DNA of 64,000 nt, from the NCBI RefSeq assembly GCF_001913155.1, contig NZ_CP018760.1:3100001-3164000 (forward strand), read 5' to 3'. Shown in pieces: positions 1-64,000 of this stretch. The notes beneath the pieces are model-generated. The model ran no database searches and was not told the DNA's origin. It was given only the letters and a program-made list of their open reading frames with translations. The position numbers were made by a program, and so were the translations under genes. How positions within the stretch are numbered: the stretch's first letter is position 1; the number at the start of each line of letters is the position of its first letter. The DNA comes from Maribacter hydrothermalis. GTDB lineage: Bacteria; Bacteroidota; Bacteroidia; Flavobacteriales; Flavobacteriaceae.

Positions 1-800
1 TCACTTACTAAAAACTTACCGGGCTCAAATGCCAAGGTTAAATCTTTACCGTATTCTTTGCAAAATTCGTTAAAACGGGTGCTTAATTTTTTTCCTAATT
101 CTTCTATATTGGTTTCGATATCCCCATCTTTATAAGGAACTTTAAAACCGCTACCAAAATCTATAAAGTCAAGGTTTTTGAAATTACGTGCGGTATCAAA
201 TAATATTTCAGAAGCATATAGGAATACATCAATATCTAAAATATCACTACCAGTATGCATATGAATACCATTGATATTCATTTTAGTCAATTCTACTATA
301 CGCAGTAAATGAGGAATCTGATGAATACTGATGCCGAATTTAGAATCAATATGTCCTACAGAAATATTAGAATTTCCTCCTGCCATTACATGCGGATTAA
401 TTCGTATACAAACGGGTATTTTTGGGTGCTTACTTCCAAATTGCTCTAGAATAGATAGGTTATCAATATTAATACGCACCCCTAATTTAGAAGCAGCTTC
501 AATTTCTTCAAGAGAAACGCCGTTAGGTGTAAATATGATTGATTCCGGTTTAAATCCAGCAAGCAATCCAAGTTGTACTTCTTGGATAGAAACCGTATCT
601 AATCCGCTTCCCAAACTATTCATTAGCCTTAAGATGGTAATATTAGAAAGGGCCTTGGCAGCATAATTTAGTTTCAATTTTTTTACTGAACTAAATGCTT
701 TTGTTAATCTATTGAATTGTGAAATTATTTTTTCAGAGTCATAGACATAAACCGGATCTCCATAGGTTTTTGCTATTTGTAACAAATCCTCATTTTTCAT
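1..800 (-). CDS. lysA: Diaminopimelate decarboxylase, C-terminus cut by window edge
   Basis: Decarboxylates meso-diaminopimelate to L-lysine, the last step of lysine synthesis, in the cytoplasm with PLP. I translated it from the minus strand; the frame is open from the ATG at 800 to base 1, giving about 266 residues. The PLP-binding lysine lies in YAAKALSN near residue 49. HIDSKFGIS, the glycine-rich GSGFKVPY and EPGKFLVS follow in the order expected of fold-III decarboxylases. The rest of the barrel and the C-terminal beta domain lie outside the window. A TANNTTTG-type promoter sits 45 bases upstream. It is transcribed divergently from the LON-domain gene at 950. Confidence 0.93.
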   Translation of the reverse strand, partial: MKNEDLLQIAKTYGDPVYVYDSEKIISQFNRLTKAFSSVKKLKLNYAAKALSNITILRLMNSLGSGLDTVSIQEVQLGLLAGFKPESIIFTPNGVSLEEIEAASKLGVRINIDNLSILEQFGSKHPKIPVCIRINPHVMAGGNSNISVGHIDSKFGISIHQIPHLLRIVELTKMNINGIHMHTGSDILDIDVFLYASEILFDTARNFKNLDFIDFGSGFKVPYKDGDIETNIEELGKKLSTRFNEFCKEYGKDLTLAFEPGKFLVS

Positions 801-844
801 ACTATACTATTTTATACAAAGTTACTTTTCTAAATGGATCGTAG

Positions 845-852
845 CAAAAATA
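845..852 (-). promoter_or_regulatory. Bacteroidota -7 promoter element for lysA
   Basis: The minus strand reads TATTTTTG, matching TANNTTTG, the -7 element of the primary sigma factor in Bacteroidota. It lies about 45 bases upstream of the lysA ATG. A -33 TTG is not clearly placed, so this is a motif-level call. Confidence 0.5.
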
Positions 853-949
853 ATCACATAAAAACAGTAAAAATAACAAAATGTGATATTTATAACAATC
901 GATGTTATTTTCTTTTGGCGTAATTAAAAGTCCTTCGTAATTTTATGAC

Positions 950-1588
950 ATGAAAATACCTTTATTTCCATTACAGTCTATTTTTTTTCCTGGTGAAACC
1001 GTTCCTCTGCATATTTTTGAAGACCGCTATAAGCAATTAATAAATGACTGTAGAGAAGAGGGCATTACTTTCGGCATCCCTGTTTTTATTAATAATAAAA
1101 TGGAGTATGGTGTTGAGGTTCAGTTAGTAGAAGTAGTAAATACTTATGATACTGGCGAAATGGATGTGGTTTGCGTTGCAAGACAAGTTTTTAGACTTTT
1201 GACTTTCGAGCGTACTGTACCTGGTAAACTTTACGCTGGTGGAATTGTAAAGCTAGTGGAATATGACTATGAAGCGACCATAGAAAAAAAACAGACTATT
1301 ATAAATGGCATACAACAACTTTATGCTATCATGGAGGTTCCTTTTAAAAAACTAAATGTACATGAATTCAATAGTTTTACTTTAGCTCATAAAATCGGAC
1401 TTTCATTTGAACAGGAATATCAGCTTTTACAGATTCCTAAAGAGAATGATCGTCTTAATTTTATAAGTATACACTTAACATCTACGATTACTGTTTTATC
1501 TGAAGTAGAACGGACCAAGAAAATAATAGAACTTAATGGACACTTTAAGAATTTTGATCCGTTAGATTTTAAAAATATAGAAGTTTAA
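950..1588 (+). CDS. LON peptidase substrate-binding domain protein
   Basis: A 212-residue protein made essentially of one LON N-terminal (substrate-binding) domain, without the AAA+ ATPase or the Ser-Lys protease of Lon itself. The start IPLFPLQSIFFPGE followed by LHIFEDRYKQL is the classic beginning of this domain. The C-terminal half is probably helical. Stand-alone LON-domain proteins are widespread in bacteria and their function is not settled; roles in protein quality control have been suggested. It has no signal peptide and is probably cytosolic. The neighbours lysA (divergent) and sucC do not suggest a role. Confidence 0.85.
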   Translation: MKIPLFPLQSIFFPGETVPLHIFEDRYKQLINDCREEGITFGIPVFINNKMEYGVEVQLVEVVNTYDTGEMDVVCVARQVFRLLTFERTVPGKLYAGGIVKLVEYDYEATIEKKQTIINGIQQLYAIMEVPFKKLNVHEFNSFTLAHKIGLSFEQEYQLLQIPKENDRLNFISIHLTSTITVLSEVERTKKIIELNGHFKNFDPLDFKNIEV

Positions 1589-1705
1589 AACTTTAAAAGG
1601 TGTAGAATTAACTTGTTTTAAAGTGTTTTTGTTGTTTTACCTAGTTAATTGGCTATGATATTTTAATTAATCACTCGTATTTTTAGATTATTACTTCCTG
1701 TTTCC

Positions 1706-1713
1706 TATTTTTG
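1706..1713 (+). promoter_or_regulatory. Bacteroidota -7 promoter element for sucC
   Basis: TATTTTTG matches TANNTTTG and ends 25 bases before the sucC ATG at 1739. No convincing -33 TTG is visible at the usual spacing. Confidence 0.5.
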
Positions 1714-1738
1714 CTTAACAATTAAAATCACCATATAT

Positions 1739-2932
1739 ATGAACCTTCACGAATATCAAGGAAAAGAGATATTAGCAAGTTTTGGGGTGCGCATCCAAAG
1801 AGGAATAGTTGCCCATAATGCAAAAGAGGCTGTTGAGGCTGCAAAGCAATTAACTGCTGAAACCGGAACTGGATGGCATGTTATTAAAGCGCAAGTACAC
1901 GCAGGTGGTCGTGGTAAAGGTGGTGGTGTAAAATTAGCCAAAAACCTTAAAGAAGTAGAAGAGATAGCAAACCAAATTATTGGTATGAACTTAATTACAC
2001 CGCAAACTTCCGCGGAAGGTAAAAAAGTTCACCAGGTATTAGTTGCAGAGGATGTATATTACCCAGGTGAAAGCGAGACTAGTGAGTTTTACATGTCTGT
2101 ATTATTAAATAGAGCTACTGGTAAGAATATGATTATGTATTCTACTGAAGGAGGTATGGATATAGAAGAGGTTGCAGAACATACACCTCATTTAATTTTT
2201 ACTGAAGAAATTGACCCAGCTACTGGACTTTTAGGTTTTCAAGCAAGAAAAATTGCTTTTAACTTAGGACTTTCTGGTACTGCGTTTAAAGAAATGACAA
2301 AATTTGTTGCTTCTTTATATAAGGCATATGTAGAAAGTGATTCTAGTATGTTCGAAATTAATCCGGTATTAAAGACATCTGATGATTTAATAATGGCTGT
2401 AGATGCTAAGGTATCTATTGATGATAATGCGCTTTACCGTAGAAAGCAATATGCAGATATGCGCGACCTAAGAGAAGAAAACCCAATTGAAGTTGAAGCA
2501 AGGGAAGTTGGTCTTAATTATGTGGATCTTGACGGTAACGTTGGTTGTATGGTTAATGGTGCAGGACTTGCAATGGCAACAATGGATTTAATTAAGATGG
2601 CAGGTGGTGAGCCAGCTAACTTCTTGGATGTTGGTGGTACGGCAGATGCTAAAAGAGTTGAAGAGGCATTTAGAATCATATTAAAAGATCCTAATGTAAA
2701 AGCTATCCTTATTAATATATTTGGTGGTATTGTACGTTGTGATCGTGTTGCACAAGGTGTTGTTGATGCATACAAGAATATGGGCGATGCAATGCAAGTA
2801 CCAATTATCGTAAGATTACAAGGGACTAATGCTGAATTAGCAAAAGAAATAATTGATAATTCTGGTTTAGCAGTACAATCTGCTGTTCAGTTTCAAGAAG
2901 CTGCCGATAAAGTAAAAGCTGTATTGGCTTAA
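1739..2932 (+). CDS. sucC: Succinyl-CoA ligase (ADP-forming) beta subunit
   Basis: Beta subunit of succinyl-CoA synthetase, which interconverts succinyl-CoA and succinate with nucleotide phosphorylation in the TCA cycle. The 397-residue length is normal for the family. The N-terminal ATP-grasp domain starts MNLHEYQGKEIL and carries the glycine-rich HAGGRGKGGGVKLA loop near residue 55. The C-terminal CoA-ligase domain contains FLDVGGTAD and the conserved NIFGGIVRCD segment. The partner sucD is not adjacent here, which is common in Bacteroidota. The gene is monocistronic, with a TANNTTTG promoter upstream and a strong hairpin terminator downstream. Confidence 0.97.
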   Translation: MNLHEYQGKEILASFGVRIQRGIVAHNAKEAVEAAKQLTAETGTGWHVIKAQVHAGGRGKGGGVKLAKNLKEVEEIANQIIGMNLITPQTSAEGKKVHQVLVAEDVYYPGESETSEFYMSVLLNRATGKNMIMYSTEGGMDIEEVAEHTPHLIFTEEIDPATGLLGFQARKIAFNLGLSGTAFKEMTKFVASLYKAYVESDSSMFEINPVLKTSDDLIMAVDAKVSIDDNALYRRKQYADMRDLREENPIEVEAREVGLNYVDLDGNVGCMVNGAGLAMATMDLIKMAGGEPANFLDVGGTADAKRVEEAFRIILKDPNVKAILINIFGGIVRCDRVAQGVVDAYKNMGDAMQVPIIVRLQGTNAELAKEIIDNSGLAVQSAVQFQEAADKVKAVLA

Positions 2933-2955
2933 GGAATTTATTAGTTTATAATAGT

Positions 2956-2987
2956 AAAAGACCATTCATTTGAATGGTCTTTTTTTG
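2956..2987 (+). terminator. Rho-independent terminator after sucC
   Basis: A 12-bp perfect stem (AAAGACCATTCA / TGAATGGTCTTT) with a 2-base spacer is followed by a run of T. It starts 25 bases after the sucC stop codon. Confidence 0.9.
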
Positions 2988-3289
2988 GTTTAATACTTTT
3001 TATAAATAATCATATGTGTTAGCAAAATTTATATTTAGTGTAAGTTATGATACGTCTAACCTATAGGTAATGTTAACTAAATGAAATAAAAGTTAAGACT
3101 AATAAAGCCTCATGAATTTCTACTTTTTTGGAAATAATTTTACAGTGTAAAAATGAAGAATTTTTATTAAAAAGATGTTAAAAGTGGAAAATACGGTAAC
3201 ATTCTTATTTTTCAGTCGTCTTTTTAATAATTCATCATCAATCAATTATTAATCAATCTTCAGTATAACTGGAGGAAAAACAAAAAGTC
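2988..3289. other. Intergenic stretch without recognisable gene
   Basis: AT-rich DNA between the sucC terminator and the small secreted protein at 3290. I see no ORF with protein-like character and no RNA-like fold. It presumably holds the promoter and leader of the gene at 3290, but no clean TANNTTTG element is visible. Confidence 0.5.
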
Positions 3290-3625
3290 ATGAGAAAATT
3301 AAGTTTAGTAGTCGTAGCTGCATTGGTACTTGCAACAGGTAATGTATTGGCAAACGATACAACGGGTGAAAACCCTACAAAGAGTCTTTCTTCGCAGATA
3401 TCAGAAATGTTATCGGAAAACAATTTTTCTGAAAGTCAAACCAATTTAACTGCTCAAGTTCGTTTTACTTTAAATAACGATGGGGAAATTGTTGTGCTTT
3501 CAGTAAATACAGATTATGAGCAAATGGAAAGGTTTGTGAAGAACAAATTAAATTACCAAAAAGTTAATTTAACCAATGTCGAGGAAGGTAAGGTGTATAC
3601 CATACCTGTGCGCGTAAAAGCTTAA
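3290..3625 (+). CDS. Small secreted protein, family not recognised
   Basis: A 111-residue protein with a clear Sec signal peptide: MRK, a hydrophobic VVVAALVLATG stretch, and a probable cut after NVLA. The mature part of about 90 residues alternates polar and hydrophobic residues, including the beta-like stretch NLTAQVRFTLNNDGEIVVLS. That stretch loosely resembles TonB C-terminal-like periplasmic domains, but this is a weak impression and I assign no function. The gene stands alone with a hairpin terminator directly after it, so it is probably its own transcript. The leader is unusually long for this genome. Confidence 0.75.
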   Translation: MRKLSLVVVAALVLATGNVLANDTTGENPTKSLSSQISEMLSENNFSESQTNLTAQVRFTLNNDGEIVVLSVNTDYEQMERFVKNKLNYQKVNLTNVEEGKVYTIPVRVKA

Positions 3626-3647
3626 ATTAGTTTTAGTGTAGTTGATG

Positions 3648-3680
3648 AAATCCTAATATACAACATGTATATTAGGATTT
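3648..3680 (+). terminator. Terminator hairpin after the small secreted protein gene
   Basis: A 13-bp perfect stem (AAATCCTAATATA / TATATTAGGATTT) around a 7-base loop, followed by T residues on the plus strand. The stop codon of the convergent gene ending at 3672 lies inside the 3' arm. Confidence 0.85.
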
Positions 3681-4073
3681 TTTCTTGTTTTTATATTTTA
3701 CTGAAGAAAGTGCGTTGTCAACCTTTTTTAATTGTTTGCTTTTAAAGTCACCTTTGTAATCTCTTTTCTCACCAGTCTTAGGGCGATTTTTTGGTTTCGG
3801 TTTTGGCATGGCGGATGTATTACCTAGAAGAACTTCACCTGGGTTTTTTGGATTATCTTTAGTTCCTCTTAAATGAAGTACCAAACCGTTTAAAAAATTA
3901 CGCAAAACTTGATCGCCGCATTCCATATAATTAGGATGATCTTCTTTTCTAAAAAAAGCACCCAATTCACTCTTAGAAATTTTAAAATCAACTAACTGTA
4001 GAATATCAACAATGTCATCATCTCTGAACTTTAATGCTACTCTAAGTTTTTTAAATATATCATTATTAGTCAT
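3672..4073 (-). CDS. DUF1456 (YehS-like) protein, single-copy form
   Basis: Conserved cytosolic protein of unknown function in the DUF1456/YehS family. Residues 1-70 form one DUF1456 unit: MTNNDIFKKLRVALKF, then a FFRKEDHPNY segment and CGDQVLRNFLNGL. From memory, E. coli YehS has two such units. Here the second is missing and is replaced by a basic tail of about 60 residues rich in Lys, Arg and Pro, which could bind nucleic acid (inference). The stop codon lies inside the terminator hairpin of the convergent upstream gene. There is no informative neighbour. Confidence 0.85.
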   Translation of the reverse strand: MTNNDIFKKLRVALKFRDDDIVDILQLVDFKISKSELGAFFRKEDHPNYMECGDQVLRNFLNGLVLHLRGTKDNPKNPGEVLLGNTSAMPKPKPKNRPKTGEKRDYKGDFKSKQLKKVDNALSSVKYKNKKKS

Positions 4074-4337
4074 ACACTAAATTTAAGGATTGCAAGGTAT
4101 TATAAAAATATTTACGCATTGTTTTACGAACGGTTTATTTGAACTAGGTAAGCCTATTTCTTCTGTATTTAGCATTATTAGAGTTATTGCAAGAACTAGT
4201 AAAAGCACTATGTTTTTTGTAAAAACAACTATTTTTAAAAGTTTAAATTAAGTTATATCAAGTAAAGAAGTCATTAAAAATACGATTGTTTATAATTTAG
4301 AGTTATTATAATGTAATTCAAAGTATTACAAGTTAAT

Positions 4338-4739
4338 ATGCCGACTGAAAAAGAAAAACTTAGTATTTTATCGGAAATGATTGGGTTTGCGAAAGTCAAT
4401 AATGAGGTTAAGCAATCTGAATATGATTTTCTGTTTTCCGTTGCGCAGCAATTAGAAGTGTCGAAAAAAACTTTTGATAGCTTATTTACAAGCAGTGTCA
4501 AGCATATTATTCCCAAATCACAGTCCGATCGCATTGTTCAGTTTCATAGACTTTTATTATTGATGAATATTGACAATAAGCAAGAAATGATTGAAATAAA
4601 GCGAATTCATGATATTGGCTTAAAAATGGGTTTGCCACCAGGGGCTATTCAGCAGGTACTGGCAATCATGCACAAATATCCCGATAAAATTGTACCGCCA
4701 GATGTATTAATTACCATATTTAATGCTCATTACAATTAA
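4338..4739 (+). CDS. TerB-like helical protein
   Basis: A 133-residue all-helical acidic and leucine-rich protein resembling the TerB (tellurite-resistance / DjlA N-terminal) fold: KLSILSEMIGFAKVNNEVKQ, then EYDFLFSVAQQLEVS, with the helix pattern seen in small flavobacterial TerB-like proteins. There is no signal peptide or membrane segment. In this fold acidic residues of the first helices can bind metal, but the function of stand-alone copies is unknown. The gene converges on the DUF2254 gene, and their stop codons overlap by four bases. Assignment to TerB is moderate; the ORF itself looks real. Confidence 0.65.
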   Translation: MPTEKEKLSILSEMIGFAKVNNEVKQSEYDFLFSVAQQLEVSKKTFDSLFTSSVKHIIPKSQSDRIVQFHRLLLLMNIDNKQEMIEIKRIHDIGLKMGLPPGAIQQVLAIMHKYPDKIVPPDVLITIFNAHYN

Positions 4740-6004
4740 GACCAGGAGATGAATTCAGAATCAAGTTTAGATAAATCCCTTTTATTTTCAATATTTAATT
4801 TTGCGTCTTTTCTTAATTGCTCAATTTCTGTTTCAATTTCTTTCAATTGATTAGAATTTATAACATGTGCGGTCAATGTTTTAAGCATATACAGTAATTT
4901 TCGCATTACGGTTATATCATGTTTACAGTATTGTCGGTAAGTTGCCATTACATTAAAAAGTACTTCAGGAAATTTTACACATTTAATTTGAACCCAATTT
5001 GTACCGTGATTATCTGTTAGGTATTCAAATTCAGCTTTTTTCATCAAGTCAATAAAAAGTGTAGTTAAATAATCAATAGTATTTAATGCTGTTCCCGGGT
5101 CATTAATACCAGGAGACATTGCTTTAACTCCAATTTCTGAAATTTGTCTAAATCCATACATATAGTTTTCACCTACTAGTTCTTCGTGACTAAATAATAA
5201 AGTGTCCATTATTTCTTCAATTAATTTTTTGTCAATAGGCTTTTCAGCTAAAAAAGCAATTGTACCATCTAAAATAAATTGTCCTTTAAATAATTGCACT
5301 AAAATTTTGGTTTCATTTTTTATACAAAGTTTTAATAAGTCGGCATTTAATATTCCATAGAAATATCCAGATTTAGTTATTTCATACGCATGCCAATGTG
5401 TGGTTTCTGAGAATGAAAGTGTTTTCTCCTCTTGTTGTTCCACTATATTTTCTATTTCAATAGTTGTTCTTCTCTTAATTTTTAAAAGAATATTACCAAC
5501 TTGTATGGTTTGTGAAATGTGATGAATGAAATATATAAAAGCAGCTAGGCACAAAACAGTTAGTATAATGCCTGTTAAAACTGAAAACCCAGGTGTTTGA
5601 TACGAATTTTCCGTGGGTTCTATGGAAATTAAAATAAAGATATTATAAAGGATAGTTCCTATATAAAGACCAAGCACTATTTGATGCTTTTCGTCTGATA
5701 TGATACCAGGCAATACCCTAGGAGAAAAATTGCTTGATGCTTGATTTAAGAGGACCATCACCATAGAAAAACTAAATACAGTTAATGAAATTAAACCGCC
5801 AATTAAGGTGCTAAGTATTGTTTTGGCAGTGTCGGTGTCGTCTATGACTAGACTAGGTGCAACTTTAATTAAACTTGCGGATATATTTAATTGCTCTAGA
5901 TAAATCATGAGAAATGCAAAAGCTAATCCTGTAACAGAAATTAGTGTAGGGAAAAAAGCAATTTTTGTTCTTAAGTGATAAAAGAAATCCGTAAGTCTGT
6001 TCAT
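4736..6004 (-). CDS. DUF2254 family inner-membrane protein
   Basis: A 422-residue membrane protein matching DUF2254. The N-terminal half has about four hydrophobic spans, near residues 15-35, 60-85, 108-130 and 140-165. The conserved VFSFSMVMVLLNQASSNFSP region lies between spans 2 and 3. The C-terminal half is soluble and includes GVKAMSPGINDPGTA, the most conserved part of the family. Function is unknown; its shape suggests a channel or transporter-like protein with a cytosolic domain. It converges on the TerB-like gene with overlapping stops, so the two may limit each other's read-through. Confidence 0.88.
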   Translation of the reverse strand: MNRLTDFFYHLRTKIAFFPTLISVTGLAFAFLMIYLEQLNISASLIKVAPSLVIDDTDTAKTILSTLIGGLISLTVFSFSMVMVLLNQASSNFSPRVLPGIISDEKHQIVLGLYIGTILYNIFILISIEPTENSYQTPGFSVLTGIILTVLCLAAFIYFIHHISQTIQVGNILLKIKRRTTIEIENIVEQQEEKTLSFSETTHWHAYEITKSGYFYGILNADLLKLCIKNETKILVQLFKGQFILDGTIAFLAEKPIDKKLIEEIMDTLLFSHEELVGENYMYGFRQISEIGVKAMSPGINDPGTALNTIDYLTTLFIDLMKKAEFEYLTDNHGTNWVQIKCVKFPEVLFNVMATYRQYCKHDITVMRKLLYMLKTLTAHVINSNQLKEIETEIEQLRKDAKLNIENKRDLSKLDSEFISWS

Positions 6005-6208
6005 AGTTATGGCTCTGTCATAAAGCTAGTTAATGTGTTCTCGGTAAAAGGAGTTATTAAACACAATTTGTATCTCAAAACACGGTAAAGTGACAAAATG
6101 TCCTACATAATAAGGTTGAACATGTCATATTGTCGTTTTATTTTGTGTGGTACATAAATTGTTCTATTCCTATCAGCAATTAAAATTAATTAATTAAAAC
6201 ATATAATT

Positions 6209-6634
6209 ATGAGCATGATTAAGAGAAATGAAGTGGTATTTCCAGCATTTATGAACGATTTGTTTAAACCAGATTGGTTTGGAGGTTTAGAAAATACACG
6301 TGCTTCGGTACCATCGGTAAATATTAAAGAAAACGAAAAAGATTTTGAATTAGAACTTTTTGTGCCTGGTAGGTTAAAGGATGATTTTATTGTTGAAATA
6401 GATAATTCTTTACTTACAATTTCAGCGGATGTAAAACAGGAAAACGAAGAAATTAAAGAGAATTTTACGCGTAAAGAGTTTACAATTTCCTCTTTTAAAA
6501 GAGCATTTACTTTACCAGATACGGTTGCTACAGATAAAATTGAAGTAACATATGAAGGTGGAATTCTAAAATTTAATTTGCCAAAAAAAGAAGAGGCGTT
6601 ACCAAAGCCAAAAAGAAGGATTGAGTTGAGTTAA
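6209..6634 (+). CDS. Small heat shock protein Hsp20 / alpha-crystallin
   Basis: ATP-independent holdase that binds unfolding proteins in the cytoplasm. The 141-residue length is typical. The alpha-crystallin domain spans about residues 30-130, with the conserved block YEGGILKFNLPKKE near the end. The short C-terminal tail is basic. The gene stands alone and is followed by a strong hairpin terminator. Heat regulation is likely from the family, but no operator such as CIRCE is visible upstream. Confidence 0.95.
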   Translation: MSMIKRNEVVFPAFMNDLFKPDWFGGLENTRASVPSVNIKENEKDFELELFVPGRLKDDFIVEIDNSLLTISADVKQENEEIKENFTRKEFTISSFKRAFTLPDTVATDKIEVTYEGGILKFNLPKKEEALPKPKRRIELS

Positions 6635-6680
6635 ACTTGGTAGATTAAGTTTTTTTAGGTTGGTTAGTGTTGTTTAGTTG

Positions 6681-6710
6681 AGTGCCTTGAGAAATCAAGG
6701 CACTTTTTTA
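6681..6710 (+). terminator. Terminator after the hsp20 gene
   Basis: A 10-bp perfect stem AGTGCCTTGA / TCAAGGCACT with a GAAA tetraloop and a T run on the plus strand. The stop codon of the convergent peptidase gene sits at the end of the T run. Confidence 0.9.
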
Positions 6711-8234
6711 TGGTAATGGTTCGGTTAAAATTGCTAAACATGACAGTATGCCTTCTCTATAATTTCCTAGACGCAAATTTTCATCTGGTCCGTGTATGTT
6801 GTTATCTGGGTTTGGAATTCTAACAGATACGGCAGGAGTATTTAAACTTTTAATAAAAGGAGCCATAGGTTGTGAGCCGCCTGTTGTTCTCATATTTATT
6901 ATACGTTCACCAAAAACTCTTGCTAATGCATTATTTAAGAACAGACCTATAGAGCTATTCATGTCTGTTCTAAAAGGTTTAGAGCCTATTCTGTAGGTTA
7001 GGGAGGCTAATTTCTTATTCACAGCTCTTTCTGCGTTGCTAGGTACTGAATCTACTAAATAATAACCTTGTTCGGCAATATGGTTTCGTAGGAGCTCTAA
7101 TTGCCTTTCCGCAGGGGTTTCCGGCACTAGTCTCATGTCAAGCTCAATGATAACTTCTTCGGGAATTAATGTGCGTACCTCTTTACCTGTCCAGCCAGCT
7201 TTAAGGCCTCTTATATTTAAACTAGGGAATTGTAATGCTTCTTGGTAGGTAGATGCCACTTCTTCGGGTTTTAATATACCTAGTCTATTATTTAGACTAT
7301 CGTTATTTTCTGGTATTAAAGCTAAAAGTTGTTTGTCGCGTTCTGTTAGGATTACTCCGTCATAAAAACCTGGTATTTGTACTATGCCTTTATCGTCTTT
7401 TAAGCTACTTATTAATCGGGCTGCCTCAAAAACTGGATTGGGTGCGTAATTTCCGTATTGACCACTATGGAGCGCATTTTTAGGTCCAAATACTTTTATG
7501 GTAGCGGTTACAATTCCACGAGCTCCATAGGTTAGGGTTGGTAAATTTGAAAGGTGTCTGGTGCCATCCATAATTAATAGCATGTCTGCTTCTAATAAAT
7601 TTTTATTTTCTAAAACTGCTTTTGGTAAATCAGGAGAACCTAGTTCTTCCTGAAAATCCATAATTACTTTTATGTTGTATTTCGGATTTATGTTTTGCTC
7701 TTGTAAAATTTGTAGCGCTGAAATTAAAGACATTGCCGGTCCTTTAGAATCGGATGCGGAACGTGCAAAAATTCTCCAGTTATCATCAAAATTATTTTGG
7801 GCAGAATCAACTTGTATGGAGTTCCAAATTCCATTTTTATTTTCTTTAATTACCGGAATAAAAGGGTCTGTTTGTGACCATGCTTTTTGATCTACAGGTT
7901 GTCCATCTATTTGTAAATAAAAGAGAATGCTTTTGTAATTTTTTCTATATATTTTTTCGGCAAAAAGTAGGGGAGCTCCAGCTGTTTTTATGGTCTGTGT
8001 TTTGAAATTTAATTCTTCAAAAACACTATCGCACCATTGCTTATTTTTATCTACTTGTTCATCGTAATTCCCATCGTTTTGTAGTTTCAAAAAATGGCGT
8101 AAATTCGTAAAAGCTTCTTTGAATTTTTTGTCGGTTAGCGCTGTTAATTCTTCCCTATTTAATGTTTGTGAATAACTTAAAGCGCTGCTAGTAAAAAGAA
8201 AAATGAGTATTGCTAAAACCTTCCATTTTTTCAT
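6708..8234 (-). CDS. Secreted M20-family metallopeptidase-like protein with altered HxD motif
   Basis: A 508-residue exported protein (signal peptide 1-22, ending SALSYSQ) of the M20/M25/M40 zinc peptidase family. The catalytic domain keeps the bridging Asp of RSASDSKGP (D162), the acidic pair of QEELGSP (E196/E197), and HSGQYGNYAPNP of the dimerisation domain. HGPDENLRL with the last His ligand lies near the C-terminus. The usual GHxDVQP motif reads LQIDGQP around Q108-D110, so the first metal-binding His is Gln. Activity may be altered, or this may be a subfamily hallmark. It converges on hsp20. The substrate is unknown, probably di- or oligopeptides in the periplasm. Confidence 0.88.
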   Translation of the reverse strand: MKKWKVLAILIFLFTSSALSYSQTLNREELTALTDKKFKEAFTNLRHFLKLQNDGNYDEQVDKNKQWCDSVFEELNFKTQTIKTAGAPLLFAEKIYRKNYKSILFYLQIDGQPVDQKAWSQTDPFIPVIKENKNGIWNSIQVDSAQNNFDDNWRIFARSASDSKGPAMSLISALQILQEQNINPKYNIKVIMDFQEELGSPDLPKAVLENKNLLEADMLLIMDGTRHLSNLPTLTYGARGIVTATIKVFGPKNALHSGQYGNYAPNPVFEAARLISSLKDDKGIVQIPGFYDGVILTERDKQLLALIPENNDSLNNRLGILKPEEVASTYQEALQFPSLNIRGLKAGWTGKEVRTLIPEEVIIELDMRLVPETPAERQLELLRNHIAEQGYYLVDSVPSNAERAVNKKLASLTYRIGSKPFRTDMNSSIGLFLNNALARVFGERIINMRTTGGSQPMAPFIKSLNTPAVSVRIPNPDNNIHGPDENLRLGNYREGILSCLAILTEPLP

Positions 8235-8372
8235 ATATATATTGATTTTACATGTTTTAGTCTTGTCTAAAAATAATAATTAATATTCTTTTAACCAGTC
8301 TGTTATGTGTTTTTAAGTTAAGTTTTGGTTGTAATGTAGGTGATTTTTTAGAAATTGTAAATAAAACCAACT

Positions 8373-10361
8373 TTATTCTTGTTCTTTTAACGATTTTATT
8401 TCATCTCTTAGCTTGGCGGCTTGTATAAAATCAAGTTCTTTTGCCGCCTTCTCCATAGCCTTTCGTTTATCCTTGATCATCTTCTCAACTTGCTCTTTTG
8501 TCATGTAATCAAGGTCGGGTTCGGCAGCTCGTAATTCCTCTTTTATGAAGTGATAAGTGGACACGGAATTCTTTGATAAAACATTGTCCAAACTCTTATT
8601 TAACGCTTTTGGAATTAGGTTGTTTTCTGCGTTGTATTTTATTTGTTTTTCGCGTCGATATGCTGTTTCATCAATTGTTTTTTGCATGCTATTTGTAATC
8701 TTGTCGGCATACATAATTGCTCTTCCATTTAGGTTTCTTGCAGCTCTACCTACGGTCTGTGTTAACGAACGATTACTTCGTAAAAAACCTTCTTTGTCAG
8801 CATCTAAAATAACTACTAATGATACCTCTGGTAAGTCTAATCCTTCACGTAATAAGTTTACTCCAATAAGAACATCAAAGATACCTTTTCGTAAATCTTG
8901 CATAATTTCTACACGTTCCAGTGTGTCAACATCACTATGGATATACCTACAACGAACATTAATTCTATCAAGATATTTGGCTAATTCTTCGGCCATTCTT
9001 TTGGTTAAAGTAGTGACCAAAGTTCGCTCGTCTTTTTCTACCCGTATTTGTATCTCTTCTACCAAATCATCAATTTGGTTTAAGCTTGGTCGTATCTCAA
9101 TAATGGGGTCCAAAAGTCCGGTTGGTCTAATTACTTGCTCTACATACACACCCTGACTTAACTGCAATTCGTAGTCTGCAGGTGTTGCACTTACATGTAT
9201 AACTTGATTTTGCAGTGCTTCAAACTCCTCAAATTTAAGTGGGCGGTTATCCATTGCTGCAGGTAATCGAAACCCATAGTCAACCAAATTTACTTTTCTA
9301 GAACGGTCGCCTCCATACATAGCATGAACTTGGGGTATGGTAACATGGCTTTCATCAATAACCATTAAATAGTCATCTGGAAAATAATCTAATAGGCAAA
9401 ATGGTCTAGTACCAGGTTCCCTACCATCTAAATATCTAGAGTAGTTTTCAATACCAGAGCAATATCCAAGCTCTCGTATCATTTCTAAATCGAAATTTGT
9501 ACGCTCTTCTAATCGTTTTGCTTCCAATGGCTTTCCAATTTCCTTAAAAAAGTCAATTTGCTTCACTAAATCATCTTGTATACTATGAATTGCGTTTTGT
9601 AAGACATCTTTAGAGGTTACGAACATATTTGCAGGGTAAATGGTCAATGTTTCGTATACTTCTATAATGTTATTATTGAACGGGTCAAAAGATTCTATTT
9701 CTTCAATTTCATCACCAAAAAAATGTATTCTATAGGCATGGTCGGCATAACTTGGGAAAACATCTACAACATCACCTTTTACTCTAAAATTTCCATTTTT
9801 AAATTCAGCCATCGTCCTAGAATACAGTGATTGCACTAATAGATGCATTAATTTGGTTCTTGCAATGACCTGGTCTTTTTTTATGGAGATTACGTTCTTT
9901 TGAAATTCAATCGGATTTCCAATGCCATATAAGCAGGATACAGAGGCAATAACAATTACATCTCTACGACCAGAAAGGAGGGAAGAGGTGGTACTTAGAC
10001 GCAATTTTTCAATATCCTCATTTATGGAAAGATCTTTTTCTATGTAGACGCCGCTTGTGGGTATAAATGCTTCCGGTTGGTAATAATCGTAGTAGGATAC
10101 AAAATACTCAACGGCATTATCTGGGAAAAACTGTTTAAATTCTGAATATAGCTGTGCGGCCAATGTTTTGTTATGAGCAAGTATTAACGTGGGTTTTTGT
10201 ACTTCTTCGATAACATTGGCAACAGTAAACGTTTTTCCTGACCCTGTAACACCTAGTAAAGTTTGGTATCTCTCATTCTCATTCAACCCCTTTACCAATT
10301 CTTTTATGGCATTGGGTTGATCTCCTGTTGGCTTAAAATCTGATACTACTTTAAATTTCAT
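8373..10361 (-). CDS. uvrB: Excinuclease ABC subunit B
   Basis: DNA-damage recognition helicase of the UvrABC nucleotide excision repair complex. The 662-residue length is typical. The Walker A motif GVTGSGKT is near residue 40, the damage-probing beta-hairpin is in YYDYYQPEAFIP near 90-100, and the helicase motif VIDESHVTIPQ is in the middle. The GRAARNLNGRAIMYAD motif VI follows, and a C-terminal UvrC-interacting UVR domain (ELDFIQAAKLRDEIK) closes the protein. It is monocistronic on the minus strand. uvrA and uvrC are not in the window. Confidence 0.98.
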   Translation of the reverse strand: MKFKVVSDFKPTGDQPNAIKELVKGLNENERYQTLLGVTGSGKTFTVANVIEEVQKPTLILAHNKTLAAQLYSEFKQFFPDNAVEYFVSYYDYYQPEAFIPTSGVYIEKDLSINEDIEKLRLSTTSSLLSGRRDVIVIASVSCLYGIGNPIEFQKNVISIKKDQVIARTKLMHLLVQSLYSRTMAEFKNGNFRVKGDVVDVFPSYADHAYRIHFFGDEIEEIESFDPFNNNIIEVYETLTIYPANMFVTSKDVLQNAIHSIQDDLVKQIDFFKEIGKPLEAKRLEERTNFDLEMIRELGYCSGIENYSRYLDGREPGTRPFCLLDYFPDDYLMVIDESHVTIPQVHAMYGGDRSRKVNLVDYGFRLPAAMDNRPLKFEEFEALQNQVIHVSATPADYELQLSQGVYVEQVIRPTGLLDPIIEIRPSLNQIDDLVEEIQIRVEKDERTLVTTLTKRMAEELAKYLDRINVRCRYIHSDVDTLERVEIMQDLRKGIFDVLIGVNLLREGLDLPEVSLVVILDADKEGFLRSNRSLTQTVGRAARNLNGRAIMYADKITNSMQKTIDETAYRREKQIKYNAENNLIPKALNKSLDNVLSKNSVSTYHFIKEELRAAEPDLDYMTKEQVEKMIKDKRKAMEKAAKELDFIQAAKLRDEIKSLKEQE

Positions 10362-10514
10362 ATGGGGTAATTCTCTTTTTTGAACTGATAATGCGGTTTT
10401 GCTTATGAGTTCAATTTTTATACGTATGCAAGAGTGAAATCTTAAAAACGAAATACGATGTATAAAAATACAAAATACGAATTTTAAGTTAGCGGTAATC
10501 TTGTAGGTTTTCTA

Positions 10515-11981
10515 TCATCTCTTCAAAGAAAAATGTCCTGTAATCTCTTGCTTGTTTAGAAAACTTGCTCTAAACCAGTAATCGGATTCTGGTAAGGCAT
10601 TGTTTTTAAAAGTTCCGTCCCAACCTTTATCATTGGGATTAAGCTGTTTTATTAAACTTCCAAACCGATTATAGATAAATATAATTTCAATGACCGATTC
10701 AAAGTTCTCTGCCGGAGGAATAAATTGCCAATAATCGTTTATGCCATCACCATTAGGAGTGAAAAACGACGGAAAATCTTTTGGTATAATATCACGATCA
10801 ACGGACCTTTCTGTAATGCCACAACCATTTTTATCCCGTACGTAGGCAGTATGATGCCCGTTTGTTATTTGTGTAAAAATGGGTGTATCTTGGTATGGGC
10901 CATTAGCGCTATCTAAGGCGTATTCATATTGTCCATTCCCTGTAGCGGAAATAGTAATTGTTTTTCCATCAAAAAAATTGACTACGTTAATTGCGGTTAT
11001 AGTGGCAATTTCTGAAGCCACAATATTAAAAAGTTTAGAGCTGGTACATTCGATGTCCCCAGAATTAGTCGTTAAATTATTATAAGCTTCTAAACGATAT
11101 CTTCCAGGTGATGAGATGTTAACACTTTTAGTTTCAGATAATAATGTTTCTTCGCTACCACTATTGGTGAGGTACCATCTATAACCATCTGCCTCATCTT
11201 CTGTTGAAATTGTATAGGGCAACTCATCACTACAAATACCAACAACATTTGGTAAATTTATTTGTGGCGAACGATTTATTAAATCTCCAGAAGTTTCGTC
11301 AAAATAAGGGTCACAAACATAGAGAGCAAAGCTTGTAGTAAAGATTTCTTCAGTACAAGAAGCCGCTGAACCAATATCGTTATAGGGAATTATACGAACA
11401 TAAATTGTTGAATTTTGCGGTAAATCCTCTGGAGGGTCGTAGATTAAAACGTTTTGTACATCTAAATTATTTATAATTTCGGTTCCGTTTTCTGTTGTGC
11501 CAATTGATAGTATATAGCCTGTAGCAGTGGGTGCATAGGCCCATTCAATATCTGTAATAATTGTTACACTACCTGCATTATTATCTGGTGTAATTAATAA
11601 GGAGCATGATGGTGCAGCAGTAACTGCTATTGTTGTAAAAATTATTTCTTCGCATAAAATTGGGGGTCCATCAAACGGTATTAAGCTTAAAGTTGCATAA
11701 AGTGTAACGTTATCGGGAAATCCTAATGGAGGTGTATAAAATGTATTTGTTCCAATAGGTTTTCTGTCCAGCACATTAGTGCCCAGTGGTGTTGTTCCTA
11801 TGGATAATAGATAGCCATTATAGCCCATAACTTCAGACCAAGTTAATGTGGTATTTACAGCAAGATCAATTGCTCCATTTTCGGGATAAGTGAATTTTGA
11901 ACAATCTTGAGCAGATAAAAAGGAAATGGTCAATAAACTGGCCGTGTACTTCAATAAAAGACACAATTTATTGGTGTTCAT
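10515..11981 (-). CDS. T9SS type B cargo protein with fibronectin-like repeats (paralog 3)
   Basis: Secreted surface protein of 488 residues. It has a signal peptide (ending near FLSAQ) and two repeats of about 95 residues (roughly 25-115 and 125-217). Each repeat starts around a Cys-containing strand and carries a GYLLSIGTTPLG or GYILSIGTTENG motif, suggesting a beta-sandwich. A 40-residue segment with YRWYLTNSG and a further beta domain follow. The last 85 residues, starting FPSFFTPNGDGIND, form the gliding motility-associated C-terminal domain that directs export through the type IX secretion system. It is the last of three tandem paralogs, 19 bases from the next. Its role is unknown, probably adhesion. 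Confidence 0.9.
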   Translation of the reverse strand: MNTNKLCLLLKYTASLLTISFLSAQDCSKFTYPENGAIDLAVNTTLTWSEVMGYNGYLLSIGTTPLGTNVLDRKPIGTNTFYTPPLGFPDNVTLYATLSLIPFDGPPILCEEIIFTTIAVTAAPSCSLLITPDNNAGSVTIITDIEWAYAPTATGYILSIGTTENGTEIINNLDVQNVLIYDPPEDLPQNSTIYVRIIPYNDIGSAASCTEEIFTTSFALYVCDPYFDETSGDLINRSPQINLPNVVGICSDELPYTISTEDEADGYRWYLTNSGSEETLLSETKSVNISSPGRYRLEAYNNLTTNSGDIECTSSKLFNIVASEIATITAINVVNFFDGKTITISATGNGQYEYALDSANGPYQDTPIFTQITNGHHTAYVRDKNGCGITERSVDRDIIPKDFPSFFTPNGDGINDYWQFIPPAENFESVIEIIFIYNRFGSLIKQLNPNDKGWDGTFKNNALPESDYWFRASFLNKQEITGHFSLKR

Positions 11982-12000
11982 TGTATATGAATTTTGCTAT

Positions 12001-13434
12001 TTAACGTTTTAGACTAAAATGACCTTTTATTTCTTTTTGGGAATATGATATTGCCTTAAACCAGTAATCCGTGGGAGGTAATTCTCTTCCATTAAAAATC
12101 CCGTTCCATCCTTTTGATTTAGGATTTATCTGAGCAAGCAAATTTCCATACCTATCGAAAATATAAATAAATTCTATATTAAGTTCACTGCTATCAATCT
12201 CATTTTTAAGCTGCCAAAAATCATTTATACCATCGCCATTGGGTGTAAAGAATGCTGGAAAATCTTTATTGGTTATTTCTCTTTCTACTAATCGTTGGGC
12301 AACTCCACAACCAAATTTATCGCGAACATAAACCATACGTTCTGCAGGTTTAAGATTGGTGAATATAGCACTGTCTTGAAATCCGTAATCATTATTTTCT
12401 ATAGAGTACTCATATTCACTACCACCAGCAGCTATTATTTCTATTCGTAATCCGTTGGGTTCTCGTGAAACTATAACATCATCTATCTCTGGTGATTCTG
12501 TATAAACGATTTCAAAATTTTTAGTTACAGCACATTCAATATTTGCTCCAAATTCTGAAATAATATTATACAGTTCCAAACGATAATTTCCTATTTCGCT
12601 ATATTCAAAGTTTCTTGTAGTGGAAATTATATCTTCACTACCATCAGTATTTAATTTTATCCACCTGTACCCTCGTGCTATTTGATTATTATGTAAGGTT
12701 CCAAATTCTAAATTTGTGCATAATGAGACTTTATCCGGAATAGTAATAACAGGGAAGTCGTTAGTATTGCATTGAACGGTAGATTCCCCGGTGGTAAAAT
12801 ATTCTTCATTGCACCCCATGGCTTCCCCATTTTCGTTTAGCGGAATTATTCTAACATACACTGTTTGATTTAATTCAAAATTATCATCAGGTTTATATGA
12901 TAGAATATTCCCCGTTTCAAAATTTTGGATAATATCATAAATACCTGGAGCTGTACCTAGTGAAATAAGGTAATTAGTAGCTCCAGTGGCATAGTTCCAC
13001 TTAATATTGGTATCTACCCTAACTTCTGTTTCCTGATTTTGAGGAGAGTTAAGTGTTGTGCAATCTGGTGGGTCTGTGACATTAACAGTAGTGAAAACTT
13101 TTATTGGACAGACTTTAATGGGAGCGTCTGGTAGAAATAAGCTAATGGTTACATAGATAATTGTGTTTTCTGGCATGCCAACAGTAGGTTGGTAAAAATT
13201 ATTTAAGCCAGAGGAGCGTCTATTTATTATTTCACCTCCTCCAGGTGTTGTACCTAAGGATACTAAATAACCAATTACACCGTCAACTGCTGTCCATTGA
13301 ATTAGGTTATCTACAGGTACATTGATATCGCCATCTATTGGTGAGGTCATCGTAGGGCATTGTTGGGCATAGGTAATGTTTGTATTGAATCCAATCCAAA
13401 GACCTATCAGAAATAAAACCCTTTTTGTATTCAT
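12001..13434 (-). CDS. T9SS type B cargo protein with fibronectin-like repeats (paralog 2)
   Basis: A 477-residue paralog of its two neighbours with the same architecture. The signal peptide ends near ITYAQ. Two beta-sandwich-like repeats carry the GYLVSLGTTPGG and NYLISLGTAPG motifs, then an Ig-like segment (YRWIKLNTDGSE) and a C-terminal sorting domain starting FPAFFTPNGDGIND and ending GHFSLKR. The four-base gap to the upstream paralog and the same strand indicate one transcript for all three. Identity of the C-terminal ends across the three proteins (all end FSLKR) indicates tandem duplication. Function is unknown; probable cell-surface or matrix protein. Confidence 0.9.
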   Translation of the reverse strand: MNTKRVLFLIGLWIGFNTNITYAQQCPTMTSPIDGDINVPVDNLIQWTAVDGVIGYLVSLGTTPGGGEIINRRSSGLNNFYQPTVGMPENTIIYVTISLFLPDAPIKVCPIKVFTTVNVTDPPDCTTLNSPQNQETEVRVDTNIKWNYATGATNYLISLGTAPGIYDIIQNFETGNILSYKPDDNFELNQTVYVRIIPLNENGEAMGCNEEYFTTGESTVQCNTNDFPVITIPDKVSLCTNLEFGTLHNNQIARGYRWIKLNTDGSEDIISTTRNFEYSEIGNYRLELYNIISEFGANIECAVTKNFEIVYTESPEIDDVIVSREPNGLRIEIIAAGGSEYEYSIENNDYGFQDSAIFTNLKPAERMVYVRDKFGCGVAQRLVEREITNKDFPAFFTPNGDGINDFWQLKNEIDSSELNIEFIYIFDRYGNLLAQINPKSKGWNGIFNGRELPPTDYWFKAISYSQKEIKGHFSLKR

Positions 13435-13438
13435 AGAC

Positions 13439-15208
13439 TCACCTTTTTAAGCTAAAATGACCCTGTATAATTTTATTGTTATTGGAAAGCGCTTTAAACC
13501 AATAGTCAGATTCTGGTACACTTTTTCCATTTAAAATACCGTTCCAGCCTTCTGATTTTGGCGACATTTTAGTTAATAACATCCCAAACTTATCAAATAT
13601 CCAAATGGTTTGTACCATTTCTTCACTTGATTTTTCCTGGGGAACAAATTGCCAAAAATCATTTATACCATCGCCATTGGGCGTAAAGAACGCTGGAAAT
13701 CCTTCAACGGATAAATCGTGTTCTATTAATTTTTCTGTTATACCACATCCGCCCTTGTCACGAACATAAACGATATGATTTTGAATTGAAATTTCGTTAA
13801 AACGATTGCTATTTTGATAATCACCATTTTTATCGTCCAAGGCATATTCGTAATTGCCAGATTCTACAGTAATGATTTCATAATTCAATGAATTTCCGTT
13901 ATCGGTAACATTAACATTATCAATCATTGGTTCTTGTGATGAAACTACCGTAAATATTTTTGATGATGCACATTCATAGATGTTACCTGTATCTTCGAAT
14001 AAGGAATAAGCTTCATAAATGTATTCACCACTTTCTGTTATAGAGACTTCATTGGTAGAAGATATCAAGGTTTCGTTTCCACTACGGTCTACTTTAAACC
14101 AGCGATAACCATCGGCTTTATCGCTAGCATAGATATTAGTAGAAGGCGTATCGGTACAAATGGAAACCGTATCGGGAAAAGTTATTTCAGGATTTAAAAC
14201 CTGTAACTCTCCTGTTAATGGATTAAAATATGGACCGCAGCCTAGTAATGTAGAAAATGTTTCCTGTGTACAACCTACTGCATCGCCTGCATCATTAAAA
14301 GGAACAATGGTTATAAAAAATGTTCGGTTAGGTTCAAAATCAATAACTACAGTTGATGTTTTAAAAAATATAGCATCGTTCAATATGTTAGATTCAAGCG
14401 GAGAAGTGCCTATTGTTACCCTATACCCCGTGGCATTGGGGACTGGATTCCATTCCAAAACTGGACTTAAAGGTATATTGGTTTCCCCATTATACGGTGA
14501 AAGCATAGAAGAACATACGGGTAAAATGGCTTTTGTTGTTGTAGTAAATTGTGATGTACTACAGCCAGATGATACGCCAATTCGGTTACTTGGTATTATA
14601 GTAATGTAAATAGTTGTTTCTTCGGGTAAGTCTACAGGGGGAGTATAGCTTAAATTATTGCCAACATCTAAGTTATCTATGATTTCACCACCATTAATAG
14701 ATGTGCCTATGGATAAAAAATAACCGGTAGCACTAGGCGATGCACTCCAATTAATGGAGGTTCCTGTATTAACATCTATGGCATTTTCTTGCGGAAAATT
14801 TATAGTTGTACAGTTGGGTGCTTCACTTAATGTTGTAGTAGTAAAGCTTTGGCTATTGCATACGATATTAGGTTGGTTGAAAAAGAATAATGTTATTGTT
14901 ACGAAAATTTCAGTATTCTCTGGAAGGCCGGTAGCTGGTGTATAGCTATTGGCCGAACCTACGTTTCGCTGATTTAGAATATCATTACCGCCTTCTGTTG
15001 TGCCTAACGATAGTATATATCCAGGCACGCCAGTTATAGGCTCCCAACTTATGGTAGAGTTTAACGGAGCTGAAACCGAACCATTTAATGGACTTAAAAG
15101 CTCAGGGCAATCTTGTGCAGTTATTTGAGAAATAGAAAGTACCAGTGCTACGAAAGATAAAGGCATAGCCAAAATCTTTGGTAAAGGTATGTACCATTTC
15201 TTTTTCAT
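13439..15208 (-). CDS. T9SS type B cargo protein with three fibronectin-like repeats (paralog 1)
   Basis: First and longest gene of the tandem trio, 589 residues from the ATG at 15208. A frame upstream to 15262 is open, but the lysine-rich start MKKKWYIPLPK at 15208 gives the better signal peptide, cut near QITAQ. It has three repeats of about 95 residues where its paralogs have two, with GYILSLGTTEGG, GYFLSIGTSING and GYRVTIGTSP marking them. A YRWFKVDRSGNE segment and the type B sorting domain FPAFFTPNGDGIND follow. One extra or lost repeat is the main length difference among the paralogs. Exported by T9SS by inference; ligand unknown. Confidence 0.9.
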   Translation of the reverse strand: MKKKWYIPLPKILAMPLSFVALVLSISQITAQDCPELLSPLNGSVSAPLNSTISWEPITGVPGYILSLGTTEGGNDILNQRNVGSANSYTPATGLPENTEIFVTITLFFFNQPNIVCNSQSFTTTTLSEAPNCTTINFPQENAIDVNTGTSINWSASPSATGYFLSIGTSINGGEIIDNLDVGNNLSYTPPVDLPEETTIYITIIPSNRIGVSSGCSTSQFTTTTKAILPVCSSMLSPYNGETNIPLSPVLEWNPVPNATGYRVTIGTSPLESNILNDAIFFKTSTVVIDFEPNRTFFITIVPFNDAGDAVGCTQETFSTLLGCGPYFNPLTGELQVLNPEITFPDTVSICTDTPSTNIYASDKADGYRWFKVDRSGNETLISSTNEVSITESGEYIYEAYSLFEDTGNIYECASSKIFTVVSSQEPMIDNVNVTDNGNSLNYEIITVESGNYEYALDDKNGDYQNSNRFNEISIQNHIVYVRDKGGCGITEKLIEHDLSVEGFPAFFTPNGDGINDFWQFVPQEKSSEEMVQTIWIFDKFGMLLTKMSPKSEGWNGILNGKSVPESDYWFKALSNNNKIIQGHFSLKR

Positions 15209-15302
15209 AGCGTGTTCGTAAACAACACAATATACTACAAATTGAAAATCTACACTTTGCAATTCATGTTAAATAGGGTGAACAACAGATCTATTTGATG
15301 AA

Positions 15303-16136
15303 TTAAAGGTCGCGTTTTTTAAGAATTGCATAGGAACCATATATAAAAATTGCAGTCCAGGCTATAACAATTAGTATCTCGTGCCAATGTACACCGTAGT
15401 TTAGGCTCAATTTTTCGCCCATTTGGTTAGCAACGGATTGCACGGCACCTAGCCTAGAAAAGGGTTCTTTAATTAAATTAAACATAGACTGTAATGGGAA
15501 AAAGCCCATAATAGTATCTGTAGTTTCACCATCAAATAATTTCCAACGAATTAGTCCTCTAAATATTCCTTCCAATACTTGCCAAAGTATTAAAAATCCT
15601 AGGGCAAAGGCCGAGCGTTTTACCAGAACTCCTAAAAACAAACAGAACGAAAAGAAACCTGTTAGCTTAATGAAAAAGGCTATTAAAAACTCTAAATTGG
15701 TCAGTATAATTGATATTTCATTAAAATCTGAATAAACTAAGCCTAAAATCAATGAAACTATAAAAACAAATACTGTTGATACAAGAGAAAAAGTTAGTAC
15801 GGTTAAAAATTTTGAAAGTATGAATTCCTTTTTTGAAAGTCCGTCAATTAAATTCTGTTTTATGGTCTTATTGCTATATTCGTTAGACATCATCGAAACA
15901 ATGACAATGGCCAAGAAAAGTTTAAAGAAAGCGGTAATAAACGTATTAAAATGCCATATATAAGGAAAATTAAAAATTCCTTGATCTGCTAAATGAAACT
16001 GTATAGGCCCAATGTCAAATTTTATAGCGGCGACTAACGCTATTGAAGTTAAAAGTGCGAAATATGAAATAATGAGCACTTTGCTTGCTCTATTGTTCCA
16101 AAGCTTAATGAATTCTATATGTAATAATCGTATCAT
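15303..16136 (-). CDS. ABC-2 type transporter permease
   Basis: Membrane subunit of an ABC exporter, 277 residues with about six hydrophobic spans (near residues 20-40, 60-85, 110-135, 150-175, 180-195 and 250-270). MIRLLHIEFIKLWNNRASK at the N-terminus is typical of ABC-2 permeases of the GldF/NatB/Bcr type. It lies 11 bases downstream of the ATP-binding gene in the same operon. The substrate is unknown; related two-gene systems export peptides, antibiotics or ions. The gliding genes gldF/gldG have a different arrangement, so I do not call it gldF. Confidence 0.88.
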   Translation of the reverse strand: MIRLLHIEFIKLWNNRASKVLIISYFALLTSIALVAAIKFDIGPIQFHLADQGIFNFPYIWHFNTFITAFFKLFLAIVIVSMMSNEYSNKTIKQNLIDGLSKKEFILSKFLTVLTFSLVSTVFVFIVSLILGLVYSDFNEISIILTNLEFLIAFFIKLTGFFSFCLFLGVLVKRSAFALGFLILWQVLEGIFRGLIRWKLFDGETTDTIMGFFPLQSMFNLIKEPFSRLGAVQSVANQMGEKLSLNYGVHWHEILIVIAWTAIFIYGSYAILKKRDL

Positions 16137-16147
16137 GGTCAGGTTTT

Positions 16148-17050
16148 TTAGGCTTTTGCGTTTTTGGTCAATTCTAAAAACTGTTCTTCTAGACTTTCTT
16201 TTCTTTTTACTAAATGAGAAACAATGATTCCATTTTCAAATAATAACTTATTAAGCGTTTGGGCATCTAATTCTGCGGTTAAAAAGGCTGTGAGTAGCCC
16301 GTTTTCTAGTTTTAAATCACCAAATTGTTCATTGGTCTTTAAAAAAGATTGTAAAGCCGCTATATTCGAACTTTTAAGTTCAAAGAACCCGAAACTAGTT
16401 TTAAGGCTATCTACTCTACCAGAATATAATTTCACTCCTTTTCTTAAAATTACTACATGTGTACACACTTTTTCTACCTCATCTAGTAAATGTGATGCCA
16501 ATAAAATGGTAGTGCCCTTGGCAGCAATGGTCTTTATTATTTCGCGAATTTGGTGAATACCTTGAGGGTCAAGCCCATTTGTCGGTTCATCCAGAATTAA
16601 AATTTCGGGATCATTTAATAGAGCAGATGCAATTGCCAACCGTTGCTTCATACCCAAAGAGTACGTTCTAAACTTGCTGTTTTTTCTATCAAGCAAGCCT
16701 ACTAATTCTAATTTTTCTTCAATTTTATCTTCTGATACATCTTTAATTTTACAAACCAACTTTAGGTTTTGTAATGCGGTCATATAAGGGTAAAAGTTTG
16801 GGCGTTCAATAATGGCACCTACTTTTTTTAATGCTTCATGGGTTGAGGTAGTACCATCAAACCAAGAAAATTCGCCATTGGTTTTATTGACGACATTTAG
16901 AACAATGCCAAGGGTAGTTGATTTGCCGCTACCATTAGGGCCAAGAATACCATAAACGTTTCCTTTTTCAATAGTAAAAGACAAATCTTTTACTGCTGTT
17001 AAATACCCAAATTTTTTAGTGAGATTTTGTACTGTTAAAATATGGTCCAA
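16148..17050 (-). CDS. ABC transporter ATP-binding protein
   Basis: ATPase of the exporter formed with the downstream permease. It is 300 residues long with Walker A GPNGSGKST near residue 38, the signature YSLGMKQRLAIA, Walker B ILILDEPTNGLDPQ and the switch His in LLASHLLDEVE. The C-terminal 80 residues form the domain common to drug- and peptide-export ATPases of the NatA/BcrA type. It is first in a two-gene operon and divergent from the kinase-like gene at 17140. Confidence 0.93.
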   Translation of the reverse strand: MDHILTVQNLTKKFGYLTAVKDLSFTIEKGNVYGILGPNGSGKSTTLGIVLNVVNKTNGEFSWFDGTTSTHEALKKVGAIIERPNFYPYMTALQNLKLVCKIKDVSEDKIEEKLELVGLLDRKNSKFRTYSLGMKQRLAIASALLNDPEILILDEPTNGLDPQGIHQIREIIKTIAAKGTTILLASHLLDEVEKVCTHVVILRKGVKLYSGRVDSLKTSFGFFELKSSNIAALQSFLKTNEQFGDLKLENGLLTAFLTAELDAQTLNKLLFENGIIVSHLVKRKESLEEQFLELTKNAKA

Positions 17051-17097
17051 AATATGTTGGTGTTATTGATTGATATACTTAGTTGACGAAGAAAGCC

Positions 17098-17105
17098 TAA
17101 CTTTG
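17098..17105 (+). promoter_or_regulatory. Bacteroidota -7 element upstream of the kinase-like gene
   Basis: TAACTTTG matches TANNTTTG and ends 34 bases before the ATG at 17140. A TTG-containing stretch lies upstream, but its spacing is not ideal. Confidence 0.5.
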
Positions 17106-17139
17106 TTACAGTCAACATCATCTATTTTAATACAACCTT

Positions 17140-18222
17140 ATGTCTGAAGAAAGATTAATGTCTAAAAAGAAACCGGCTTATCCCGTAAGTGAGGCCTTAG
17201 ATGGCTATTTAGAACATTATAGTAGAAAAATTGAAATACCTATTTTTTATGACGACTTGCTTCGTTTTGCGGGTTCGGTGGTTGTGTATGATAAAAATGA
17301 TGAAGATACCTTGTGGGTTAGGGCTTACTATTCTGAATTCGATAGAAAAGAAATTGATGATAGTTTAAAAAAAGTATATTCTATTTTACATTCTGATGGG
17401 AGTAATAATATTAATCAATATTTAAATGTTGATGCGGTAGATTTCTGTACGTTCGGGAATTCCAAGCCTTTTAGAATTAAAATACGAAATATTTTAAATG
17501 ATAACTTTACGTATTTCTACATCAAAAAAACAGATGCTTCTCGTATTTATGGTTTAGAGTTAGAACATATGCTTTCGCCATATAATCTAAATTTTTTGGT
17601 CTATAAAGATACTTTGATCGAAGAGCATATTGCAGGTATACCTGGAGATGAGTTTATAAAAAACATGTTGCCAAAATGTTCAGAACCAGAAAAGGCGCAA
17701 TTGGCGAAAGAATTTGTAAAGTTTAATGAACGTTGTATGATTCGTTTACTGGGTGATATGCGCTCCTATAACTATGTTATAGTGCCGACCCATGATTTTG
17801 ACCATGTGGTTTATAAAATACGTGCAATAGACTTTGACCAGCAGTGTTTTGAAGGAAAGTTAAAAGTGTACAGACCACAGTTCTTTAAAGAGAATTATAA
17901 AATGGTGGAGTTGGTGCGTAGTAAATTAAAAAGCGATTCTGTAGATCAGTATAAATTAGAAGAACGTTCTATGGTGGCAAAACGAATTTTAAGTTCTGGA
18001 AATAGAATTAAAAAATTACGTGCTATTTGTAAAAACGATGAAATCTCTACTCCAGAAAATATTAGACTTTTAAGAGAGCAAATAGAGGTCTTAACGATGG
18101 ATATGGATTTTAAAAACTGTAAAACAATGGGGCAAGTACTAGATTTAGCATTAAATTTTGTACGTCGTAATTATGAGGATGTTAGTATGAAACAGATTAT
18201 TGAAAATAATATAAAAATCTAA
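17140..18222 (+). CDS. Uncharacterised protein with kinase-like fold signatures
   Basis: A 360-residue cytosolic protein, not confidently placed in a named family. In order it shows features of a protein-kinase-like / aminoglycoside-phosphotransferase-like fold. A strand with Lys (FYIKKTD, K129/K130) comes first, then a helix with Glu (YGLELEHML, 138-145) and a hinge-like EEHIAGIPGDEF (161-172). A catalytic-loop-like LLGDMRSYNYVIV (D206, N211) and a metal-binding IRAIDFDQ (D231) follow. No glycine-rich loop is evident. The C-terminal 120 residues are helical and basic. It is transcribed alone and ends at a bidirectional terminator. The kinase assignment is mine from motif order and needs a structure check. 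Confidence 0.7.
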   Translation: MSEERLMSKKKPAYPVSEALDGYLEHYSRKIEIPIFYDDLLRFAGSVVVYDKNDEDTLWVRAYYSEFDRKEIDDSLKKVYSILHSDGSNNINQYLNVDAVDFCTFGNSKPFRIKIRNILNDNFTYFYIKKTDASRIYGLELEHMLSPYNLNFLVYKDTLIEEHIAGIPGDEFIKNMLPKCSEPEKAQLAKEFVKFNERCMIRLLGDMRSYNYVIVPTHDFDHVVYKIRAIDFDQQCFEGKLKVYRPQFFKENYKMVELVRSKLKSDSVDQYKLEERSMVAKRILSSGNRIKKLRAICKNDEISTPENIRLLREQIEVLTMDMDFKNCKTMGQVLDLALNFVRRNYEDVSMKQIIENNIKI

Positions 18223-18255
18223 TTTTTAAAGTTCAATTCAAAATAAGTCATATTA

Positions 18256-18296
18256 AAAACGTCCTTCTAGTTTCATAGAAACTAGAAGGACGTTTT
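18256..18296. terminator. Bidirectional terminator between convergent genes
   Basis: A 19-bp perfect stem with a 3-base loop (arms 18256-18274 and 18278-18296), flanked by T on both strands. It serves the kinase-like gene (+) and the nucleoid-associated protein gene (-). Confidence 0.92.
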
Positions 18297-18323
18297 GTTA
18301 AAACCATCAACGCACAACTTAAA

Positions 18324-19382
18324 TTAACTCTTTTGCTCTTTATTAAAATAAACTAAGTAGTAATACATTTGTCGTTCTTCATCCCAACCTTTTTCTACAA
18401 ACTTTTCTGCCGATTCAGGATTAATGAAATCTAGCTTTATCTGTATATTGGTATCTAAATTGATAACGTTTTTAATTTTCTTTCTAGCGTCGGAAACGGC
18501 TTTGTTAGCGATATCAAAATTTGATACATCTTCAATGCTATACTTAGGACCTTTTTCTGTTTTGTAATGTTTAAATTCTGGTATTAATTCCGGATTTTCC
18601 ATTACTTCATTCAGGAAAGTAGATTCTTCGAATGAATCGTTCTTGGCAAAATGGTTTACCGCGCGGTTCATAAACAATACCTCTTGCTGTTTATCCTCGG
18701 CAGGTAAAACAACATCTTTTGCGAAATTTTGACAAAACTTCAGGTAGTTCTTCGTTTTAAAATTGTCATCAGATAGGGGGGCAACGCCTAAGAAATTTTC
18801 TATCCAATATTTTGTATCGTACTTATTACTATCTACAGATAACACCTTGTAACCTTCTTCTTTATCTACATTGAAAATTAAACAACCCTTATCTAGTTTG
18901 TTGATGTTAATGCCTTGCTGTATAACAATATCTAGGTTACTGTTCTTTTCTTCGAACTGAATAAAATCGTGCTTTAACTCACTTTTAAAAATACCAATTG
19001 CATCAACTTTTTTATTGTCCAATAACAAACCTGTTAAGTACGCCACATATAGTTCTCCACTTTTAATATGTGGATGATTGGATTGTTCAAAAAGTAACGA
19101 AGCTATTTTTTTAGAATTTAAATGTGCTTTTGAAGTATCGGCAAAAATTTCACTAACAATTTTATAAAGTTCGTTAAACTCAACATCCACTTCATTTACA
19201 AGCTTATAATAGTTTTCTTCTTTCTCTCTAAATGGTTTAAAAAAATATTCCTTTAATAACCCAGTAGTTTCATCATTAAGTCTAAATGGTTCTTCTGAAA
19301 GAAAAACACCTTCATTCTTATTTTTATTACCGACTCTATGTATTGAAATACTGTCAATTTGGGTAGCGTAAAGGTTAATCAT
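18324..19382 (-). CDS. Nucleoid-associated protein, NdpA/YejK family
   Basis: A 352-residue member of the 37-kDa nucleoid-associated protein family. It opens with IDSISIHRVGNKNKNEG and has the helical middle region typical of the family, including a conserved segment containing FLGVAP. E. coli YejK binds DNA and topoisomerase IV; the flavobacterial role is not known. There is no signal peptide. It lies 64 bases downstream of the pRiA4 ORF-3-like gene and may share its promoter. Confidence 0.85.
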   Translation of the reverse strand: MINLYATQIDSISIHRVGNKNKNEGVFLSEEPFRLNDETTGLLKEYFFKPFREKEENYYKLVNEVDVEFNELYKIVSEIFADTSKAHLNSKKIASLLFEQSNHPHIKSGELYVAYLTGLLLDNKKVDAIGIFKSELKHDFIQFEEKNSNLDIVIQQGININKLDKGCLIFNVDKEEGYKVLSVDSNKYDTKYWIENFLGVAPLSDDNFKTKNYLKFCQNFAKDVVLPAEDKQQEVLFMNRAVNHFAKNDSFEESTFLNEVMENPELIPEFKHYKTEKGPKYSIEDVSNFDIANKAVSDARKKIKNVINLDTNIQIKLDFINPESAEKFVEKGWDEERQMYYYLVYFNKEQKS

Positions 19383-19446
19383 ATACTGTTCTTATTTATA
19401 AGATTGTTTTGAAAAGAAAATAATTTTATAATTCCATTGCCTTATC

Positions 19447-19944
19447 CTAATTCCAATTTTCATCAAAATCGAGGTCGTCGTAATTGTCAAAGGTGTCATC
19501 AAAATCGAAGGCACTATTTTCCGCTTCGAATTTTTTCTCTGGCGGTGTTTCAGGTAATTCACCAAAAGAAAAAAGAACATTTGGGTACGAGCGTCCATCT
19601 TCCTTTTCAACTATGTCGGCAAGTTCCACAAAGAAAGTCCACATATTCATAAAATCATACACATAAATCAATTTGGGACTGTTTTGTGTTATGATATCTT
19701 CTATGAAAGTCTCATTCATTAAACGAACATCGGAACCGGATTCGCTCATATCAAAAAGAGCAATTTCTTCATCTTGCTGCCATTCATCATTGCACGTATA
19801 AAAAGATGCCATTTCATTTCCTAAAAAGCCAAATGCTTGTGTAATTGCGTTATGGAATTCTTCTAATGAATTATGGGCCTCTATCTCTAAATCTCTGAAA
19901 ATATCCTCCTCTGCGTCTAAAATTATACGAATTTTATAAATCAT
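19447..19944 (-). CDS. pRiA4b ORF-3-like protein
   Basis: A 165-residue acidic protein of the plasmid pRiA4b ORF-3 (PF07929) family: MIYKIRIILDAEEDIFRDLEI, followed by LEEFHNAITQAFGF and an FFVELADI region. The last 35 residues are almost entirely Asp, Glu, Phe and Asn and are probably disordered. The family is sometimes labelled as an IS1096 passenger, but no transposase or inverted repeats flank this copy, so it looks like a resident chromosomal gene. Function is unknown. A TANNTTTG promoter is present upstream. Confidence 0.82.
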   Translation of the reverse strand: MIYKIRIILDAEEDIFRDLEIEAHNSLEEFHNAITQAFGFLGNEMASFYTCNDEWQQDEEIALFDMSESGSDVRLMNETFIEDIITQNSPKLIYVYDFMNMWTFFVELADIVEKEDGRSYPNVLFSFGELPETPPEKKFEAENSAFDFDDTFDNYDDLDFDENWN

Positions 19945-19964
19945 GCTTATTTTTTGCGGGAGGG

Positions 19965-19972
19965 CAAAGTTA
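19965..19972 (-). promoter_or_regulatory. Bacteroidota -7 element upstream of the pRiA4 ORF-3-like gene
   Basis: The minus strand reads TAACTTTG, matching TANNTTTG, 21 bases before the ATG at 19944. Confidence 0.5.
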
Positions 19973-19993
19973 CAAAGTTTTACTCGATTATCT

Positions 19994-20079
19994 AGGTTTA
20001 AAATGCACCAACACTTGTGTCAAAGCTGCTATAAATTACCTATTTAATTCCTTGTGTACTTGCCCTGAAATTATATGCT
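19994..20079. repeat. Dispersed intergenic repeat, copy A (degenerate)
   Basis: By hand alignment this stretch matches 37765-37850 along its whole length. Shared landmarks are AGGTTTAA, CCAAC-CTT, GTC-AA, TTTAAT-CCT and CTTGCCC. A third copy lies at 60516-60593. It overlaps the stop codon of the heme A synthase gene at 20071. It is probably a decayed REP-like element. Confidence 0.55.
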
Positions 20080-21099
20080 ACTATTTTTAGGTTTTAAGGC
20101 ATCCAATATAATGTAGAACTGGACACCAAATAAAATAGTAGCTAAAACTAGGTGCAAGGGCTGGCTGGCAAAAGGGAAATTTAAGTAATTCATAGCTATG
20201 CCTGTAAACACTATAACTAGTAATAAAAAGAGTACCCAATAAATTTTAATATGCACCAAATTTAATTTAGTTATTCTATAGGCTATAAAAACATTAAGTA
20301 GCACTACTATAATTGAAAACGACCTGTGAATATAAAATAATACTATAGGGTCTTTTAACCAACTGCTTTTTGCTTCATACCCAAATATAGCTATTTGTTC
20401 ATCGACGAATTGTCTCACTTGAGTACCAATTACAATTTGAACCAAGGTTAGTCCAATGGCTAAAATACTTAGGTTTAATGTTGTTTTATCAAACCCAATT
20501 AATTTATTCTCTGTATTTGCTAAATAGATAATATATAGTAGCATAGCGACTATAACTAAGGCCATTAACATGTGAACGGTAATTTTTGCAGGTGCTAAAA
20601 CGGAGTAAACAACTGTTGCGCCTAACCAAGCTTGAAAACCCATGCCAAATACTACCAGCCACGAAATTATGGGGATGCGTTTTTTCTTTTTCCAAAATTT
20701 TAATGAAATTACAGCTAAAACTAAGGTGGCAAGACCGGCCAAGGCTCCAAACAATCGGTTAATATATTCTATCCAAGTATGCCATGGATTGAAAATGGCA
20801 TAGTCATGCTTTATATAGGGTTCCCAATTAGTAGCATTAAAAGTGGTATCTGTCTTCAACGTTTCCTTAGCGATTTGTAAGGTCTCATTTCGTATAATTA
20901 TCTGCCCTTTTTTGAATAACTTCTCTGGTGCCCATTTTAGCTCACTTTCATGAGTAGGAGGTATATAATACCCAAAACATTTAGGCCAATCTGGGCAACC
21001 CATTCCGCTTCCGGTCATACGTACAACAGCGCCAGCAATAATTACTAGGTAAACCAAGATTAATGATATTTTTGCTATTTTTCTGAATTGAATATCCAT
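20071..21099 (-). CDS. ctaA: Heme A synthase (COX15/CtaA)
   Basis: Oxidises heme O to heme A for aa3-type cytochrome oxidase in the inner membrane. It has 342 residues and about eight membrane spans. MTGSGMGCPDWPKCFGYYIPP near residues 28-48 is the conserved COX15 loop, with Cys residues. Heme-coordinating His occur in YAIFNPWHTWIEYINRLFG, ITVHMLMALV and FYIHRSFSI, as expected of the twofold-repeated four-helix core. The start is one base from the CCA-transferase stop, so the genes form one operon. Oxidase structural genes are not in the window. Confidence 0.95.
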   Translation of the reverse strand: MDIQFRKIAKISLILVYLVIIAGAVVRMTGSGMGCPDWPKCFGYYIPPTHESELKWAPEKLFKKGQIIIRNETLQIAKETLKTDTTFNATNWEPYIKHDYAIFNPWHTWIEYINRLFGALAGLATLVLAVISLKFWKKKKRIPIISWLVVFGMGFQAWLGATVVYSVLAPAKITVHMLMALVIVAMLLYIIYLANTENKLIGFDKTTLNLSILAIGLTLVQIVIGTQVRQFVDEQIAIFGYEAKSSWLKDPIVLFYIHRSFSIIVVLLNVFIAYRITKLNLVHIKIYWVLFLLLVIVFTGIAMNYLNFPFASQPLHLVLATILFGVQFYIILDALKPKNSSI

Positions 21100-21100
21100 A

Positions 21101-22525
21101 CTAAGTTGTTTTTACTAATCCTAAATTTTTCCCTTTAACCAGCATAAACTCTTTTGCAGCTTGGTATTCGTTTGGTATTTCTCCTTCTAAAATAGCTTCT
21201 TTTATGGCTTCTTTAATAATACCTATCTCTTTAGACGGTTTTAGAGAAAAGGTTGCCATTATTTCTTCTCCACTAATTGGTGGTTGAAAATTACGCACAT
21301 GGTCCCGAGCTTCTACCTCCTCTATTTTTTGACGAACTATTTTAAAATTTTGACGGTATTTATGCTGTTTTTTAGGGTTTTTTGTAGTAATATCCGCTTC
21401 ACATAAGGTCATTAAATCTTCCACATTATCCCCTGCATCAAAAATAAGTCTGCGTACTGCCGAGTCGGTCACATAGTCTTCAGAAAGTATAATAGGCCTA
21501 GAACTCATTAATACCAATTTTTGAACGAATTTCATCTTATCATTCAGGGGCATGCGTAATCGTTTAAATAATTTGGCAACCATTTTAGAGCCTACAAATT
21601 CATGACCATGAAATGTCCAACCAATTTTTTTATGGAATCTTTTGGTAGGTGCTTTGCCTATGTCATGTAATAATGCTGCCCAGCGTAACCAAAGGTCATC
21701 TGTAGCTTCAGAAATATTATCAACGACTTCTAAGGTGTGCCAAAAATTATCTTTATGTTTTTGACCTTCCATTTCTTCTATCCCTTGCAATGCAGTAAGT
21801 TCTGGAAGAATTAATCCTAGTAACTCTGTTTTATGTAACAATGAAAATCCTAAAGAAGGTTTTTTGCAAAGCATTATTTTATGAAGTTCATCTAAAATGC
21901 GCTCATTAGAAACAATCTTAAGTCGGTTTTTATGTTCTGTTATCGCCTGTAAAGAGGGTAGGGCAATCTGAAAATTTAGCTGTGTGGCAAAACGAACGGC
22001 CCTCATCATACGCAATGGGTCGTCTGAATACGTTACACCTGGCTCTAAAGGCGTTTTAATAATCTTGTTCTCAAGGTCGGCAGTACCGTTAAAAGGGTCC
22101 AAAAGCTCGCCATAATTATTTTTGTTTAATGAAAGAGCTAATGCGTTTATCGTAAAATCCCTTCTTTTTTGGTCATCTTCTAAGCTGCCATCTTCAACTA
22201 TAGGTTTTCTACTATCTCGTTGATAGCTTTCTTTACGAGCACCCACAAATTCTAACTCTATACCATCACTTTTGATCATGGCGGTACCAAAGTTTTTAAA
22301 AACAGACACTTGTGGTTTACCCTCTAATTTAGAGGCAACTTTTTCAGCAAGTTTAATACCACTGCCAATAGCGACAACATCAATATCTTTGGGTGTATTC
22401 CTTTTTAATAAATAGTCTCTTACATAACCGCCAATTACATAACAATCTACAGAAAGTTCTTCTGCAGCTTCTGAAATAATCTTGAAAATTGGGTTGTTTA
22501 AAGCGTCTGTATAGCTCTCTTGCAT
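21101..22525 (-). CDS. cca: CCA tRNA nucleotidyltransferase with HD domain
   Basis: Adds or repairs the CCA end of tRNAs in the cytoplasm. It has 474 residues. The class II nucleotidyltransferase head carries GGYVRDYLL near residue 33, the catalytic DIDVV, and [13 protein letters not shown]. The RNA-binding domain includes [15 protein letters not shown]. An HD phosphohydrolase domain with ALLHDIGK sits near residue 290; it can give the enzyme phosphatase or phosphodiesterase activity. The gene sits between threonylcarbamoyl-AMP synthase and heme A synthase in one minus-strand run with gaps of 1-4 bases. Confidence 0.96.
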
Positions 22526-22529
22526 GTTC

Positions 22530-23090
22530 TTATTCTCGAATAATCTTCACCGTATTATCATTAGCTAATCTAATTATAGAAGATGAAAAACTATTCTGTT
22601 TCTCTCGGTGCAAATTTACCACATAGTCTACACCTTTTAAAATGGCTGAATCTATATTTTGGAAAGAAATTGGTGTCTTTTGCCCAGAAATGTTGGCAGA
22701 TGTAGAAACAATTGGTTTTTTAAACTTTCCTATAAGGTATTGGCAAAATTTATCTGATGCTACTCTAATAGCCAAAGTATTATCTTCTGCAATTAAGTTT
22801 TTAGCAACACCACGTGGTTTATCATAAATAATAGTGGTTGGTTTTGATGCTAAATCTATGAGGTCATAGGCTAGGTCGGGTACTTTTTCTACATGTTTTT
22901 CTAGCATGGCATCATTGGCAACCAAACAAATTAAAGCCATACTGTCATTGCGCTGTTTTAGTTGATACACTTTTTTTACCGCTTCTTCATTGGTAGCATC
23001 ACAACCAATTCCCCAAACGGTATCTGTAGGGTAGAGGATTAGTCCACCATTTTCTAGAACTTCTATGCATTTATTGATTTCGTCTGTCAT
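22530..23090 (-). CDS. tsaC: L-threonylcarbamoyladenylate synthase (YrdC/Sua5 domain)
   Basis: Makes threonylcarbamoyl-AMP from threonine, bicarbonate and ATP, the first step of t6A modification of ANN-decoding tRNAs. The 186-residue length fits a single YrdC domain without the Sua5 extension. [15 protein letters not shown] near residue 18 and [11 protein letters not shown] near residue 130 are the diagnostic motifs. It is first of the run with cca and ctaA, which couples two tRNA maturation steps. Confidence 0.95.
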
Positions 23091-23106
23091 ATTAATTATA
23101 CTTACG

Positions 23107-23937
23107 TTACAGAAAAGAATCTGATGTTATATTAAAATAATTGGTAATTGCTAGCCATTGGGATTTATTCTTATCACCGCCAATATTAGATTTTTTAAGG
23201 GATTGTTTTTGTGAACCAATAATAGGTATGGGTGTTTTAGCTTTATTTTTTGCTTGTATAGAGATTGTTCCTTCCAAATGTGCCATTGCTTTAAACCATA
23301 AATCATCTGCTTTTGGTGCTAATTTTAAAAATAAATCAACATCCGTTACTTTTTTTGAAAGCGATTTAGGCGGATATAAAACTCCTTCCGCACCTATTGG
23401 AATTACGGCAGATTCTTTAAATTTTATACTTTCATCAAAAACCCAACTCTTATAAGATTGTAATTCCCCAAATTTATTATAAGTAATGTATCTGGTCTGG
23501 TTGGCGATAATCTTATTGGGCTTTAATTTGTGTTCTTCATATAACAATCGCAGCCAGTTAGATCTGTACATCATATCATCATCACAAGTAATAATAATAT
23601 CGTTTGGAAAAAGTGTTAGGCTATGAATTAGTTTTCTATGTGAACAGGTTAAATCGGAATACATGATTTCAAATAAATCATTTTCTAGCGCTTCCAGATT
23701 TTTCGGTATTTCTTTTTTTAAAGAATGATGAAGCCACAAAATAATTTTTTTCGGTCTTTCATCTTGATTTAGTAAACTGCGAATGGTTAAATGGAGTGTG
23801 TTTAACCGAGACGGAATAGAGGTTAAAGAAACAATCACAGGTATTTCTTCTTTTTTAACATTTATCATCCTTTTGGTAGAAATAGATAAAAGTTTAATAG
23901 AATTGTAAATTGATACCGGAATTTCTTTTAACTTCAT
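23107..23937 (-). CDS. Putative glycosyltransferase with DDD motif
   Basis: A 276-residue probable glycosyltransferase of the GT-A fold. VSLTSIPSRLNTLHLTIRSL near residues 36-55 and IILWLHHSL match a group of bacterial and viral enzymes with this opening. ITCDDDMMYRSNWL holds the acidic metal-binding triad. There is no signal peptide or membrane span. It is the first gene of the glycan locus on this side and is divergent from the family-2 glycosyltransferase at 24035; promoters for both lie between them. Donor and acceptor are unknown. Confidence 0.8.
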   Translation of the reverse strand: MKLKEIPVSIYNSIKLLSISTKRMINVKKEEIPVIVSLTSIPSRLNTLHLTIRSLLNQDERPKKIILWLHHSLKKEIPKNLEALENDLFEIMYSDLTCSHRKLIHSLTLFPNDIIITCDDDMMYRSNWLRLLYEEHKLKPNKIIANQTRYITYNKFGELQSYKSWVFDESIKFKESAVIPIGAEGVLYPPKSLSKKVTDVDLFLKLAPKADDLWFKAMAHLEGTISIQAKNKAKTPIPIIGSQKQSLKKSNIGGDKNKSQWLAITNYFNITSDSFL

Positions 23938-23986
23938 TTTACAATGCTGTAATTTGTTCTTTATTAAGAGACCGTCTTTTCTAATT

Positions 23987-23994
23987 CAAAGATA
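23987..23994 (-). promoter_or_regulatory. Bacteroidota -7 element for the glycosyltransferase gene at 23937
   Basis: The minus strand reads TATCTTTG, matching TANNTTTG, 50 bases before the ATG. It is paired back-to-back with the plus-strand element at 24008. Confidence 0.55.
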
Positions 23995-24007
23995 GATAAG
24001 AGTTTTA

Positions 24008-24015
24008 TATTTTTG
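24008..24015 (+). promoter_or_regulatory. Bacteroidota -7 element that helps place the start at 24035
   Basis: TATTTTTG matches TANNTTTG. Transcription should begin near 24021, so the in-frame TTG at 24023 would be essentially leaderless and the ATG at 24035 is the more likely start. Confidence 0.55.
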
Positions 24016-24034
24016 CAGTAATTTGAAACGTAGC

Positions 24035-24853
24035 ATGGAGATTCCTAAAATAAGTATCATTGTAAGTACCTATAATGCAGAAGAGTGGCTGAAGAAGGTA
24101 CTTTGGGGCTTTGAGCAACAAATATTCAAAGATTTTGAAGTTGTTATTGCTGATGATGGTTCTAAAGCGCCTACAAAAGAACTGCTTGCCGAAATGTCTA
24201 AAAAGGTAAATTACCCAATTGTACATGTTTGGCAAGAGGATGATGGCTTTCAGAAATCTAGAATACTCAATAAAGCTGTAACCGCCTGTTCTGCAGATTA
24301 TATTATAATGACGGACGGCGACTGTATTCCGCGAGAAGATTTTGTGCAGGTACATTATATTAATAAAGAACCAGGTTATTTTATTTCTGGCGGCTATTAC
24401 ATGCTGCCTATGAATATTTCCAAATTAATAACCCTAGATGATATTGAAAAGCAACGCTGTTTTAATATTCAATGGTTAAAGGATAAAGGTATTCCACAAA
24501 CATTTAAAAATAACAAATTAACAGCACGCGGTATTATTTCTAAAGTATTAAATTGGATTACTCCTACTAATGCAAGCTGGAACGGGCATAACTCTTCTGG
24601 CTGGAAAAAAGATATTGAAAATGTAAATGGGTTTGATGAGCGAATGCAATATGGAGGTCAAGATAGAGAACTTGGTGAACGATTATTTAACTTTGGAGTA
24701 AAGTCTAAACAACTACGGTATAGTGCGGTCTGCGTGCACTTAGACCATAAAAGAGGGTATAAGACACCAGAATCTATTGCAAAAAATGTGGGAATTAGAA
24801 ATGCTACTAAAAAGGAAAAGAGTGTTTGGACCTTTTACGGCATTACTAAGTAA
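24035..24853 (+). CDS. Family 2 glycosyltransferase (chondroitin-synthase-like)
   Basis: Transfers a sugar from a nucleotide donor in surface glycan assembly. It has 272 residues from the ATG at 24035; a TTG four codons earlier is possible. ISIIVSTYNAEEWLKK opens the GT-A domain, followed by ADDGSK and the metal-binding DGD in IIMTDGDCIP. NGHNSSGWKKD, NGFDERM and GGQDRELGER form the C-terminal galactosyltransferase-like block seen in GT2/GT7-related polymerases. It has no membrane spans. Its 3' end overlaps the convergent glycosyltransferase gene by 19 bases. Confidence 0.87.
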   Translation: MEIPKISIIVSTYNAEEWLKKVLWGFEQQIFKDFEVVIADDGSKAPTKELLAEMSKKVNYPIVHVWQEDDGFQKSRILNKAVTACSADYIIMTDGDCIPREDFVQVHYINKEPGYFISGGYYMLPMNISKLITLDDIEKQRCFNIQWLKDKGIPQTFKNNKLTARGIISKVLNWITPTNASWNGHNSSGWKKDIENVNGFDERMQYGGQDRELGERLFNFGVKSKQLRYSAVCVHLDHKRGYKTPESIAKNVGIRNATKKEKSVWTFYGITK

Positions 24854-25629
24854 TACGCAAGCTCATTTTTTTGCTCTAACTTTTTAAGCTCTTTGTAACG
24901 CTCTAAAACTCCTAATGAGTTTAAGTGACAAACAATAAAACCTTTTTTGCCATCTAAAATTCCTAAACGTAATATGTAATGGTTAAAGAATTTCCAGCTA
25001 GTTTTTAAAACCATCATTACATAACTAAACTTCTTTTCTTTGTAAAAAGATTCAATAGCTTTTAGTTGACCATACTTCAACATTTTACTTTTGTAATCTT
25101 CGTAGTTTTTGTAGCAGTAATGCGTTAATTTTTCTTTAAGAATGCCAGATGTTCCATCAACATCCAAAGTTTCATGAACTATCTTGCAATCAGAAAATGA
25201 TGCTTTACTTTTTCTAAAAAGTCTGTAGTTTTTATCTGTTTGCCATCCGCTGAAATTCAATTTTTCATTTTTGAACATGAATTGACGATAAAACCAGAAA
25301 GCCGATATTTCAGTATCGCTAGATACTGTTTGTATGATTTCATTTTGTAATGACCCTGAAACAATTTCATCTGCATCTAAAAATAAAACCCAATCATTCG
25401 TAGCTTGTTTAAGAGCAAATGATTTTTGAGCGGTAAAATTCTCGAACGGATTTTGAATGACTTTTACTTTTGGATGACTTTTTAAAAACTCATAGGTTCC
25501 GTCAGTACTAAAAGAATCAACCACAATAATTTCATCAGCAAATGAAACAGACTCAATACATTTTTCAATGTAGCCTATTTCGTTATACGTAATTACTAGT
25601 GCGGTAAGTTGTTCTTTTTTGGTAATCAT
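24835..25629 (-). CDS. Family 2 glycosyltransferase (WaaE/LgtF-like)
   Basis: A family-2 glycosyltransferase of about 264 residues related to lipooligosaccharide core beta-glucosyltransferases. LTALVITYNEIGYIEKC and DEIIVVDSFSTDGT open the domain, and WVLFLDADEIV gives the DxD-type metal site. The rest carries the HETLDVDG segment found in this subgroup. I place the start at the ATG at 25629; the frame extends three codons upstream to a TTG. A TAACTTTG promoter lies upstream at 25668. It probably acts on lipid A core or another surface glycan, from family resemblance only. Confidence 0.87.
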   Translation of the reverse strand: MITKKEQLTALVITYNEIGYIEKCIESVSFADEIIVVDSFSTDGTYEFLKSHPKVKVIQNPFENFTAQKSFALKQATNDWVLFLDADEIVSGSLQNEIIQTVSSDTEISAFWFYRQFMFKNEKLNFSGWQTDKNYRLFRKSKASFSDCKIVHETLDVDGTSGILKEKLTHYCYKNYEDYKSKMLKYGQLKAIESFYKEKKFSYVMMVLKTSWKFFNHYILRLGILDGKKGFIVCHLNSLGVLERYKELKKLEQKNELAYYLVMP

Positions 25630-25667
25630 ACAATCCAATTTGATAGGTTTGCTCTAATCGGAGCGAA

Positions 25668-25675
25668 CAAAGTTA
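25668..25675 (-). promoter_or_regulatory. Bacteroidota -7 element for the WaaE-like gene
   Basis: The minus strand reads TAACTTTG (TANNTTTG), 39 bases before the ATG at 25629. Confidence 0.5.
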
Positions 25676-25788
25676 TAACAAAAAAAGAATTAAAAAATTG
25701 TATCAAGAAGTAAAATTCTTACAAAATTGAATTCCTACTTTATTATACGGTTCGGTTTATAAGAGGATATATTCTTGAATGGTTGCGT

Positions 25789-26901
25789 TTAATTATCAAA
25801 AAGTTTTTTAGTTTTTGATAACGCTGCTCCAATAACCTGGTGCATGTCATAATACTTATATTCTGCTAACCTTCCTCCAAACAGTACTAAGTCTTTGGAA
25901 GCCTTGTTCTTATACTGTAAATATCTATTGTTATTCTTTTCATCGTTAATGGGGTAATACGGTTCTAATTCAGTTGAAGCCTCTAAAGGATATTCTTTTG
26001 TTATAACCGTTTTCTTTTGTTGGCCAAACTCAAAATGTTTATGCTCTAAAATTCTAGTATAGGGTATGTCAGCTTCGGTATAATTAATTACGGCATTCCC
26101 TTGATAGTTTTCGATAGCTAAAATTTCATGGTCAAAACGTAAGCCTCTATATTCTAATTTGCCAAATTCGTAATTATAATATTCGTCAATTTTACCTGTA
26201 AAAACAGTTTTATGAGCCATAGCGTCTAAGGCTACTTTATCTTTAAAATAGTTGACACCTAACTGTACATCTATGCCATCTAACAATCCGCCAGAGAGTT
26301 CGTTATAACCTCCTATAGGTATACCTTGAAAACTGTCATTAAAATAATTATTATCGAATGTGAATCTTAACGGTAGCCGTTTTATAATGAAAGCCGGTAG
26401 TTCGGTGACTTTTCTTCCCCATTGTTTTTCTGTATATCCTTTAATTAACTTATAATAGATATCTTCACCAACTAGTGAAAGTGCCTGCTCCTCTAGATTT
26501 TGAGGCTGCTTTTTTTGATATTTTTTGCTCTGTTCGTCTATAATACTTTTAGCTTCAGCAGGTGTTTTTGTTCCCCATAATTGATAAAAGGTGTTCATAT
26601 TAAAAGGTAAATTATATAATGAACCTTTATGATTGGCAACTGGTGAATTCGTGTATCTATTAAAAGGAACAAAATCATTTACATAGTCCCAAATTTTCTT
26701 GTCATTGGTATGGAAAATATGCGCTCCGTAAGCATGAACATTTATATCTTCTATTTTTTTGCAAAAAGTATTACCACCTATATGCTCCCTTTTATCTACT
26801 ACTAAGCAAGTTTTTCCTCTTTTCTTAGCCTCATGGGCAAAAACGGCACCATATAAACCCGCACCTACAATAAGAAAATCATACTTTTTACTGGACACCA
26901 T
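25789..26901 (-). CDS. glf: UDP-galactopyranose mutase
   Basis: Flavoenzyme converting UDP-galactopyranose to UDP-galactofuranose, the donor for galactofuranose-containing glycans. The FAD-binding FLIVGAGLYGAVFA is at the N-terminus. KREHIGGNTF, AYGAHIFHTND and the C-terminal LFGGRLAEYKYYDMHQVIGAAL are family hallmarks. The frame is open to 26922, but a TANNTTTG promoter overlaps that point (26920-26927), so I place the start at the ATG at 26901 (MVSSKKYDFLIVG). It sits beside a putative galactofuranosyltransferase, making a self-consistent Galf module. Confidence 0.95.
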   Translation of the reverse strand: MVSSKKYDFLIVGAGLYGAVFAHEAKKRGKTCLVVDKREHIGGNTFCKKIEDINVHAYGAHIFHTNDKKIWDYVNDFVPFNRYTNSPVANHKGSLYNLPFNMNTFYQLWGTKTPAEAKSIIDEQSKKYQKKQPQNLEEQALSLVGEDIYYKLIKGYTEKQWGRKVTELPAFIIKRLPLRFTFDNNYFNDSFQGIPIGGYNELSGGLLDGIDVQLGVNYFKDKVALDAMAHKTVFTGKIDEYYNYEFGKLEYRGLRFDHEILAIENYQGNAVINYTEADIPYTRILEHKHFEFGQQKKTVITKEYPLEASTELEPYYPINDEKNNNRYLQYKNKASKDLVLFGGRLAEYKYYDMHQVIGAALSKTKKLFDN

Positions 26902-26919
26902 TTTTAAATTTTTAAAGGC

Positions 26920-26927
26920 CAAAGATA
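26920..26927 (-). promoter_or_regulatory. Bacteroidota -7 element that decides the glf start
   Basis: The minus strand reads TATCTTTG (TANNTTTG). It overlaps the upstream start candidate at 26922, which would therefore not be on the transcript. Confidence 0.5.
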
Positions 26928-27046
26928 CTGTTTGATCTCTAATTTAGTTTACATGAATTTTTTTTATAATAGATTAAACTTTAACTCTTCATTTTTGCTT
27001 TTTATTGGTTAAAATTGCATTTCTATTGAGCTAAATTAAGCACTAC

Positions 27047-28081
27047 ATGAATTCTAAAAACCTTTACTTTATTTCTAGGAATTATAAATTTTCAAAAAAT
27101 GCAGCTTCCAAACCAAAGATGGATTGTGAAACGGTTCTAGAAAAAAACGGGTTTAAAAATTTAGGGTTCAAACAAAGTAATCACTCCAGTTCGGCAATAG
27201 GTGCTATAATTAGTTTTTTTGGAATAACTAAAGGTTTGTTTCTATTGCCAAGAAAATCTGTTTTTTGCATGCAATATCCGTTAAGTAAGTTTTTTGGATA
27301 TATTACCACTATCGTGTCATTGAAGAAATGTACGCTAATCATAATCATCCACGATGTAAAATATTTAATGGGAAAGTCAAAGGATTTGAAAGGTGAGATA
27401 GCCAAATTTAATAAAGCCGATTTTATCATTGTCCATAACGAATCTATGAAAAAATGGTTTCAAAAAAATGGCTGTACGGCACAATTAGTAAGCTTGGAGC
27501 TTTTCGATTATATTCATGGAAGTGTTAAACACGCCGCAATCAATACTCCCTACGATGTGGTCTTTGCAGGCGGATTGGGAAAAGAGAAAAGCGAGTTTTT
27601 ATACAGTATGGATAACCTTACTCCTTCAAATTATAAATTGAAATTATATGGTAATGGCTTTAATGCTGCTGATGTTGAACAGACTAATTCTATTTTAGAT
27701 TACCAAGGTGTTTTTTCACCAGATGAAGTAATCGATGAAATACAAGGTTCATTCGGGTTAATTTGGAACGGTAACGCTTTAAACGAATGTTCAGGAGACT
27801 TTGGTAAATACTTATTATATAATAATCCGCACAAGACATCTTTATACCTCTTGTGTGGACTACCGGTTATTGTTTGGAAAAAAGCTGCCATTGCTAAATT
27901 CGTTGAAAAAAAACAAATAGGTATTACCTTAAATTCTTTAAATGAACTTGATACTGTTTTAGCCAACCTTGACCCTAAAGAATATGCTACTCTTATTTCT
28001 AATGTAGAAAAGGTAAAGACCAAAGTCGCTTCTGGTTATTACCTTTCTCAAGCTATTAACAAGGTGGTTGAATTGATTTAA
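27047..28081 (+). CDS. Putative galactofuranosyltransferase (WbbI/Gtf3-like)
   Basis: A 344-residue GT-B-fold transferase resembling the WbbI beta-1,6-galactofuranosyltransferase / Gtf3 group. Features are CMQYPLSKFFGY, the IIIIHDVKYLMG strand, VHNESMKKWFQKNG, and the C-terminal donor region with LIWNGNALNECSGDFG followed by YNNPHKTSLYLLCGLPVIVW. There is no signal peptide. It is divergent from glf, which makes the expected UDP-Galf donor; this context supports the assignment. Donor specificity remains inferred. Confidence 0.82.
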   Translation: MNSKNLYFISRNYKFSKNAASKPKMDCETVLEKNGFKNLGFKQSNHSSSAIGAIISFFGITKGLFLLPRKSVFCMQYPLSKFFGYITTIVSLKKCTLIIIIHDVKYLMGKSKDLKGEIAKFNKADFIIVHNESMKKWFQKNGCTAQLVSLELFDYIHGSVKHAAINTPYDVVFAGGLGKEKSEFLYSMDNLTPSNYKLKLYGNGFNAADVEQTNSILDYQGVFSPDEVIDEIQGSFGLIWNGNALNECSGDFGKYLLYNNPHKTSLYLLCGLPVIVWKKAAIAKFVEKKQIGITLNSLNELDTVLANLDPKEYATLISNVEKVKTKVASGYYLSQAINKVVELI

Positions 28082-28084
28082 AAT

Positions 28085-28906
28085 TTAAACCGCAACATCA
28101 TACTCTCTAAGTGCATCATTCAATGATGTCTTCTTATTTGTACTTTCTTTTCTTTTTCCTATAATTAATGCGCACGGCACTTGAAATTCACCAGCAGGGA
28201 ATTTTTTAGTGTAACTACCTGGTATTACTACTGAACGAGCAGGTACAACACCTTTTGTTTCAACGGGCGTTTCTCCTGTAACGTCAATTATTTTGGTGCT
28301 CATTGTTAAAACTACATTAGCGCCTAATACCGCTTCTTTTTCGACTCTGACTCCTTCTACAACAATACAACGAGATCCAATAAAAGCACCATCTTCTATA
28401 ATAACTGGTGAAGCTTGTAAAGGTTCAAGAACACCGCCAATACCTACACCACCACTTAAGTGTACGTTTTTACCAATCTGTGCACAACTACCTACAGTTG
28501 CCCAAGTATCTACCATTGTACCTTCGTCAACATACGCACCTATGTTTACATAACTAGGCATTAGTATAGTGCCCGATGAAATATACGCGCCATGTCTTGC
28601 TACGGCATTTGGTACTACCCTAATACCTTTTTCTTTATAGCCTCTTTTTAAAGGCATTTTATCGTGGTATTCAAAAATACCTGCTTCTAGGGTTTCCATT
28701 TTCTGAATAGGGAAATACATTACTACCGCTTTTTTTACCCATTCATTAATCTGCCAACCATTTGCTGTTGGCTCGGCACATCTTAATTTTCCTAAATCTA
28801 AAAGGTTAATAACCTCTCTTATACTGTCTTGGGTGGCAGATTCCTTTAATAAGTCTCTATTTTCCCATGCTTTTTCTATTTGTGCTCTTAATGCTGTCAT
28901 TTTCAT
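28085..28906 (-). CDS. dapD: 2,3,4,5-tetrahydropyridine-2,6-dicarboxylate N-succinyltransferase
   Basis: Succinylates tetrahydrodipicolinate in the succinylase branch of diaminopimelate and lysine synthesis. The 273-residue length is typical. The helical N-domain is followed by a left-handed beta-helix made of hexapeptide repeats (GTILMPSYVNIGAYVDEGTM to VVIEDGAFIGSRC), with GVVPARSVVIPGSY near the C-terminus. It functionally pairs with lysA at the window start. It has its own TATATTTG promoter and converges on the galactofuranosyltransferase gene with a 3-base gap. Confidence 0.97.
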   Translation of the reverse strand: MKMTALRAQIEKAWENRDLLKESATQDSIREVINLLDLGKLRCAEPTANGWQINEWVKKAVVMYFPIQKMETLEAGIFEYHDKMPLKRGYKEKGIRVVPNAVARHGAYISSGTILMPSYVNIGAYVDEGTMVDTWATVGSCAQIGKNVHLSGGVGIGGVLEPLQASPVIIEDGAFIGSRCIVVEGVRVEKEAVLGANVVLTMSTKIIDVTGETPVETKGVVPARSVVIPGSYTKKFPAGEFQVPCALIIGKRKESTNKKTSLNDALREYDVAV

Positions 28907-28916
28907 AAAATTTTCT

Positions 28917-28924
28917 CAAATATA
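28917..28924 (-). promoter_or_regulatory. Bacteroidota -7 element for dapD
   Basis: The minus strand reads TATATTTG (TANNTTTG), 11 bases before the ATG at 28906. An alternative ATG at 28900 (MTALRAQ) would leave a slightly longer leader. Confidence 0.5.
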
Positions 28925-28978
28925 AGTTGAAGTACAGTAATTAGCCATGCGCATGGGCACATATAACAAATTATCCTT

Positions 28979-28986
28979 TATTTTTG
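28979..28986 (+). promoter_or_regulatory. Bacteroidota -7 element for ruvX-def
   Basis: TATTTTTG (TANNTTTG) ends 14 bases before the ruvX TTG start, implying a very short leader. Confidence 0.5.
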
Positions 28987-28999
28987 CCAAAAATTAAGT

Positions 29000-29410
29000 T
29001 TGGGAAAGATTCTTGCAATTGATTACGGAGTAAAACGTATTGGCTTGGCAGTTACCGATGATATGAAAATGATAGCATTTGGTTTAACTACAGTTTCTAC
29101 TACCGAAGTTTTTGCATTTTTATCGGATTACATCACAAAAGAAAAAGTTGAACTTATAGTGGTTGGTGAACCCAAACAAATGGATAATACGGCTTCTGAG
29201 TCTGAAATGTATATCAAGCCTTTTTTAAAAAAACTAGAGGAACAATTTCCAACAGTTCCTATAAAAAGGCACGATGAACGTTTTACTTCTAAAATGGCAT
29301 TCAAAACCATGTTAGATAGTGGATTAAAGAAGAAGCAAAGAAAGAACAAGGCATTAATTGACGAAATTAGTGCTACTATTATATTACAAGATTTTTTAAA
29401 GACTTTATAA
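29000..29410 (+). CDS. ruvX: Holliday junction resolvase-like RNase H-fold protein (YqgF)
   Basis: A 136-residue YqgF/RuvX nuclease with an RNase H fold, linked to pre-16S rRNA processing and to Holliday junction resolution. ILAIDYGVKRIGLAVTD at the N-terminus holds the first catalytic Asp. VVGEPKQMD and the KRHDERFTSKMA block follow, and a C-terminal DEISATIILQDFL carries another acidic site. The start is a TTG at 29000, chosen because the conserved domain begins immediately. The stop is followed directly by the def ATG, so the two are co-transcribed. Confidence 0.94.
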   Translation: MGKILAIDYGVKRIGLAVTDDMKMIAFGLTTVSTTEVFAFLSDYITKEKVELIVVGEPKQMDNTASESEMYIKPFLKKLEEQFPTVPIKRHDERFTSKMAFKTMLDSGLKKKQRKNKALIDEISATIILQDFLKTL

Positions 29411-30001
29411 ATGATTTTACCCATTGTAGCATACGGTGACCCTGTATTAAGAAAAGTAGCGGATGATATCGATAAGGATTATCCAAAATTGAATGAATTA
29501 CTTTCTAACATGTGGGAAACCATGTATAATGCTAGTGGTGTTGGTTTAGCAGCTCCGCAAATAGGATTGCCAATTCGTATTTTTTTGGTGGATACTACAC
29601 CTTTTTCTGATGATGAAGATTTAACTGAAGATGAGCAAAAACAATTAAACGGATTTAAACAAGTATTTATTAATGCGACTATTGAGGAGGAATCTGGTGA
29701 AGAATGGGCGTTTAATGAAGGATGTTTAAGTATTCCAGATGTTCGTGAAGATGTAATTAGGCAAGGAACAGTTAAGATTTCATATTTTGACGAAAATTTT
29801 AAAGAACATTCAAAAACGTTTGATGGTTTATTGGCACGTGTAATTCAGCATGAGTATGATCATATTGAAGGAATCTTGTTTACGGATAAATTGTCTGCTT
29901 TAAAAAAGCGAATGTTAAAAGGCAGATTAACCAATATTTCTAAAGGAAAGATTAGCGTAGATTACCGCATGAAATTTCCGGCAATGAAAAAAGGTCGTTA
30001 A
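29411..30001 (+). CDS. def: Peptide deformylase
   Basis: Removes the N-formyl group from nascent proteins; an essential metalloenzyme. It has 196 residues with all three motifs: GVGLAAPQIG near residue 45, EGCLSIP near residue 108, and QHEYDHIEG near residue 146, with the metal-binding Cys and two His residues. An insertion between motifs 1 and 2 (FSDDEDLTEDEQKQL) is common in Bacteroidota type enzymes. Translationally coupled to ruvX with no gap. Confidence 0.97.
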   Translation: MILPIVAYGDPVLRKVADDIDKDYPKLNELLSNMWETMYNASGVGLAAPQIGLPIRIFLVDTTPFSDDEDLTEDEQKQLNGFKQVFINATIEEESGEEWAFNEGCLSIPDVREDVIRQGTVKISYFDENFKEHSKTFDGLLARVIQHEYDHIEGILFTDKLSALKKRMLKGRLTNISKGKISVDYRMKFPAMKKGR

Positions 30002-30062
30002 AATCGGATTATAATTAATAGAAAAGTGTAATATTTGTCCACTTAAAATTTTAAAATAGAAT

Positions 30063-30491
30063 ATGGGGTTAGAGAAAATTTTATCCGTTGCAGGAAAACC
30101 AGGTTTATATAAATTAATTACCCAAACCAGAACAGGATTTGTGGCGGAATCTTTATTAGATGGAAAAAGAATAACAGTTAGTTTACGCAGCAGCGTTAGT
30201 GTACTGTCCGAAATAGCTATTTATACCTTAGAAGAAGAAGTACCGTTAAGAGAGGTTTTTCAAAAAATACAAACCAAGGAAAATGGAGGTAAAACTTCAA
30301 TTAGCCACAAGGATGAGAAAATTAAATTAGAAGAATATTTCTTTGAAGTATTACCTGATTATGATGAAGATCGTGTATATGTGAGCGATATTAAAAAAGT
30401 TATACAATGGTATAACATCTTGGTAGATAATGAAATTACTGACTTTGCATCTGAAGAAGTTGCAACGGAAGATGTTTCTGAAGAGGAATAG
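30063..30491 (+). CDS. DUF5606 domain protein
   Basis: A 142-residue cytosolic protein of a family largely confined to Bacteroidota. The N-terminal half, MGLEKILSVAGKPGLYKLI then TRTGFVAESLLDGKR, is a small SH3-like beta domain. The second half, LEEYFFEVLPDYDEDRVYVSDIKKVIQWYN, is a conserved helical segment. The tail is acidic. Function is unknown. It follows ruvX-def by 61 bases, is probably in the same operon, and ends at a strong bidirectional terminator. Confidence 0.85.
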   Translation: MGLEKILSVAGKPGLYKLITQTRTGFVAESLLDGKRITVSLRSSVSVLSEIAIYTLEEEVPLREVFQKIQTKENGGKTSISHKDEKIKLEEYFFEVLPDYDEDRVYVSDIKKVIQWYNILVDNEITDFASEEVATEDVSEEE

Positions 30492-30508
30492 TCTTTATAT
30501 TAGAAAAT

Positions 30509-30547
30509 AAAAAAACGCCTAGATCAATGATCTAGGCGTTTTTTTAT
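30509..30547. terminator. Bidirectional terminator between DUF5606 and GH20 genes
   Basis: A 15-bp stem including ACGCCTAGATC / GATCTAGGCGT around a 3-base loop, with A and T runs on both sides, so it works on both strands. Confidence 0.93.
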
Positions 30548-30559
30548 GGTTTTTTCGAA

Positions 30560-32173
30560 CTAGTCTTTTTCAATAGTCTTGTATGTGAAATCACTTTTTT
30601 TCCAATCAATTAATGGAGAAGGGTAATATTTTACATCCATTCTATCAAGAAACGGTGCTTGGTCGGCTAGCCTTACTTTATAATCTTCCCAGTTTCTATT
30701 TTCTTTAATACTCCAGCTTAATTCAGAATAACCAATTATTCTAGGGAAAGCTAAATATTCTAATTCATCAATATTGCTAATAGTTTCTGACCAAAGCGGA
30801 GCCTCAACGCCTAATATGTTCTCTAAAGGGATGCCATACTCTTCTGGTGTCCAAATATACGCCGTGTCCACAGGAATATAAGCTGCCCAGTGTAATCCAA
30901 ATTTTGATAAGGTGTCATACTCCATATCTAAGTATGCTTTTTTGGCTGGCGAAACAATTATTTGCATTCCCTTGTCTACTGCTTTTTTTGCATTTTCTTC
31001 GCTTGCCCACCATTGGGAAATAGAAGTGGCATCAACATCGGCAATGGCAACTTCATCCCAACCGATCATTCGTTTGCCATGCTTTTGAACAATTTTTTCA
31101 ACTTTATTAATGAAGTAGATGTAATCACTTTTTTTAGTGACATGACTTTCATCGCCTCCCACGTGAAAATAGGGGCCAGGAGTAATTGCAGATATTTCTC
31201 TTACTACATCATCTATAAACGCATATACAGTGTCCTTATGCGTATCAAACGTACTAAAACCTACTTTCATACCTTCGTATAGTTTAGGAGTCTTACCATT
31301 ACCATTTAAAAAAGGGTAAGATACAGATGCCGCATTTGTATGTCCTGGCATATCAATTTCAGGAATAATGGTCATATAGCGCTCTGCTGCATAACGTACG
31401 ATCTCTTTATAATCTTCTTGGGTGTAAAATCCGCCAGACTCACCACCAACTTCGGTGCTACCTCCAATCTCTGTAAGTTTTGGCCATGATTTTATTTCAA
31501 TTCGCCATCCTTGATCATCACTAAGGTGCAAATGCAATACATTTATTTTGTAGTAAGCTAATAGGTCAATATATTTTTTAACATCCTCTACACTAAAAAA
31601 GTGCCTTGCAACATCTAACATTGAGCCTCTATAGGCAAAATTAGGATTATCAATAATTTTCCCGGAGGGTACTGGCCATATTTTTTGTAACGCTAAGGTG
31701 TCATTACTTTCTAGAGGAACTAATTGTCTTAATGTTTGTATACCCCTAAACGCTCCCTCAGACGTATTGGCGTTAATAATAATTGAATCTTGATTAATGT
31801 ATAATTGATATGCTTCTGGAGAATCTAACTCCGTACTATCGCTTTGATTAATATAAATAACTCTTTCAACCGTATTAGAACCTTCTGTATTAACGGGTAT
31901 GGTTAAATCGATTTTGTTTTTAAGTTTTTCTGCTAAAAACTTACCAACTTCCTCAAAACCTGTTGCGTTTTTTGAAGTGTAAATGGCCGTAAACTGATCT
32001 AATGCAAATGCTGAATTTGTTGGTGTAGTTTTTAAAGGTTTAGGAATTAGGCTAACTTTTGATAAATCGGTTAAAGGCATTATAATATTTTTTTTCTTCT
32101 CTTCGCTGCATGCAATAAATGCAATGATGACGGAAGCAAAAAATAAACTGCGAATACAAATGGTTTTAAACAT
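30560..32173 (-). CDS. Beta-N-acetylhexosaminidase, GH20 family lipoprotein
   Basis: Releases terminal GlcNAc or GalNAc from glycans or chitin oligomers. It has 537 residues and a lipoprotein signal (FIAC near residue 22), so it is envelope-anchored. The N-terminal GH20b-like domain is followed by the catalytic TIM barrel. VLHLHLSDDQGWRIEI carries a conserved substrate-site pattern, and HVGGDES carries the catalytic Asp-Glu pair. ISQWWA and EAPLWSE near the C-terminus are also typical. It is the last gene of a probable operon with the SGNH hydrolase and esterase upstream (gaps 4-12 bases). Confidence 0.95.
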   Translation of the reverse strand: MFKTICIRSLFFASVIIAFIACSEEKKKNIIMPLTDLSKVSLIPKPLKTTPTNSAFALDQFTAIYTSKNATGFEEVGKFLAEKLKNKIDLTIPVNTEGSNTVERVIYINQSDSTELDSPEAYQLYINQDSIIINANTSEGAFRGIQTLRQLVPLESNDTLALQKIWPVPSGKIIDNPNFAYRGSMLDVARHFFSVEDVKKYIDLLAYYKINVLHLHLSDDQGWRIEIKSWPKLTEIGGSTEVGGESGGFYTQEDYKEIVRYAAERYMTIIPEIDMPGHTNAASVSYPFLNGNGKTPKLYEGMKVGFSTFDTHKDTVYAFIDDVVREISAITPGPYFHVGGDESHVTKKSDYIYFINKVEKIVQKHGKRMIGWDEVAIADVDATSISQWWASEENAKKAVDKGMQIIVSPAKKAYLDMEYDTLSKFGLHWAAYIPVDTAYIWTPEEYGIPLENILGVEAPLWSETISNIDELEYLAFPRIIGYSELSWSIKENRNWEDYKVRLADQAPFLDRMDVKYYPSPLIDWKKSDFTYKTIEKD

Positions 32174-32182
32174 GATTGATAA

Positions 32183-32875
32183 TTAAGGTTGATTAACTAA
32201 ATTTTTAATGGCTTCATACCAAATATCATAACCTTTTTGGTTCATATGCAGACCGTCTTCAATGAAAATATCGGTTTTTAGTTTTTTATTATTCAGCATG
32301 GGGTTCCATACATCTACAAAATTTAATTGGTCATCTTTTTTAGCAAGATTTTCCAATTTTCTATTAAACCGTTTATATTTTCTTCGAATCTTCCACCTAC
32401 TTATACTTGGTTTTGCGGCAATTAAAATAACCTGTGTTGAAGGATTGTTTGCTTTTATTCGACGGATGATATCTTCTGTCGTATCAAGAACATGAATAGG
32501 TCTTTTTTTAGCCCACAAATCATTATCTCCTTCATAAATAAATACTTTTTTTGGGTTAAAGCTTAACACTAATTCATTTATAAAATACAGCAAGTCCGAT
32601 GCTTGTGAACCTCCAAATCCACTATTTACAATTTGATGGTTTGGAAATTCCGCTTCTAATTTTTTCCATATCCTAATACTTGAGCTGCCTGTAAATACAA
32701 TGGTTTCCTTTTTTGAATCCCATATTGTATCATACTTGCTAGTGATTTTTTTAACCTCATCTGAGAATACGTTAGCCGTTTGGGAAATGCAATAATTACC
32801 TAATAGAATTAAACTTACAGTTATAAAATGTGATACTCTGAATTCTGTCGATAATAGCCGTGCAACTCTATTCAT
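32183..32875 (-). CDS. Secreted SGNH/GDSL hydrolase
   Basis: A 230-residue exported hydrolase, probably an esterase removing acyl groups from glycans. The signal peptide covers about residues 1-33. The SGNH blocks are visible: FTGSSSIRIW (nucleophile Ser), NSGFGGSQA (Gly), EGDNDLW (Asn) and DGLHMNQKGY (Asp-His). It sits between the GH20 hexosaminidase and an alpha/beta esterase, so deacylation of a polysaccharide is a reasonable inference. Confidence 0.9.
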   Translation of the reverse strand: MNRVARLLSTEFRVSHFITVSLILLGNYCISQTANVFSDEVKKITSKYDTIWDSKKETIVFTGSSSIRIWKKLEAEFPNHQIVNSGFGGSQASDLLYFINELVLSFNPKKVFIYEGDNDLWAKKRPIHVLDTTEDIIRRIKANNPSTQVILIAAKPSISRWKIRRKYKRFNRKLENLAKKDDQLNFVDVWNPMLNNKKLKTDIFIEDGLHMNQKGYDIWYEAIKNLVNQP

Positions 32876-32879
32876 AATA

Positions 32880-33755
32880 TTAATTAAGTGATGGTTTTGT
32901 TAAGCCTTCCGTTAGTGCCCAAGCATAAAATTGAACAATCCAATTATCAGAAGCTAATTGTTGTTGTTTCATGCCAAAACCGTGTCCTCCTTTAGAATAC
33001 ATGTGCATACCGGCATTTTTTCCACTTGTTACCCAATCAGTATACAACGTAGTACTTGGCCTTGCAAGCCCAAGAGGGTCATCCGAAGCACATATAACTA
33101 GCATTGGTGGTGCATCTTCCGGAACCTTATACTCTCCCATTACAGTCATCCAGGGATAAACAGGAACTATAAAATCTGGTCTATTAGCTTTGGCATAGTT
33201 AAATGTAACACCCATAGTAACCGCTCCACCAGCTGAAAAACCCATAAACCCTATTTTTTCGGGGTCTAATTTCATTGCATTGGCATTAGTTCTTACATAG
33301 GTAATGGCAGCATGGCCATCAGCAATAGAAAGGGGTAATACAGGAGCAACCCGTTCTCCAATTTTAGCAGGATTGGTAGTTCCTTCTTCTGTAATTTCTT
33401 TAATACCATCAGTACCTGTTGGTACTAACCTATACTTAAGAACAAAAGCGGTAATTCCATGATTATTTAACCATTTGGCTACCATTCTACCCTCACTCTC
33501 TATACTTAATCCGTAAAGACCTCCACCTGGGGCAACAATAACACTTGTGCCATTTGGCTGATCGGCTTCATAGACTTCTAATCTGGGTACAGATACATTT
33601 GTAATTACTTTAGTATCCCATATATCTGAATAATACTCTTTTTCTGCTGTAGACCAGTTTACATTTGTATCAGTTTCAAAAGGTAAATCAACTATATTCT
33701 GTGCAATTACATTCATAGAAATAAAGAAAATGATAATCAAAACTATTTTTTTCAT
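32880..33755 (-). CDS. Secreted alpha/beta-hydrolase, acetyl-esterase-like (BD-FAE type)
   Basis: A 291-residue exported esterase with a signal peptide ending near NVIAQ. The oxyanion-hole segment VIVAPGGGLYGL is near residue 80, the nucleophile elbow GFMGFSAGGA near 175, an acidic residue in CASDDPLG and the catalytic His in GGHGFGMK. It resembles carbohydrate esterases of the BD-FAE group that remove acetyl or feruloyl groups from plant or algal polysaccharides. It lies in the minus-strand run with the SGNH hydrolase and GH20 downstream and an aquaglyceroporin upstream. Confidence 0.9.
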   Translation of the reverse strand: MKKIVLIIIFFISMNVIAQNIVDLPFETDTNVNWSTAEKEYYSDIWDTKVITNVSVPRLEVYEADQPNGTSVIVAPGGGLYGLSIESEGRMVAKWLNNHGITAFVLKYRLVPTGTDGIKEITEEGTTNPAKIGERVAPVLPLSIADGHAAITYVRTNANAMKLDPEKIGFMGFSAGGAVTMGVTFNYAKANRPDFIVPVYPWMTVMGEYKVPEDAPPMLVICASDDPLGLARPSTTLYTDWVTSGKNAGMHMYSKGGHGFGMKQQQLASDNWIVQFYAWALTEGLTKPSLN

Positions 33756-33767
33756 GTTGTGTATTGT

Positions 33768-34499
33768 TTAGTGTAATGATTCAATTAATAAATATAAAAA
33801 AGCAGCTAAAATACTACCAATAATTGGACCTATTATGGGTACCCAGGCATAGCCCCAATCGCTGTTGCCTTTGTTTTTAATGGGTAGTAAGGCATGTAAT
33901 AAACGTGGGCCAAAATCTCTTGCCGGGTTTATAGCATACCCAGTTGGCCCTCCTAAGCCAAACCCAATCCCCATTACCAAAAATGCCACAGGTAGCGCAT
34001 CTACCGCACCCAGAGAAATTGTTTCTTCTCCCATTTTACTACCGGCAATGTAAAAAACACCAAATACCAGGGCAAAAGTTCCAATAACTTCAGTTACCAT
34101 ATTCCAAAACGGACTACGAATAGCCGGTGAGGTTGAAAAGGTACCTAAAATGGCATCAGAATTTTCGGTGGCTTCATATTGTTTTTTGTACGTAAGCCAT
34201 ATTAATAGATTACCCATCATGGCTCCTAAAACTTGAGCAACAATGTACCCTGGTACTAATGTCCATGAGAATTTACCAGCTGTTGCTAAGCCAATAGTTA
34301 CTGCGGGATTTAGATGTGCTCCACTAATATCTGCGGAAATAAATACGCCAATAAATACAGCCAAGCCCCATGCGATAGAGATGCCTACCCAACCGGAGTC
34401 TCCTCCTTTGGTGCCTTTTAGTACTAGGTTGGCAACAATGCCATTTCCAATAAGAATTAACATTGCCGTGCCAATAAATTCAAAAATATAGGTAATCAT
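33768..34499 (-). CDS. Aquaglyceroporin (MIP family, GlpF-like)
   Basis: Inner-membrane channel for glycerol or other small neutral solutes. It has 243 residues and six membrane spans. Two NPA boxes are seen: HLNPAVTIG near residue 65 and INPARDFGPR near residue 190. The Asp after the second NPA is typical of glycerol-conducting members. No glycerol kinase gene is adjacent, so the solute is uncertain. It is first in the run leading to the esterase (12-base gap). Confidence 0.94.
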   Translation of the reverse strand: MITYIFEFIGTAMLILIGNGIVANLVLKGTKGGDSGWVGISIAWGLAVFIGVFISADISGAHLNPAVTIGLATAGKFSWTLVPGYIVAQVLGAMMGNLLIWLTYKKQYEATENSDAILGTFSTSPAIRSPFWNMVTEVIGTFALVFGVFYIAGSKMGEETISLGAVDALPVAFLVMGIGFGLGGPTGYAINPARDFGPRLLHALLPIKNKGNSDWGYAWVPIIGPIIGSILAAFLYLLIESLH

Positions 34500-34680
34500 A
34501 GTTTGGTTGGTTTTAAGTGGATTAAGATAAAAAAAATCAAGGAATATATACTATTTAACACTCTTTGCTGCAGTATTCTTAATTTGTACGCTGTAGAAGT
34601 GTGAATGTCAAATACAGGTTGTCCTATAAATATTAATCTATTGTGATATTACCGGTGGTGCGCAATATGATCTTTTGATT

Positions 34681-35589
34681 TTAATAAGTATACCTAACTC
34701 CGGTTACATTCATTTGTAAGGTGTAAATGGAACCTTTTGCAGTAATAAATAAAATATCTTGATTTTTGCCTCCAAAAGTTACATTAGCAGTCCATTCTTC
34801 ATTAATAGGTATATGGTGTATTTTTTCTCCTTTCGAATTAAATATGGTAACTCCGTTGCCTGTTAGGTAAATGTTACCTTTATTATCTATCGTCATACCA
34901 TCAGAGCCCATAGTTGTAAATAACTTACGGTCAGTTAGGTTGCCATTTTCCGTTACTGTATACGCGTAAGTTTTTTGATCCCCTATATCTGCTACATAAA
35001 GTGTTTTGCCATCTGGAGTTCCTATAATTCCGTTTGGCTGTACCAAATTTGTTGCGGCAATAAATACTGTATTTGAATTGGGCAAAATATAATATACATT
35101 TTTATTGGTTAACTCTGCAGTTGTTCTATCCCAATACGACCTTTGGTAATAAGGGTCTGTAAAGTAGATACCACCTTTTAAATCTACCCATAAATCATTT
35201 GGACCATTCAATTTTTTATTTTCAAAATTGGTAATTAAGGTATCCACTTTTCCATTTTCATCTATACGCCATATTTCATTATTTTCATCTGCTGCAGCTA
35301 AAAGCCTACCATTATGGTCAAAATACAGTCCGTTTGCCCTACCGGATGGTTCTTTAAAAACACTTAAAGAATTGTTTGAGGAATTCCATTTTATAATTTT
35401 ATCATTTGGTTGATCAGTGAAATACACATTACCTTCTTGATCGGACGCAGGGCCCTCGGTAAAACTATATTCGTTAGCTATTTGAACTAATTTAGCATTT
35501 TCGGCTACTAAAGAAGTTGTTTGCGCTTTACAAGAATTTACAAAAATCAGCACTATAATCGAACTGAAAAATTGAATAGTATCTTTCAT
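34681..35589 (-). CDS. SMP-30/gluconolactonase family lipoprotein
   Basis: Six-bladed beta-propeller of the SMP-30/gluconolactonase/LRE family, 302 residues, with a lipoprotein signal (VNSC near residue 20). FTEGPASDQEGNVYFTDQ at the N-terminus contains the metal-binding Glu. NGPNDLWVD and TPDGKTLYVAD hold the other typical Asn and Asp ligands. Members hydrolyse sugar lactones. The gene starts 8 bases after the TIM-barrel epimerase stop, so the two form an operon for an oxidised sugar. Confidence 0.9.
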   Translation of the reverse strand: MKDTIQFFSSIIVLIFVNSCKAQTTSLVAENAKLVQIANEYSFTEGPASDQEGNVYFTDQPNDKIIKWNSSNNSLSVFKEPSGRANGLYFDHNGRLLAAADENNEIWRIDENGKVDTLITNFENKKLNGPNDLWVDLKGGIYFTDPYYQRSYWDRTTAELTNKNVYYILPNSNTVFIAATNLVQPNGIIGTPDGKTLYVADIGDQKTYAYTVTENGNLTDRKLFTTMGSDGMTIDNKGNIYLTGNGVTIFNSKGEKIHHIPINEEWTANVTFGGKNQDILFITAKGSIYTLQMNVTGVRYTY

Positions 35590-35597
35590 AATAGCGT

Positions 35598-36431
35598 TTA
35601 AATATTTTTTAGGAAATTCATATTATATTTCATGCTCTCAAAAGGTGTACTTGCATATTCTTCTTGTTCTATGTAAATATGTTTAACACCAGATAATTCT
35701 TTGTTTATAAGCATGTGTTCTATATCTATTGCTCCCTTACCAAATTCGGTACTAACTTTTTCCTCCATATTCATATCCTTTAAATGCCATAGCGGAAACC
35801 TGCCAGGATATTTTTTAAAATAATCAATAGGGTCTTTACCCGCAACAACTACCCAACCCAGATCCAGCTCCATATGAACTAAATCACTTTCGGTATTATC
35901 CATTAAAACATCATAAAGCACTTGACCATTTTCCGATTCAAATTCATACTCATGATTATGATACCCAAACTTTAAACCTATTTTTTTGCAGGCATCTCCG
36001 GCAATGTTGAATTGTTCCGCAACTTTTTTATAGTTGTCTATTGTTTGTCCATCAGAAGGCATTGAAGAACAAATTAGGTATTCTTGACCCGATGCAACGG
36101 CATCTTCCATGGTTTGTTCAAATTTATCATCAAGATGCACATGACCACTAGTAATCTTCATGCCTAAAGCTTTGCAAGTTTTACCCATGTCAGTAGGTGC
36201 AAGCCCATAGTAATACCCTTTTGATGACCCTGCACTTTCTATCTCTTTAAAACCTAAACTTGCGATTTCTTCTAATGTTTTCTTAGGGTTTTCTAACATA
36301 CTATCTCTAAAAGAATAGAGCTGTACACCATAAGAAGTGTTTTTAGTTAATGAAAAACTTGTTTGCGGCGTAAATAGGGTTGCAGCGCTAAACAAACTTG
36401 TTTGTTTTAGAAAGTTTCTACGTGTTTTCAT
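35598..36431 (-). CDS. Tat-exported sugar phosphate isomerase/epimerase-like TIM barrel
   Basis: Xylose-isomerase-like TIM barrel (AP endonuclease 2 superfamily), 277 residues from the ATG at 36431. The frame stays open to 36560, but that would cross the mazG promoter, and the 36431 start gives a clean twin-arginine signal (MKTRRNFLKQTSLFSAATLF). GYHNHEYEFE, MELDLGWVV and WHLKDMN supply metal-binding residues. Periplasmic members occur widely in Bacteroidota and Planctomycetes beside Gfo/Idh and DUF1080 genes and may act on keto-sugars. It is first of the pair with the SMP-30 lactonase. Confidence 0.9.
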   Translation of the reverse strand: MKTRRNFLKQTSLFSAATLFTPQTSFSLTKNTSYGVQLYSFRDSMLENPKKTLEEIASLGFKEIESAGSSKGYYYGLAPTDMGKTCKALGMKITSGHVHLDDKFEQTMEDAVASGQEYLICSSMPSDGQTIDNYKKVAEQFNIAGDACKKIGLKFGYHNHEYEFESENGQVLYDVLMDNTESDLVHMELDLGWVVVAGKDPIDYFKKYPGRFPLWHLKDMNMEEKVSTEFGKGAIDIEHMLINKELSGVKHIYIEQEEYASTPFESMKYNMNFLKNI

Positions 36432-36517
36432 TAGGGTCGGTATTAGGATTAAAGATATTGTGTTTTTAAATGTACGAAAACTAAACAGGATTTTTAGCCA
36501 GTGAAACTGCAGATATG

Positions 36518-36525
36518 TATTTTTG
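36518..36525 (+). promoter_or_regulatory. Bacteroidota -7 element that decides the mazG start
   Basis: TATTTTTG (TANNTTTG). The in-frame GTG at 36501 lies upstream of it and would not be transcribed, so translation should start at the ATG at 36531 or 36540. Confidence 0.55.
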
Positions 36526-36539
36526 TAAAAATGGTATTC

Positions 36540-37316
36540 ATGAATAGTAGAACAGATCAATTAAAGGCATTAGATAGATTATTGACTATAATGGATGAGT
36601 TACGAGAGCAATGTCCTTGGGATAAAAAGCAGACCATGCAAACGCTTAGGCACTTGACTATTGAAGAGACCTATGAATTGGGCGATGCTATTCTAGATAA
36701 TGATTTGAATGAAGTTAAAATGGAGCTAGGTGATGTGCTCCTTCATATTATTTTTTATGCTAAAATTGGCTCTGAAACCAATGATTTTGATATTGCCGAC
36801 GTGGCAAATGCAATATCCGATAAGCTAATACATAGACATCCACATATTTATGGGGATACAATAGTTTCTGATGCCGAAGAAGTAAAGCGTAATTGGGAAC
36901 AAATAAAACTAAAAGAAGGTAAAAAAAGTGTTTTAGAAGGTGTTCCAAAGAGTTTGCCTGCATTAGTTAAAGCCAATAGAATCCAAGACAAGGTAGCAGG
37001 GGTTGGTTTCGATTGGGAACGGCCCGAGCAAGTTTTTGAAAAGGTTCAGGAAGAATTAAACGAATTACAGGCCGAGGTTACTGCCGGAAATACGGATGAA
37101 ATTGAATCGGAATTTGGAGATGTACTTTTTTCAATGATAAATTATGCCCGGTTTTTGGGCGTAAATCCTGAAAATGCACTTGAACGCACTAATAAAAAAT
37201 TCATTAAGCGATTTCAATATCTTGAAAAAGGAGCAAAACAAATGGGCAAAGAGCTTAAAGATATGACCCTTGCCGAAATGGATGTGTTTTGGAATCAAGC
37301 AAAAACTAATGATTAA
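36540..37316 (+). CDS. mazG: Nucleoside triphosphate pyrophosphohydrolase
   Basis: House-cleaning enzyme that hydrolyses (d)NTPs to monophosphates and pyrophosphate. About 258 residues with two MazG domains. In the first, CPWDKKQTMQTLRHLTIEE and TYELGDAI with MELGDVLLHI give the EExxE/ExxD metal site. In the second, ELNELQAEV and SEFGDVLFSMINYAR repeat it. I start at MNSRTDQ (36540), because a promoter motif lies downstream of the earliest GTG. It is divergent from the TIM-barrel gene. Confidence 0.95.
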   Translation: MNSRTDQLKALDRLLTIMDELREQCPWDKKQTMQTLRHLTIEETYELGDAILDNDLNEVKMELGDVLLHIIFYAKIGSETNDFDIADVANAISDKLIHRHPHIYGDTIVSDAEEVKRNWEQIKLKEGKKSVLEGVPKSLPALVKANRIQDKVAGVGFDWERPEQVFEKVQEELNELQAEVTAGNTDEIESEFGDVLFSMINYARFLGVNPENALERTNKKFIKRFQYLEKGAKQMGKELKDMTLAEMDVFWNQAKTND

Positions 37317-37325
37317 ATTATATTT

Positions 37326-37730
37326 TTAATTTTGTAATATGTTTTTAACAATGGTTTCTAAACTTTGAAAAGCAATAGGTTTAATAAGATATTCCGATAT
37401 TTCTGGATATGAATTTGCACGAACCAAATCATTAGAACTTAATGATGATGTTAACATGTAAATATGAATTTCTTTTGCTATTTCTTTATTTAGTATCTTA
37501 AATTCTTCCATGAATTCAAAACCGTCAAGAATAGGCATATTTAGATCTAAAAGAATAATGTCCGGAAGCTTATCTACAGAATCAATATTTTTAGTTATAC
37601 CTTTTAAAGGTTCCAATGAATCAGAAAACTCAACAACATTTGTTATTGATAATTGTTGAAGATTTTTTCTAATTATATATTTAGAAATATCATCATCATC
37701 TATAATCCATACTAGAGGGTTTTGATTCAT
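37326..37730 (-). CDS. Stand-alone response regulator receiver protein
   Basis: A 134-residue single CheY-like receiver domain without an output domain. The N-terminal acidic patch IDDDD, the phospho-acceptor Asp in IILLDLNMP near residue 61, the Thr/Ser of YMLTSS and the Lys of YLIKPI are all present. No histidine kinase is adjacent, so the partner is encoded elsewhere. Single-domain regulators act by protein contact. It converges on mazG. Confidence 0.92.
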   Translation of the reverse strand: MNQNPLVWIIDDDDISKYIIRKNLQQLSITNVVEFSDSLEPLKGITKNIDSVDKLPDIILLDLNMPILDGFEFMEEFKILNKEIAKEIHIYMLTSSLSSNDLVRANSYPEISEYLIKPIAFQSLETIVKNILQN

Positions 37731-37764
37731 TTTATAAGTAGGTTAGTGTTTTACTCAATAATCG

Positions 37765-37850
37765 AGGTTTAAATGTTCCAACGCTTAGGTCGAAATTTAA
37801 TGTTGATTTTCGTTTTAATGCCTCGTGGCCTTGCCCAAGGTAGTTTGCAT
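37765..37850. repeat. Dispersed intergenic repeat, copy B (best preserved)
   Basis: Matches 60516-60593 (about three quarters identical by hand alignment, one or two single-base indels) and 19994-20079. Its 3' part, CCTCGTGGCCTTGCCCAAGG, is an imperfect hairpin containing CCTTG/CAAGG. Unlike the other two copies it does not overlap a coding sequence. Confidence 0.6.
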
Positions 37851-38145
37851 ATTAATAACGTAGCAACTTACATAGTTAGTGCCTTTTGCTTTTTTATTTA
37901 GCTACCCTATGCAATTTACTTTCTATTCTTAAAGCCAACTATACGTTGTACTAGTGCTGTATTTTTAAAGGGATATAGGTGTTTAGAATAACTTTTAAAA
38001 TTTGAAAATGATTATTAAGAGTTTACGGTTTTGGCTGTATTATGAGACTGCGAAACCTTTATTTCTGATTAATTAAAATAATGTAGATCAAAATATTATA
38101 TCATATAGAGCTTTTATTGGTAAGAAAAAATCATCTAATTAGAAG

Positions 38146-38153
38146 TACCTTTG
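38146..38153 (+). promoter_or_regulatory. Bacteroidota -7 element for the MATE gene
   Basis: TACCTTTG (TANNTTTG) ends 21 bases before the TTG start at 38175. Confidence 0.5.
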
Positions 38154-38174
38154 TTTAAAATTTTAGATTAAGGT

Positions 38175-39542
38175 TTGTTACAGAAATACACCGAAGAATT
38201 TAGGTATAATATTAAGCTTTCAGTTCCTGTAATATTGGGTATGTTAGGGCATACGTTTGTGCAGTTGGCAGATAACATAATGGTTGGGCAATTGGGTACA
38301 GCGGAATTAGCAGCTGTTTCATTAGGAAATAGTTTTGTTTTTGTAGCTATGTCCTTAGGTATAGGATTTTCTACGGCAATTACACCCTTAGTCGCAGAAG
38401 CAGATGGGGCCGGTAATAAAGATAATGCCAAAAGCGCTTTAAAACATGGTTTGGTATTATGTACTGTCTTAGGCTTAACCCTCTTTGGGTTGATTTTACT
38501 TGCTAAACCTATAATGTATATAATGAAACAGCCTATTGAGGTTGTGGAGTTAGCTTTACCTTATTTAGATTTGGTTGCTTTTTCTCTTGTTCCATTGATT
38601 GTTTTTCAAGCTTTTAAACAATTTTCCGAGGGATTATCACAAACAAAATACCCAATGTATGCTACTGTAGTGGCAAATATTATTAATATAGTTTTAAATT
38701 ACATATTGATATTTGGAAATTTTGGTTTTCCCAAAATGGGAATTGTCGGCGCAGCTATTGGTACGTTGGTGTCGAGATTTTTCATGGTATTTTATTTGTG
38801 GTTCATTCTAAAAACAAAGGATAAATTTAAATATTATGTAACCGGATTTAACTTTGCGAAAATTGAAAAGAGAGTAATAAAAAAAATTATAGAACTAGGA
38901 TTTCCGTCGTCGTTACAAATGTTTTTTGAGGTAGGAATATTTACTTCTGCAGTTTGGTTAAGTGGCGTTTTGGGTAAAAATGCACAGGCAGCAAATCAGA
39001 TTGCATTGAACCTTAGTAGTATGACATTTATGTTTGGTATGGGCTTAGGCGTTACCGCTATGATTCGTGTAGGTAATCAAAAAGGCTTATTTAACTTTAA
39101 AGAACTTAGACGCATAGCTCAGTCCATATTTTTACTCACCTTCTTATTAGAAATTTTCTTTGCAGCCCTTTTTCTTATAGGTAGGCATTGGTTTCCTACG
39201 TTGTATTTAGATATTAATGATGTAACTAGTATTACCGATAATACAGAAGTAATGATTATTGCTGCAGAACTTTTACTTGTAGCGGCATTTTTTCAAATTT
39301 CAGATGGAATACAAGTTGTGGTTCTAGGTGCATTACGTGGACTTCAAGACGTTAAGATACCAACGGTAATCACTTTTATATCTTACTGGTTAATTGGTTT
39401 TCCTGTGAGTTATTACCTATGCCTTCATACTAATTTAAAAAGTACGGGAATATGGATAGGTTTACTCATAGGATTAACGGCATCGGCTATTATGTTGTAT
39501 CTTCGATTTAATTACTTAACAAAAAAACTAATTGCTGGATAA
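38175..39542 (+). CDS. MATE family efflux transporter
   Basis: Inner-membrane cation-coupled multidrug antiporter, 455 residues with about 12 spans in two six-helix halves. SVPVILGMLGHTFVQLADNI and MVGQLGTAELAAVSLGNS are typical of the first helices, and the second half opens with GFPSSLQMFFEVG. The start is a TTG at 38175, because the conserved first helix begins about 15 residues later and no ATG precedes it. The substrate cannot be told. The next gene starts 54 bases downstream. Confidence 0.94.
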   Translation: MLQKYTEEFRYNIKLSVPVILGMLGHTFVQLADNIMVGQLGTAELAAVSLGNSFVFVAMSLGIGFSTAITPLVAEADGAGNKDNAKSALKHGLVLCTVLGLTLFGLILLAKPIMYIMKQPIEVVELALPYLDLVAFSLVPLIVFQAFKQFSEGLSQTKYPMYATVVANIINIVLNYILIFGNFGFPKMGIVGAAIGTLVSRFFMVFYLWFILKTKDKFKYYVTGFNFAKIEKRVIKKIIELGFPSSLQMFFEVGIFTSAVWLSGVLGKNAQAANQIALNLSSMTFMFGMGLGVTAMIRVGNQKGLFNFKELRRIAQSIFLLTFLLEIFFAALFLIGRHWFPTLYLDINDVTSITDNTEVMIIAAELLLVAAFFQISDGIQVVVLGALRGLQDVKIPTVITFISYWLIGFPVSYYLCLHTNLKSTGIWIGLLIGLTASAIMLYLRFNYLTKKLIAG

Positions 39543-39596
39543 GGGAGAATATAGTTGTTTCAGTAATTTAATTTTAAATTATATAGTATAATTTCT

Positions 39597-39824
39597 ATGG
39601 AGTTTCCAAAATTTTTATTGGGTGATAATACGGATTATCCAACGGCAATATTTGTTGTTCATACCGAATTTCCAAGGTTTATTATTAATCTCGAAAATGA
39701 TGAAGTAGAATGGCTCGAAGAATTTTCTAAGGAAGATGAAAAAGAATTAGAGGAAGAAGCTGAAAATTTAATTGAAGCGGCCACGGCATTTTATGATCGT
39801 GAAGTAGCTAGATATGAAGATTAA
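39597..39824 (+). CDS. Small acidic conserved protein, function unknown
   Basis: A 75-residue very acidic cytosolic protein (nearly a third Asp or Glu) starting MEFPKFLLGDNTDYPTAIFV and ending in a charged helix. It resembles short hypothetical proteins common in Flavobacteriaceae, but I know of no function. It sits between the MATE gene and the PAP2 gene, with a 5-base gap to the latter, which supports co-transcription and that it is a real gene. Confidence 0.75.
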   Translation: MEFPKFLLGDNTDYPTAIFVVHTEFPRFIINLENDEVEWLEEFSKEDEKELEEEAENLIEAATAFYDREVARYED

Positions 39825-39829
39825 GAATT

Positions 39830-40399
39830 ATGCTTCAAGAGCTTTTACAATTAGATAAAGATTTTTTTTTATTTCTCAATGGTCTGGGTACTCCTCAATG
39901 GGATAATTTTTTTCAATTTCTTTCCCATAAATTAAGTGCTATACCGCTTTATATATTCTTACTGATACTTACATATCAAAAATTTGGAGGTAAAAGAACT
40001 TTAGTCTTATTAGTGACCGTTGCATTATTAATTACTGTAACGGATCAATTAAGTAATTTTTTTAAGTATGGAATTCAAAGATTAAGACCTTGTCATAACC
40101 CAGAAATTACACCTTACATGCGGTTGGTAAAAAGTTACTGTGGTGGTCAATTTGGTTATTTTTCAGCACATGCTGCAAATGCTTTTGCAGTGGCGGTTTT
40201 TTTTGGTAGCATTTTAAAATCTGTCATAAACTATATTGGAATTTTCTTAGTTCTTTGGGCTGCTTTAGTTGCGTACAGCCGTATTTATCTTGGAGTGCAT
40301 TTTCCATTAGATATAGTTACGGGAGCTTTAATAGGCTCTTTGTTTGGCTGGTTATTTGTAAAGTTATTTTTATTTTCACTACGCAAATTTTCCTTATGA
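39830..40399 (+). CDS. PAP2-family membrane phosphatase
   Basis: Lipid phosphatase of the PAP2/undecaprenyl-pyrophosphatase type, 189 residues with five or six spans. Signature 1 is KYGIQRLRP (residues about 82-90), signature 2 is YFSAHAANAF with the catalytic His, and signature 3 is SRIYLGVHFPLDIVTG. It probably dephosphorylates a polyprenyl or phosphatidyl phosphate at the inner membrane. The stop overlaps the ATG of the following GT39 gene (ATGA), indicating translational coupling and a shared lipid-linked sugar role. Confidence 0.93.
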   Translation: MLQELLQLDKDFFLFLNGLGTPQWDNFFQFLSHKLSAIPLYIFLLILTYQKFGGKRTLVLLVTVALLITVTDQLSNFFKYGIQRLRPCHNPEITPYMRLVKSYCGGQFGYFSAHAANAFAVAVFFGSILKSVINYIGIFLVLWAALVAYSRIYLGVHFPLDIVTGALIGSLFGWLFVKLFLFSLRKFSL

Positions 40400-42054
40400 T
40401 ATCTAATCTCAGGTACTGGTTTTTACTTTTATTAATCTTCTTGATATACGTTGCCGGAATGTTTGTAACGTTGTTCGAGAACGATTCTGCCCAATTCTCT
40501 GTTATGGCCATGAGAATGGTACAGGAGAATGATTTTTTCAGCCTTTTTAAAGGTCCTGAAGAATATTTGGATAAGCCACATATGCATTATTGGTTAGCTG
40601 CAATTTCTTATAAAATATTTGGCTTACATGATTGGGCCTATAGAATACCCGGTATTTTGTCCACGTTACTTGCAGCATATAGTTGTTATGGATTAGGAAG
40701 TCTTTTATATAATAAACATGTAGGTAAAATAGCTGCACTTGTATTTATGACGGCGCAAACTATTGTTTTAGGTGCAATTGATGTTCGTACAGACGCTGTT
40801 TTGACAGGTTTTAGTGTCCTTGCTATATGGCAAATAACGAAGTATATAGAAAAGGGTAGTGTATTGGCAATTGGAGTAGGAGCGTTTGCAGCAGGTATTG
40901 CCTTTTCAACAAAGGGTCAAATAGCGCTTCTTGTCATTGGCCTACCTATTTTATGTCATTTACTCTATACTAGAAAATGGAAGGCCTTTTTAAGCTGGAA
41001 GGTAATAGTAGCACTATTCGTATTTGGTATTACAATAAGCCCAATGTTATATGCGTATTATTTGCAGTTTGATTTACATCCAGAGAAGGTAATTCGGGGC
41101 AAAGACAATAGAAGTGGTATATTTTTTATTTTTTGGGAACAGAGTTTTGAACGATTAAGTGGAGAAGGTATAGGTAAAAATAGTAGCGATTTCTTTTTCT
41201 TTTTTCATACATTTTTGTGGGTTTTTATTCCTTGGACAATTTTGGGAATCACCGCATTTTGGGTTAAAACGAAGCAGTTCGTAAAACTAAAATTTAAGTA
41301 TTATCCTGGTTACGAGTTTTTAACGATAGGAGGGATAACTTTAATTTTCGCAATCATCAGTTTTGCCCAATTTAAACTACCGCATTACTTAAATATAACA
41401 ATACCTCTGTTTGCAGTATTAACTGCTTCTTATTTGTATAATTTGTACAATTCGGATAAAACAAAAGCTGTTAAAATCTTAATGATCGGGCAATATTTTA
41501 TACTTGGTGTTGTGTTTATTGCTTCTGCTTTAATATGCTTCTTCGTGTTTAAATTAAATAGTTTAGTTGCTTATAGTTCACTTTTGGTTGCAGCGATAAT
41601 TATTGGGTTTTACGCTTTAAAGCAGGAAGCGGAGTACGCGAAATTAATTACTATATCCGTTTGCGCGTCTATATTGCTTAATGCCGTTTTGAATCTCCAT
41701 TTTTATCCCAATTTACTAGAATATCAAGGAGGATCTTCAATGGCAAAAGTAATTTCTGAAAAAAATATACCGGTAGAGCGTATTTATAAAGTTGGCAAAG
41801 ACTATTCTTGGTCGTTAGATTTTTACAATCAGTATCCAGTACAAATGGTAACACCAGAGTTTTTAAAAGACAAAAAAGATATTTGGGTATATGTCAATGA
41901 TGATGAGTTGAAAATGTTACAGGACAACGGCTTTGATTGGGATTCTCAGATTTCAGTAAATCAATTTAGAATTACAAGGCTGCAAGGTAAATTCATGAAT
42001 CCAACTACGCGTAATAAGGTTACTCGTAAAATGCATTTAGTACATATAAATTAA
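40396..42054 (+). CDS. ArnT/PMT-like membrane glycosyltransferase (GT39-type)
   Basis: A 552-residue polytopic GT-C glycosyltransferase that uses polyprenyl-phosphate sugars at the periplasmic face. MISNLRYWFLLLLIFLIYVAG is the first span. FENDSAQFSVMAMRMV contains the conserved acidic pair of the first loop, DKPHMHYWLAAISYKIFG follows, and about 12 spans are predicted. The frame extends upstream to 40255 inside the PAP2 gene; the ATG at 40396 gives the ATGA overlap and a proper N-terminal helix. The GtrB-like transferase at 42936-43895 could supply its lipid-linked donor. Confidence 0.9.
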   Translation: MISNLRYWFLLLLIFLIYVAGMFVTLFENDSAQFSVMAMRMVQENDFFSLFKGPEEYLDKPHMHYWLAAISYKIFGLHDWAYRIPGILSTLLAAYSCYGLGSLLYNKHVGKIAALVFMTAQTIVLGAIDVRTDAVLTGFSVLAIWQITKYIEKGSVLAIGVGAFAAGIAFSTKGQIALLVIGLPILCHLLYTRKWKAFLSWKVIVALFVFGITISPMLYAYYLQFDLHPEKVIRGKDNRSGIFFIFWEQSFERLSGEGIGKNSSDFFFFFHTFLWVFIPWTILGITAFWVKTKQFVKLKFKYYPGYEFLTIGGITLIFAIISFAQFKLPHYLNITIPLFAVLTASYLYNLYNSDKTKAVKILMIGQYFILGVVFIASALICFFVFKLNSLVAYSSLLVAAIIIGFYALKQEAEYAKLITISVCASILLNAVLNLHFYPNLLEYQGGSSMAKVISEKNIPVERIYKVGKDYSWSLDFYNQYPVQMVTPEFLKDKKDIWVYVNDDELKMLQDNGFDWDSQISVNQFRITRLQGKFMNPTTRNKVTRKMHLVHIN

Positions 42055-42073
42055 ACCTAATATTTAAATGGTA

Positions 42074-42952
42074 TTAAGTTGATGTTTTAAATACTTCTAG
42101 TTTTATTTTTTTGAAATGATACCATATACCGACAAATGATACCAAGGCGGTAATTAAAAAAAATAATACACTTACCCCAACGGATATGCTTTGGTCTAAG
42201 TTCAGTAACTCAGCCCCATAAAAGAAGGTGACTTCACGACTACCAATACCACCTAAAGTTAAAGGCACTACAGCTACAATTGATGAAATTAGAAAAATAA
42301 TTAAATAAGCAATTTGATCGTATTCTATTCTTAAAGCGAGTAAAATGTACCAAATACTAACTAACTGTGCCAGTTGAACCATTGTTGATAATAATGTGGT
42401 TTTCCAAAAAATTGGCAGTACGTAACTGAAGTATTTTTTATTTAGTAGCCAAAATACGATTATCGATATTGGAATTGCTAAAATGAATATCCAGTGAATT
42501 CCATTTAAAATTTCTTTTTCAAGAAATGCCAATAATCCACATGCATAAATAAATAGTAAAAGGAGACCGCTTAAACGATCTAAAACCAATACGCTCACTA
42601 TTTTTTTGGTAGGTACATTGAATGTTTTTTTTAATAAATAGCCTTTATATGCATCGCCACCAATACCGCCAGGTAAAAATAAATTGTAGAACATACCCAG
42701 TAGGTATAGTTTAAAATTACTGACATGGGTAAGCAATACTTTAAGTTGATGAAAATAAAGGTTAAGACGAACAGCAGCGATTACCTTCGATAGTATAAAG
42801 AACAGAGCTGCAATTGCTACGTATAAAAAATTGCTCTTAAAAAGAATACCTTTTATTTCACCTACATCTATTTTTGTAAAGATGAAATAAATTAAAATAA
42901 TACTGATCAGTACTTTTAATCCGGTGGTTACTTTTTTATTTAATTTCACCAC
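42074..42952 (-). CDS. UPF0104 / lysylphosphatidylglycerol-synthase-type flippase-like membrane protein
   Basis: A 292-residue protein with about eight spans, of the UPF0104 (LPG synthase transmembrane) family: TGLKVLISIILIYFIFTKID at the N-terminus, LFLPGGIGGDAYKGYLL near residue 95, and GGIGSREVTFFYG near residue 230. Such proteins without a synthase domain are thought to move lipids or lipid-linked sugars. It overlaps the GtrB-like gene by 17 bases, so the two are translationally coupled. It converges on the GT39 gene. Confidence 0.88.
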   Translation of the reverse strand: MVKLNKKVTTGLKVLISIILIYFIFTKIDVGEIKGILFKSNFLYVAIAALFFILSKVIAAVRLNLYFHQLKVLLTHVSNFKLYLLGMFYNLFLPGGIGGDAYKGYLLKKTFNVPTKKIVSVLVLDRLSGLLLLFIYACGLLAFLEKEILNGIHWIFILAIPISIIVFWLLNKKYFSYVLPIFWKTTLLSTMVQLAQLVSIWYILLALRIEYDQIAYLIIFLISSIVAVVPLTLGGIGSREVTFFYGAELLNLDQSISVGVSVLFFLITALVSFVGIWYHFKKIKLEVFKTST

Positions 42953-43895
42953 CTACACTAACTTTTCTAATACGATACGGTCTTTTCTTTTGAGATTCAT
43001 AATAGGTACGTATTAGTAGTTCCATAACTATGCCTATGGTGAAAAGTTGAATTCCAGCAAAAATAAGCATCATACCAAATGTTAATAGAGGTCTTGTGCC
43101 AATATCTTCTCCAAAACCAAGCTTCACTACCAATAAGTATAGATTTATTATAACACCCAACAATATCATTATAAATCCGAAAATACCAAATAGATGAATG
43201 GGTCTTTGAAAGTATTTACGAATAAAGAGTAGAAGCATCATGTCAGCCACTACTTTAAAAACACGTTCCAACCCATATTTAGAAACGCCTGCATGACGTG
43301 CATGATGTTTAACGGGTACCTGTTTTATTTGTCCACCTTCTAAAAAGGCCAATAAGGTGATAAAACGATGCATTTCTCCGTATAAATTTAAATCTTTAGC
43401 AATATCCTTGGTAAAGACTTTTAGGGCGCAGCCATTATCTTTAATGTCTAATTTAGTAACACGCCTCACTAGAAAATTTGCAATTTTAGAGGGGATTTTT
43501 TTAACTAAAGAATCTTTCCTTTTTTGACGTATTCCCGTAACAACATCAAATTCCCCACTTACGGCATACGTAAGCATTTCAGGAATATCAGATGGGTCGT
43601 TTTGCAAATCACCATCCATAGTAATAATATACTCTCCTTCGGCATAATCCAGACCTGCCGCTAAAGCTAAACTTTGACCGTAGTTTTTTTTCAGCTCTAT
43701 AAGGTGAACTTTATTATCTTTTAATGCTTTAACTACTTTTTTAGTATCATCCTTAGAAAAATCATCAACGTAAATTATTTGATAATCATAGCCTACCAAG
43801 CTTTCATGAATTTTCTGTGTTAAAAGTGTAACATTGTCCTGTTCATTATATAAAGGGACAACAACAGAAAGTAAGGAAGTGGTAATAGGTTGCAT
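42936..43895 (-). CDS. Polyprenyl-phosphate glycosyltransferase (GtrB/DPM-like)
   Basis: Family-2 transferase that loads a sugar on polyprenyl phosphate, 319 residues. VVVPLYNEQDNVTLL and IIYVDDFSKDDT open the GT-A domain. MDGDLQNDPSDIPEM holds the metal site, and RRVTKLDIKDNGCALKVF follows. Two C-terminal membrane spans (near residues 232-255 and 268-292) anchor it. Coupled to the UPF0104 gene. A TAACTTTG promoter lies upstream (43918-43925). Confidence 0.93.
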   Translation of the reverse strand: MQPITTSLLSVVVPLYNEQDNVTLLTQKIHESLVGYDYQIIYVDDFSKDDTKKVVKALKDNKVHLIELKKNYGQSLALAAGLDYAEGEYIITMDGDLQNDPSDIPEMLTYAVSGEFDVVTGIRQKRKDSLVKKIPSKIANFLVRRVTKLDIKDNGCALKVFTKDIAKDLNLYGEMHRFITLLAFLEGGQIKQVPVKHHARHAGVSKYGLERVFKVVADMMLLLFIRKYFQRPIHLFGIFGFIMILLGVIINLYLLVVKLGFGEDIGTRPLLTFGMMLIFAGIQLFTIGIVMELLIRTYYESQKKRPYRIRKVSVGGEIK

Positions 43896-43917
43896 TAAGT
43901 TGTTTTTTGAATAGCTG

Positions 43918-43925
43918 CAAAGTTA
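43918..43925 (-). promoter_or_regulatory. Bacteroidota -7 element for the GtrB-like operon
   Basis: The minus strand reads TAACTTTG (TANNTTTG), 23 bases before the ATG at 43895. Confidence 0.5.
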
Positions 43926-43978
43926 TGTCTTTTATCTTTAAGATACTTTGCTCTTATTGCGTACACTTAATTACCTAT

Positions 43979-44968
43979 TTAATTAATTTGAAATAACCTT
44001 AATATTTTTTCAGCTGCTTTAAAAGGAGAGGTATTTCCTTTAATTACTTCAGATTTTAGAATAGGAAGTAATTCTTTAATCTTTGGATTTTGATAAAATT
44101 TAGCTAAAAGTTCTTGTTCTACGTATTGTATTAGCCAGTTTTCGTTTTGTTGTTGTCGGTTTTTAAAGAAAAAACCGTTTTGCTTCATGGTGTCATTATA
44201 ATTGGATATTAATTGCCAAATTTCATTCAAACCTTTGTTTTCAAGTGCGGAACAAGTTAAAACTTTAGGAGTCCAGCCATTTTCTTTTGGCGGAAACATG
44301 TGTAAAGCTCTACTAAATTCCATTTTTGCCTGGGATGCATTTTGTATGTTTTTTCCGTCTGCTTTATTTATTACAATTGTATCTGCCATCTCAATTATAC
44401 CTCGCTTTATTCCTTGTAATTCGTCGCCGGCACCGGCTAGTTTTAAGAGTAAAAAAAAATCGACCATATCATGTACGGCAGTTTCACTTTGTCCTACGCC
44501 AACAGTCTCTATTAGTATGATGTCAAACCTGGCAGCTTCTAAAATTACAATACTTTCGCGTGTTTTTCTGGCTACACCTCCAAGAGAGGTGCCTGATGCA
44601 GAAGGCCTAATGTAAACATTTGGGTTTTTTACCAGTTCTTGCATTCTCGTTTTATCTCCAAGAATACTTCCTTTTGTTCTGCTGCTAGTAGGGTCTACGG
44701 TTAATACCGCTACTTTTTTTTCTAAATTGGTTAACAGGCCACCAAATTGCTCGATAAACGTACTTTTACCTGCACCGGGTACGCCAGTTATGCCTATTCT
44801 TAAAGTATCATGTTTTTTTGAAATACAGCCTTCAATTATTTCATTGGCCAAACTACGGTGTTCTAGTTTTGTACTTTCAATAATAGTAATAGCCTTACTT
44901 ACAATTGCTACATTGTTTGTGTAAATACCTTCAAGTATAGCTGATGTACTTAGATTGGCTAATTTCAT
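43979..44968 (-). CDS. meaB: Methylmalonyl-CoA mutase-associated GTPase MeaB
   Basis: G3E-type P-loop GTPase that guards cobalamin loading and reactivation of methylmalonyl-CoA mutase. It has 329 residues. Walker A GVPGAGKST is near residue 60, with VLTVDPTSSRTKGSILGDKT, the IETVGVGQSE switch region and the base-specificity motif VINKADG. Mutase subunit genes are not in the window. It is the downstream member of a loose minus-strand run with galM and DUF2911. Confidence 0.94.
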   Translation of the reverse strand: MKLANLSTSAILEGIYTNNVAIVSKAITIIESTKLEHRSLANEIIEGCISKKHDTLRIGITGVPGAGKSTFIEQFGGLLTNLEKKVAVLTVDPTSSRTKGSILGDKTRMQELVKNPNVYIRPSASGTSLGGVARKTRESIVILEAARFDIILIETVGVGQSETAVHDMVDFFLLLKLAGAGDELQGIKRGIIEMADTIVINKADGKNIQNASQAKMEFSRALHMFPPKENGWTPKVLTCSALENKGLNEIWQLISNYNDTMKQNGFFFKNRQQQNENWLIQYVEQELLAKFYQNPKIKELLPILKSEVIKGNTSPFKAAEKILRLFQIN

Positions 44969-45005
44969 AAGTAAAACATAATTTTGGAGATGTACTGTAA
45001 ATGTA

Positions 45006-45578
45006 CTATTTGTAAATGGGAACCATAATTTTGGTAGTATCCCATGTCAAACTTAAGAAATTTTGTGACGTATTATTTTTTTCATCATCTTCAAAAGTTA
45101 TTGATAAATTTTCAACTGCTTCATCTAACTTAGTAACAGGCACTTCCACAGTAACATAATCATATTTACTTTCATGTGTAGTTTGGTTACCATCTACACG
45201 GGTAACTCCCCAATTAGGTATTTTAGTGTTAAAAATCACCTTCCAGCTTTCTTTGTTTGGTATAGTCCATAAAGAATATTTTCCTGCGGGTAATTCTTTA
45301 TCAATTATTTTTAAAGATTGGGTGGTAGTAAAGGTGGTTGGTTCATTTGCGCCCGTACGCCAAATTTTCCCATACGGTACAAGGTCACCAAAAATAGTTC
45401 TCCCTTTTTTTGAGGGGCTAGAATAATTTATCTCCAGTTCGTTTTTATCAAGTTTAAGAATATCTGATTTTGTTGGACTGAATTTTTTTGCCTCACTATG
45501 TATATAGGGTATAGCAACAAAATAAACGAGGGAAACGAGAACTACAATTGTAATAATAATTCTTTTTAAAACCTTCAT
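45006..45578 (-). CDS. DUF2911 domain protein
   Basis: A 190-residue envelope protein with an N-terminal hydrophobic segment (IIITIVVLVSLVYFVAIPY) that is either a signal peptide or a membrane anchor. The DUF2911 core follows: SSPSKKGRTIFGDLVPYGKIWRTGANE is split by me into SSPSKKGRTIFG and LVPYGKIWRTGANE, then LPAGKYSLWTIP and WGVTRVDGNQ. The family is common in Bacteroidota and its function is unknown. It sits 33 bases downstream of galM. Confidence 0.87.
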   Translation of the reverse strand: MKVLKRIIITIVVLVSLVYFVAIPYIHSEAKKFSPTKSDILKLDKNELEINYSSPSKKGRTIFGDLVPYGKIWRTGANEPTTFTTTQSLKIIDKELPAGKYSLWTIPNKESWKVIFNTKIPNWGVTRVDGNQTTHESKYDYVTVEVPVTKLDEAVENLSITFEDDEKNNTSQNFLSLTWDTTKIMVPIYK

Positions 45579-45611
45579 CTGTTGGTTGTGCCGTATTTAA
45601 AATTCACCTAC

Positions 45612-46520
45612 TTATTTATCTATTTCAAATTTAAAGATAGATATGTTGTTGTAGATATCTCCAGGTCTTAAGACACTTTTAGGAAAATCTGGTTGATTAG
45701 GGGCATCGGGGTAGTTCTGATTTTCAAAACATATTCCGGGAAAATCTGTTGGCATATAAACTACAACTGCAGGTTGGTTGGTGTAAACTTTCATATTTAT
45801 GCCCGAAGTTTTGGAATGTAATTCTGCCACTTTTTCATTTCCTAAATCTTTAATAAAAATAGTGTTTAATCTTTTTACGCCTATTTTACGTGGTATAAGA
45901 AAATCGTATTCTGACTTTCTAACGGGGATGATGTCACCGGTCGGTAGTAGATTTTCATTGGTTTCAAGTCTATATGGGCAGTTTAATTGTAATTCACATT
46001 CATCTATATATGGTCTAGCGTCTAGTTTAAAATACGAGTGATTGGTAAGGTTAATTACAGTACTTCTGTCTGTTACCCCTTCATAAATAACCTGTAAGGC
46101 GTTATCCATTAATCTATAGGTAACGCTAACCGTTAAATTTCCGGGATAACCTTCTTCTAAGTGCTTACTAAGATACGATAGCTTTATAAAAGGATTGTTT
46201 TCTGTGTTTACTTCATCTATCGTCCAAAATTTTTGATGAAAGCCTTCTTTGCCACCATGTAAATGAACACCATCTTCTTCATATAAATGATACTTAACTC
46301 GGTCTAAATTAAAACCACCTTTAGAAATACGACCCGCATAACGGCCAACACTAGCGCCTAATACATGTTCATCTAACCGATATCTACTGGGATGGTTATA
46401 GCCAACCACAACATTGGTATAGTTATCATCTTTACCCTTTACAAGTAGTTTTTGTATCGTAGCGCCATAATCTAGCACCATTAGGGTTATATACTTATTG
46501 GAAATTGTAACTTGTTTCAA
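45612..46520 (-). CDS. galM: Aldose 1-epimerase
   Basis: Mutarotase interconverting alpha and beta anomers of galactose or glucose, 302 residues. LGASVGRYAGRISKGGF near residue 55 and the catalytic LTNHSYF His near residue 165 are characteristic, with a C-terminal NQPAVVVYMP segment. No leader peptide, so it is cytosolic. The start is a TTG at 46520, because the beta-sandwich begins directly and no earlier ATG exists. It is divergent from the sigma factor gene. Confidence 0.92.
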   Translation of the reverse strand: MKQVTISNKYITLMVLDYGATIQKLLVKGKDDNYTNVVVGYNHPSRYRLDEHVLGASVGRYAGRISKGGFNLDRVKYHLYEEDGVHLHGGKEGFHQKFWTIDEVNTENNPFIKLSYLSKHLEEGYPGNLTVSVTYRLMDNALQVIYEGVTDRSTVINLTNHSYFKLDARPYIDECELQLNCPYRLETNENLLPTGDIIPVRKSEYDFLIPRKIGVKRLNTIFIKDLGNEKVAELHSKTSGINMKVYTNQPAVVVYMPTDFPGICFENQNYPDAPNQPDFPKSVLRPGDIYNNISIFKFEIDK

Positions 46521-46624
46521 TGAGAAAAATTAATTGTGCGCTGTAAAAATAGAGATTTTTGCAACATCCTTTTTTTTCTATCGTCCTTAATATAACAACA
46601 AACTTAAACCAAGCTATTCAACCA

Positions 46625-47170
46625 ATGTTTCAAAGCAATGTCGTAGAGAAATGTAAACAGAATGATAGATCCGCACAGATGCAACTGTACAGGAAATATT
46701 GTGATGGCATGTTTATAGTTGCTATGAGATTTGTAAAGAATAGTGATGATGCGGAAGATATTTTGCAAGAATCATTTATTAAGGCTTTTCAAAAACTTCA
46801 TCAATTTAAAGGGGATGTTACTTTTGGAGCTTGGCTAAAGCGTATTGTTATAAATAAGAGTATTGATTTTTTAAAGGCGAAAAAAGATAAAATTGTGCCT
46901 TTGGATGAAAGTTATATGCAAGTGGTTCAGGAAGATGATAATTGGAATGTACCGTCTGTAATTAGCTTAGAACAAGTGAGAAGCGCAATAGATGATTTAC
47001 AGGATAAATACAGGTATGTGGTACTAATGTATTTGGTGGAAGGTTATGACCACCAAGAAATATCTGAAGTTTTGAATATTTCGGAATCGGCCTGTAGAAC
47101 ACGATTATTACGAGGAAAAGGACATTTAAAAGAACTATTAAAAGAAAAGCACTATGGAACAGGATCTTAG
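46625..47170 (+). CDS. ECF-type RNA polymerase sigma factor
   Basis: Extracytoplasmic-function sigma-70 factor, about 181 residues from the ATG at 46625. Region 2 holds YCDGMFIVAMRFVKNSDDAEDILQ (core binding and -10 recognition, seen as DAEDILQESFIKAF). Region 4 holds YRYVVLMYLVEGYDHQEISEVL with a helix-turn-helix. An in-frame TTG at 46559 is possible but adds an unrelated hydrophobic stretch. It overlaps the next gene, a putative anti-sigma factor, by 17 bases. Confidence 0.93.
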   Translation: MFQSNVVEKCKQNDRSAQMQLYRKYCDGMFIVAMRFVKNSDDAEDILQESFIKAFQKLHQFKGDVTFGAWLKRIVINKSIDFLKAKKDKIVPLDESYMQVVQEDDNWNVPSVISLEQVRSAIDDLQDKYRYVVLMYLVEGYDHQEISEVLNISESACRTRLLRGKGHLKELLKEKHYGTGS

Positions 47171-47738
47171 AGAAATGTTCAAAAAGGAAAAAGAGGAGCA
47201 GAAATTTGTAATGAATAAAGGACATGAAGTACGTTTTTTAAATAAGCTAAATAGTGAAATTCCAAAAGATAAAAAGTTTAATAAATTTTGGCTAAGTATG
47301 GCAGCTTCTATTGTGGTTTTATTAAGTGTCGGTTTTGGATGGCTCTTTTTTGTTGATAACGATAACATAAAAACTACGATAGTAGAGAAGGTTCCAAACG
47401 ATAAAGAAGAAACAGAATTTACATTTGGAGACCTTTCTCCAGATTTAAAAAAAGTAGAGAATTATTATGTGGCGAATATTAATATAGAATTGGCAAAATT
47501 AGAAGTGTCTCCCGATACTAAAGATTTAATAGACAGTTTTATGGAACAGCTTAATAATTTAAACCTTGAATACAAAACCTTAAATCTTGAACTAAAAGAA
47601 TTGGGGCCTAATGACCAAACCATTACGGCGCTTATTGAGAATTTGCAATTGCGATTACAATTATTACAGAAATTAAAGAAAAAGTTAAACGAATTAAAAT
47701 TATCAAAAAATGGACAAATTAATGAAAACAGTATCTAA
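47154..47738 (+). CDS. Putative anti-sigma factor, single membrane span
   Basis: A 194-residue protein with a charged cytosolic N-terminus (about 1-45), one membrane span (FWLSMAASIVVLLSVGFGWLF split across residues 46-66) and a periplasmic helical part rich in Leu, Asn and Lys (about 120-185) that probably forms a coiled coil. No zinc-binding HxxxCxxC motif is visible, so it is not a ZAS-type anti-sigma. The call rests on its 17-base overlap with the ECF sigma gene and its topology. Confidence 0.72.
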   Translation: MEQDLREMFKKEKEEQKFVMNKGHEVRFLNKLNSEIPKDKKFNKFWLSMAASIVVLLSVGFGWLFFVDNDNIKTTIVEKVPNDKEETEFTFGDLSPDLKKVENYYVANINIELAKLEVSPDTKDLIDSFMEQLNNLNLEYKTLNLELKELGPNDQTITALIENLQLRLQLLQKLKKKLNELKLSKNGQINENSI

Positions 47739-49140
47739 GCGACTCATCATTGCATTAGGTTTTTTAACAGTCGTTGGTGTAAATGCCCAAACGGAAACGA
47801 AAACATTTCAAGAACGATTTATTGTAGCTGAGGATGCTGTAGTAGACATCAATACCAGTTATGCCGATATTGAATTTGAAACATGGGACAAGGATGAGGT
47901 AGCTGTAATAGCAACCATAATTTTAGAGGGAGCTACAAAAGAAGAAGCAGCGAATTACTTTAACAATAGCCCCATAGAAATTTTGGGGAATAGTAAGGTA
48001 ATTAGAATATCTTCTAAGTCTAAAGGTAATAGCTTTTTTGCAGATCTTGATTCTCATTCGCGTTGGGACTTTAGTGACATGAGAATTGAGGTTCCGGAGA
48101 TTGCTTCTTTTGTGGTTAACAGTCCACAAATAGCTCCTTTTCCAGAAATGCCACCACTACCACAAACAGATGCTTTTTCGTTTGATTATGAGGCGTACAC
48201 GAAAGATGGAGATAAATACATGAAAAAATGGCAAAAGAATTTTGAAAAGAGTTTTGATAAAAAACATCAAAAGCGATTAGAAGAATGGGCCTTGCGCATG
48301 GAAGAACAGGCTAAGAGAATGGAAAAAAACATGGAAGAACAATTGGAGAAAAGAGAAGTTTTGATAGAAAAACGCCATGAAGATTTACAACAAAGACTTG
48401 AAGAACGAGAAGTAAAACGTGCACATTTACAGCAAGAAAGAGAAGAGATGAGAACATGGATAAATACGCCTAGTGAAAACTCTGGGGATTCACCAACTAT
48501 ATTTTATTACTCAACTGATGGGGAACAAAAGAATTTTAAAATTAAGAAAACCATAAAAATTAGCTTACCTAAGTCTACTAGAATAAAAATGGATGTACGC
48601 CATGGTGAGGTAAAACTAGCAGAAAATACCAAAAACTTGAATGCGAAATTATCGCATTCAAGCCTTTGGGCTCTAACAATTGATGGTGCAGATACTTATG
48701 TTTCTGCATCTTATACACCAGTGAATGTTAAAAAGTGGAATTATGGACAATTAAATACTTCTTATTCAGAAAAAATTTCCTTGTCAGAGGTTGTACAACT
48801 GCAACTGCAGGCAACATCATCTGATGTAACCATAAATAAGTTATTTAAAAATGCTTTTATAAAGAATAATTTTGGATCTGTAGAAATTCAAGAAATGGGC
48901 TCCGGTTTTGAAGAATTAGATGTTAGTGTACGTAATGGTGAGTTAAATGTTGCTATGCCTAAAGTTGCGACCAAAGTGTATGTTAAGGGAAATTCATCAA
49001 CATTAAAAATCCCAGCAAAATTAAAAGCAACACCTATAAAAAACGGTACGACAACCATTACTAAAGGGTACATTATAAATGATAAAAGCCCTCGTTCAGT
49101 TGTAATAACTTCAGATTACAGTGAAGTTGTGCTGTTTTAA
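47710..49140 (+). CDS. Secreted adhesin-like beta-solenoid protein with coiled-coil insert (DUF4097-like)
   Basis: A 476-residue exported protein with a signal peptide ending near VGVNAQ. The N-terminal beta region (VVDINTSYADIEFETWDKDE) and the C-terminal region (STRIKMDVRHGEVKLAENTKN to the end) look like the right-handed beta structures of DUF4097/DUF2807 putative adhesins. Between them (about residues 165-250) lies a highly charged Glu/Lys/Arg coiled coil. Overlaps the anti-sigma gene by 29 bases (17 if the ATG at 47722 is used), so all three genes form one operon and it is probably regulated by the sigma factor. Confidence 0.8.
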   Translation: MDKLMKTVSKRLIIALGFLTVVGVNAQTETKTFQERFIVAEDAVVDINTSYADIEFETWDKDEVAVIATIILEGATKEEAANYFNNSPIEILGNSKVIRISSKSKGNSFFADLDSHSRWDFSDMRIEVPEIASFVVNSPQIAPFPEMPPLPQTDAFSFDYEAYTKDGDKYMKKWQKNFEKSFDKKHQKRLEEWALRMEEQAKRMEKNMEEQLEKREVLIEKRHEDLQQRLEEREVKRAHLQQEREEMRTWINTPSENSGDSPTIFYYSTDGEQKNFKIKKTIKISLPKSTRIKMDVRHGEVKLAENTKNLNAKLSHSSLWALTIDGADTYVSASYTPVNVKKWNYGQLNTSYSEKISLSEVVQLQLQATSSDVTINKLFKNAFIKNNFGSVEIQEMGSGFEELDVSVRNGELNVAMPKVATKVYVKGNSSTLKIPAKLKATPIKNGTTTITKGYIINDKSPRSVVITSDYSEVVLF

Positions 49141-49875
49141 TTATTCAACCAATTCAAGTGTTCCAAAAACACTTGCATCTATCCAACCATTATTCTTATT
49201 CTCTCCGGAAATAAAAACAGAACCAATTAAGTTCTCGCGTTCTGTACTAGTATCGTTGTCAGCATACGCCAAAGCAAAACCTAATTTTTTATTCTTTGTT
49301 AGAACAACAGGTTTAATTTCAGAATCATCTAAAAAGGTGTCGGGATAAACCTTTATAAACATTTCCCAATAGGTAGTTTTATCCTCGGTTTCATGCACAG
49401 ATTTAATATGGTCATTATATAATTTTGGGTTTTTATCATTACCTAAGTCAGCAACATTGCCATCTAACGCCACATGGTATGTAAATGCATTATGATTAAA
49501 TTGGTGAAGACCTCCGGAGTTATCTTCATCCAAGTAAACAATAACGCAATCATCGTTCCACCATAATTTTAAAGGATCTTTAGACTTTTTATATAAAGTG
49601 TCGTCTACAATTTCTAATAGTAAATAGAGTCCATCCCTGTTCCAAGCAATTTTATATTTACCGTTAAAATCATCATGGTCAAAAGGACCGCCTATCCAAT
49701 TTTGGTCAATTGGATGCCATTCTAAAAGATTCCAGAAATTTTCTATAGGTCTGCCGTCTAGTGTCGGCACTTCTTCTATAAAAGAAACTGGTGTAATATG
49801 AGAATTTTTCTTAGTTTTTATTTCAGTACATGAAACTAATGATACTAACGTAAGAAGATATATAGTCCATTTCAT
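49141..49875 (-). CDS. CBM9-like sugar-binding lipoprotein
   Basis: A 244-residue lipoprotein (VSC near residue 16) consisting of a carbohydrate-binding family 9-like domain. PTLDGRPIENFWNLLEWHPI is split here as LDGRPIENFW and LEWHPIDQNW. KIAWNRDGLYLLLEIVDD and DDCVIVYLDEDNSGG follow, and FALAYADNDTS with the late calcium-site region closes it. It binds sugar at the cell surface or in the periplasm, without a catalytic domain. Stop codons of this gene and the convergent adhesin-like gene are adjacent. Confidence 0.85.
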   Translation of the reverse strand: MKWTIYLLTLVSLVSCTEIKTKKNSHITPVSFIEEVPTLDGRPIENFWNLLEWHPIDQNWIGGPFDHDDFNGKYKIAWNRDGLYLLLEIVDDTLYKKSKDPLKLWWNDDCVIVYLDEDNSGGLHQFNHNAFTYHVALDGNVADLGNDKNPKLYNDHIKSVHETEDKTTYWEMFIKVYPDTFLDDSEIKPVVLTKNKKLGFALAYADNDTSTERENLIGSVFISGENKNNGWIDASVFGTLELVE

Positions 49876-49973
49876 AATTGAGTCTTGAATCTATAACTTA
49901 AATATACTATTTTCAAATTAATTGTAAGATTAATAGTACTATGCTATAGGAATCAAATTTATAATAAATTAAG

Positions 49974-50011
49974 AACAACCTGCTAATTCTTGTATGAACT
50001 AACAGGTTGTT
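49974..50011 (-). terminator. Probable terminator after the Gfo/Idh gene
   Basis: Inverted repeat AACAACCTG / CAGGTTGTT with a partly paired interior, 48 bases downstream of the oxidoreductase stop. On the minus strand it is followed by a T-rich but interrupted tail. Confidence 0.6.
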
Positions 50012-50058
50012 GTTATAATTGATGCACAAACCTTAATTAATCGGTAGTGTAAAAATTT

Positions 50059-51387
50059 TTAAAGTGTAGGCTCCCACCCTTTGGCATAGGTTCGTTTCCA
50101 AGCCTCCATTGCTTTTTCGTTATTGAGTACTTTTCCTGTGTTTATATCAATTTTTAAGGTCTCTCCTGCATCTTGAGCCATATTTCCTAAATGACATAGC
50201 ATTGTAGATATACTTGCATCTTTAATGTCAGCATTAAGGCTCTTATCTTCTCGAATGCCTGCAAAGAAATTACCTATATGGTTGACATCTAGTTGTCCTT
50301 CGCCACGGGTATTAGTGGTTGCACTTACAGCACCCTCGAGCTCTTCTTTTAAAAGATTTCCATCTAAATCGTAAAGTTGATAAAAATTACGGTCTAACAT
50401 AATGCTGCCCTTACTTCCGTAAATAGTACTTCCACGACCTGGCCGCGTTGGTTTTAACTGGCCTCTACTATGTCCTGTCCACGTTAAAAATTTATTATTG
50501 GCAAAAGTATAGGTTACTTGCTGGTTGTCTACAAATTCCCAATCATCTTGAAAAGTATACTTCCCTCCAAACGAGGTAACAGTTTCTGGCAAATCTACAC
50601 CTAAAGCCCAACGGCAAATGTCTATTTCATGAGTGCCGTTATTATGAACTTCACCGGTACCCCAAGTTCTAAACCAGTGCCAATTGTACGGGTGAATATT
50701 ATCTTTGTAATCTTCTCTCGGCGCCGGTCCTTGCCACAAATCCCAATCTAAAGTATTGGGTACATCTACGACATTTCCTTTTCCTATTGACCCTCTGTTG
50801 TTCGTATAGTATGCCTCGCCTTTGTAGACTTCACCAATAATACCTTCTTTAATATCCTTAATTGCACTTATAGAAGTATTTGCAGATCGTTGTTGGTTTC
50901 CCATTTGTACCTTTTTGCCATATTTCTTTTGAGCTTCAACCAATAAATCATTTTCATAAGGATTATGGCTACAAGGTTTTTCAACATAAACATGCTTACC
51001 TGCTTGTAATGCTAGTATGGCCATTGGTGCATGCCAGTGTTCTGGTGTGGCAATAAAAACCGCATCGACATCTTTATCTTCAAGAACCTTTCTAAAATCT
51101 TTCTCTGTTTTAGGTATGTAGCCAATGTTTTCCTGACACCACTCATTATGCTCTTTCAAAATGATATCATCAACATCGCAAGAATAAATTATTTTGGCAT
51201 TATTATCTTTATGAATAGCCATTACATGTGCTTTTGCCCTACTTCTTACCCCAATTATAGCACAATTAATATGGTCATTAGCGCCAAGAATGTTAGCGTA
51301 TGAGCTGCTAGGAAATACAAGCCCGCCTAATGTCACTGCGGCAGTACCTGCTGAGGTTTTTTTTATAAAATTTCTTCTAGTAGTCAT
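50059..51387 (-). CDS. Gfo/Idh/MocA family oxidoreductase, Tat-exported
   Basis: NAD(P)-dependent sugar oxidoreductase, 442 residues with a twin-arginine signal (MTTRRNFIKKTSAG). The Rossmann part contains CAIIGVRSRAKAHVMA, ATPEHWHAPM and HVYVEKPCSHN, with the catalytic EKP Lys. GEVHNNGTHEIDICRWALG near residue 260 is the His-containing block of the C-terminal domain. Periplasmic members are typical of Bacteroidota. Its start is 3 bases after the stop of the DUF1080 gene, so they are one operon; this suggests oxidation of a glycoside at C3 before cleavage. Confidence 0.93.
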   Translation of the reverse strand: MTTRRNFIKKTSAGTAAVTLGGLVFPSSSYANILGANDHINCAIIGVRSRAKAHVMAIHKDNNAKIIYSCDVDDIILKEHNEWCQENIGYIPKTEKDFRKVLEDKDVDAVFIATPEHWHAPMAILALQAGKHVYVEKPCSHNPYENDLLVEAQKKYGKKVQMGNQQRSANTSISAIKDIKEGIIGEVYKGEAYYTNNRGSIGKGNVVDVPNTLDWDLWQGPAPREDYKDNIHPYNWHWFRTWGTGEVHNNGTHEIDICRWALGVDLPETVTSFGGKYTFQDDWEFVDNQQVTYTFANNKFLTWTGHSRGQLKPTRPGRGSTIYGSKGSIMLDRNFYQLYDLDGNLLKEELEGAVSATTNTRGEGQLDVNHIGNFFAGIREDKSLNADIKDASISTMLCHLGNMAQDAGETLKIDINTGKVLNNEKAMEAWKRTYAKGWEPTL

Positions 51388-51390
51388 AAC

Positions 51391-52767
51391 TTATTCTTTA
51401 GTAATTGATTTTATCTTAATGTTTTTAAAAGAAACCTCATCTCCATGGTCTTGTAAAAGTATATGTCCTTTTTCGGCTTCACCGAAATTTGGCCATTTGG
51501 CATACTTACTTTCAGATACCAATTTACGGTAGTCATCACTACTACGCTCATATTCCAAAACTTTCATTCCATTTAGCCAATGTTCAACATGGTTGTTTTT
51601 GGATACGATATGAGCGGTATTCCATTCCCCAATGGCATTAATAGGCTTATTTACATTGGCCTGTATTAAATCATAAAGCGAGGATACTGTACGGCTACCT
51701 TCATGACTTCCTAATTTTGCATCCGGGTGTTTTTCATCATCTAAAATTTGATATTCTAAACCAATTGATGAACCAGGGCCTTTATTTATATCAGTATCAA
51801 CATAATATTTTATTCCACTATTAGCGCCTTCCGTTATTTTGAAATCAAGCATTAGCTCAAAATCACCAAATACTTCTTTGGTAACAATATCGCCGCCAGC
51901 TGCAGATTCTTCTCCGCCAGATGATAAAACAGTTAATATACCATCATTGATTTCCCATCCATTATCTGGAAATTCATCTAAACGTGCTCCTCGCCACCCA
52001 TTAGTGGTTTCACCGTCCCATAGCATTTTCCAACCATTTTTAGCTTCGTCTACACCTAAATTATTCTTGGTTATTATAGGCTTTAATGGACTCTTTCGTG
52101 AAAATTTCGAAAGATCTTCTGTTAAGATTTTAATGTTCTTCCAAATAATATCTGTGCCATCTTTTTGCTCATCAGAAATACTATGCACTTGTAATGCAAT
52201 AAAACCTTTATCTGTTTTATCATCAATTAGGTAAGCTGCGGGTACGTCATTAATCCAAGTTTTTAAAGTGTCTCCAATAGCCTCAATTCTATAATGGTTC
52301 CAGTCGTTTTGTTTAAATGCTTTTTGAGCTTCAGGATTATCTGTCATTGGGTTTAACCACCCTCTTCTAGCCTCATCATAAATTCCCGCACTCCATGCTC
52401 TATCAGATGGGTCTATTTCTATTTGATATCCATGAACTCTACCATCTAAATAATGTGGCAAACTATTACTTCTAATCTGTATTCCAGAATTCATACTAGG
52501 GTCTACTTTGTAATCTAATTCTAAAATAAAGTCACCGTACATTTTCTCGGATGTCATAAAAGAATTTGGGGTATTGTGTACAGTCGTACCTTTTATTGTA
52601 TTATCATTTACAGTATATGTAGCTTCCCCCCCTAATTGTGTCCATCCATTTAACGATTTACCATCAAAAAGTGATATCCATGGTGTGTCATCTTTTGGTT
52701 CTTGTTTGCAGCTGTAGATTGTTGTTAATACTACTATACATAATAAATGGTTGATTTTCAGTTTCAT
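51391..52767 (-). CDS. Double DUF1080 (3-keto-glycoside hydrolase-like) lipoprotein
   Basis: A 458-residue lipoprotein (YSC near residue 20) with two DUF1080 (PF06439) jelly-roll domains, residues about 28-220 and 245-455. Each starts with a W-x-SLFDGKSLNGW or WKMLWDGETTNGW motif and contains the NSGIQIRSN/NSGIKYYVD and DGRVHGYQIEID/GLEYQILDD pair. This family includes enzymes cleaving 3-keto-glycosides. Coupled to the Gfo/Idh gene downstream, it fits an oxidise-then-cleave route. Start ATG at 52767. Confidence 0.92.
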   Translation of the reverse strand: MKLKINHLLCIVVLTTIYSCKQEPKDDTPWISLFDGKSLNGWTQLGGEATYTVNDNTIKGTTVHNTPNSFMTSEKMYGDFILELDYKVDPSMNSGIQIRSNSLPHYLDGRVHGYQIEIDPSDRAWSAGIYDEARRGWLNPMTDNPEAQKAFKQNDWNHYRIEAIGDTLKTWINDVPAAYLIDDKTDKGFIALQVHSISDEQKDGTDIIWKNIKILTEDLSKFSRKSPLKPIITKNNLGVDEAKNGWKMLWDGETTNGWRGARLDEFPDNGWEINDGILTVLSSGGEESAAGGDIVTKEVFGDFELMLDFKITEGANSGIKYYVDTDINKGPGSSIGLEYQILDDEKHPDAKLGSHEGSRTVSSLYDLIQANVNKPINAIGEWNTAHIVSKNNHVEHWLNGMKVLEYERSSDDYRKLVSESKYAKWPNFGEAEKGHILLQDHGDEVSFKNIKIKSITKE

Positions 52768-52788
52768 TAGTTAGGTGTGTTATTATTT

Positions 52789-52817
52789 ATAAAAAAAGCG
52801 CCCCAATTGGGACGCTT
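52789..52817 (-). terminator. Terminator after msrA
   Basis: A stem AAGCG-CCC / GGG-CGCTT with one mismatch around AATT, with a run of seven or more T on the minus strand. It lies 28 bases after the msrA stop. Confidence 0.85.
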
Positions 52818-52844
52818 GAAGATAGTAATTTTTTGGGAGATCTT

Positions 52845-53552
52845 TTAATGGGCACTCTTCTTTAGATAATCTCCAAAGTTTTCTTTAAACCTGTTTAATC
52901 TTGGTATAGATACATTTTGTATATATGAATTATTTGGGTTATTCTTTTCATAATCTTGATGGTACTCTTCGGCCTTGTAGAAAATGGTAAATGGAGTAAC
53001 TTCTGTGGTAATTAAGTCGTTGCCATATACTTTTTGGTCTTTTAGGACTTGCATATACCCATTTATAATCTTCTTTTGCTCTTCGTTCTTATAGAACGCT
53101 ATGGAGCGATATTGCCTTCCTTTATCCGGTCCTTGTCTATTTAATTGGGTTGGATCATGTGAACCAAAAAAAACTTGTACTAATTGTGTAAAAGATATTT
53201 CTTTTGGGTCGTAATATACTTCAACAGCCTCTGCATGGTCAGTTCTACCATAACCGACATCTTCATAAGTAGGGTTCTTTTGCTTACCGCCAGAATAACC
53301 CGAAATTACTTCTTTAACACCTTTTACACTTTCGAATATGGCCTCTACGCACCAAAAGCATCCGCTAGCAAAATATGCTGTTTCATAATTGCTTAATTGT
53401 TGTGGACTTAACTTAATTTCTTCTTCAATTTCTTTATGTTCAATTTCTACTTGTACAGCACTTTCAGAAACTGAATTTTTCTTAGCATTGGACTGGCAAC
53501 TTGTTGCAAACATTGTTGCAGAGCATAGCAAAGCAATTTGTAATAACTTCAT
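52845..53552 (-). CDS. msrA: Peptide-methionine (S)-S-oxide reductase
   Basis: Repairs methionine-S-sulfoxide in proteins. It has 235 residues with a lipoprotein signal (ATSC near residue 19), so it acts in the envelope. The MsrA domain starts at TAYFASGCFWCVEAIF, with the catalytic Cys in GCFWC near residue 68. VSGYSGGKQKNPTYEDVGYGRT is present as GYSGGKQKNPTYEDV and DHAEAVEVYYDP, and EEYHQDYEKNNP near the end is also typical. It stands alone with its own terminator. Confidence 0.96.
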   Translation of the reverse strand: MKLLQIALLCSATMFATSCQSNAKKNSVSESAVQVEIEHKEIEEEIKLSPQQLSNYETAYFASGCFWCVEAIFESVKGVKEVISGYSGGKQKNPTYEDVGYGRTDHAEAVEVYYDPKEISFTQLVQVFFGSHDPTQLNRQGPDKGRQYRSIAFYKNEEQKKIINGYMQVLKDQKVYGNDLITTEVTPFTIFYKAEEYHQDYEKNNPNNSYIQNVSIPRLNRFKENFGDYLKKSAH

Positions 53553-53735
53553 AGCAATTTTCTTTTAGCAATTTGTAGGTAATTTACAAAGACCTTACGA
53601 GGAAAATGGTTAAAAAGTGTTAACTAGTTTCTTGTATACTATAATTTAATTCATGAATTCATTTCTTAATGTGTTACAATCTCATGTTGCTGTTCCTAAT
53701 TAGCATTTTAGAAAGGTAAATTCAAATATAACAAT
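53553..53735. other. Non-coding flank upstream of msrA
   Basis: AT-rich DNA between msrA and the pseudogene. I see no clear promoter motif and no ORF; it should hold the msrA promoter. Confidence 0.4.
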
Positions 53736-54089
53736 ATGTACCCTTACCTTTTTAAGAGTAATAATGAGCTGGCAAATATGAAAAGTATAGATTATAATGC
53801 ATGCCAAAAGTATATATTTAAGTTTTTACATAAAAAGAATGGTGTAATTGCTTATGGTGGATATATAGAAGAACGTAACCTATAATTTGATAAGGAAAGT
53901 TTTTCATCTAATCCTAAGTCTTTTAGGAATGTTGATATTGGAATCGATTAATGGTGCAAAGTTTGTACAAAGGTTATTGTTCCTTTAAATAGAGAGGTAC
54001 ATAGTTTTAAACATAATGTCATTGAAGGTGATAATGATTCAACAATTATATTAAAACACTTTTTAAATAATACGAGATTTAGAACATAA
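53736..54089 (+). pseudogene. Decayed M23-family peptidoglycan metallopeptidase
   Basis: One plus-strand frame runs from ATG 53736 to TAA 54087-54089 with two internal TAA stops (53883 and 53949). Read through the stops, the protein contains GVIAYGGYIEERNL, a diverged DIGID and VHSFKHN followed by STIILKH. These match in order the flavobacterial M23 proteins with a G-Y-x-E-x-R-N-L/Y block, an HLGxD metal site and VHSF...GPTIILEH. The first metal His is replaced (DIGID for H-x-G-x-D) and the C-terminal HxH motif is missing, so no activity is expected. The family match is from memory. Confidence 0.7.
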
Positions 54090-54310
54090 CCATAGGGACT
54101 AACCTGGGGTCTGTGTTAAAGAACCATTAGCTTTTTTATAAAGAAAACTGCCCGCATCCAAATTTTTTATTGAAGTTGATAACTTTAGGTAGTTAGCACA
54201 TAGATCATGGTACAAAGTAATAAGTTTGAAATTTGAAAAGTGAGAATTGACATCTTATTGAATAAGTTGCTTTGTAACAGCTTGTATTTAGTTCGGAAAA
54301 TTAACTTTAC
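54090..54310. other. Non-coding stretch between pseudogene and heptamer repeat
   Basis: I see no gene or structured element here; one short minus-strand ORF runs into the repeat and is treated as an artefact. Confidence 0.4.
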
Positions 54311-54415
54311 GGACAACGGACAACGGACAACGGACAACGGACAACGGACAACGGACAACGGACAACGGACAACGGACAACGGACAACGGACAACGGACAA
54401 CGGACAACGGACAAC
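54311..54415. repeat. Perfect 7-bp tandem repeat, 15 copies of GGACAAC
   Basis: The unit GGACAAC repeats 15 times without a mismatch (105 bases). The array is flanked by CTTTAC on the left and GTAAAG on the right, a 6-base inverted repeat. Because 7 is not a multiple of 3 but 21 is, the minus strand can be read as repeated VVRCPLS; this has no sign of being a protein. A single stray GGACAAC occurs at 55044-55050. Arrays like this are prone to copy-number change. Confidence 0.97.
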
Positions 54416-54514
54416 GTAAAGCTAGGTTTAATTTAAAATTGATTTTGAATTTGCGTTTGTATTAGATTTAAGCGCTTGAACTTGAGATTTAAACTCATAC
54501 TTTCATTGCGACTA

Positions 54515-54571
54515 TCGATTAACGACATCAAAAATCGGTAAGGTGATTTTATGGTAGGTGTCGTTTATCGA
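54515..54571. promoter_or_regulatory. Inverted repeat upstream of the small secreted protein gene
   Basis: TCGATTAACGACA (54515-54527) and TGTCGTTTATCGA (54559-54571) are 13-base inverted arms with one mismatch and a 31-base spacer, 118 bases before the ATG at 54690. Without a T run it is a candidate operator or leader structure. Confidence 0.5.
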
Positions 54572-54689
54572 CAAGATTTTACACTTAAACTGAGCGCGTG
54601 TATAATATCGAATAAAATGTGTTTTTCAGCGATTCATGACTTAGTGAAACAAGGACTGTGGCGTTCTATTAGTGTAACAAATGCAAGTC

Positions 54690-54926
54690 ATGAAAACAAT
54701 AATATCAATCATCTTCATCATCTTCTTAAGCTTCACTGCCCAAGCACAAAACACTACTGAGGAAGTAAAAATTGAAACTATTGAAATGACAATTGTTACA
54801 GAAACAAATTATGTGTTAAACTTAGAGACTAAAACAGAAGTAGCTCGTTTATACAAATCTAAAAACTCAAGAATTAAAAGAGATTTAAATTTTGTAACCA
54901 AAGCTAACAGTGCTAAAATAGCTTAA
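54690..54926 (+). CDS. Tiny secreted protein, paralog of the protein at 55324
   Basis: A 78-residue protein from the ATG at 54690 (an ATG three codons earlier is possible). The signal peptide MKTIISIIFIIFLSFTAQAQ is clean. The mature part has about 58 residues, and its C-terminal half carries ARLYKSKNSRIKRDLNF. The same pattern ARFFKVKNARVKQALLF occurs at the same distance from the end in the protein at 55324, so they are paralogs with a basic conserved motif. No function is known to me. An inverted repeat lies upstream. Confidence 0.75.
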   Translation: MKTIISIIFIIFLSFTAQAQNTTEEVKIETIEMTIVTETNYVLNLETKTEVARLYKSKNSRIKRDLNFVTKANSAKIA

Positions 54927-55323
54927 TTGTGAAGATAGTATAAGGTATTGAATATTAAGTAGGGAGTTCTAAGTGAAAAGTAGAATAAAGAAAAAGTCTT
55001 TTTTAATTCATTTTTATTTAGCAAAGTTAGATTTCTATATTACGGACAACTAACTTTTAATTATCAGATTTCTTACATAAACAGCACTTCCCCCGTATTT
55101 ACTTATTAAGAATAATTTTTTTGTAAGAAAAAACTTAATAAATCGATGAAATACATCGTTTCTGCAAATTAAGTGTTTAAATTTTGTAGGAAAAAGGACT
55201 ACAAAATTTGGTAATACATCGAAAAACTATCTTTTCATCGTAAAAACCATACCTCTTATCGAATTAGAAATACGTTTACTTACAAGTAGTGGGTTATCTA
55301 TAAACCAAATTTACCTACTTATT
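54927..55323. other. Intergenic region of 397 bases with a hairpin and repeated CATCG motifs
   Basis: No gene is visible. It carries ATCGATG and three CATCG boxes between 55142 and 55241 and a perfect inverted repeat at 55179-55209. This probably controls the gene at 55324. Confidence 0.5.
55179..55209. promoter_or_regulatory. Perfect 11-bp inverted repeat
   Basis: AAATTTTGTAG / CTACAAAATTT with a 9-base spacer. There is no T run after either arm, so it does not look like a terminator. It lies 115 bases before the ATG at 55324 and between two CATCG boxes; operator or mRNA leader element by inference. Confidence 0.5.
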
Positions 55324-55563
55324 ATGCGTACTATTATCTTTTTATTCCTTGTTATCTGTTTGGGAACCCAGTCCCAAGCTCAACAGCAATTACCATTAAA
55401 AAAAGTTCAGACTACTGTGATGCCTATTGCCCTTATTACAGTAAAATCTAACTTAAATCCTCAGGGTTTTCAAACAGCTGCAAGGTTTTTTAAAGTAAAG
55501 AATGCACGGGTTAAACAAGCGCTTCTTTTTAAACCAAGAGTACGATTACTGTTTTTTGCCTAG
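55324..55563 (+). CDS. Tiny secreted protein, paralog of the protein at 54690
   Basis: A 79-residue protein with signal peptide MRTIIFLFLVICLGTQSQAQ and a basic mature part. It shares with the upstream paralog the motif A-R-[LF]-[YF]-K-x-K-N-[SA]-R-[IV]-K followed by L-x-F, with 28 residues from the start of that block to the end in both. The last residues (LLFFA) are more hydrophobic than in the paralog. The stop overlaps the convergent tesA-like stop by 4 bases. Function unknown. Confidence 0.75.
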   Translation: MRTIIFLFLVICLGTQSQAQQQLPLKKVQTTVMPIALITVKSNLNPQGFQTAARFFKVKNARVKQALLFKPRVRLLFFA

Positions 55564-56300
55564 TTAAGAGCTTCAATAGATACTTCTTCATTTACCTCTG
55601 TCTTTTGAAGAGGTAAAACAATAGTCTTTAATATTTCCCAAACATTGTTGGCGACTATTTTTTGTCCCTCGGCAGTTGGGTGAATTCCATCCTCCAAATT
55701 TAAACTTGGTATCCCTGCAACTCCTTCCAATAAAAATGGAATTAATAGTATATTGTTAGATTCAGCTAAAGCGGGATACATTTCCTTAAACTGTGCCGTA
55801 TAATCTTCACCCATATTTGGCGGTATTTGCATTCCTGCCAAAATTATAAGAGTCTCAGGGTTTTTTTTCTTCACCATATCAATCATACGTTGAAGATTAT
55901 TCATTGTTTCTGAAATGGGTATTCCTCTTAACCCATCGTTAGCGCCTAATTCTAAAACGAAAATATCTACTGGTTGATTTAGAACCCAATCTAATCTATT
56001 TAATCCTCCAGAGGTAGTTTCTCCACTTAATCCAGAGTTAATTACATTATATGCTAACCCTAAAGAATCTAACCGTTGTTGAATTTTGTTTGGGAAACCT
56101 TCTTTGGTATCTAAGCCATACGCCGCAGTTAGGCTGTTGCCGTAAAACAAAATTACTTTCTTATCGGTATCCAATACTACTTTTTGAGTGGCATTTTCTT
56201 CATTAATGGAACCGTCTGTTTGCTTTTTTTCAGGGTTTTCTCCACAACCAATTAGTACAAGAGCCAATAAAAAATAACGAAACTTTAATACTTTCAACAT
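55560..56300 (-). CDS. TesA-like SGNH arylesterase/lysophospholipase, lipoprotein
   Basis: SGNH hydrolase related to E. coli TesA, 246 residues with a lipoprotein signal (LIGC near residue 19). ILFYGNSLTAAYGL holds the nucleophile in a GNSLT variant of GDSL. NSGLSGETTSGGL, ELGANDGLRG and DGIHPTAEGQ give the other catalytic blocks. It probably cleaves acyl esters or lysophospholipids in the envelope. It is divergent from a ybbA-ybbP pair, the same neighbourhood as E. coli tesA-ybbAP. Confidence 0.93.
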   Translation of the reverse strand: MLKVLKFRYFLLALVLIGCGENPEKKQTDGSINEENATQKVVLDTDKKVILFYGNSLTAAYGLDTKEGFPNKIQQRLDSLGLAYNVINSGLSGETTSGGLNRLDWVLNQPVDIFVLELGANDGLRGIPISETMNNLQRMIDMVKKKNPETLIILAGMQIPPNMGEDYTAQFKEMYPALAESNNILLIPFLLEGVAGIPSLNLEDGIHPTAEGQKIVANNVWEILKTIVLPLQKTEVNEEVSIEALN

Positions 56301-56362
56301 AGTCTTTGCTTATTAGATTCAAAATCATTTAGTTAATTTGTTAGCTTGAAGCAAAATGATTT

Positions 56363-57052
56363 ATGACAAAGATATTAAACGTACGAAATCTAAAAAAGAC
56401 GTATACTAGTGGATCTAAGAATTTGACAGTTATTGATGATATTTCTTTTTCTATTGAGGAAGGTGATACTTTTGCAATAGTAGGACCTTCGGGTAGCGGA
56501 AAAACGACATTATTAGGACTTTGCGCAGGACTAGATGAAATTAATGACGGACTAATAGAACTATGTGGTGAAGATTTAAGTATGCTGAACGAAGACCAAC
56601 GCGCACTTCTAAGAAATGAGAAAGTAGGATTTATTTTTCAAGATTTTCAATTACTACCAACTTTAACGGCTTTAGAGAATGTAAGTGTCCCTTTAGAATT
56701 GCAAGGTGCTGCAAATGCTACCAAAGAAGCGATGGATCTGTTGGCCAAAGTAGGACTTGCCGAACGACATAATCATTATCCTTCGCAATTATCTGGTGGC
56801 GAACAACAGCGTGTGGCATTGGCTAGAGCATTTTCAAATAAGCCTTCAATTCTTTTTGCAGATGAACCTACGGGTAATTTAGATGAAGAAACGGGTGAAA
56901 AGGTTATTAAATTGTTATTTGATCTAAATGCAGAAATGGGTACTACTTTGGTTATAGTAACCCATGATTTGGAATTGGCTAAACTTAACCAGCATATACT
57001 TCGGCTTAAAGGTGGTAAAATAGTAATTAATGAAACTACCATACTATCTTGA
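56363..57052 (+). CDS. ybbA: ABC transporter ATP-binding protein (YbbA/LolD-like)
   Basis: ATPase of a MacB/LolD-type system, 229 residues. Walker A GPSGSGKTT is near residue 43, the signature LSGGEQQRVALARAF near residue 140, Walker B ILFADEPTGNLD follows, and a final IVTHDLELA switch. The next gene overlaps its stop by 4 bases (TTGA), so the pair is translated together. Symbol is by resemblance and context to E. coli ybbA. Confidence 0.9.
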   Translation: MTKILNVRNLKKTYTSGSKNLTVIDDISFSIEEGDTFAIVGPSGSGKTTLLGLCAGLDEINDGLIELCGEDLSMLNEDQRALLRNEKVGFIFQDFQLLPTLTALENVSVPLELQGAANATKEAMDLLAKVGLAERHNHYPSQLSGGEQQRVALARAFSNKPSILFADEPTGNLDEETGEKVIKLLFDLNAEMGTTLVIVTHDLELAKLNQHILRLKGGKIVINETTILS

Positions 57053-59601
57053 GCAACTTACAACGTACATCAAAAGCAGATTATAAGTGGCTATTAAAAA
57101 TGGCTTGGCGAGATGGCAAAGCAAGTGGTAAGCGCTTACTCTTGTTTATGGCCTCTATTATTATAGGTATTGCCGCAGTTGTTTCTATTCAATCATTTAG
57201 CGATAATCTTACGGATAATATTGGGCTGCAGTCAAAGGCGTTAATGGGCGCAGATTTTCTAATAGATAGTAACCAACCTGCAAATGAGCGGGTGGTAGAA
57301 TTAATGGATTCTATTGGTGGTGCTGATGCCAAAGAGGTAAATTTTGCTTCAATGGCTGCTTTTACAAAAAGTGGGGCCACTAAATTAGTTCAAGTACGTG
57401 GTATAGAAGGCGGTTTTCCTTTTTATGGAGAATTAGAAACGGACCCAATTAGTGCTGCCAAGGAATATCAAGATAAAGGTGGTGCCTTAGTAGATGCAAC
57501 CGCCATGCTACAATATAATTTAAAACCTGGTGATAGTGTAAAGTTAGGTACTACAACTTTTTCCATTATCGGCGCATTAGTTACTGCTCCCGGTAGTTCA
57601 GGTATTGGAGCAACAGCAGCGCCTCCTATTATAGTGCCATTCCGTTTTATGGAACAAAGTGGTCTCTTGCAAAAAGGAAGTCGCTTAGGTTATAATTATT
57701 ATTTTAAAAATCCTAGCATAGATTTAAAAGCTTTAAATACTAAAATAGACCCCTTATTAGATGCCGAGAATGCCGATTTAGATAGTCATATAGACACTAG
57801 TGAGCGTTTAGGAAGACGTTATAGCAATGTGGCTAGATTCTTAAATCTTGTAGCTTTTATTGCTCTTCTTCTTGGGTGTGTTGGTATAGCAAGTTCCGTT
57901 CATATTTATATTAAGGAGAAATTAAAATCTGTTGCTGTTCTTAAGTGTATTGGTGCAACCCGTAAACAAACCTTTTTAATTTACTTAATTCAAATTGCAG
58001 GTATGGGATTGTTGGGTGGTTTAATTGGAACCGTTATAGGGTTGCTATTACAGCAAACTTTTCCACTTATCCTACAAGAATTTCTGCCCTTTGAGGTTGA
58101 AATTTCAACATCGTTCCAATCCATTTTTATTGGGTTGTTATTGGGTGTTTTTATGTCAGTTTTGTTTGCTCTGTCTCCATTAGTCAATACTTGGTTTGTT
58201 TCTCCTTTACAAGTGTTAAGGGTTCAAGAGAATACAAGTAAAAAATCGCGACCATACCAAATATGGGTTATTGTAGCTATTATTTTTTTCGTGTTTCTTT
58301 TTGCGTATTGGTTATTAGGTAGATGGACTTATGCGGCGAGTTTTGTAGCAGGTATTTTAGTAACATTTTCCATATTGGCAGGTGTTTCTATGATATTTAT
58401 GAGGTTGATAAAACAAAATTTTCCAAAATCTTGGAGTTTTTCGGCAAGACAAAGTTTGTTGAATTTATACAGACCAAACAATCAAACTGTAGTGCTAATT
58501 TTAGCTATTGGTATTGGAACTTTTTTAATAAGCACTTTATACTTTACTAAAGATTTTTTACTGGCTAAAACTGCTTTTGAATCTAATAGTGAAAGTCCAA
58601 ATTTAATATTGTTTGATGTTCAGACAGAACAGCGGAATGATGTGGCGAATACAATTAAGCCTAAGGGGTTACCCGTGATTGACAATATTCCAATTGTAAC
58701 CATGCGAATGATAAGCATTAAAAACCAAAATGTAAATGATTTAAGGTTAGATAGTACCAGTCAAGTAAATAAATGGATTTTAAACCATGAGTTTAGAACC
58801 ACTTATAGAGACACAATGATTGCTTCTGAAAAATTAATTGAGGGGGAGTGGATACCAACAGTAGAAACAAATGCTAAGGTTATTCCAATTTCGTTAGCAG
58901 ATAATGTGGCTAAAGATGCGCTAGTAACTCTTGGAGATACTATTTCATTTAATGTTCAAGGTAAATTGATGACCACCGTGGTTGGCAACATACGGCAAGT
59001 AGATTGGGCACGTATGCAACTTAATTTTTCAATTGTTTTTCCAAAAGGAATTTTAGAAAATGCTCCTCAATTTCACGTGCTGACCACTAATGCACCTGAC
59101 AAAAAATCTTCAGCAAACTTACAGCGAGAATTGGTTAAAAAATTTCCCAATGTCTCGATTATTGATTTAAGACAAGTAGTTACACTAGTTGAGAATATCT
59201 TGGATAAAATTTCATGGGTTATCACATTTATGGCATTTTTCAGTATTCTTACGGGCATAATTGTATTAATTGGCTCTGTTCGAAATAGTAAATACCAAAG
59301 AATTCGAGAAAGTGTTTTATTAAGAACCCTTGGCGCTCAGAGCAATCAAATTTTGAAAATTAATTCTTTAGAGTACCTGTTTTTAGGTGTTTTAGGTAGT
59401 GGAGTAGGGGTGTTACTTTCTTTAGTAAGTAGTTTTTTGTTGGCATATTTTGTTTTTGATACGCCTTTTGTTCCGTCATGGATACCATTTTTAGTAGTTT
59501 TTCCCGGTATTGCCGTTTTGGTTCTGTTTATAGGTTTATTTAATAGTAGAGGGGTATTAAATAGTCCGCCATTACAAGTGCTGCGTAAAGAAGGAAAGTA
59601 A
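57049..59601 (+). CDS. ybbP: FtsX-like ABC permease (YbbP)
   Basis: An 850-residue membrane protein with about ten spans, two FtsX/MacB-like permease units and large periplasmic loops, as in E. coli YbbP. KLMKMAWRDGKASGKRLLLF-type opening (WLLKMAWRDGKASGKRL), the first span cluster near residue 270-380, LKSVAVLKCIGATRKQTFLIY, and the second cluster near 730-840 with RESVLLRTLGAQSNQILKIN are characteristic. The start is a TTG overlapping the ybbA stop. The system is thought to move lipids or lipoproteins; not shown here. Confidence 0.92.
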   Translation: MSNLQRTSKADYKWLLKMAWRDGKASGKRLLLFMASIIIGIAAVVSIQSFSDNLTDNIGLQSKALMGADFLIDSNQPANERVVELMDSIGGADAKEVNFASMAAFTKSGATKLVQVRGIEGGFPFYGELETDPISAAKEYQDKGGALVDATAMLQYNLKPGDSVKLGTTTFSIIGALVTAPGSSGIGATAAPPIIVPFRFMEQSGLLQKGSRLGYNYYFKNPSIDLKALNTKIDPLLDAENADLDSHIDTSERLGRRYSNVARFLNLVAFIALLLGCVGIASSVHIYIKEKLKSVAVLKCIGATRKQTFLIYLIQIAGMGLLGGLIGTVIGLLLQQTFPLILQEFLPFEVEISTSFQSIFIGLLLGVFMSVLFALSPLVNTWFVSPLQVLRVQENTSKKSRPYQIWVIVAIIFFVFLFAYWLLGRWTYAASFVAGILVTFSILAGVSMIFMRLIKQNFPKSWSFSARQSLLNLYRPNNQTVVLILAIGIGTFLISTLYFTKDFLLAKTAFESNSESPNLILFDVQTEQRNDVANTIKPKGLPVIDNIPIVTMRMISIKNQNVNDLRLDSTSQVNKWILNHEFRTTYRDTMIASEKLIEGEWIPTVETNAKVIPISLADNVAKDALVTLGDTISFNVQGKLMTTVVGNIRQVDWARMQLNFSIVFPKGILENAPQFHVLTTNAPDKKSSANLQRELVKKFPNVSIIDLRQVVTLVENILDKISWVITFMAFFSILTGIIVLIGSVRNSKYQRIRESVLLRTLGAQSNQILKINSLEYLFLGVLGSGVGVLLSLVSSFLLAYFVFDTPFVPSWIPFLVVFPGIAVLVLFIGLFNSRGVLNSPPLQVLRKEGK

Positions 59602-59777
59602 CGGTAATCGCAAACCGAAGTATTTGGTATATAGAATGTCTATTTCATCATATTTTTTACCCATTTTGATAACAACTATTAGAATCGCTAAAGTATGAGC
59701 TGTGGTTCAATTTATTCAGATGTTGCAAGGTTTTGTAAATTATACAGGTATATTTATTCAGTATTAAAAATCAATCA

Positions 59778-60488
59778 TTGAAAGAACCTAAGAAATACCA
59801 TATTATTCAAGAGTATATAAAAAAAAGGATACAAGGTGGGGAATATGCCATTGATAGTTACCTACCTTCTGAAAATGATATTTGTAAAAAATTCGGGACT
59901 ACCAGAACAACAGTTAGAAAAGCGCTGGATGAACTTCTAAAAGAAGGATTTATTGCAAAAGAACATGGCAAGGGTAGTAAGGTAATTGCACGAAGAAAGT
60001 CTTTGGGTCTTTTGACCATCAAAGGTTTTTCAGGGGCAATTGATTACGAAGTGGATACGATATTAACGAAAAAACCAGATATTTCAACGTGGGATCCGGT
60101 AATTGCCTTTGCTTTGACCGAAGAGGAAGAACGTTCTGCATGTGTATATTTTCAAAGGGTTCGTCATATTAACGGCTCGCCCGTTGTTTTAGAAAATAAT
60201 TGGTATGCGTTAAATGCTCTAGAAATGATAAAACCCGACGATTTTATTGATGGGTCTTTTTTTAAAACCTTAAGTCAAAAGTATTTTATCGAAGTAATGG
60301 GTGCCGAGCAAGAATTACGCGCTATTACTGCTTCAGAAGAAATAGCGAAATCACTCAAAATTGCTACGGGAGACCCTATTCTACATATCTCCGTAAGGTT
60401 CAGAACAAGTAAGCCAAATTTAAATCTATATGGAGATCTGTACTGTAAAACAACCGATTATCCCATTCGAAACACCTATTTTGGTTAA
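59778..60488 (+). CDS. GntR family regulator with UTRA ligand-binding domain
   Basis: HutC-type repressor, 236 residues. The winged HTH (residues 1-70) contains SENDICKKFGTTRTTVRKAL and EGFIAKEHGKGSKV. The UTRA domain (about 75-230) ends with ILHISVRFRTSKPNLN and SGSPVVLENNWY-like strands (read as GSPVVLENNWYAL). Start TTG at 59778; the HTH begins at once and no ATG is upstream. UTRA domains usually bind sugar phosphates, so it probably controls the convergent sugar-related cluster, although its composition is closer to the flanking genome than to that cluster. Confidence 0.9.
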   Translation: MKEPKKYHIIQEYIKKRIQGGEYAIDSYLPSENDICKKFGTTRTTVRKALDELLKEGFIAKEHGKGSKVIARRKSLGLLTIKGFSGAIDYEVDTILTKKPDISTWDPVIAFALTEEEERSACVYFQRVRHINGSPVVLENNWYALNALEMIKPDDFIDGSFFKTLSQKYFIEVMGAEQELRAITASEEIAKSLKIATGDPILHISVRFRTSKPNLNLYGDLYCKTTDYPIRNTYFG

Positions 60489-60515
60489 ATTGGTTGCTCG
60501 ATTATCGCGATTTAT

Positions 60516-60593
60516 ATGTTCTGAGGCTTCTGTCGAAATTAAATGTTAAATTTATTTTTAATGACTCGATGGCTTTCCCTGAGGTTATTTACA
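60516..60593. repeat. Dispersed intergenic repeat, copy C
   Basis: Aligns with 37773-37850: ATGTTC, GTCGAAATT, AATGTT, TTTTAATG, CTCG-TGGC and CCC are shared. It overlaps the stop codon of the phosphotriesterase-like gene at 60589, as copy A overlaps a stop codon. It also sits where base composition seems to change. Confidence 0.6.
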
Positions 60594-61548
60594 GTGTCCT
60601 AAAAAAAGAATATAACTGTTGTGGATTCTCTATAAACAAGTTATTATAATAGTGTTCAAGTCCTTTTGATTGTAAGAATTTTGGAATTTCTTCAATTAAA
60701 TAATTTAAACCGGGTTGGCCGCCATAACTTTTCCAATAGGCATTTTTGGCCATGTCCATTCCCAAAGTAATCTGATTCGGATATTCTGGTAAAAGATGTT
60801 CCAATAACAAAAACGTATAATTGGGTTCCTCTTTTTTCCATCTAAAAGCACTGTCATACTCAACGCGTACACCGGTATCTAAGACCGCTCGGTTATAATC
60901 CACATCTTTTGCCCTATCTACATGAGATAGCACAATATGTTCTGGGCACGCCCCAAGTTGTATAAATAGTTTGGCCTGTTCCAGCGCATGCCTTCCAAAA
61001 TTGGTATGTGTCAAAATGGGTACGCCTGTGGCCAAATGGGTGTTGACCACAGCCCGGAAAATTTTTTGCTGATGCGGAGTAAAAGGCTCGTCACCGGTCG
61101 CCAGTTTAATCAAGCCTGCTTTGTGGGTAGTTCGTTCAATAATGGGTCCGGAGTAATCAAATTTATCTACACCTTCCACAATGTCAGCTATAAAGAGGTC
61201 GGTAAGTTGGTCTTCGGAATATTGATATCGCCAATGTGTCTCCGGATAATACATTTCTAGATGGATTCCGGTTGGAACGATAATGTTCACACGACTATTT
61301 TTGCTTACCTCGGCCAATAGCTCCACATTTCTGCCTGCATTGGCGGGCATGGTATCTACCACCGTTCTACCACCGGCCGAAAAGAAATTGCTTAGTTCTT
61401 CAGAGATTTTATCGGAATCATTGAGTAAAAATCCGGGATTTTTTCTCGTAACAAAACAATCATCAATAACAATGTGTTCGTGCGAATAGGTAAAACCCAT
61501 TTCCGAACTCGGCATATCCCTTAAAACCGTTCTAAAAAATTTGTGCAT
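60589..61548 (-). CDS. Phosphotriesterase-family (PTE-like lactonase) metal hydrolase
   Basis: Amidohydrolase-superfamily enzyme of COG1735, 319 residues. The binuclear site is present: HEH near residues 23-25 in TYSHEHIVIDD, a carboxylated-lysine candidate in GLIKLATGD, His in PILTHTNFG and LSHVDRAKD, and the final Asp in TLGMDMAKN. Members described so far hydrolyse lactones of sugars or sugar phosphates more often than phosphotriesters. No signal peptide. Last gene of the minus-strand cluster, 7 bases after the FAD enzyme. Confidence 0.9.
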   Translation of the reverse strand: MHKFFRTVLRDMPSSEMGFTYSHEHIVIDDCFVTRKNPGFLLNDSDKISEELSNFFSAGGRTVVDTMPANAGRNVELLAEVSKNSRVNIIVPTGIHLEMYYPETHWRYQYSEDQLTDLFIADIVEGVDKFDYSGPIIERTTHKAGLIKLATGDEPFTPHQQKIFRAVVNTHLATGVPILTHTNFGRHALEQAKLFIQLGACPEHIVLSHVDRAKDVDYNRAVLDTGVRVEYDSAFRWKKEEPNYTFLLLEHLLPEYPNQITLGMDMAKNAYWKSYGGQPGLNYLIEEIPKFLQSKGLEHYYNNLFIENPQQLYSFFRTL

Positions 61549-61555
61549 GATAAAC

Positions 61556-62914
61556 CTAGTTATTTGACCATCCGTTACGTGAAATATCCGCTATTTTTTC
61601 AGGAACCTGTAAAATACCTCCAATTTCTATAATTTGGTCTTGTAGTTTCTTAATAGGAATGTTTTTTGCATCGTGATCTTTTTGTAAGGATATGAATGCT
61701 GCCAGGCCAGCGGCTTGGCCCATACTCATTGTTTGCGCCATAGATCGGCACGATGCATGTGCGTCATGCGTAGCGGAAAAACAACGCCCTACCACCCATG
61801 TATTCATACTATTTTGAGGGACAATGGTGCCATATGGAACGCCATAAGCACCACCGTTAGGCACATATTGCCAAAATGTTTCAGAGCTGCCATCATCTCC
61901 CTTTCGATGATCTTCTATAGGTGCGCCACAAAGAAAAATTTGGTCATCGAATTGTTTTGCGCCCATACAATCCTCTTTTGTCAAACGGTAGTTGCCATAC
62001 ACCCTTCGCGTCTCCCTAACTCCTATTTGGTTCGATAGCCCTATGATTTTTGCGTTCTCATATCCTGGTATTTCACTCCTAAAGAAATCCTCAAAAATAA
62101 AGGATTGCCGCCGCCCTTCTATTTCCGCTTTGGTAATTTCCTCAACATTTAGCGGGTCAAGGTCTACAACTTTTACCGCCACCGTAGAAATACATTTTGG
62201 CTGACACATTTCGTGGGCAGAACCTTCTTTTCGCGGTAGGGGATGTGTACCTTTTTCAAAGGCTTCCGCCATTCTTTGCTTCAACATCTCTTTTCCACCC
62301 GCCTTTTCGTAACTGGCGTGGTCTACATTCGAAATCCTAAAAGTAGTGGTCATGCTTTGTGCGGGTTCGTTATCGCCTGCCTTTTCATAAGGGATATTAG
62401 CCCAATGGCAATAATCGGCATCGCCAGTGGCATCAATGACACGCTTGGCAGTTATAGTAAAAAAACCGATTCCTTTATGGAAAAATACACAGGTAGAATA
62501 TTCCCCAACACTTTCAACACCTACCAGAGTAGAATGATAATATAGGGAAATACCGTTTTGGGTCAATAACATATCCCAAACGTGTTTTAGTCGTTCTGGA
62601 TTATAATTTACTCCTGTGCCTGCACCATAGGTATTCGGTCTAAGAAAAATGTCACCTGTACTGTTCAATGAATTTACGATTGTGTCCGGAATGCCACCCA
62701 CGATCTTGCGGGGGGTATCAGAGGGCGTAAAGAAACCGTAGAAGGTATCGAGCATCTGGGTAGAGGTACCTCCTGGAAACCCATATCGTTCCACCAAACT
62801 TACTTTAACGTTGCCCCTAGAGGCAGCTAACGCTGCTGTTGAACCCGCACTACCACTACCGATAACAAGTATGTCTGTATTGAATTTTTTCGAGATAGAA
62901 GCGTTAAAATTCAT
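61556..62914 (-). CDS. FAD-dependent oxidoreductase (PF12831-type)
   Basis: About 452 residues from the ATG at 62914; a start at 62935 would overlap the upstream gene by 17 bases. TDILVIGSGSAGSTAAL is the FAD-binding Rossmann motif, VSLVERYGFPGG the ribose-binding region, and RVIDATGDADYCHWANIP the second dinucleotide motif. The C-terminal VVGRCFSATHDAHASCRS closes the FAD site. Such enzymes occur in Bacteroidota and Planctomycetes beside carbohydrate catabolism genes. It may oxidise a sugar to a lactone for the next enzyme (inference). Confidence 0.88.
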   Translation of the reverse strand: MNFNASISKKFNTDILVIGSGSAGSTAALAASRGNVKVSLVERYGFPGGTSTQMLDTFYGFFTPSDTPRKIVGGIPDTIVNSLNSTGDIFLRPNTYGAGTGVNYNPERLKHVWDMLLTQNGISLYYHSTLVGVESVGEYSTCVFFHKGIGFFTITAKRVIDATGDADYCHWANIPYEKAGDNEPAQSMTTTFRISNVDHASYEKAGGKEMLKQRMAEAFEKGTHPLPRKEGSAHEMCQPKCISTVAVKVVDLDPLNVEEITKAEIEGRRQSFIFEDFFRSEIPGYENAKIIGLSNQIGVRETRRVYGNYRLTKEDCMGAKQFDDQIFLCGAPIEDHRKGDDGSSETFWQYVPNGGAYGVPYGTIVPQNSMNTWVVGRCFSATHDAHASCRSMAQTMSMGQAAGLAAFISLQKDHDAKNIPIKKLQDQIIEIGGILQVPEKIADISRNGWSNN

Positions 62915-62918
62915 ATAG

Positions 62919-63704
62919 TTATTTTTTATTTCCAATATTCTGATACAATTTTGCCATTAAATGGGCATGCTCATCATAAGCGGATTCAAACAATTCTACC
63001 GCCCTTTGCTCACCAACGATCTTACCACTGCTCAGTACCTTTGGCGATTTACCGTTTTCGTGCAAGATTTTGGCAATTTCAGCTTTTAGGCAATTGATCA
63101 ATAAAACACCGCCTAAGGTAGATCCTGGTGCAACGGGCGAATCCAAGCCATCTAGATAAATCATGGCATCTCCTAATGGAGCACCTGTGTCCAAGACGTA
63201 ATCTGCGAAGTCGGTCAATTTTTTGCCGTCACTTTTCTTCGAGGTGCTACCTTCTAGATGGAGGCTACTGACCAGTGCCACCACTTTAATACCTCTTTCT
63301 TTAAACTCCTCCGCCATCTCAATAGGGACTACATTACAGCCACTGGACGATATGATCAAAGCGGTATCTTCTTTACTAGTATCAAAATTCCTCATGATCT
63401 TGGCCGCGAAACCCGGCACATTTTCCAAGAACATGGCCTGTCGTTGACCATTGGCACCCACGACCAAATTGTGAAACGATACCGAAAGTTCCACTATCGG
63501 ATTGAATCCGGGAAATGAACCATACCGCGGCCACATTTCCTCGACCATCATTCGACTATGGCCCGAACCGAATAAATGGACCATTCTGCCCGCTAAAATA
63601 GACTTGGCGAATAGTTTTGCCACTTCTTGTATTTTGGACTCCTGTTGGGCTACTACCGATAAAATGTCACTTCCTTTTTCTAAATATTGCTTTGTAACGC
63701 TCAT
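62919..63704 (-). CDS. SIS-domain sugar isomerase-like protein (UPF0309-type)
   Basis: A 261-residue phosphosugar-binding SIS protein. MVHLFGSGHSRMMVEEMWPR contains the GSGxS phosphate loop, and ALIISSSGCNVVPIEMAEEF a second SIS strand with Ser residues. PGSTLGGVLLINCL follows near residue 200. No signal peptide. It is upstream of the FAD enzyme with the ROK kinase just upstream again (the genes nearly touch at 63701-63704). It is plausibly an isomerase or aminosugar-phosphate deaminase; the substrate is unknown. Confidence 0.85.
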   Translation of the reverse strand: MSVTKQYLEKGSDILSVVAQQESKIQEVAKLFAKSILAGRMVHLFGSGHSRMMVEEMWPRYGSFPGFNPIVELSVSFHNLVVGANGQRQAMFLENVPGFAAKIMRNFDTSKEDTALIISSSGCNVVPIEMAEEFKERGIKVVALVSSLHLEGSTSKKSDGKKLTDFADYVLDTGAPLGDAMIYLDGLDSPVAPGSTLGGVLLINCLKAEIAKILHENGKSPKVLSSGKIVGEQRAVELFESAYDEHAHLMAKLYQNIGNKK

Positions 63705-64000
63705 TTTAAATTTTTATGATTGATTGTTTTGGCAAAATATGCGGCTCCTATCGCTCCCGCATATCCACCTAATTTTGCTACTTCTACGGGTGTCCTGTAT
63801 CCTCCTGGTCGCCATTCATAGATGTCCATATATTTTTTTAAGGGAGTTATAAGGGCGTTTTCCGCTCCTGCCGAAATACCGCCTCCTAAAACAATACATT
63901 CAGGCGCAAGAATATTAGTCAATGATGCCAATGCAATAGCCAGTTTTTCAACGGATGTTAACCACCATGTTTTTGCCTGTTTATCGCCCTTAATATAGGC
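63701..64000 (-). CDS. ROK-family sugar kinase, C-terminal part cut by window edge
   Basis: The frame is open to base 64000, giving 99 codons that end at TAA 63701. The visible part has ECIVLGGGISAGAENALI and LGGYAGAIGAAYFA, the C-terminal blocks of ROK glucokinase / N-acetylmannosamine-kinase-like proteins. The N-terminal ATP-binding part is outside. It overlaps the SIS gene by 4 bases, so the cluster continues as an operon beyond the window. It likely phosphorylates the sugar fed to the SIS protein. Confidence 0.85.
   Translation of the reverse strand, partial: AYIKGDKQAKTWWLTSVEKLAIALASLTNILAPECIVLGGGISAGAENALITPLKKYMDIYEWRPGGYRTPVEVAKLGGYAGAIGAAYFAKTINHKNLK

Follow-up and report, generated by a model that had tools for sequence, protein, structure and literature searches.

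The four minus-strand genes at the end of the window (the whole stretch of 64,000 nucleotides analysed here) are the end of an 11-gene run, and we propose, with a probability of about one half, that this run is a horizontally mobile, GntR-controlled operon in two halves, by which an unusual sugar would be phosphorylated, reshaped and oxidised and a phospholactone opened. The sugar would probably be a C3-oxidised or an amino hexose. All enzymes of the run belong to known superfamilies, and a pathway with this gene set was not found described in the literature searched, which covers part of all literature, in line with the earlier note, which had not recognised the set as a described pathway.

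Layout of the locus

Within the window, a plus-strand gene for a GntR/UTRA transcription regulator (59778-60488, 236 aa, PF00392 and PF07702) converges on the 3' end of the operon's last gene, which encodes a PTE-family (COG1735) amidohydrolase and predicted lactonase (60589-61548, minus strand, 319 aa, PF02126). Upstream of the latter, also on the minus strand, lie the genes for an FAD-dependent oxidoreductase (61556-62935, 459 aa, PF12831), for a SIS-domain protein of the UPF0309/PRK02947 family that is predicted to be a phosphosugar isomerase or dehydratase (62919-63704, 261 aa, PF13580/PRK02947) and for a ROK sugar kinase, the 3' part of which is in the window (63701-64000, on to window-equivalent 64630, PF00480). 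The spacings of +7 (PTE/FAD), -17 (FAD/SIS) and -4 bases (SIS/ROK), together with family assignments by PFAM and NCBIfam profiles, bear out the tightly packed four-gene group facing a GntR/UTRA regulator that had been read from the sequence.

The run continues for 9.3 kb beyond position 64000, up to window-equivalent 73344 (window-equivalent coordinates being the position in L008 + 56999), with genes for an SDR (64634-65437), a Gluconate_2-dh3 subunit (GDH3; 65425-66150), a GMC oxidoreductase (66009-67706), a Gfo/Idh/MocA protein (GFO; 67718-68962), a TIM-barrel protein (68934-69860) and two FG-GAP proteins (70021-71259 and 71266-73344). A second, C3-oxidation-type half of the cluster thus lay outside the window. 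The FG-GAP genes, which have no match in nine relatives, were first held to be unrelated neighbours, a view that was dropped once the operator core was located (73397-73412): they are counted into the run because the genome's sole exact copy of this core sits just upstream of them. A TonB/SusCD pair, a permease or a glycoside hydrolase, which the earlier note had advised looking for past 64000, was not seen in the run or among the larger ORFs inspected by eye as far as 28 kb beyond the window, and the operon itself contains no aldolase gene.

Conservation and co-occurrence of the gene set

The order SDR, SIS, FAD, PTE was kept in all nine relatives with flanks read, with ROK between SDR and SIS in eight of them, so that the gene-order conservation on which the original proposal depended is present. 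The core SDR-ROK-SIS-FAD-PTE keeps this order across Bacteroidota and occurs in altered versions in other phyla. We then took the best 80 of the 208 stretches encoding a relative in a scan of a genome collection, yielding 78 distinct loci biased to close relatives, and considered as assessable the 58 loci that included flanks of 6.5 kb on the upstream and 2 kb on the downstream side of PTE, excluding the other 20. In this sample (best 80 of 208 stretches), SDR, SIS, FAD and PTE occurred together in 46 of the 58 assessable loci, 41 of which also had ROK, while GMC was present in 11/58 and GDH3 in 9/58; these counts are slightly low because the ORF caller hid genes behind longer opposite-strand ORFs. 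The SIS and ROK genes of L065 and the FAD gene of L055 were recovered only by tblastn. The 78 loci overlap the nine relatives (e.g. L033 = G251, L034 = G189, L042 = G129), and the two sets are therefore not independent.

At the level of the family, PTE was found in 8 of 249 genomes (own included), all of which carry the FAD gene (71-80% identity, own genome excluded) and the SIS gene (78-87%). Trees were built only from loci with all four genes (56, including the window). Gene distances were correlated (Spearman 0.75-0.86; no value above 0.22 when the labels of each pair were permuted 200 times), a correlation that still includes shared species history. The FAD and PTE trees had 25 of 53 splits in common. 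Conflicts arose with the PTE tree for 4 out of 26 well supported splits of FAD, and with the FAD tree for 8 out of 19 splits of SIS. The PTE and FAD phylogenies, named beforehand as a possible point of failure, thus largely agree.

An alternative, which some conflict between gene trees favours, is that two independent modules travel together under shared GntR control, GFO-SDR-ROK-SIS acting on one sugar and FAD-PTE oxidising and hydrolysing another compound. GFO-SDR-(ROK)-SIS without FAD-PTE in G222, G225 and G247 suggests that the set may indeed be two modules, and FAD and PTE without SDR, ROK and SIS in L063, L076 and L091 point the same way, while also supporting the coupling of FAD to PTE. 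We nevertheless regard this reading as improbable, given the joint presence of the four genes in most assessable loci, a second, diverged cassette in which SIS, SDR, FAD and ROK are joined again, and Deinococcus, where kinase, SDR, FAD, PTE, aldolase and SIS are joined. A KDPG-type aldolase adjoins the set in Deinococcus and in the second cassette, and a DgaF-like one, scoring below its cut-off, does so in Listeria.

A candidate operator

In relatives, an 18-bp palindrome, AACTTGTACGTACAAGTT, stands ahead of the operon. Its 16-base core is matched exactly at a single site of the 4.27-Mb genome, which lies directly before the run. This copy provides an independent test, since the site played no part in motif discovery. 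With up to 2 mismatches allowed, 27 matches were found against 0 for the reversed control in the 1.35 Mb of the 78 loci (best 80 of 208 stretches), which is not an independent test because the motif was derived from the same loci; 21 of the 27 precede the first operon gene. The SIS cassette occurs in 11 genomes of the family; the operator was present in the nine with a linked GntR gene and missing from the two without. The exception among the named loci is L037, where the operator is exact but the stretch read contains no linked GntR gene. Near the window's GntR gene there was no copy with up to 3 mismatches. These last two points count against the link, yet the GntR/UTRA protein is probably the regulator of the operon and would act by binding the palindrome.

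The predicted lactonase and the flavoprotein

The PTE protein matches PF02126 with 138 bits, and its top NCBIfam model is the phospho-furanose lactonase (NF045706), at 182.9 bits, far under the cut-off of 630. Residues H23, H25, K148, H181, H209 and D265 are invariant in 10/10 proteins and match the HxH, Lys, His, His and Asp of the binuclear metal site. Lmo2620 (PDB 3pnz), one of the COG1735 phosphofuranose lactonases together with 3msr and 3ovg, reportedly binds the distal phosphate through Lys242, Lys244, Arg275 and Tyr278. At these places, the PTE protein has R236, K268 and Y271, invariant in 10/10, and K238, which is K in 7/10. The phosphate-ligand argument is weak because the score is far below the lactonase cut-off and E. 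coli PHP keeps basic residues, K and R, at two of these positions.

The FAD oxidoreductase scores 310.5 bits against PF12831, above the gathering cut-off of 27, and its structure model (pLDDT 85.9) has a general flavoprotein fold.

The SIS protein and a possible amino-sugar route

The SIS protein reaches 258.7 bits against NF002805 (UPF0309/PRK02947 sugar isomerase domain; cut-off 135), and its residues aligned to NagS H53, S54, R64, E94, S119, S121 and D179 are invariant in 21/21 aligned SIS proteins. PMC12680351 describes NagS as dehydrating GlcNAc-6P and as being inhibited by 6-phosphogluconate. This is consistent with an amino-sugar route, in which ROK would yield a HexNAc-6-phosphate, SIS would dehydrate or deaminate it in the manner of NagS, PTE (or a creatininase-type amidohydrolase) would be a deacylase or lactonase, SDR and FAD would oxidise C1, and the product would be KDPG. 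Such a route is further suggested by the neighbourhoods of UPF0309-type SIS genes (31-34% identical) elsewhere: they adjoin nagA-/nagB-like genes in Evansella L105 and share a stretch with such genes in Planococcus L106 (both named by eye), they are next to annotated nagE, nagA and nagB on plasmids of Planococcus and Priestia, and in Martelella nagA and a ROK gene are close by. The KDPG-type aldolases adjoining the set in some loci fit as well, as does the top NCBIfam model for the ROK protein, that of a ManNAc kinase, although its 92 bits fall short of the cut-off of 283. We still consider this route unlikely: NagS S91 and N228, important for GlcNAc-6P activity, align with Met and Lys in the window SIS, the activity on GlcNAc-6P of three distantly related NagS homologues (26-36% identity) was negligible or absent in the same paper (PMC12680351), and in the Bacteroidota loci listed a single nagB-like gene was noted close to FAD-PTE, in L081 and on the opposite strand.

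The interrupted ROK gene

Codon 46 of the ROK gene, about 500 bases past the window end, is an in-frame stop, so that the gene fails to encode a complete two-lobe kinase with an N-terminal DIGGTK motif. A frameshift was rejected, as both sides of the stop share one reading frame, which identifies it as a nonsense codon, and a restart at a later start codon was rejected because it would omit the DIGGTK motif (residue 11). G080, G225 and five Arenibacter loci likewise lack an intact kinase, having no ROK gene at all, while the adjoining SIS and SDR genes are open both there and here; either another kinase acts in these cases or the SIS substrate receives its phosphate in some other way. With the gene interrupted here and missing in several relatives, phosphorylation by ROK is not to be assumed in this genome, where the step has probably been lost or is carried out by another kinase. 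An FGGY kinase takes the place of ROK in Deinococcus and in Bryobacteraceae (the latter by eye), while Firmicutes and a Chloroflexota MAG have a PTS there (both by eye), which argues for a phosphorylation step.

The stop, together with the rarity of PTE in the genus, where 3 of 36 genomes (own included) carry it, could also mean that a recently acquired operon has lost its kinase and that the pathway is defunct in this strain. We find this hard to favour, as the remaining run genes are open, the operator core is exact and relatives without ROK retain open SDR and SIS genes; moreover, a single assembly was examined, so that the stop may be a sequencing error.

Proposed pathway

Under the two-half reading that we prefer, the first half would be optional and probably located at the cell surface, where GMC with its Gluconate_2-dh3 subunit, the TIM-barrel protein and the Gfo/Idh dehydrogenase may free or modify the unusual sugar; it resembles C3-oxidation ('3-keto') routes. 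The conserved core would form the second half, in the cytosol: the ROK kinase would convert the sugar to a phosphosugar, the UPF0309-type SIS would remove its C2 proton by isomerisation or beta-elimination, SDR and FAD enzymes would oxidise it, and PTE would open the phosphorylated lactone to a sugar-acid phosphate that may pass to a KDPG-type aldolase. To our knowledge, none of these enzymes has an experimentally tested function. The sugar-acid pathway suggested by the earlier note is supported in part, by the conserved set, the PTE-FAD co-occurrence and the active-site residues of PTE and SIS; its order of steps, its lactone and its sugar stay hypothetical, and phosphorylation by ROK is not to be assumed in this genome. 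A more specific version, which we consider a long shot, is that 3-keto sugars from the cell surface, rather than simply being returned to glucose by reduction, are phosphorylated, reshaped by SIS and oxidised at C1 to ascorbate-like phosphorylated 3-keto-lactones, which PTE opens for a KDPG-type aldolase, all within one spreading GntR regulon.

The defined operon, the candidate operator and the named host strains with the cluster (Maribacter antarcticus, Kriegella aquimaris, Ulvibacterium marinum, Arenibacter and Larkinella species) make a direct substrate search possible. The pathway would give a role to a PTE subfamily, a UPF0309 SIS branch and a PF12831 flavoprotein, for which no tested function is known to us, and might reveal a way in which marine bacteria exploit C3-oxidised or amino sugars.

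Comparison with known systems

The levoglucosan pathway (LgdA/B1/B2/C) combines a dehydrogenase with proteins annotated as sugar phosphate isomerases and proceeds via a 3-keto sugar; unlike for the gene set here, no kinase, SIS protein or lactonase is mentioned in the account of it consulted (PMC7676230). The Gfo/Idh protein of the run shows a family resemblance to levoglucosan dehydrogenase (NF052479, 119.4 bits, under the 650 cut-off), and scores 24.8 and 32.5 bits against the Bacteroides disaccharide/glycoside 3-dehydrogenases BT_2158 and BT_2159 (under 750 and 650).

NagS (SCO4393, the Streptomyces GlcNAc-6-phosphate dehydratase, PDB 9eol) is of the same UPF0309 SIS family as the window SIS, which keeps all four essential residues (H53, R64, E94, D179) and the three phosphate-binding serines, but not S91 and N228, and lies in a different operon.

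In the ascorbate (Ula) pathway, a lactonase opens a phosphorylated lactone. An MBL-fold protein weakly similar to L-ascorbate-6-phosphate lactonase lies beside the set in 12 of the 78 loci (best 80 of 208 stretches), and the PTS beside the Firmicutes PTE was judged by eye to be ascorbate-type; PTE, however, would be a lactonase of another fold, FAD, SDR, ROK and SIS are not Ula components, and no UlaD-type decarboxylase was noticed in passing.

The closest solved relatives of PTE are the phosphofuranose lactonases (3msr, 152.6 bits; 3pnz, 139.8 bits), with which it shares the metal ligands; three of the four phosphate ligands reported for Lmo2620 would also be kept. In four Firmicutes loci, including Listeria immobilis, the gene for a protein of this kind, 30-32% identical to PTE, is also near a UPF0309-type SIS gene, but the partners differ, being FAD, SDR and ROK for the window PTE and a PTS and a creatininase-type protein for the Firmicutes proteins.

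Gene content of the operon

Gene calls placed a GntR/UTRA regulator at 59778-60488 on the plus strand, followed on the minus strand by a COG1735 amidohydrolase (PTE, 60589-61548), a PF12831 FAD oxidoreductase (FAD, 61556-62935), a SIS protein (62919-63704) and the end part of a ROK kinase gene (from 63701), with spacings of 7, -17 and -4 bases between PTE and FAD, FAD and SIS, and SIS and ROK respectively. The gene positions of the earlier note were thereby confirmed, and its family names agreed with Pfam and NCBIfam searches. In the host genome, a single contig of 4,271,158 bases with the window at 3100001-3164000, the minus-strand run extends 9.3 kb beyond the window end with genes for an SDR, a Gluconate_2-dh3 subunit, a GMC oxidoreductase, a Gfo/Idh/MocA dehydrogenase (GFO), a TIM-barrel protein (TIM, AP_endonuc_2) and two FG-GAP proteins, all on the minus strand; counting the window's four, the run has 11 genes. 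Upstream of it, the next large ORF is helicase-like and on the opposite strand. The gene cluster is real, conserved and larger than first reported. The SusCD pair, permease or glycoside hydrolase that the earlier note proposed to look for past position 64000 was found neither in the run nor in the larger ORFs lying within 28 kb of the window end on that side (flanking genes named by eye).

The ROK frame, read in the stretch across the window end (L008) from its start at 7631 to 6702, is interrupted only at codon 46, by an in-frame stop that was seen again in a genome-wide ROK search. The kinase is interrupted in this strain. A full-length gene was present in 8 of the 9 relatives with flanks read, the one without ROK being genome G080; G225 lacks it as well, and in five Arenibacter loci SIS immediately follows SDR with no ROK between. 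Separately, a Luteitalea MAG (L102, 8448-10001) carries a ROK-like N-terminus and the FAD gene in one open frame, which may be a fusion, a deletion or a misassembly.

The two FG-GAP proteins head the operon here (L008 13022-16345, window-equivalent 70021-73344) and had no match in the nine relatives with flanks read. In 5 other loci the DNA downstream of the cassette encodes proteins that look by eye like FG-GAP proteins. The stretch where GntR and PTE converge (60478-60612 of the window) contains an interspersed repeat of about 100 bp with 43 matches in the genome, some of them pieces of one copy. By manual count it is on the plus strand in 26/28 matches at 2.0-3.75 Mb and on the minus strand in 12/15 elsewhere, a replichore-like bias (Fisher 2e-6) for an interval picked after looking.

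Distribution and conservation

At E <= 1e-40, PTE was detected in 8 of the 249 genomes of the family and in 3 of the 36 of the genus; both counts include the window's own genome. Its identity to the window protein is 71-75% within and 72-75% outside the genus; from this and its patchy distribution we infer horizontal transfer as the likely history. FAD occurred in 10/249 family genomes (E <= 1e-60), namely the 8 with PTE and two at 44-46% identity, and SIS in 20/249 (E <= 1e-20), 11 of them at >=78% identity. These 11 are the 8 with PTE plus G222, G225 and G247, which carry GFO-SDR-(ROK)-SIS without FAD-PTE.

A scan of GTDB genomes yielded 208 stretches encoding a PTE relative, of which the best 80 were retained, giving 78 loci. 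Most hosts among these best 80 of 208 are Bacteroidota, and the core genes also occur in MAGs labelled Phycisphaeraceae, Armatimonadetes, Luteitalea, Bryobacteraceae and Chloroflexota. In the 58 of these loci with enough flank, SIS was found in 53, FAD in 53, SDR in 48 and ROK in 43; SDR, SIS, FAD and PTE were together in 46/58, 41 of which also had ROK. FAD and PTE lie at most 1.4 kb apart without SDR, ROK or SIS in loci L063, L076 and L091, which suggests that PTE hydrolyses the product of the FAD enzyme. Gene trees of 56 loci were mostly concordant (Spearman 0.75-0.86), an agreement that counts as support and not proof because species relatedness alone would also give it. The FAD and PTE trees had 25/53 splits in common, and 4 of the 26 supported FAD splits contradicted the PTE tree; for SIS and FAD the figures were 15/53 and 8/19.

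Candidate operator

A palindrome search in the DNA before the operon genes yielded AACTTGTACGTACAAGTT. Its 16-base core with at most 2 mismatches had 27 matches in 1,353,377 bases from the 78 loci versus 0 for the reversed control, counts that are not independent of the motif, as it was derived from the same loci. Of these matches, 21 stand before the gene that opens the operon, which is TIM or GFO (in L050 the site overlaps the called start); the other 6 are in the vicinity of GntR or of other genes, including three that precede a MetE-like gene. Across the family set, the operator (0 or 1 mismatch) was present in 15/249 genomes, comprising 9/11 with the SIS cassette versus 6/238 without, and exact copies in 7/11 versus 0/238 (Fisher ~3e-11 for each comparison, from manually entered counts). 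Several of the genomes also contribute to the 78 loci. The reversed control matched in 7/249 genomes (0 or 1 mismatch), so lone one-mismatch matches elsewhere can be chance. G080 and G225 have the SIS cassette with neither the operator nor a linked GntR gene; as a counter-example, L037 has an exact site, yet the stretch read there contains no linked GntR gene.

The sole exact copy in the window's genome (3173397-3173412) lies some 50 bp ahead of the first FG-GAP gene, embedded in a perfect 48-bp palindrome and outside the places from which the motif was derived. In genome G189, further one-mismatch sites precede two operons: one encodes a 3-keto-disaccharide hydrolase domain, a DUF7133 protein and an FG-GAP protein, the other is a PSCyt/DUF1501/TIM-barrel operon; in this one genome, such sites link the putative regulon to C3-oxidation-type enzymes. 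An FG-GAP protein of an operator-marked operon in G189 is distantly similar (27%) to those of the window's genome.

Variant gene sets

A Deinococcus aetherius plasmid carries a row of sugar ABC transporter, FGGY kinase, SDR, FAD, PTE, KDPG aldolase and SIS. Locus L101 also has an FGGY kinase, named by eye. Two family genomes have a diverged cassette (GntR-SIS-SDR-FAD-ROK-creatininase-type hydrolase), with a KDPG aldolase in one, and four Firmicutes (L103-L106) have PTS (named by eye), PTE, a creatininase-type protein and SIS. Of these four, Listeria immobilis additionally has an aldolase resembling DgaF (170.5 bits against a cut-off of 300), and the Evansella locus runs on into nagA- and nagB-like genes (named by eye). 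Across these loci, other phosphorylation systems thus stand in for the kinase and a hydrolase of a different fold for PTE, while KDPG-type aldolases turn up repeatedly.

A short MetE-like protein and an MBL-fold protein weakly similar to L-ascorbate-6-phosphate lactonase repeatedly adjoin the cassette (noted at L034 12330-14206, L030, L042 and L128), in 16 and 12, respectively, of the 78 loci (best 80 of 208); in genome G525 a MetE-like gene sits between FAD and PTE. A third kind of cassette (L112, L113, L114) combines a SIS protein 34-35% identical with ROK-like, MFS-like, apparent GH9 and DUF5009 genes (by eye); this combination suggests that the role of this SIS branch concerns chitin or glucosamine.

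Active sites and proposed pathway

PTE residues H23, H25, K148, H181, H209 and D265 were invariant in 10/10 aligned sequences. Of the four phosphate ligands of the phosphofuranose lactonase Lmo2620, three (here R236, K268, Y271) were kept in 10/10 and the fourth is Lys in 7/10; E. coli PHP is likewise basic at two of the four places, so a phosphorylated substrate is favoured only weakly. In SIS, the places matching H53, S54, R64, E94, S119, S121 and D179 of NagS, the Streptomyces GlcNAc-6P dehydratase, were invariant in 21/21, whereas the window protein has Met in place of S91 and Lys in place of N228. We therefore predict that SIS is an active phosphosugar enzyme of the UPF0309 family with a substrate other than that of NagS. 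The structure model of FAD (pLDDT 85.9) indicates a general flavoprotein fold and nothing more specific.

By the membership tests made, the proteins fall outside the families of phospho-furanose lactonase, NagS, levoglucosan dehydrogenase and BT_2158/BT_2159. The earlier note recognised no described pathway, and the literature searches made found none either. Because the kinase and hydrolase are exchanged among variants and the aldolase recurs, we infer that the kinase would act first, followed by SIS and oxidation, the lactonase and then the aldolase. Such a route would resemble those of the Ula or Entner-Doudoroff type in its phosphorylation, oxidation, lactone opening and aldolase cleavage.
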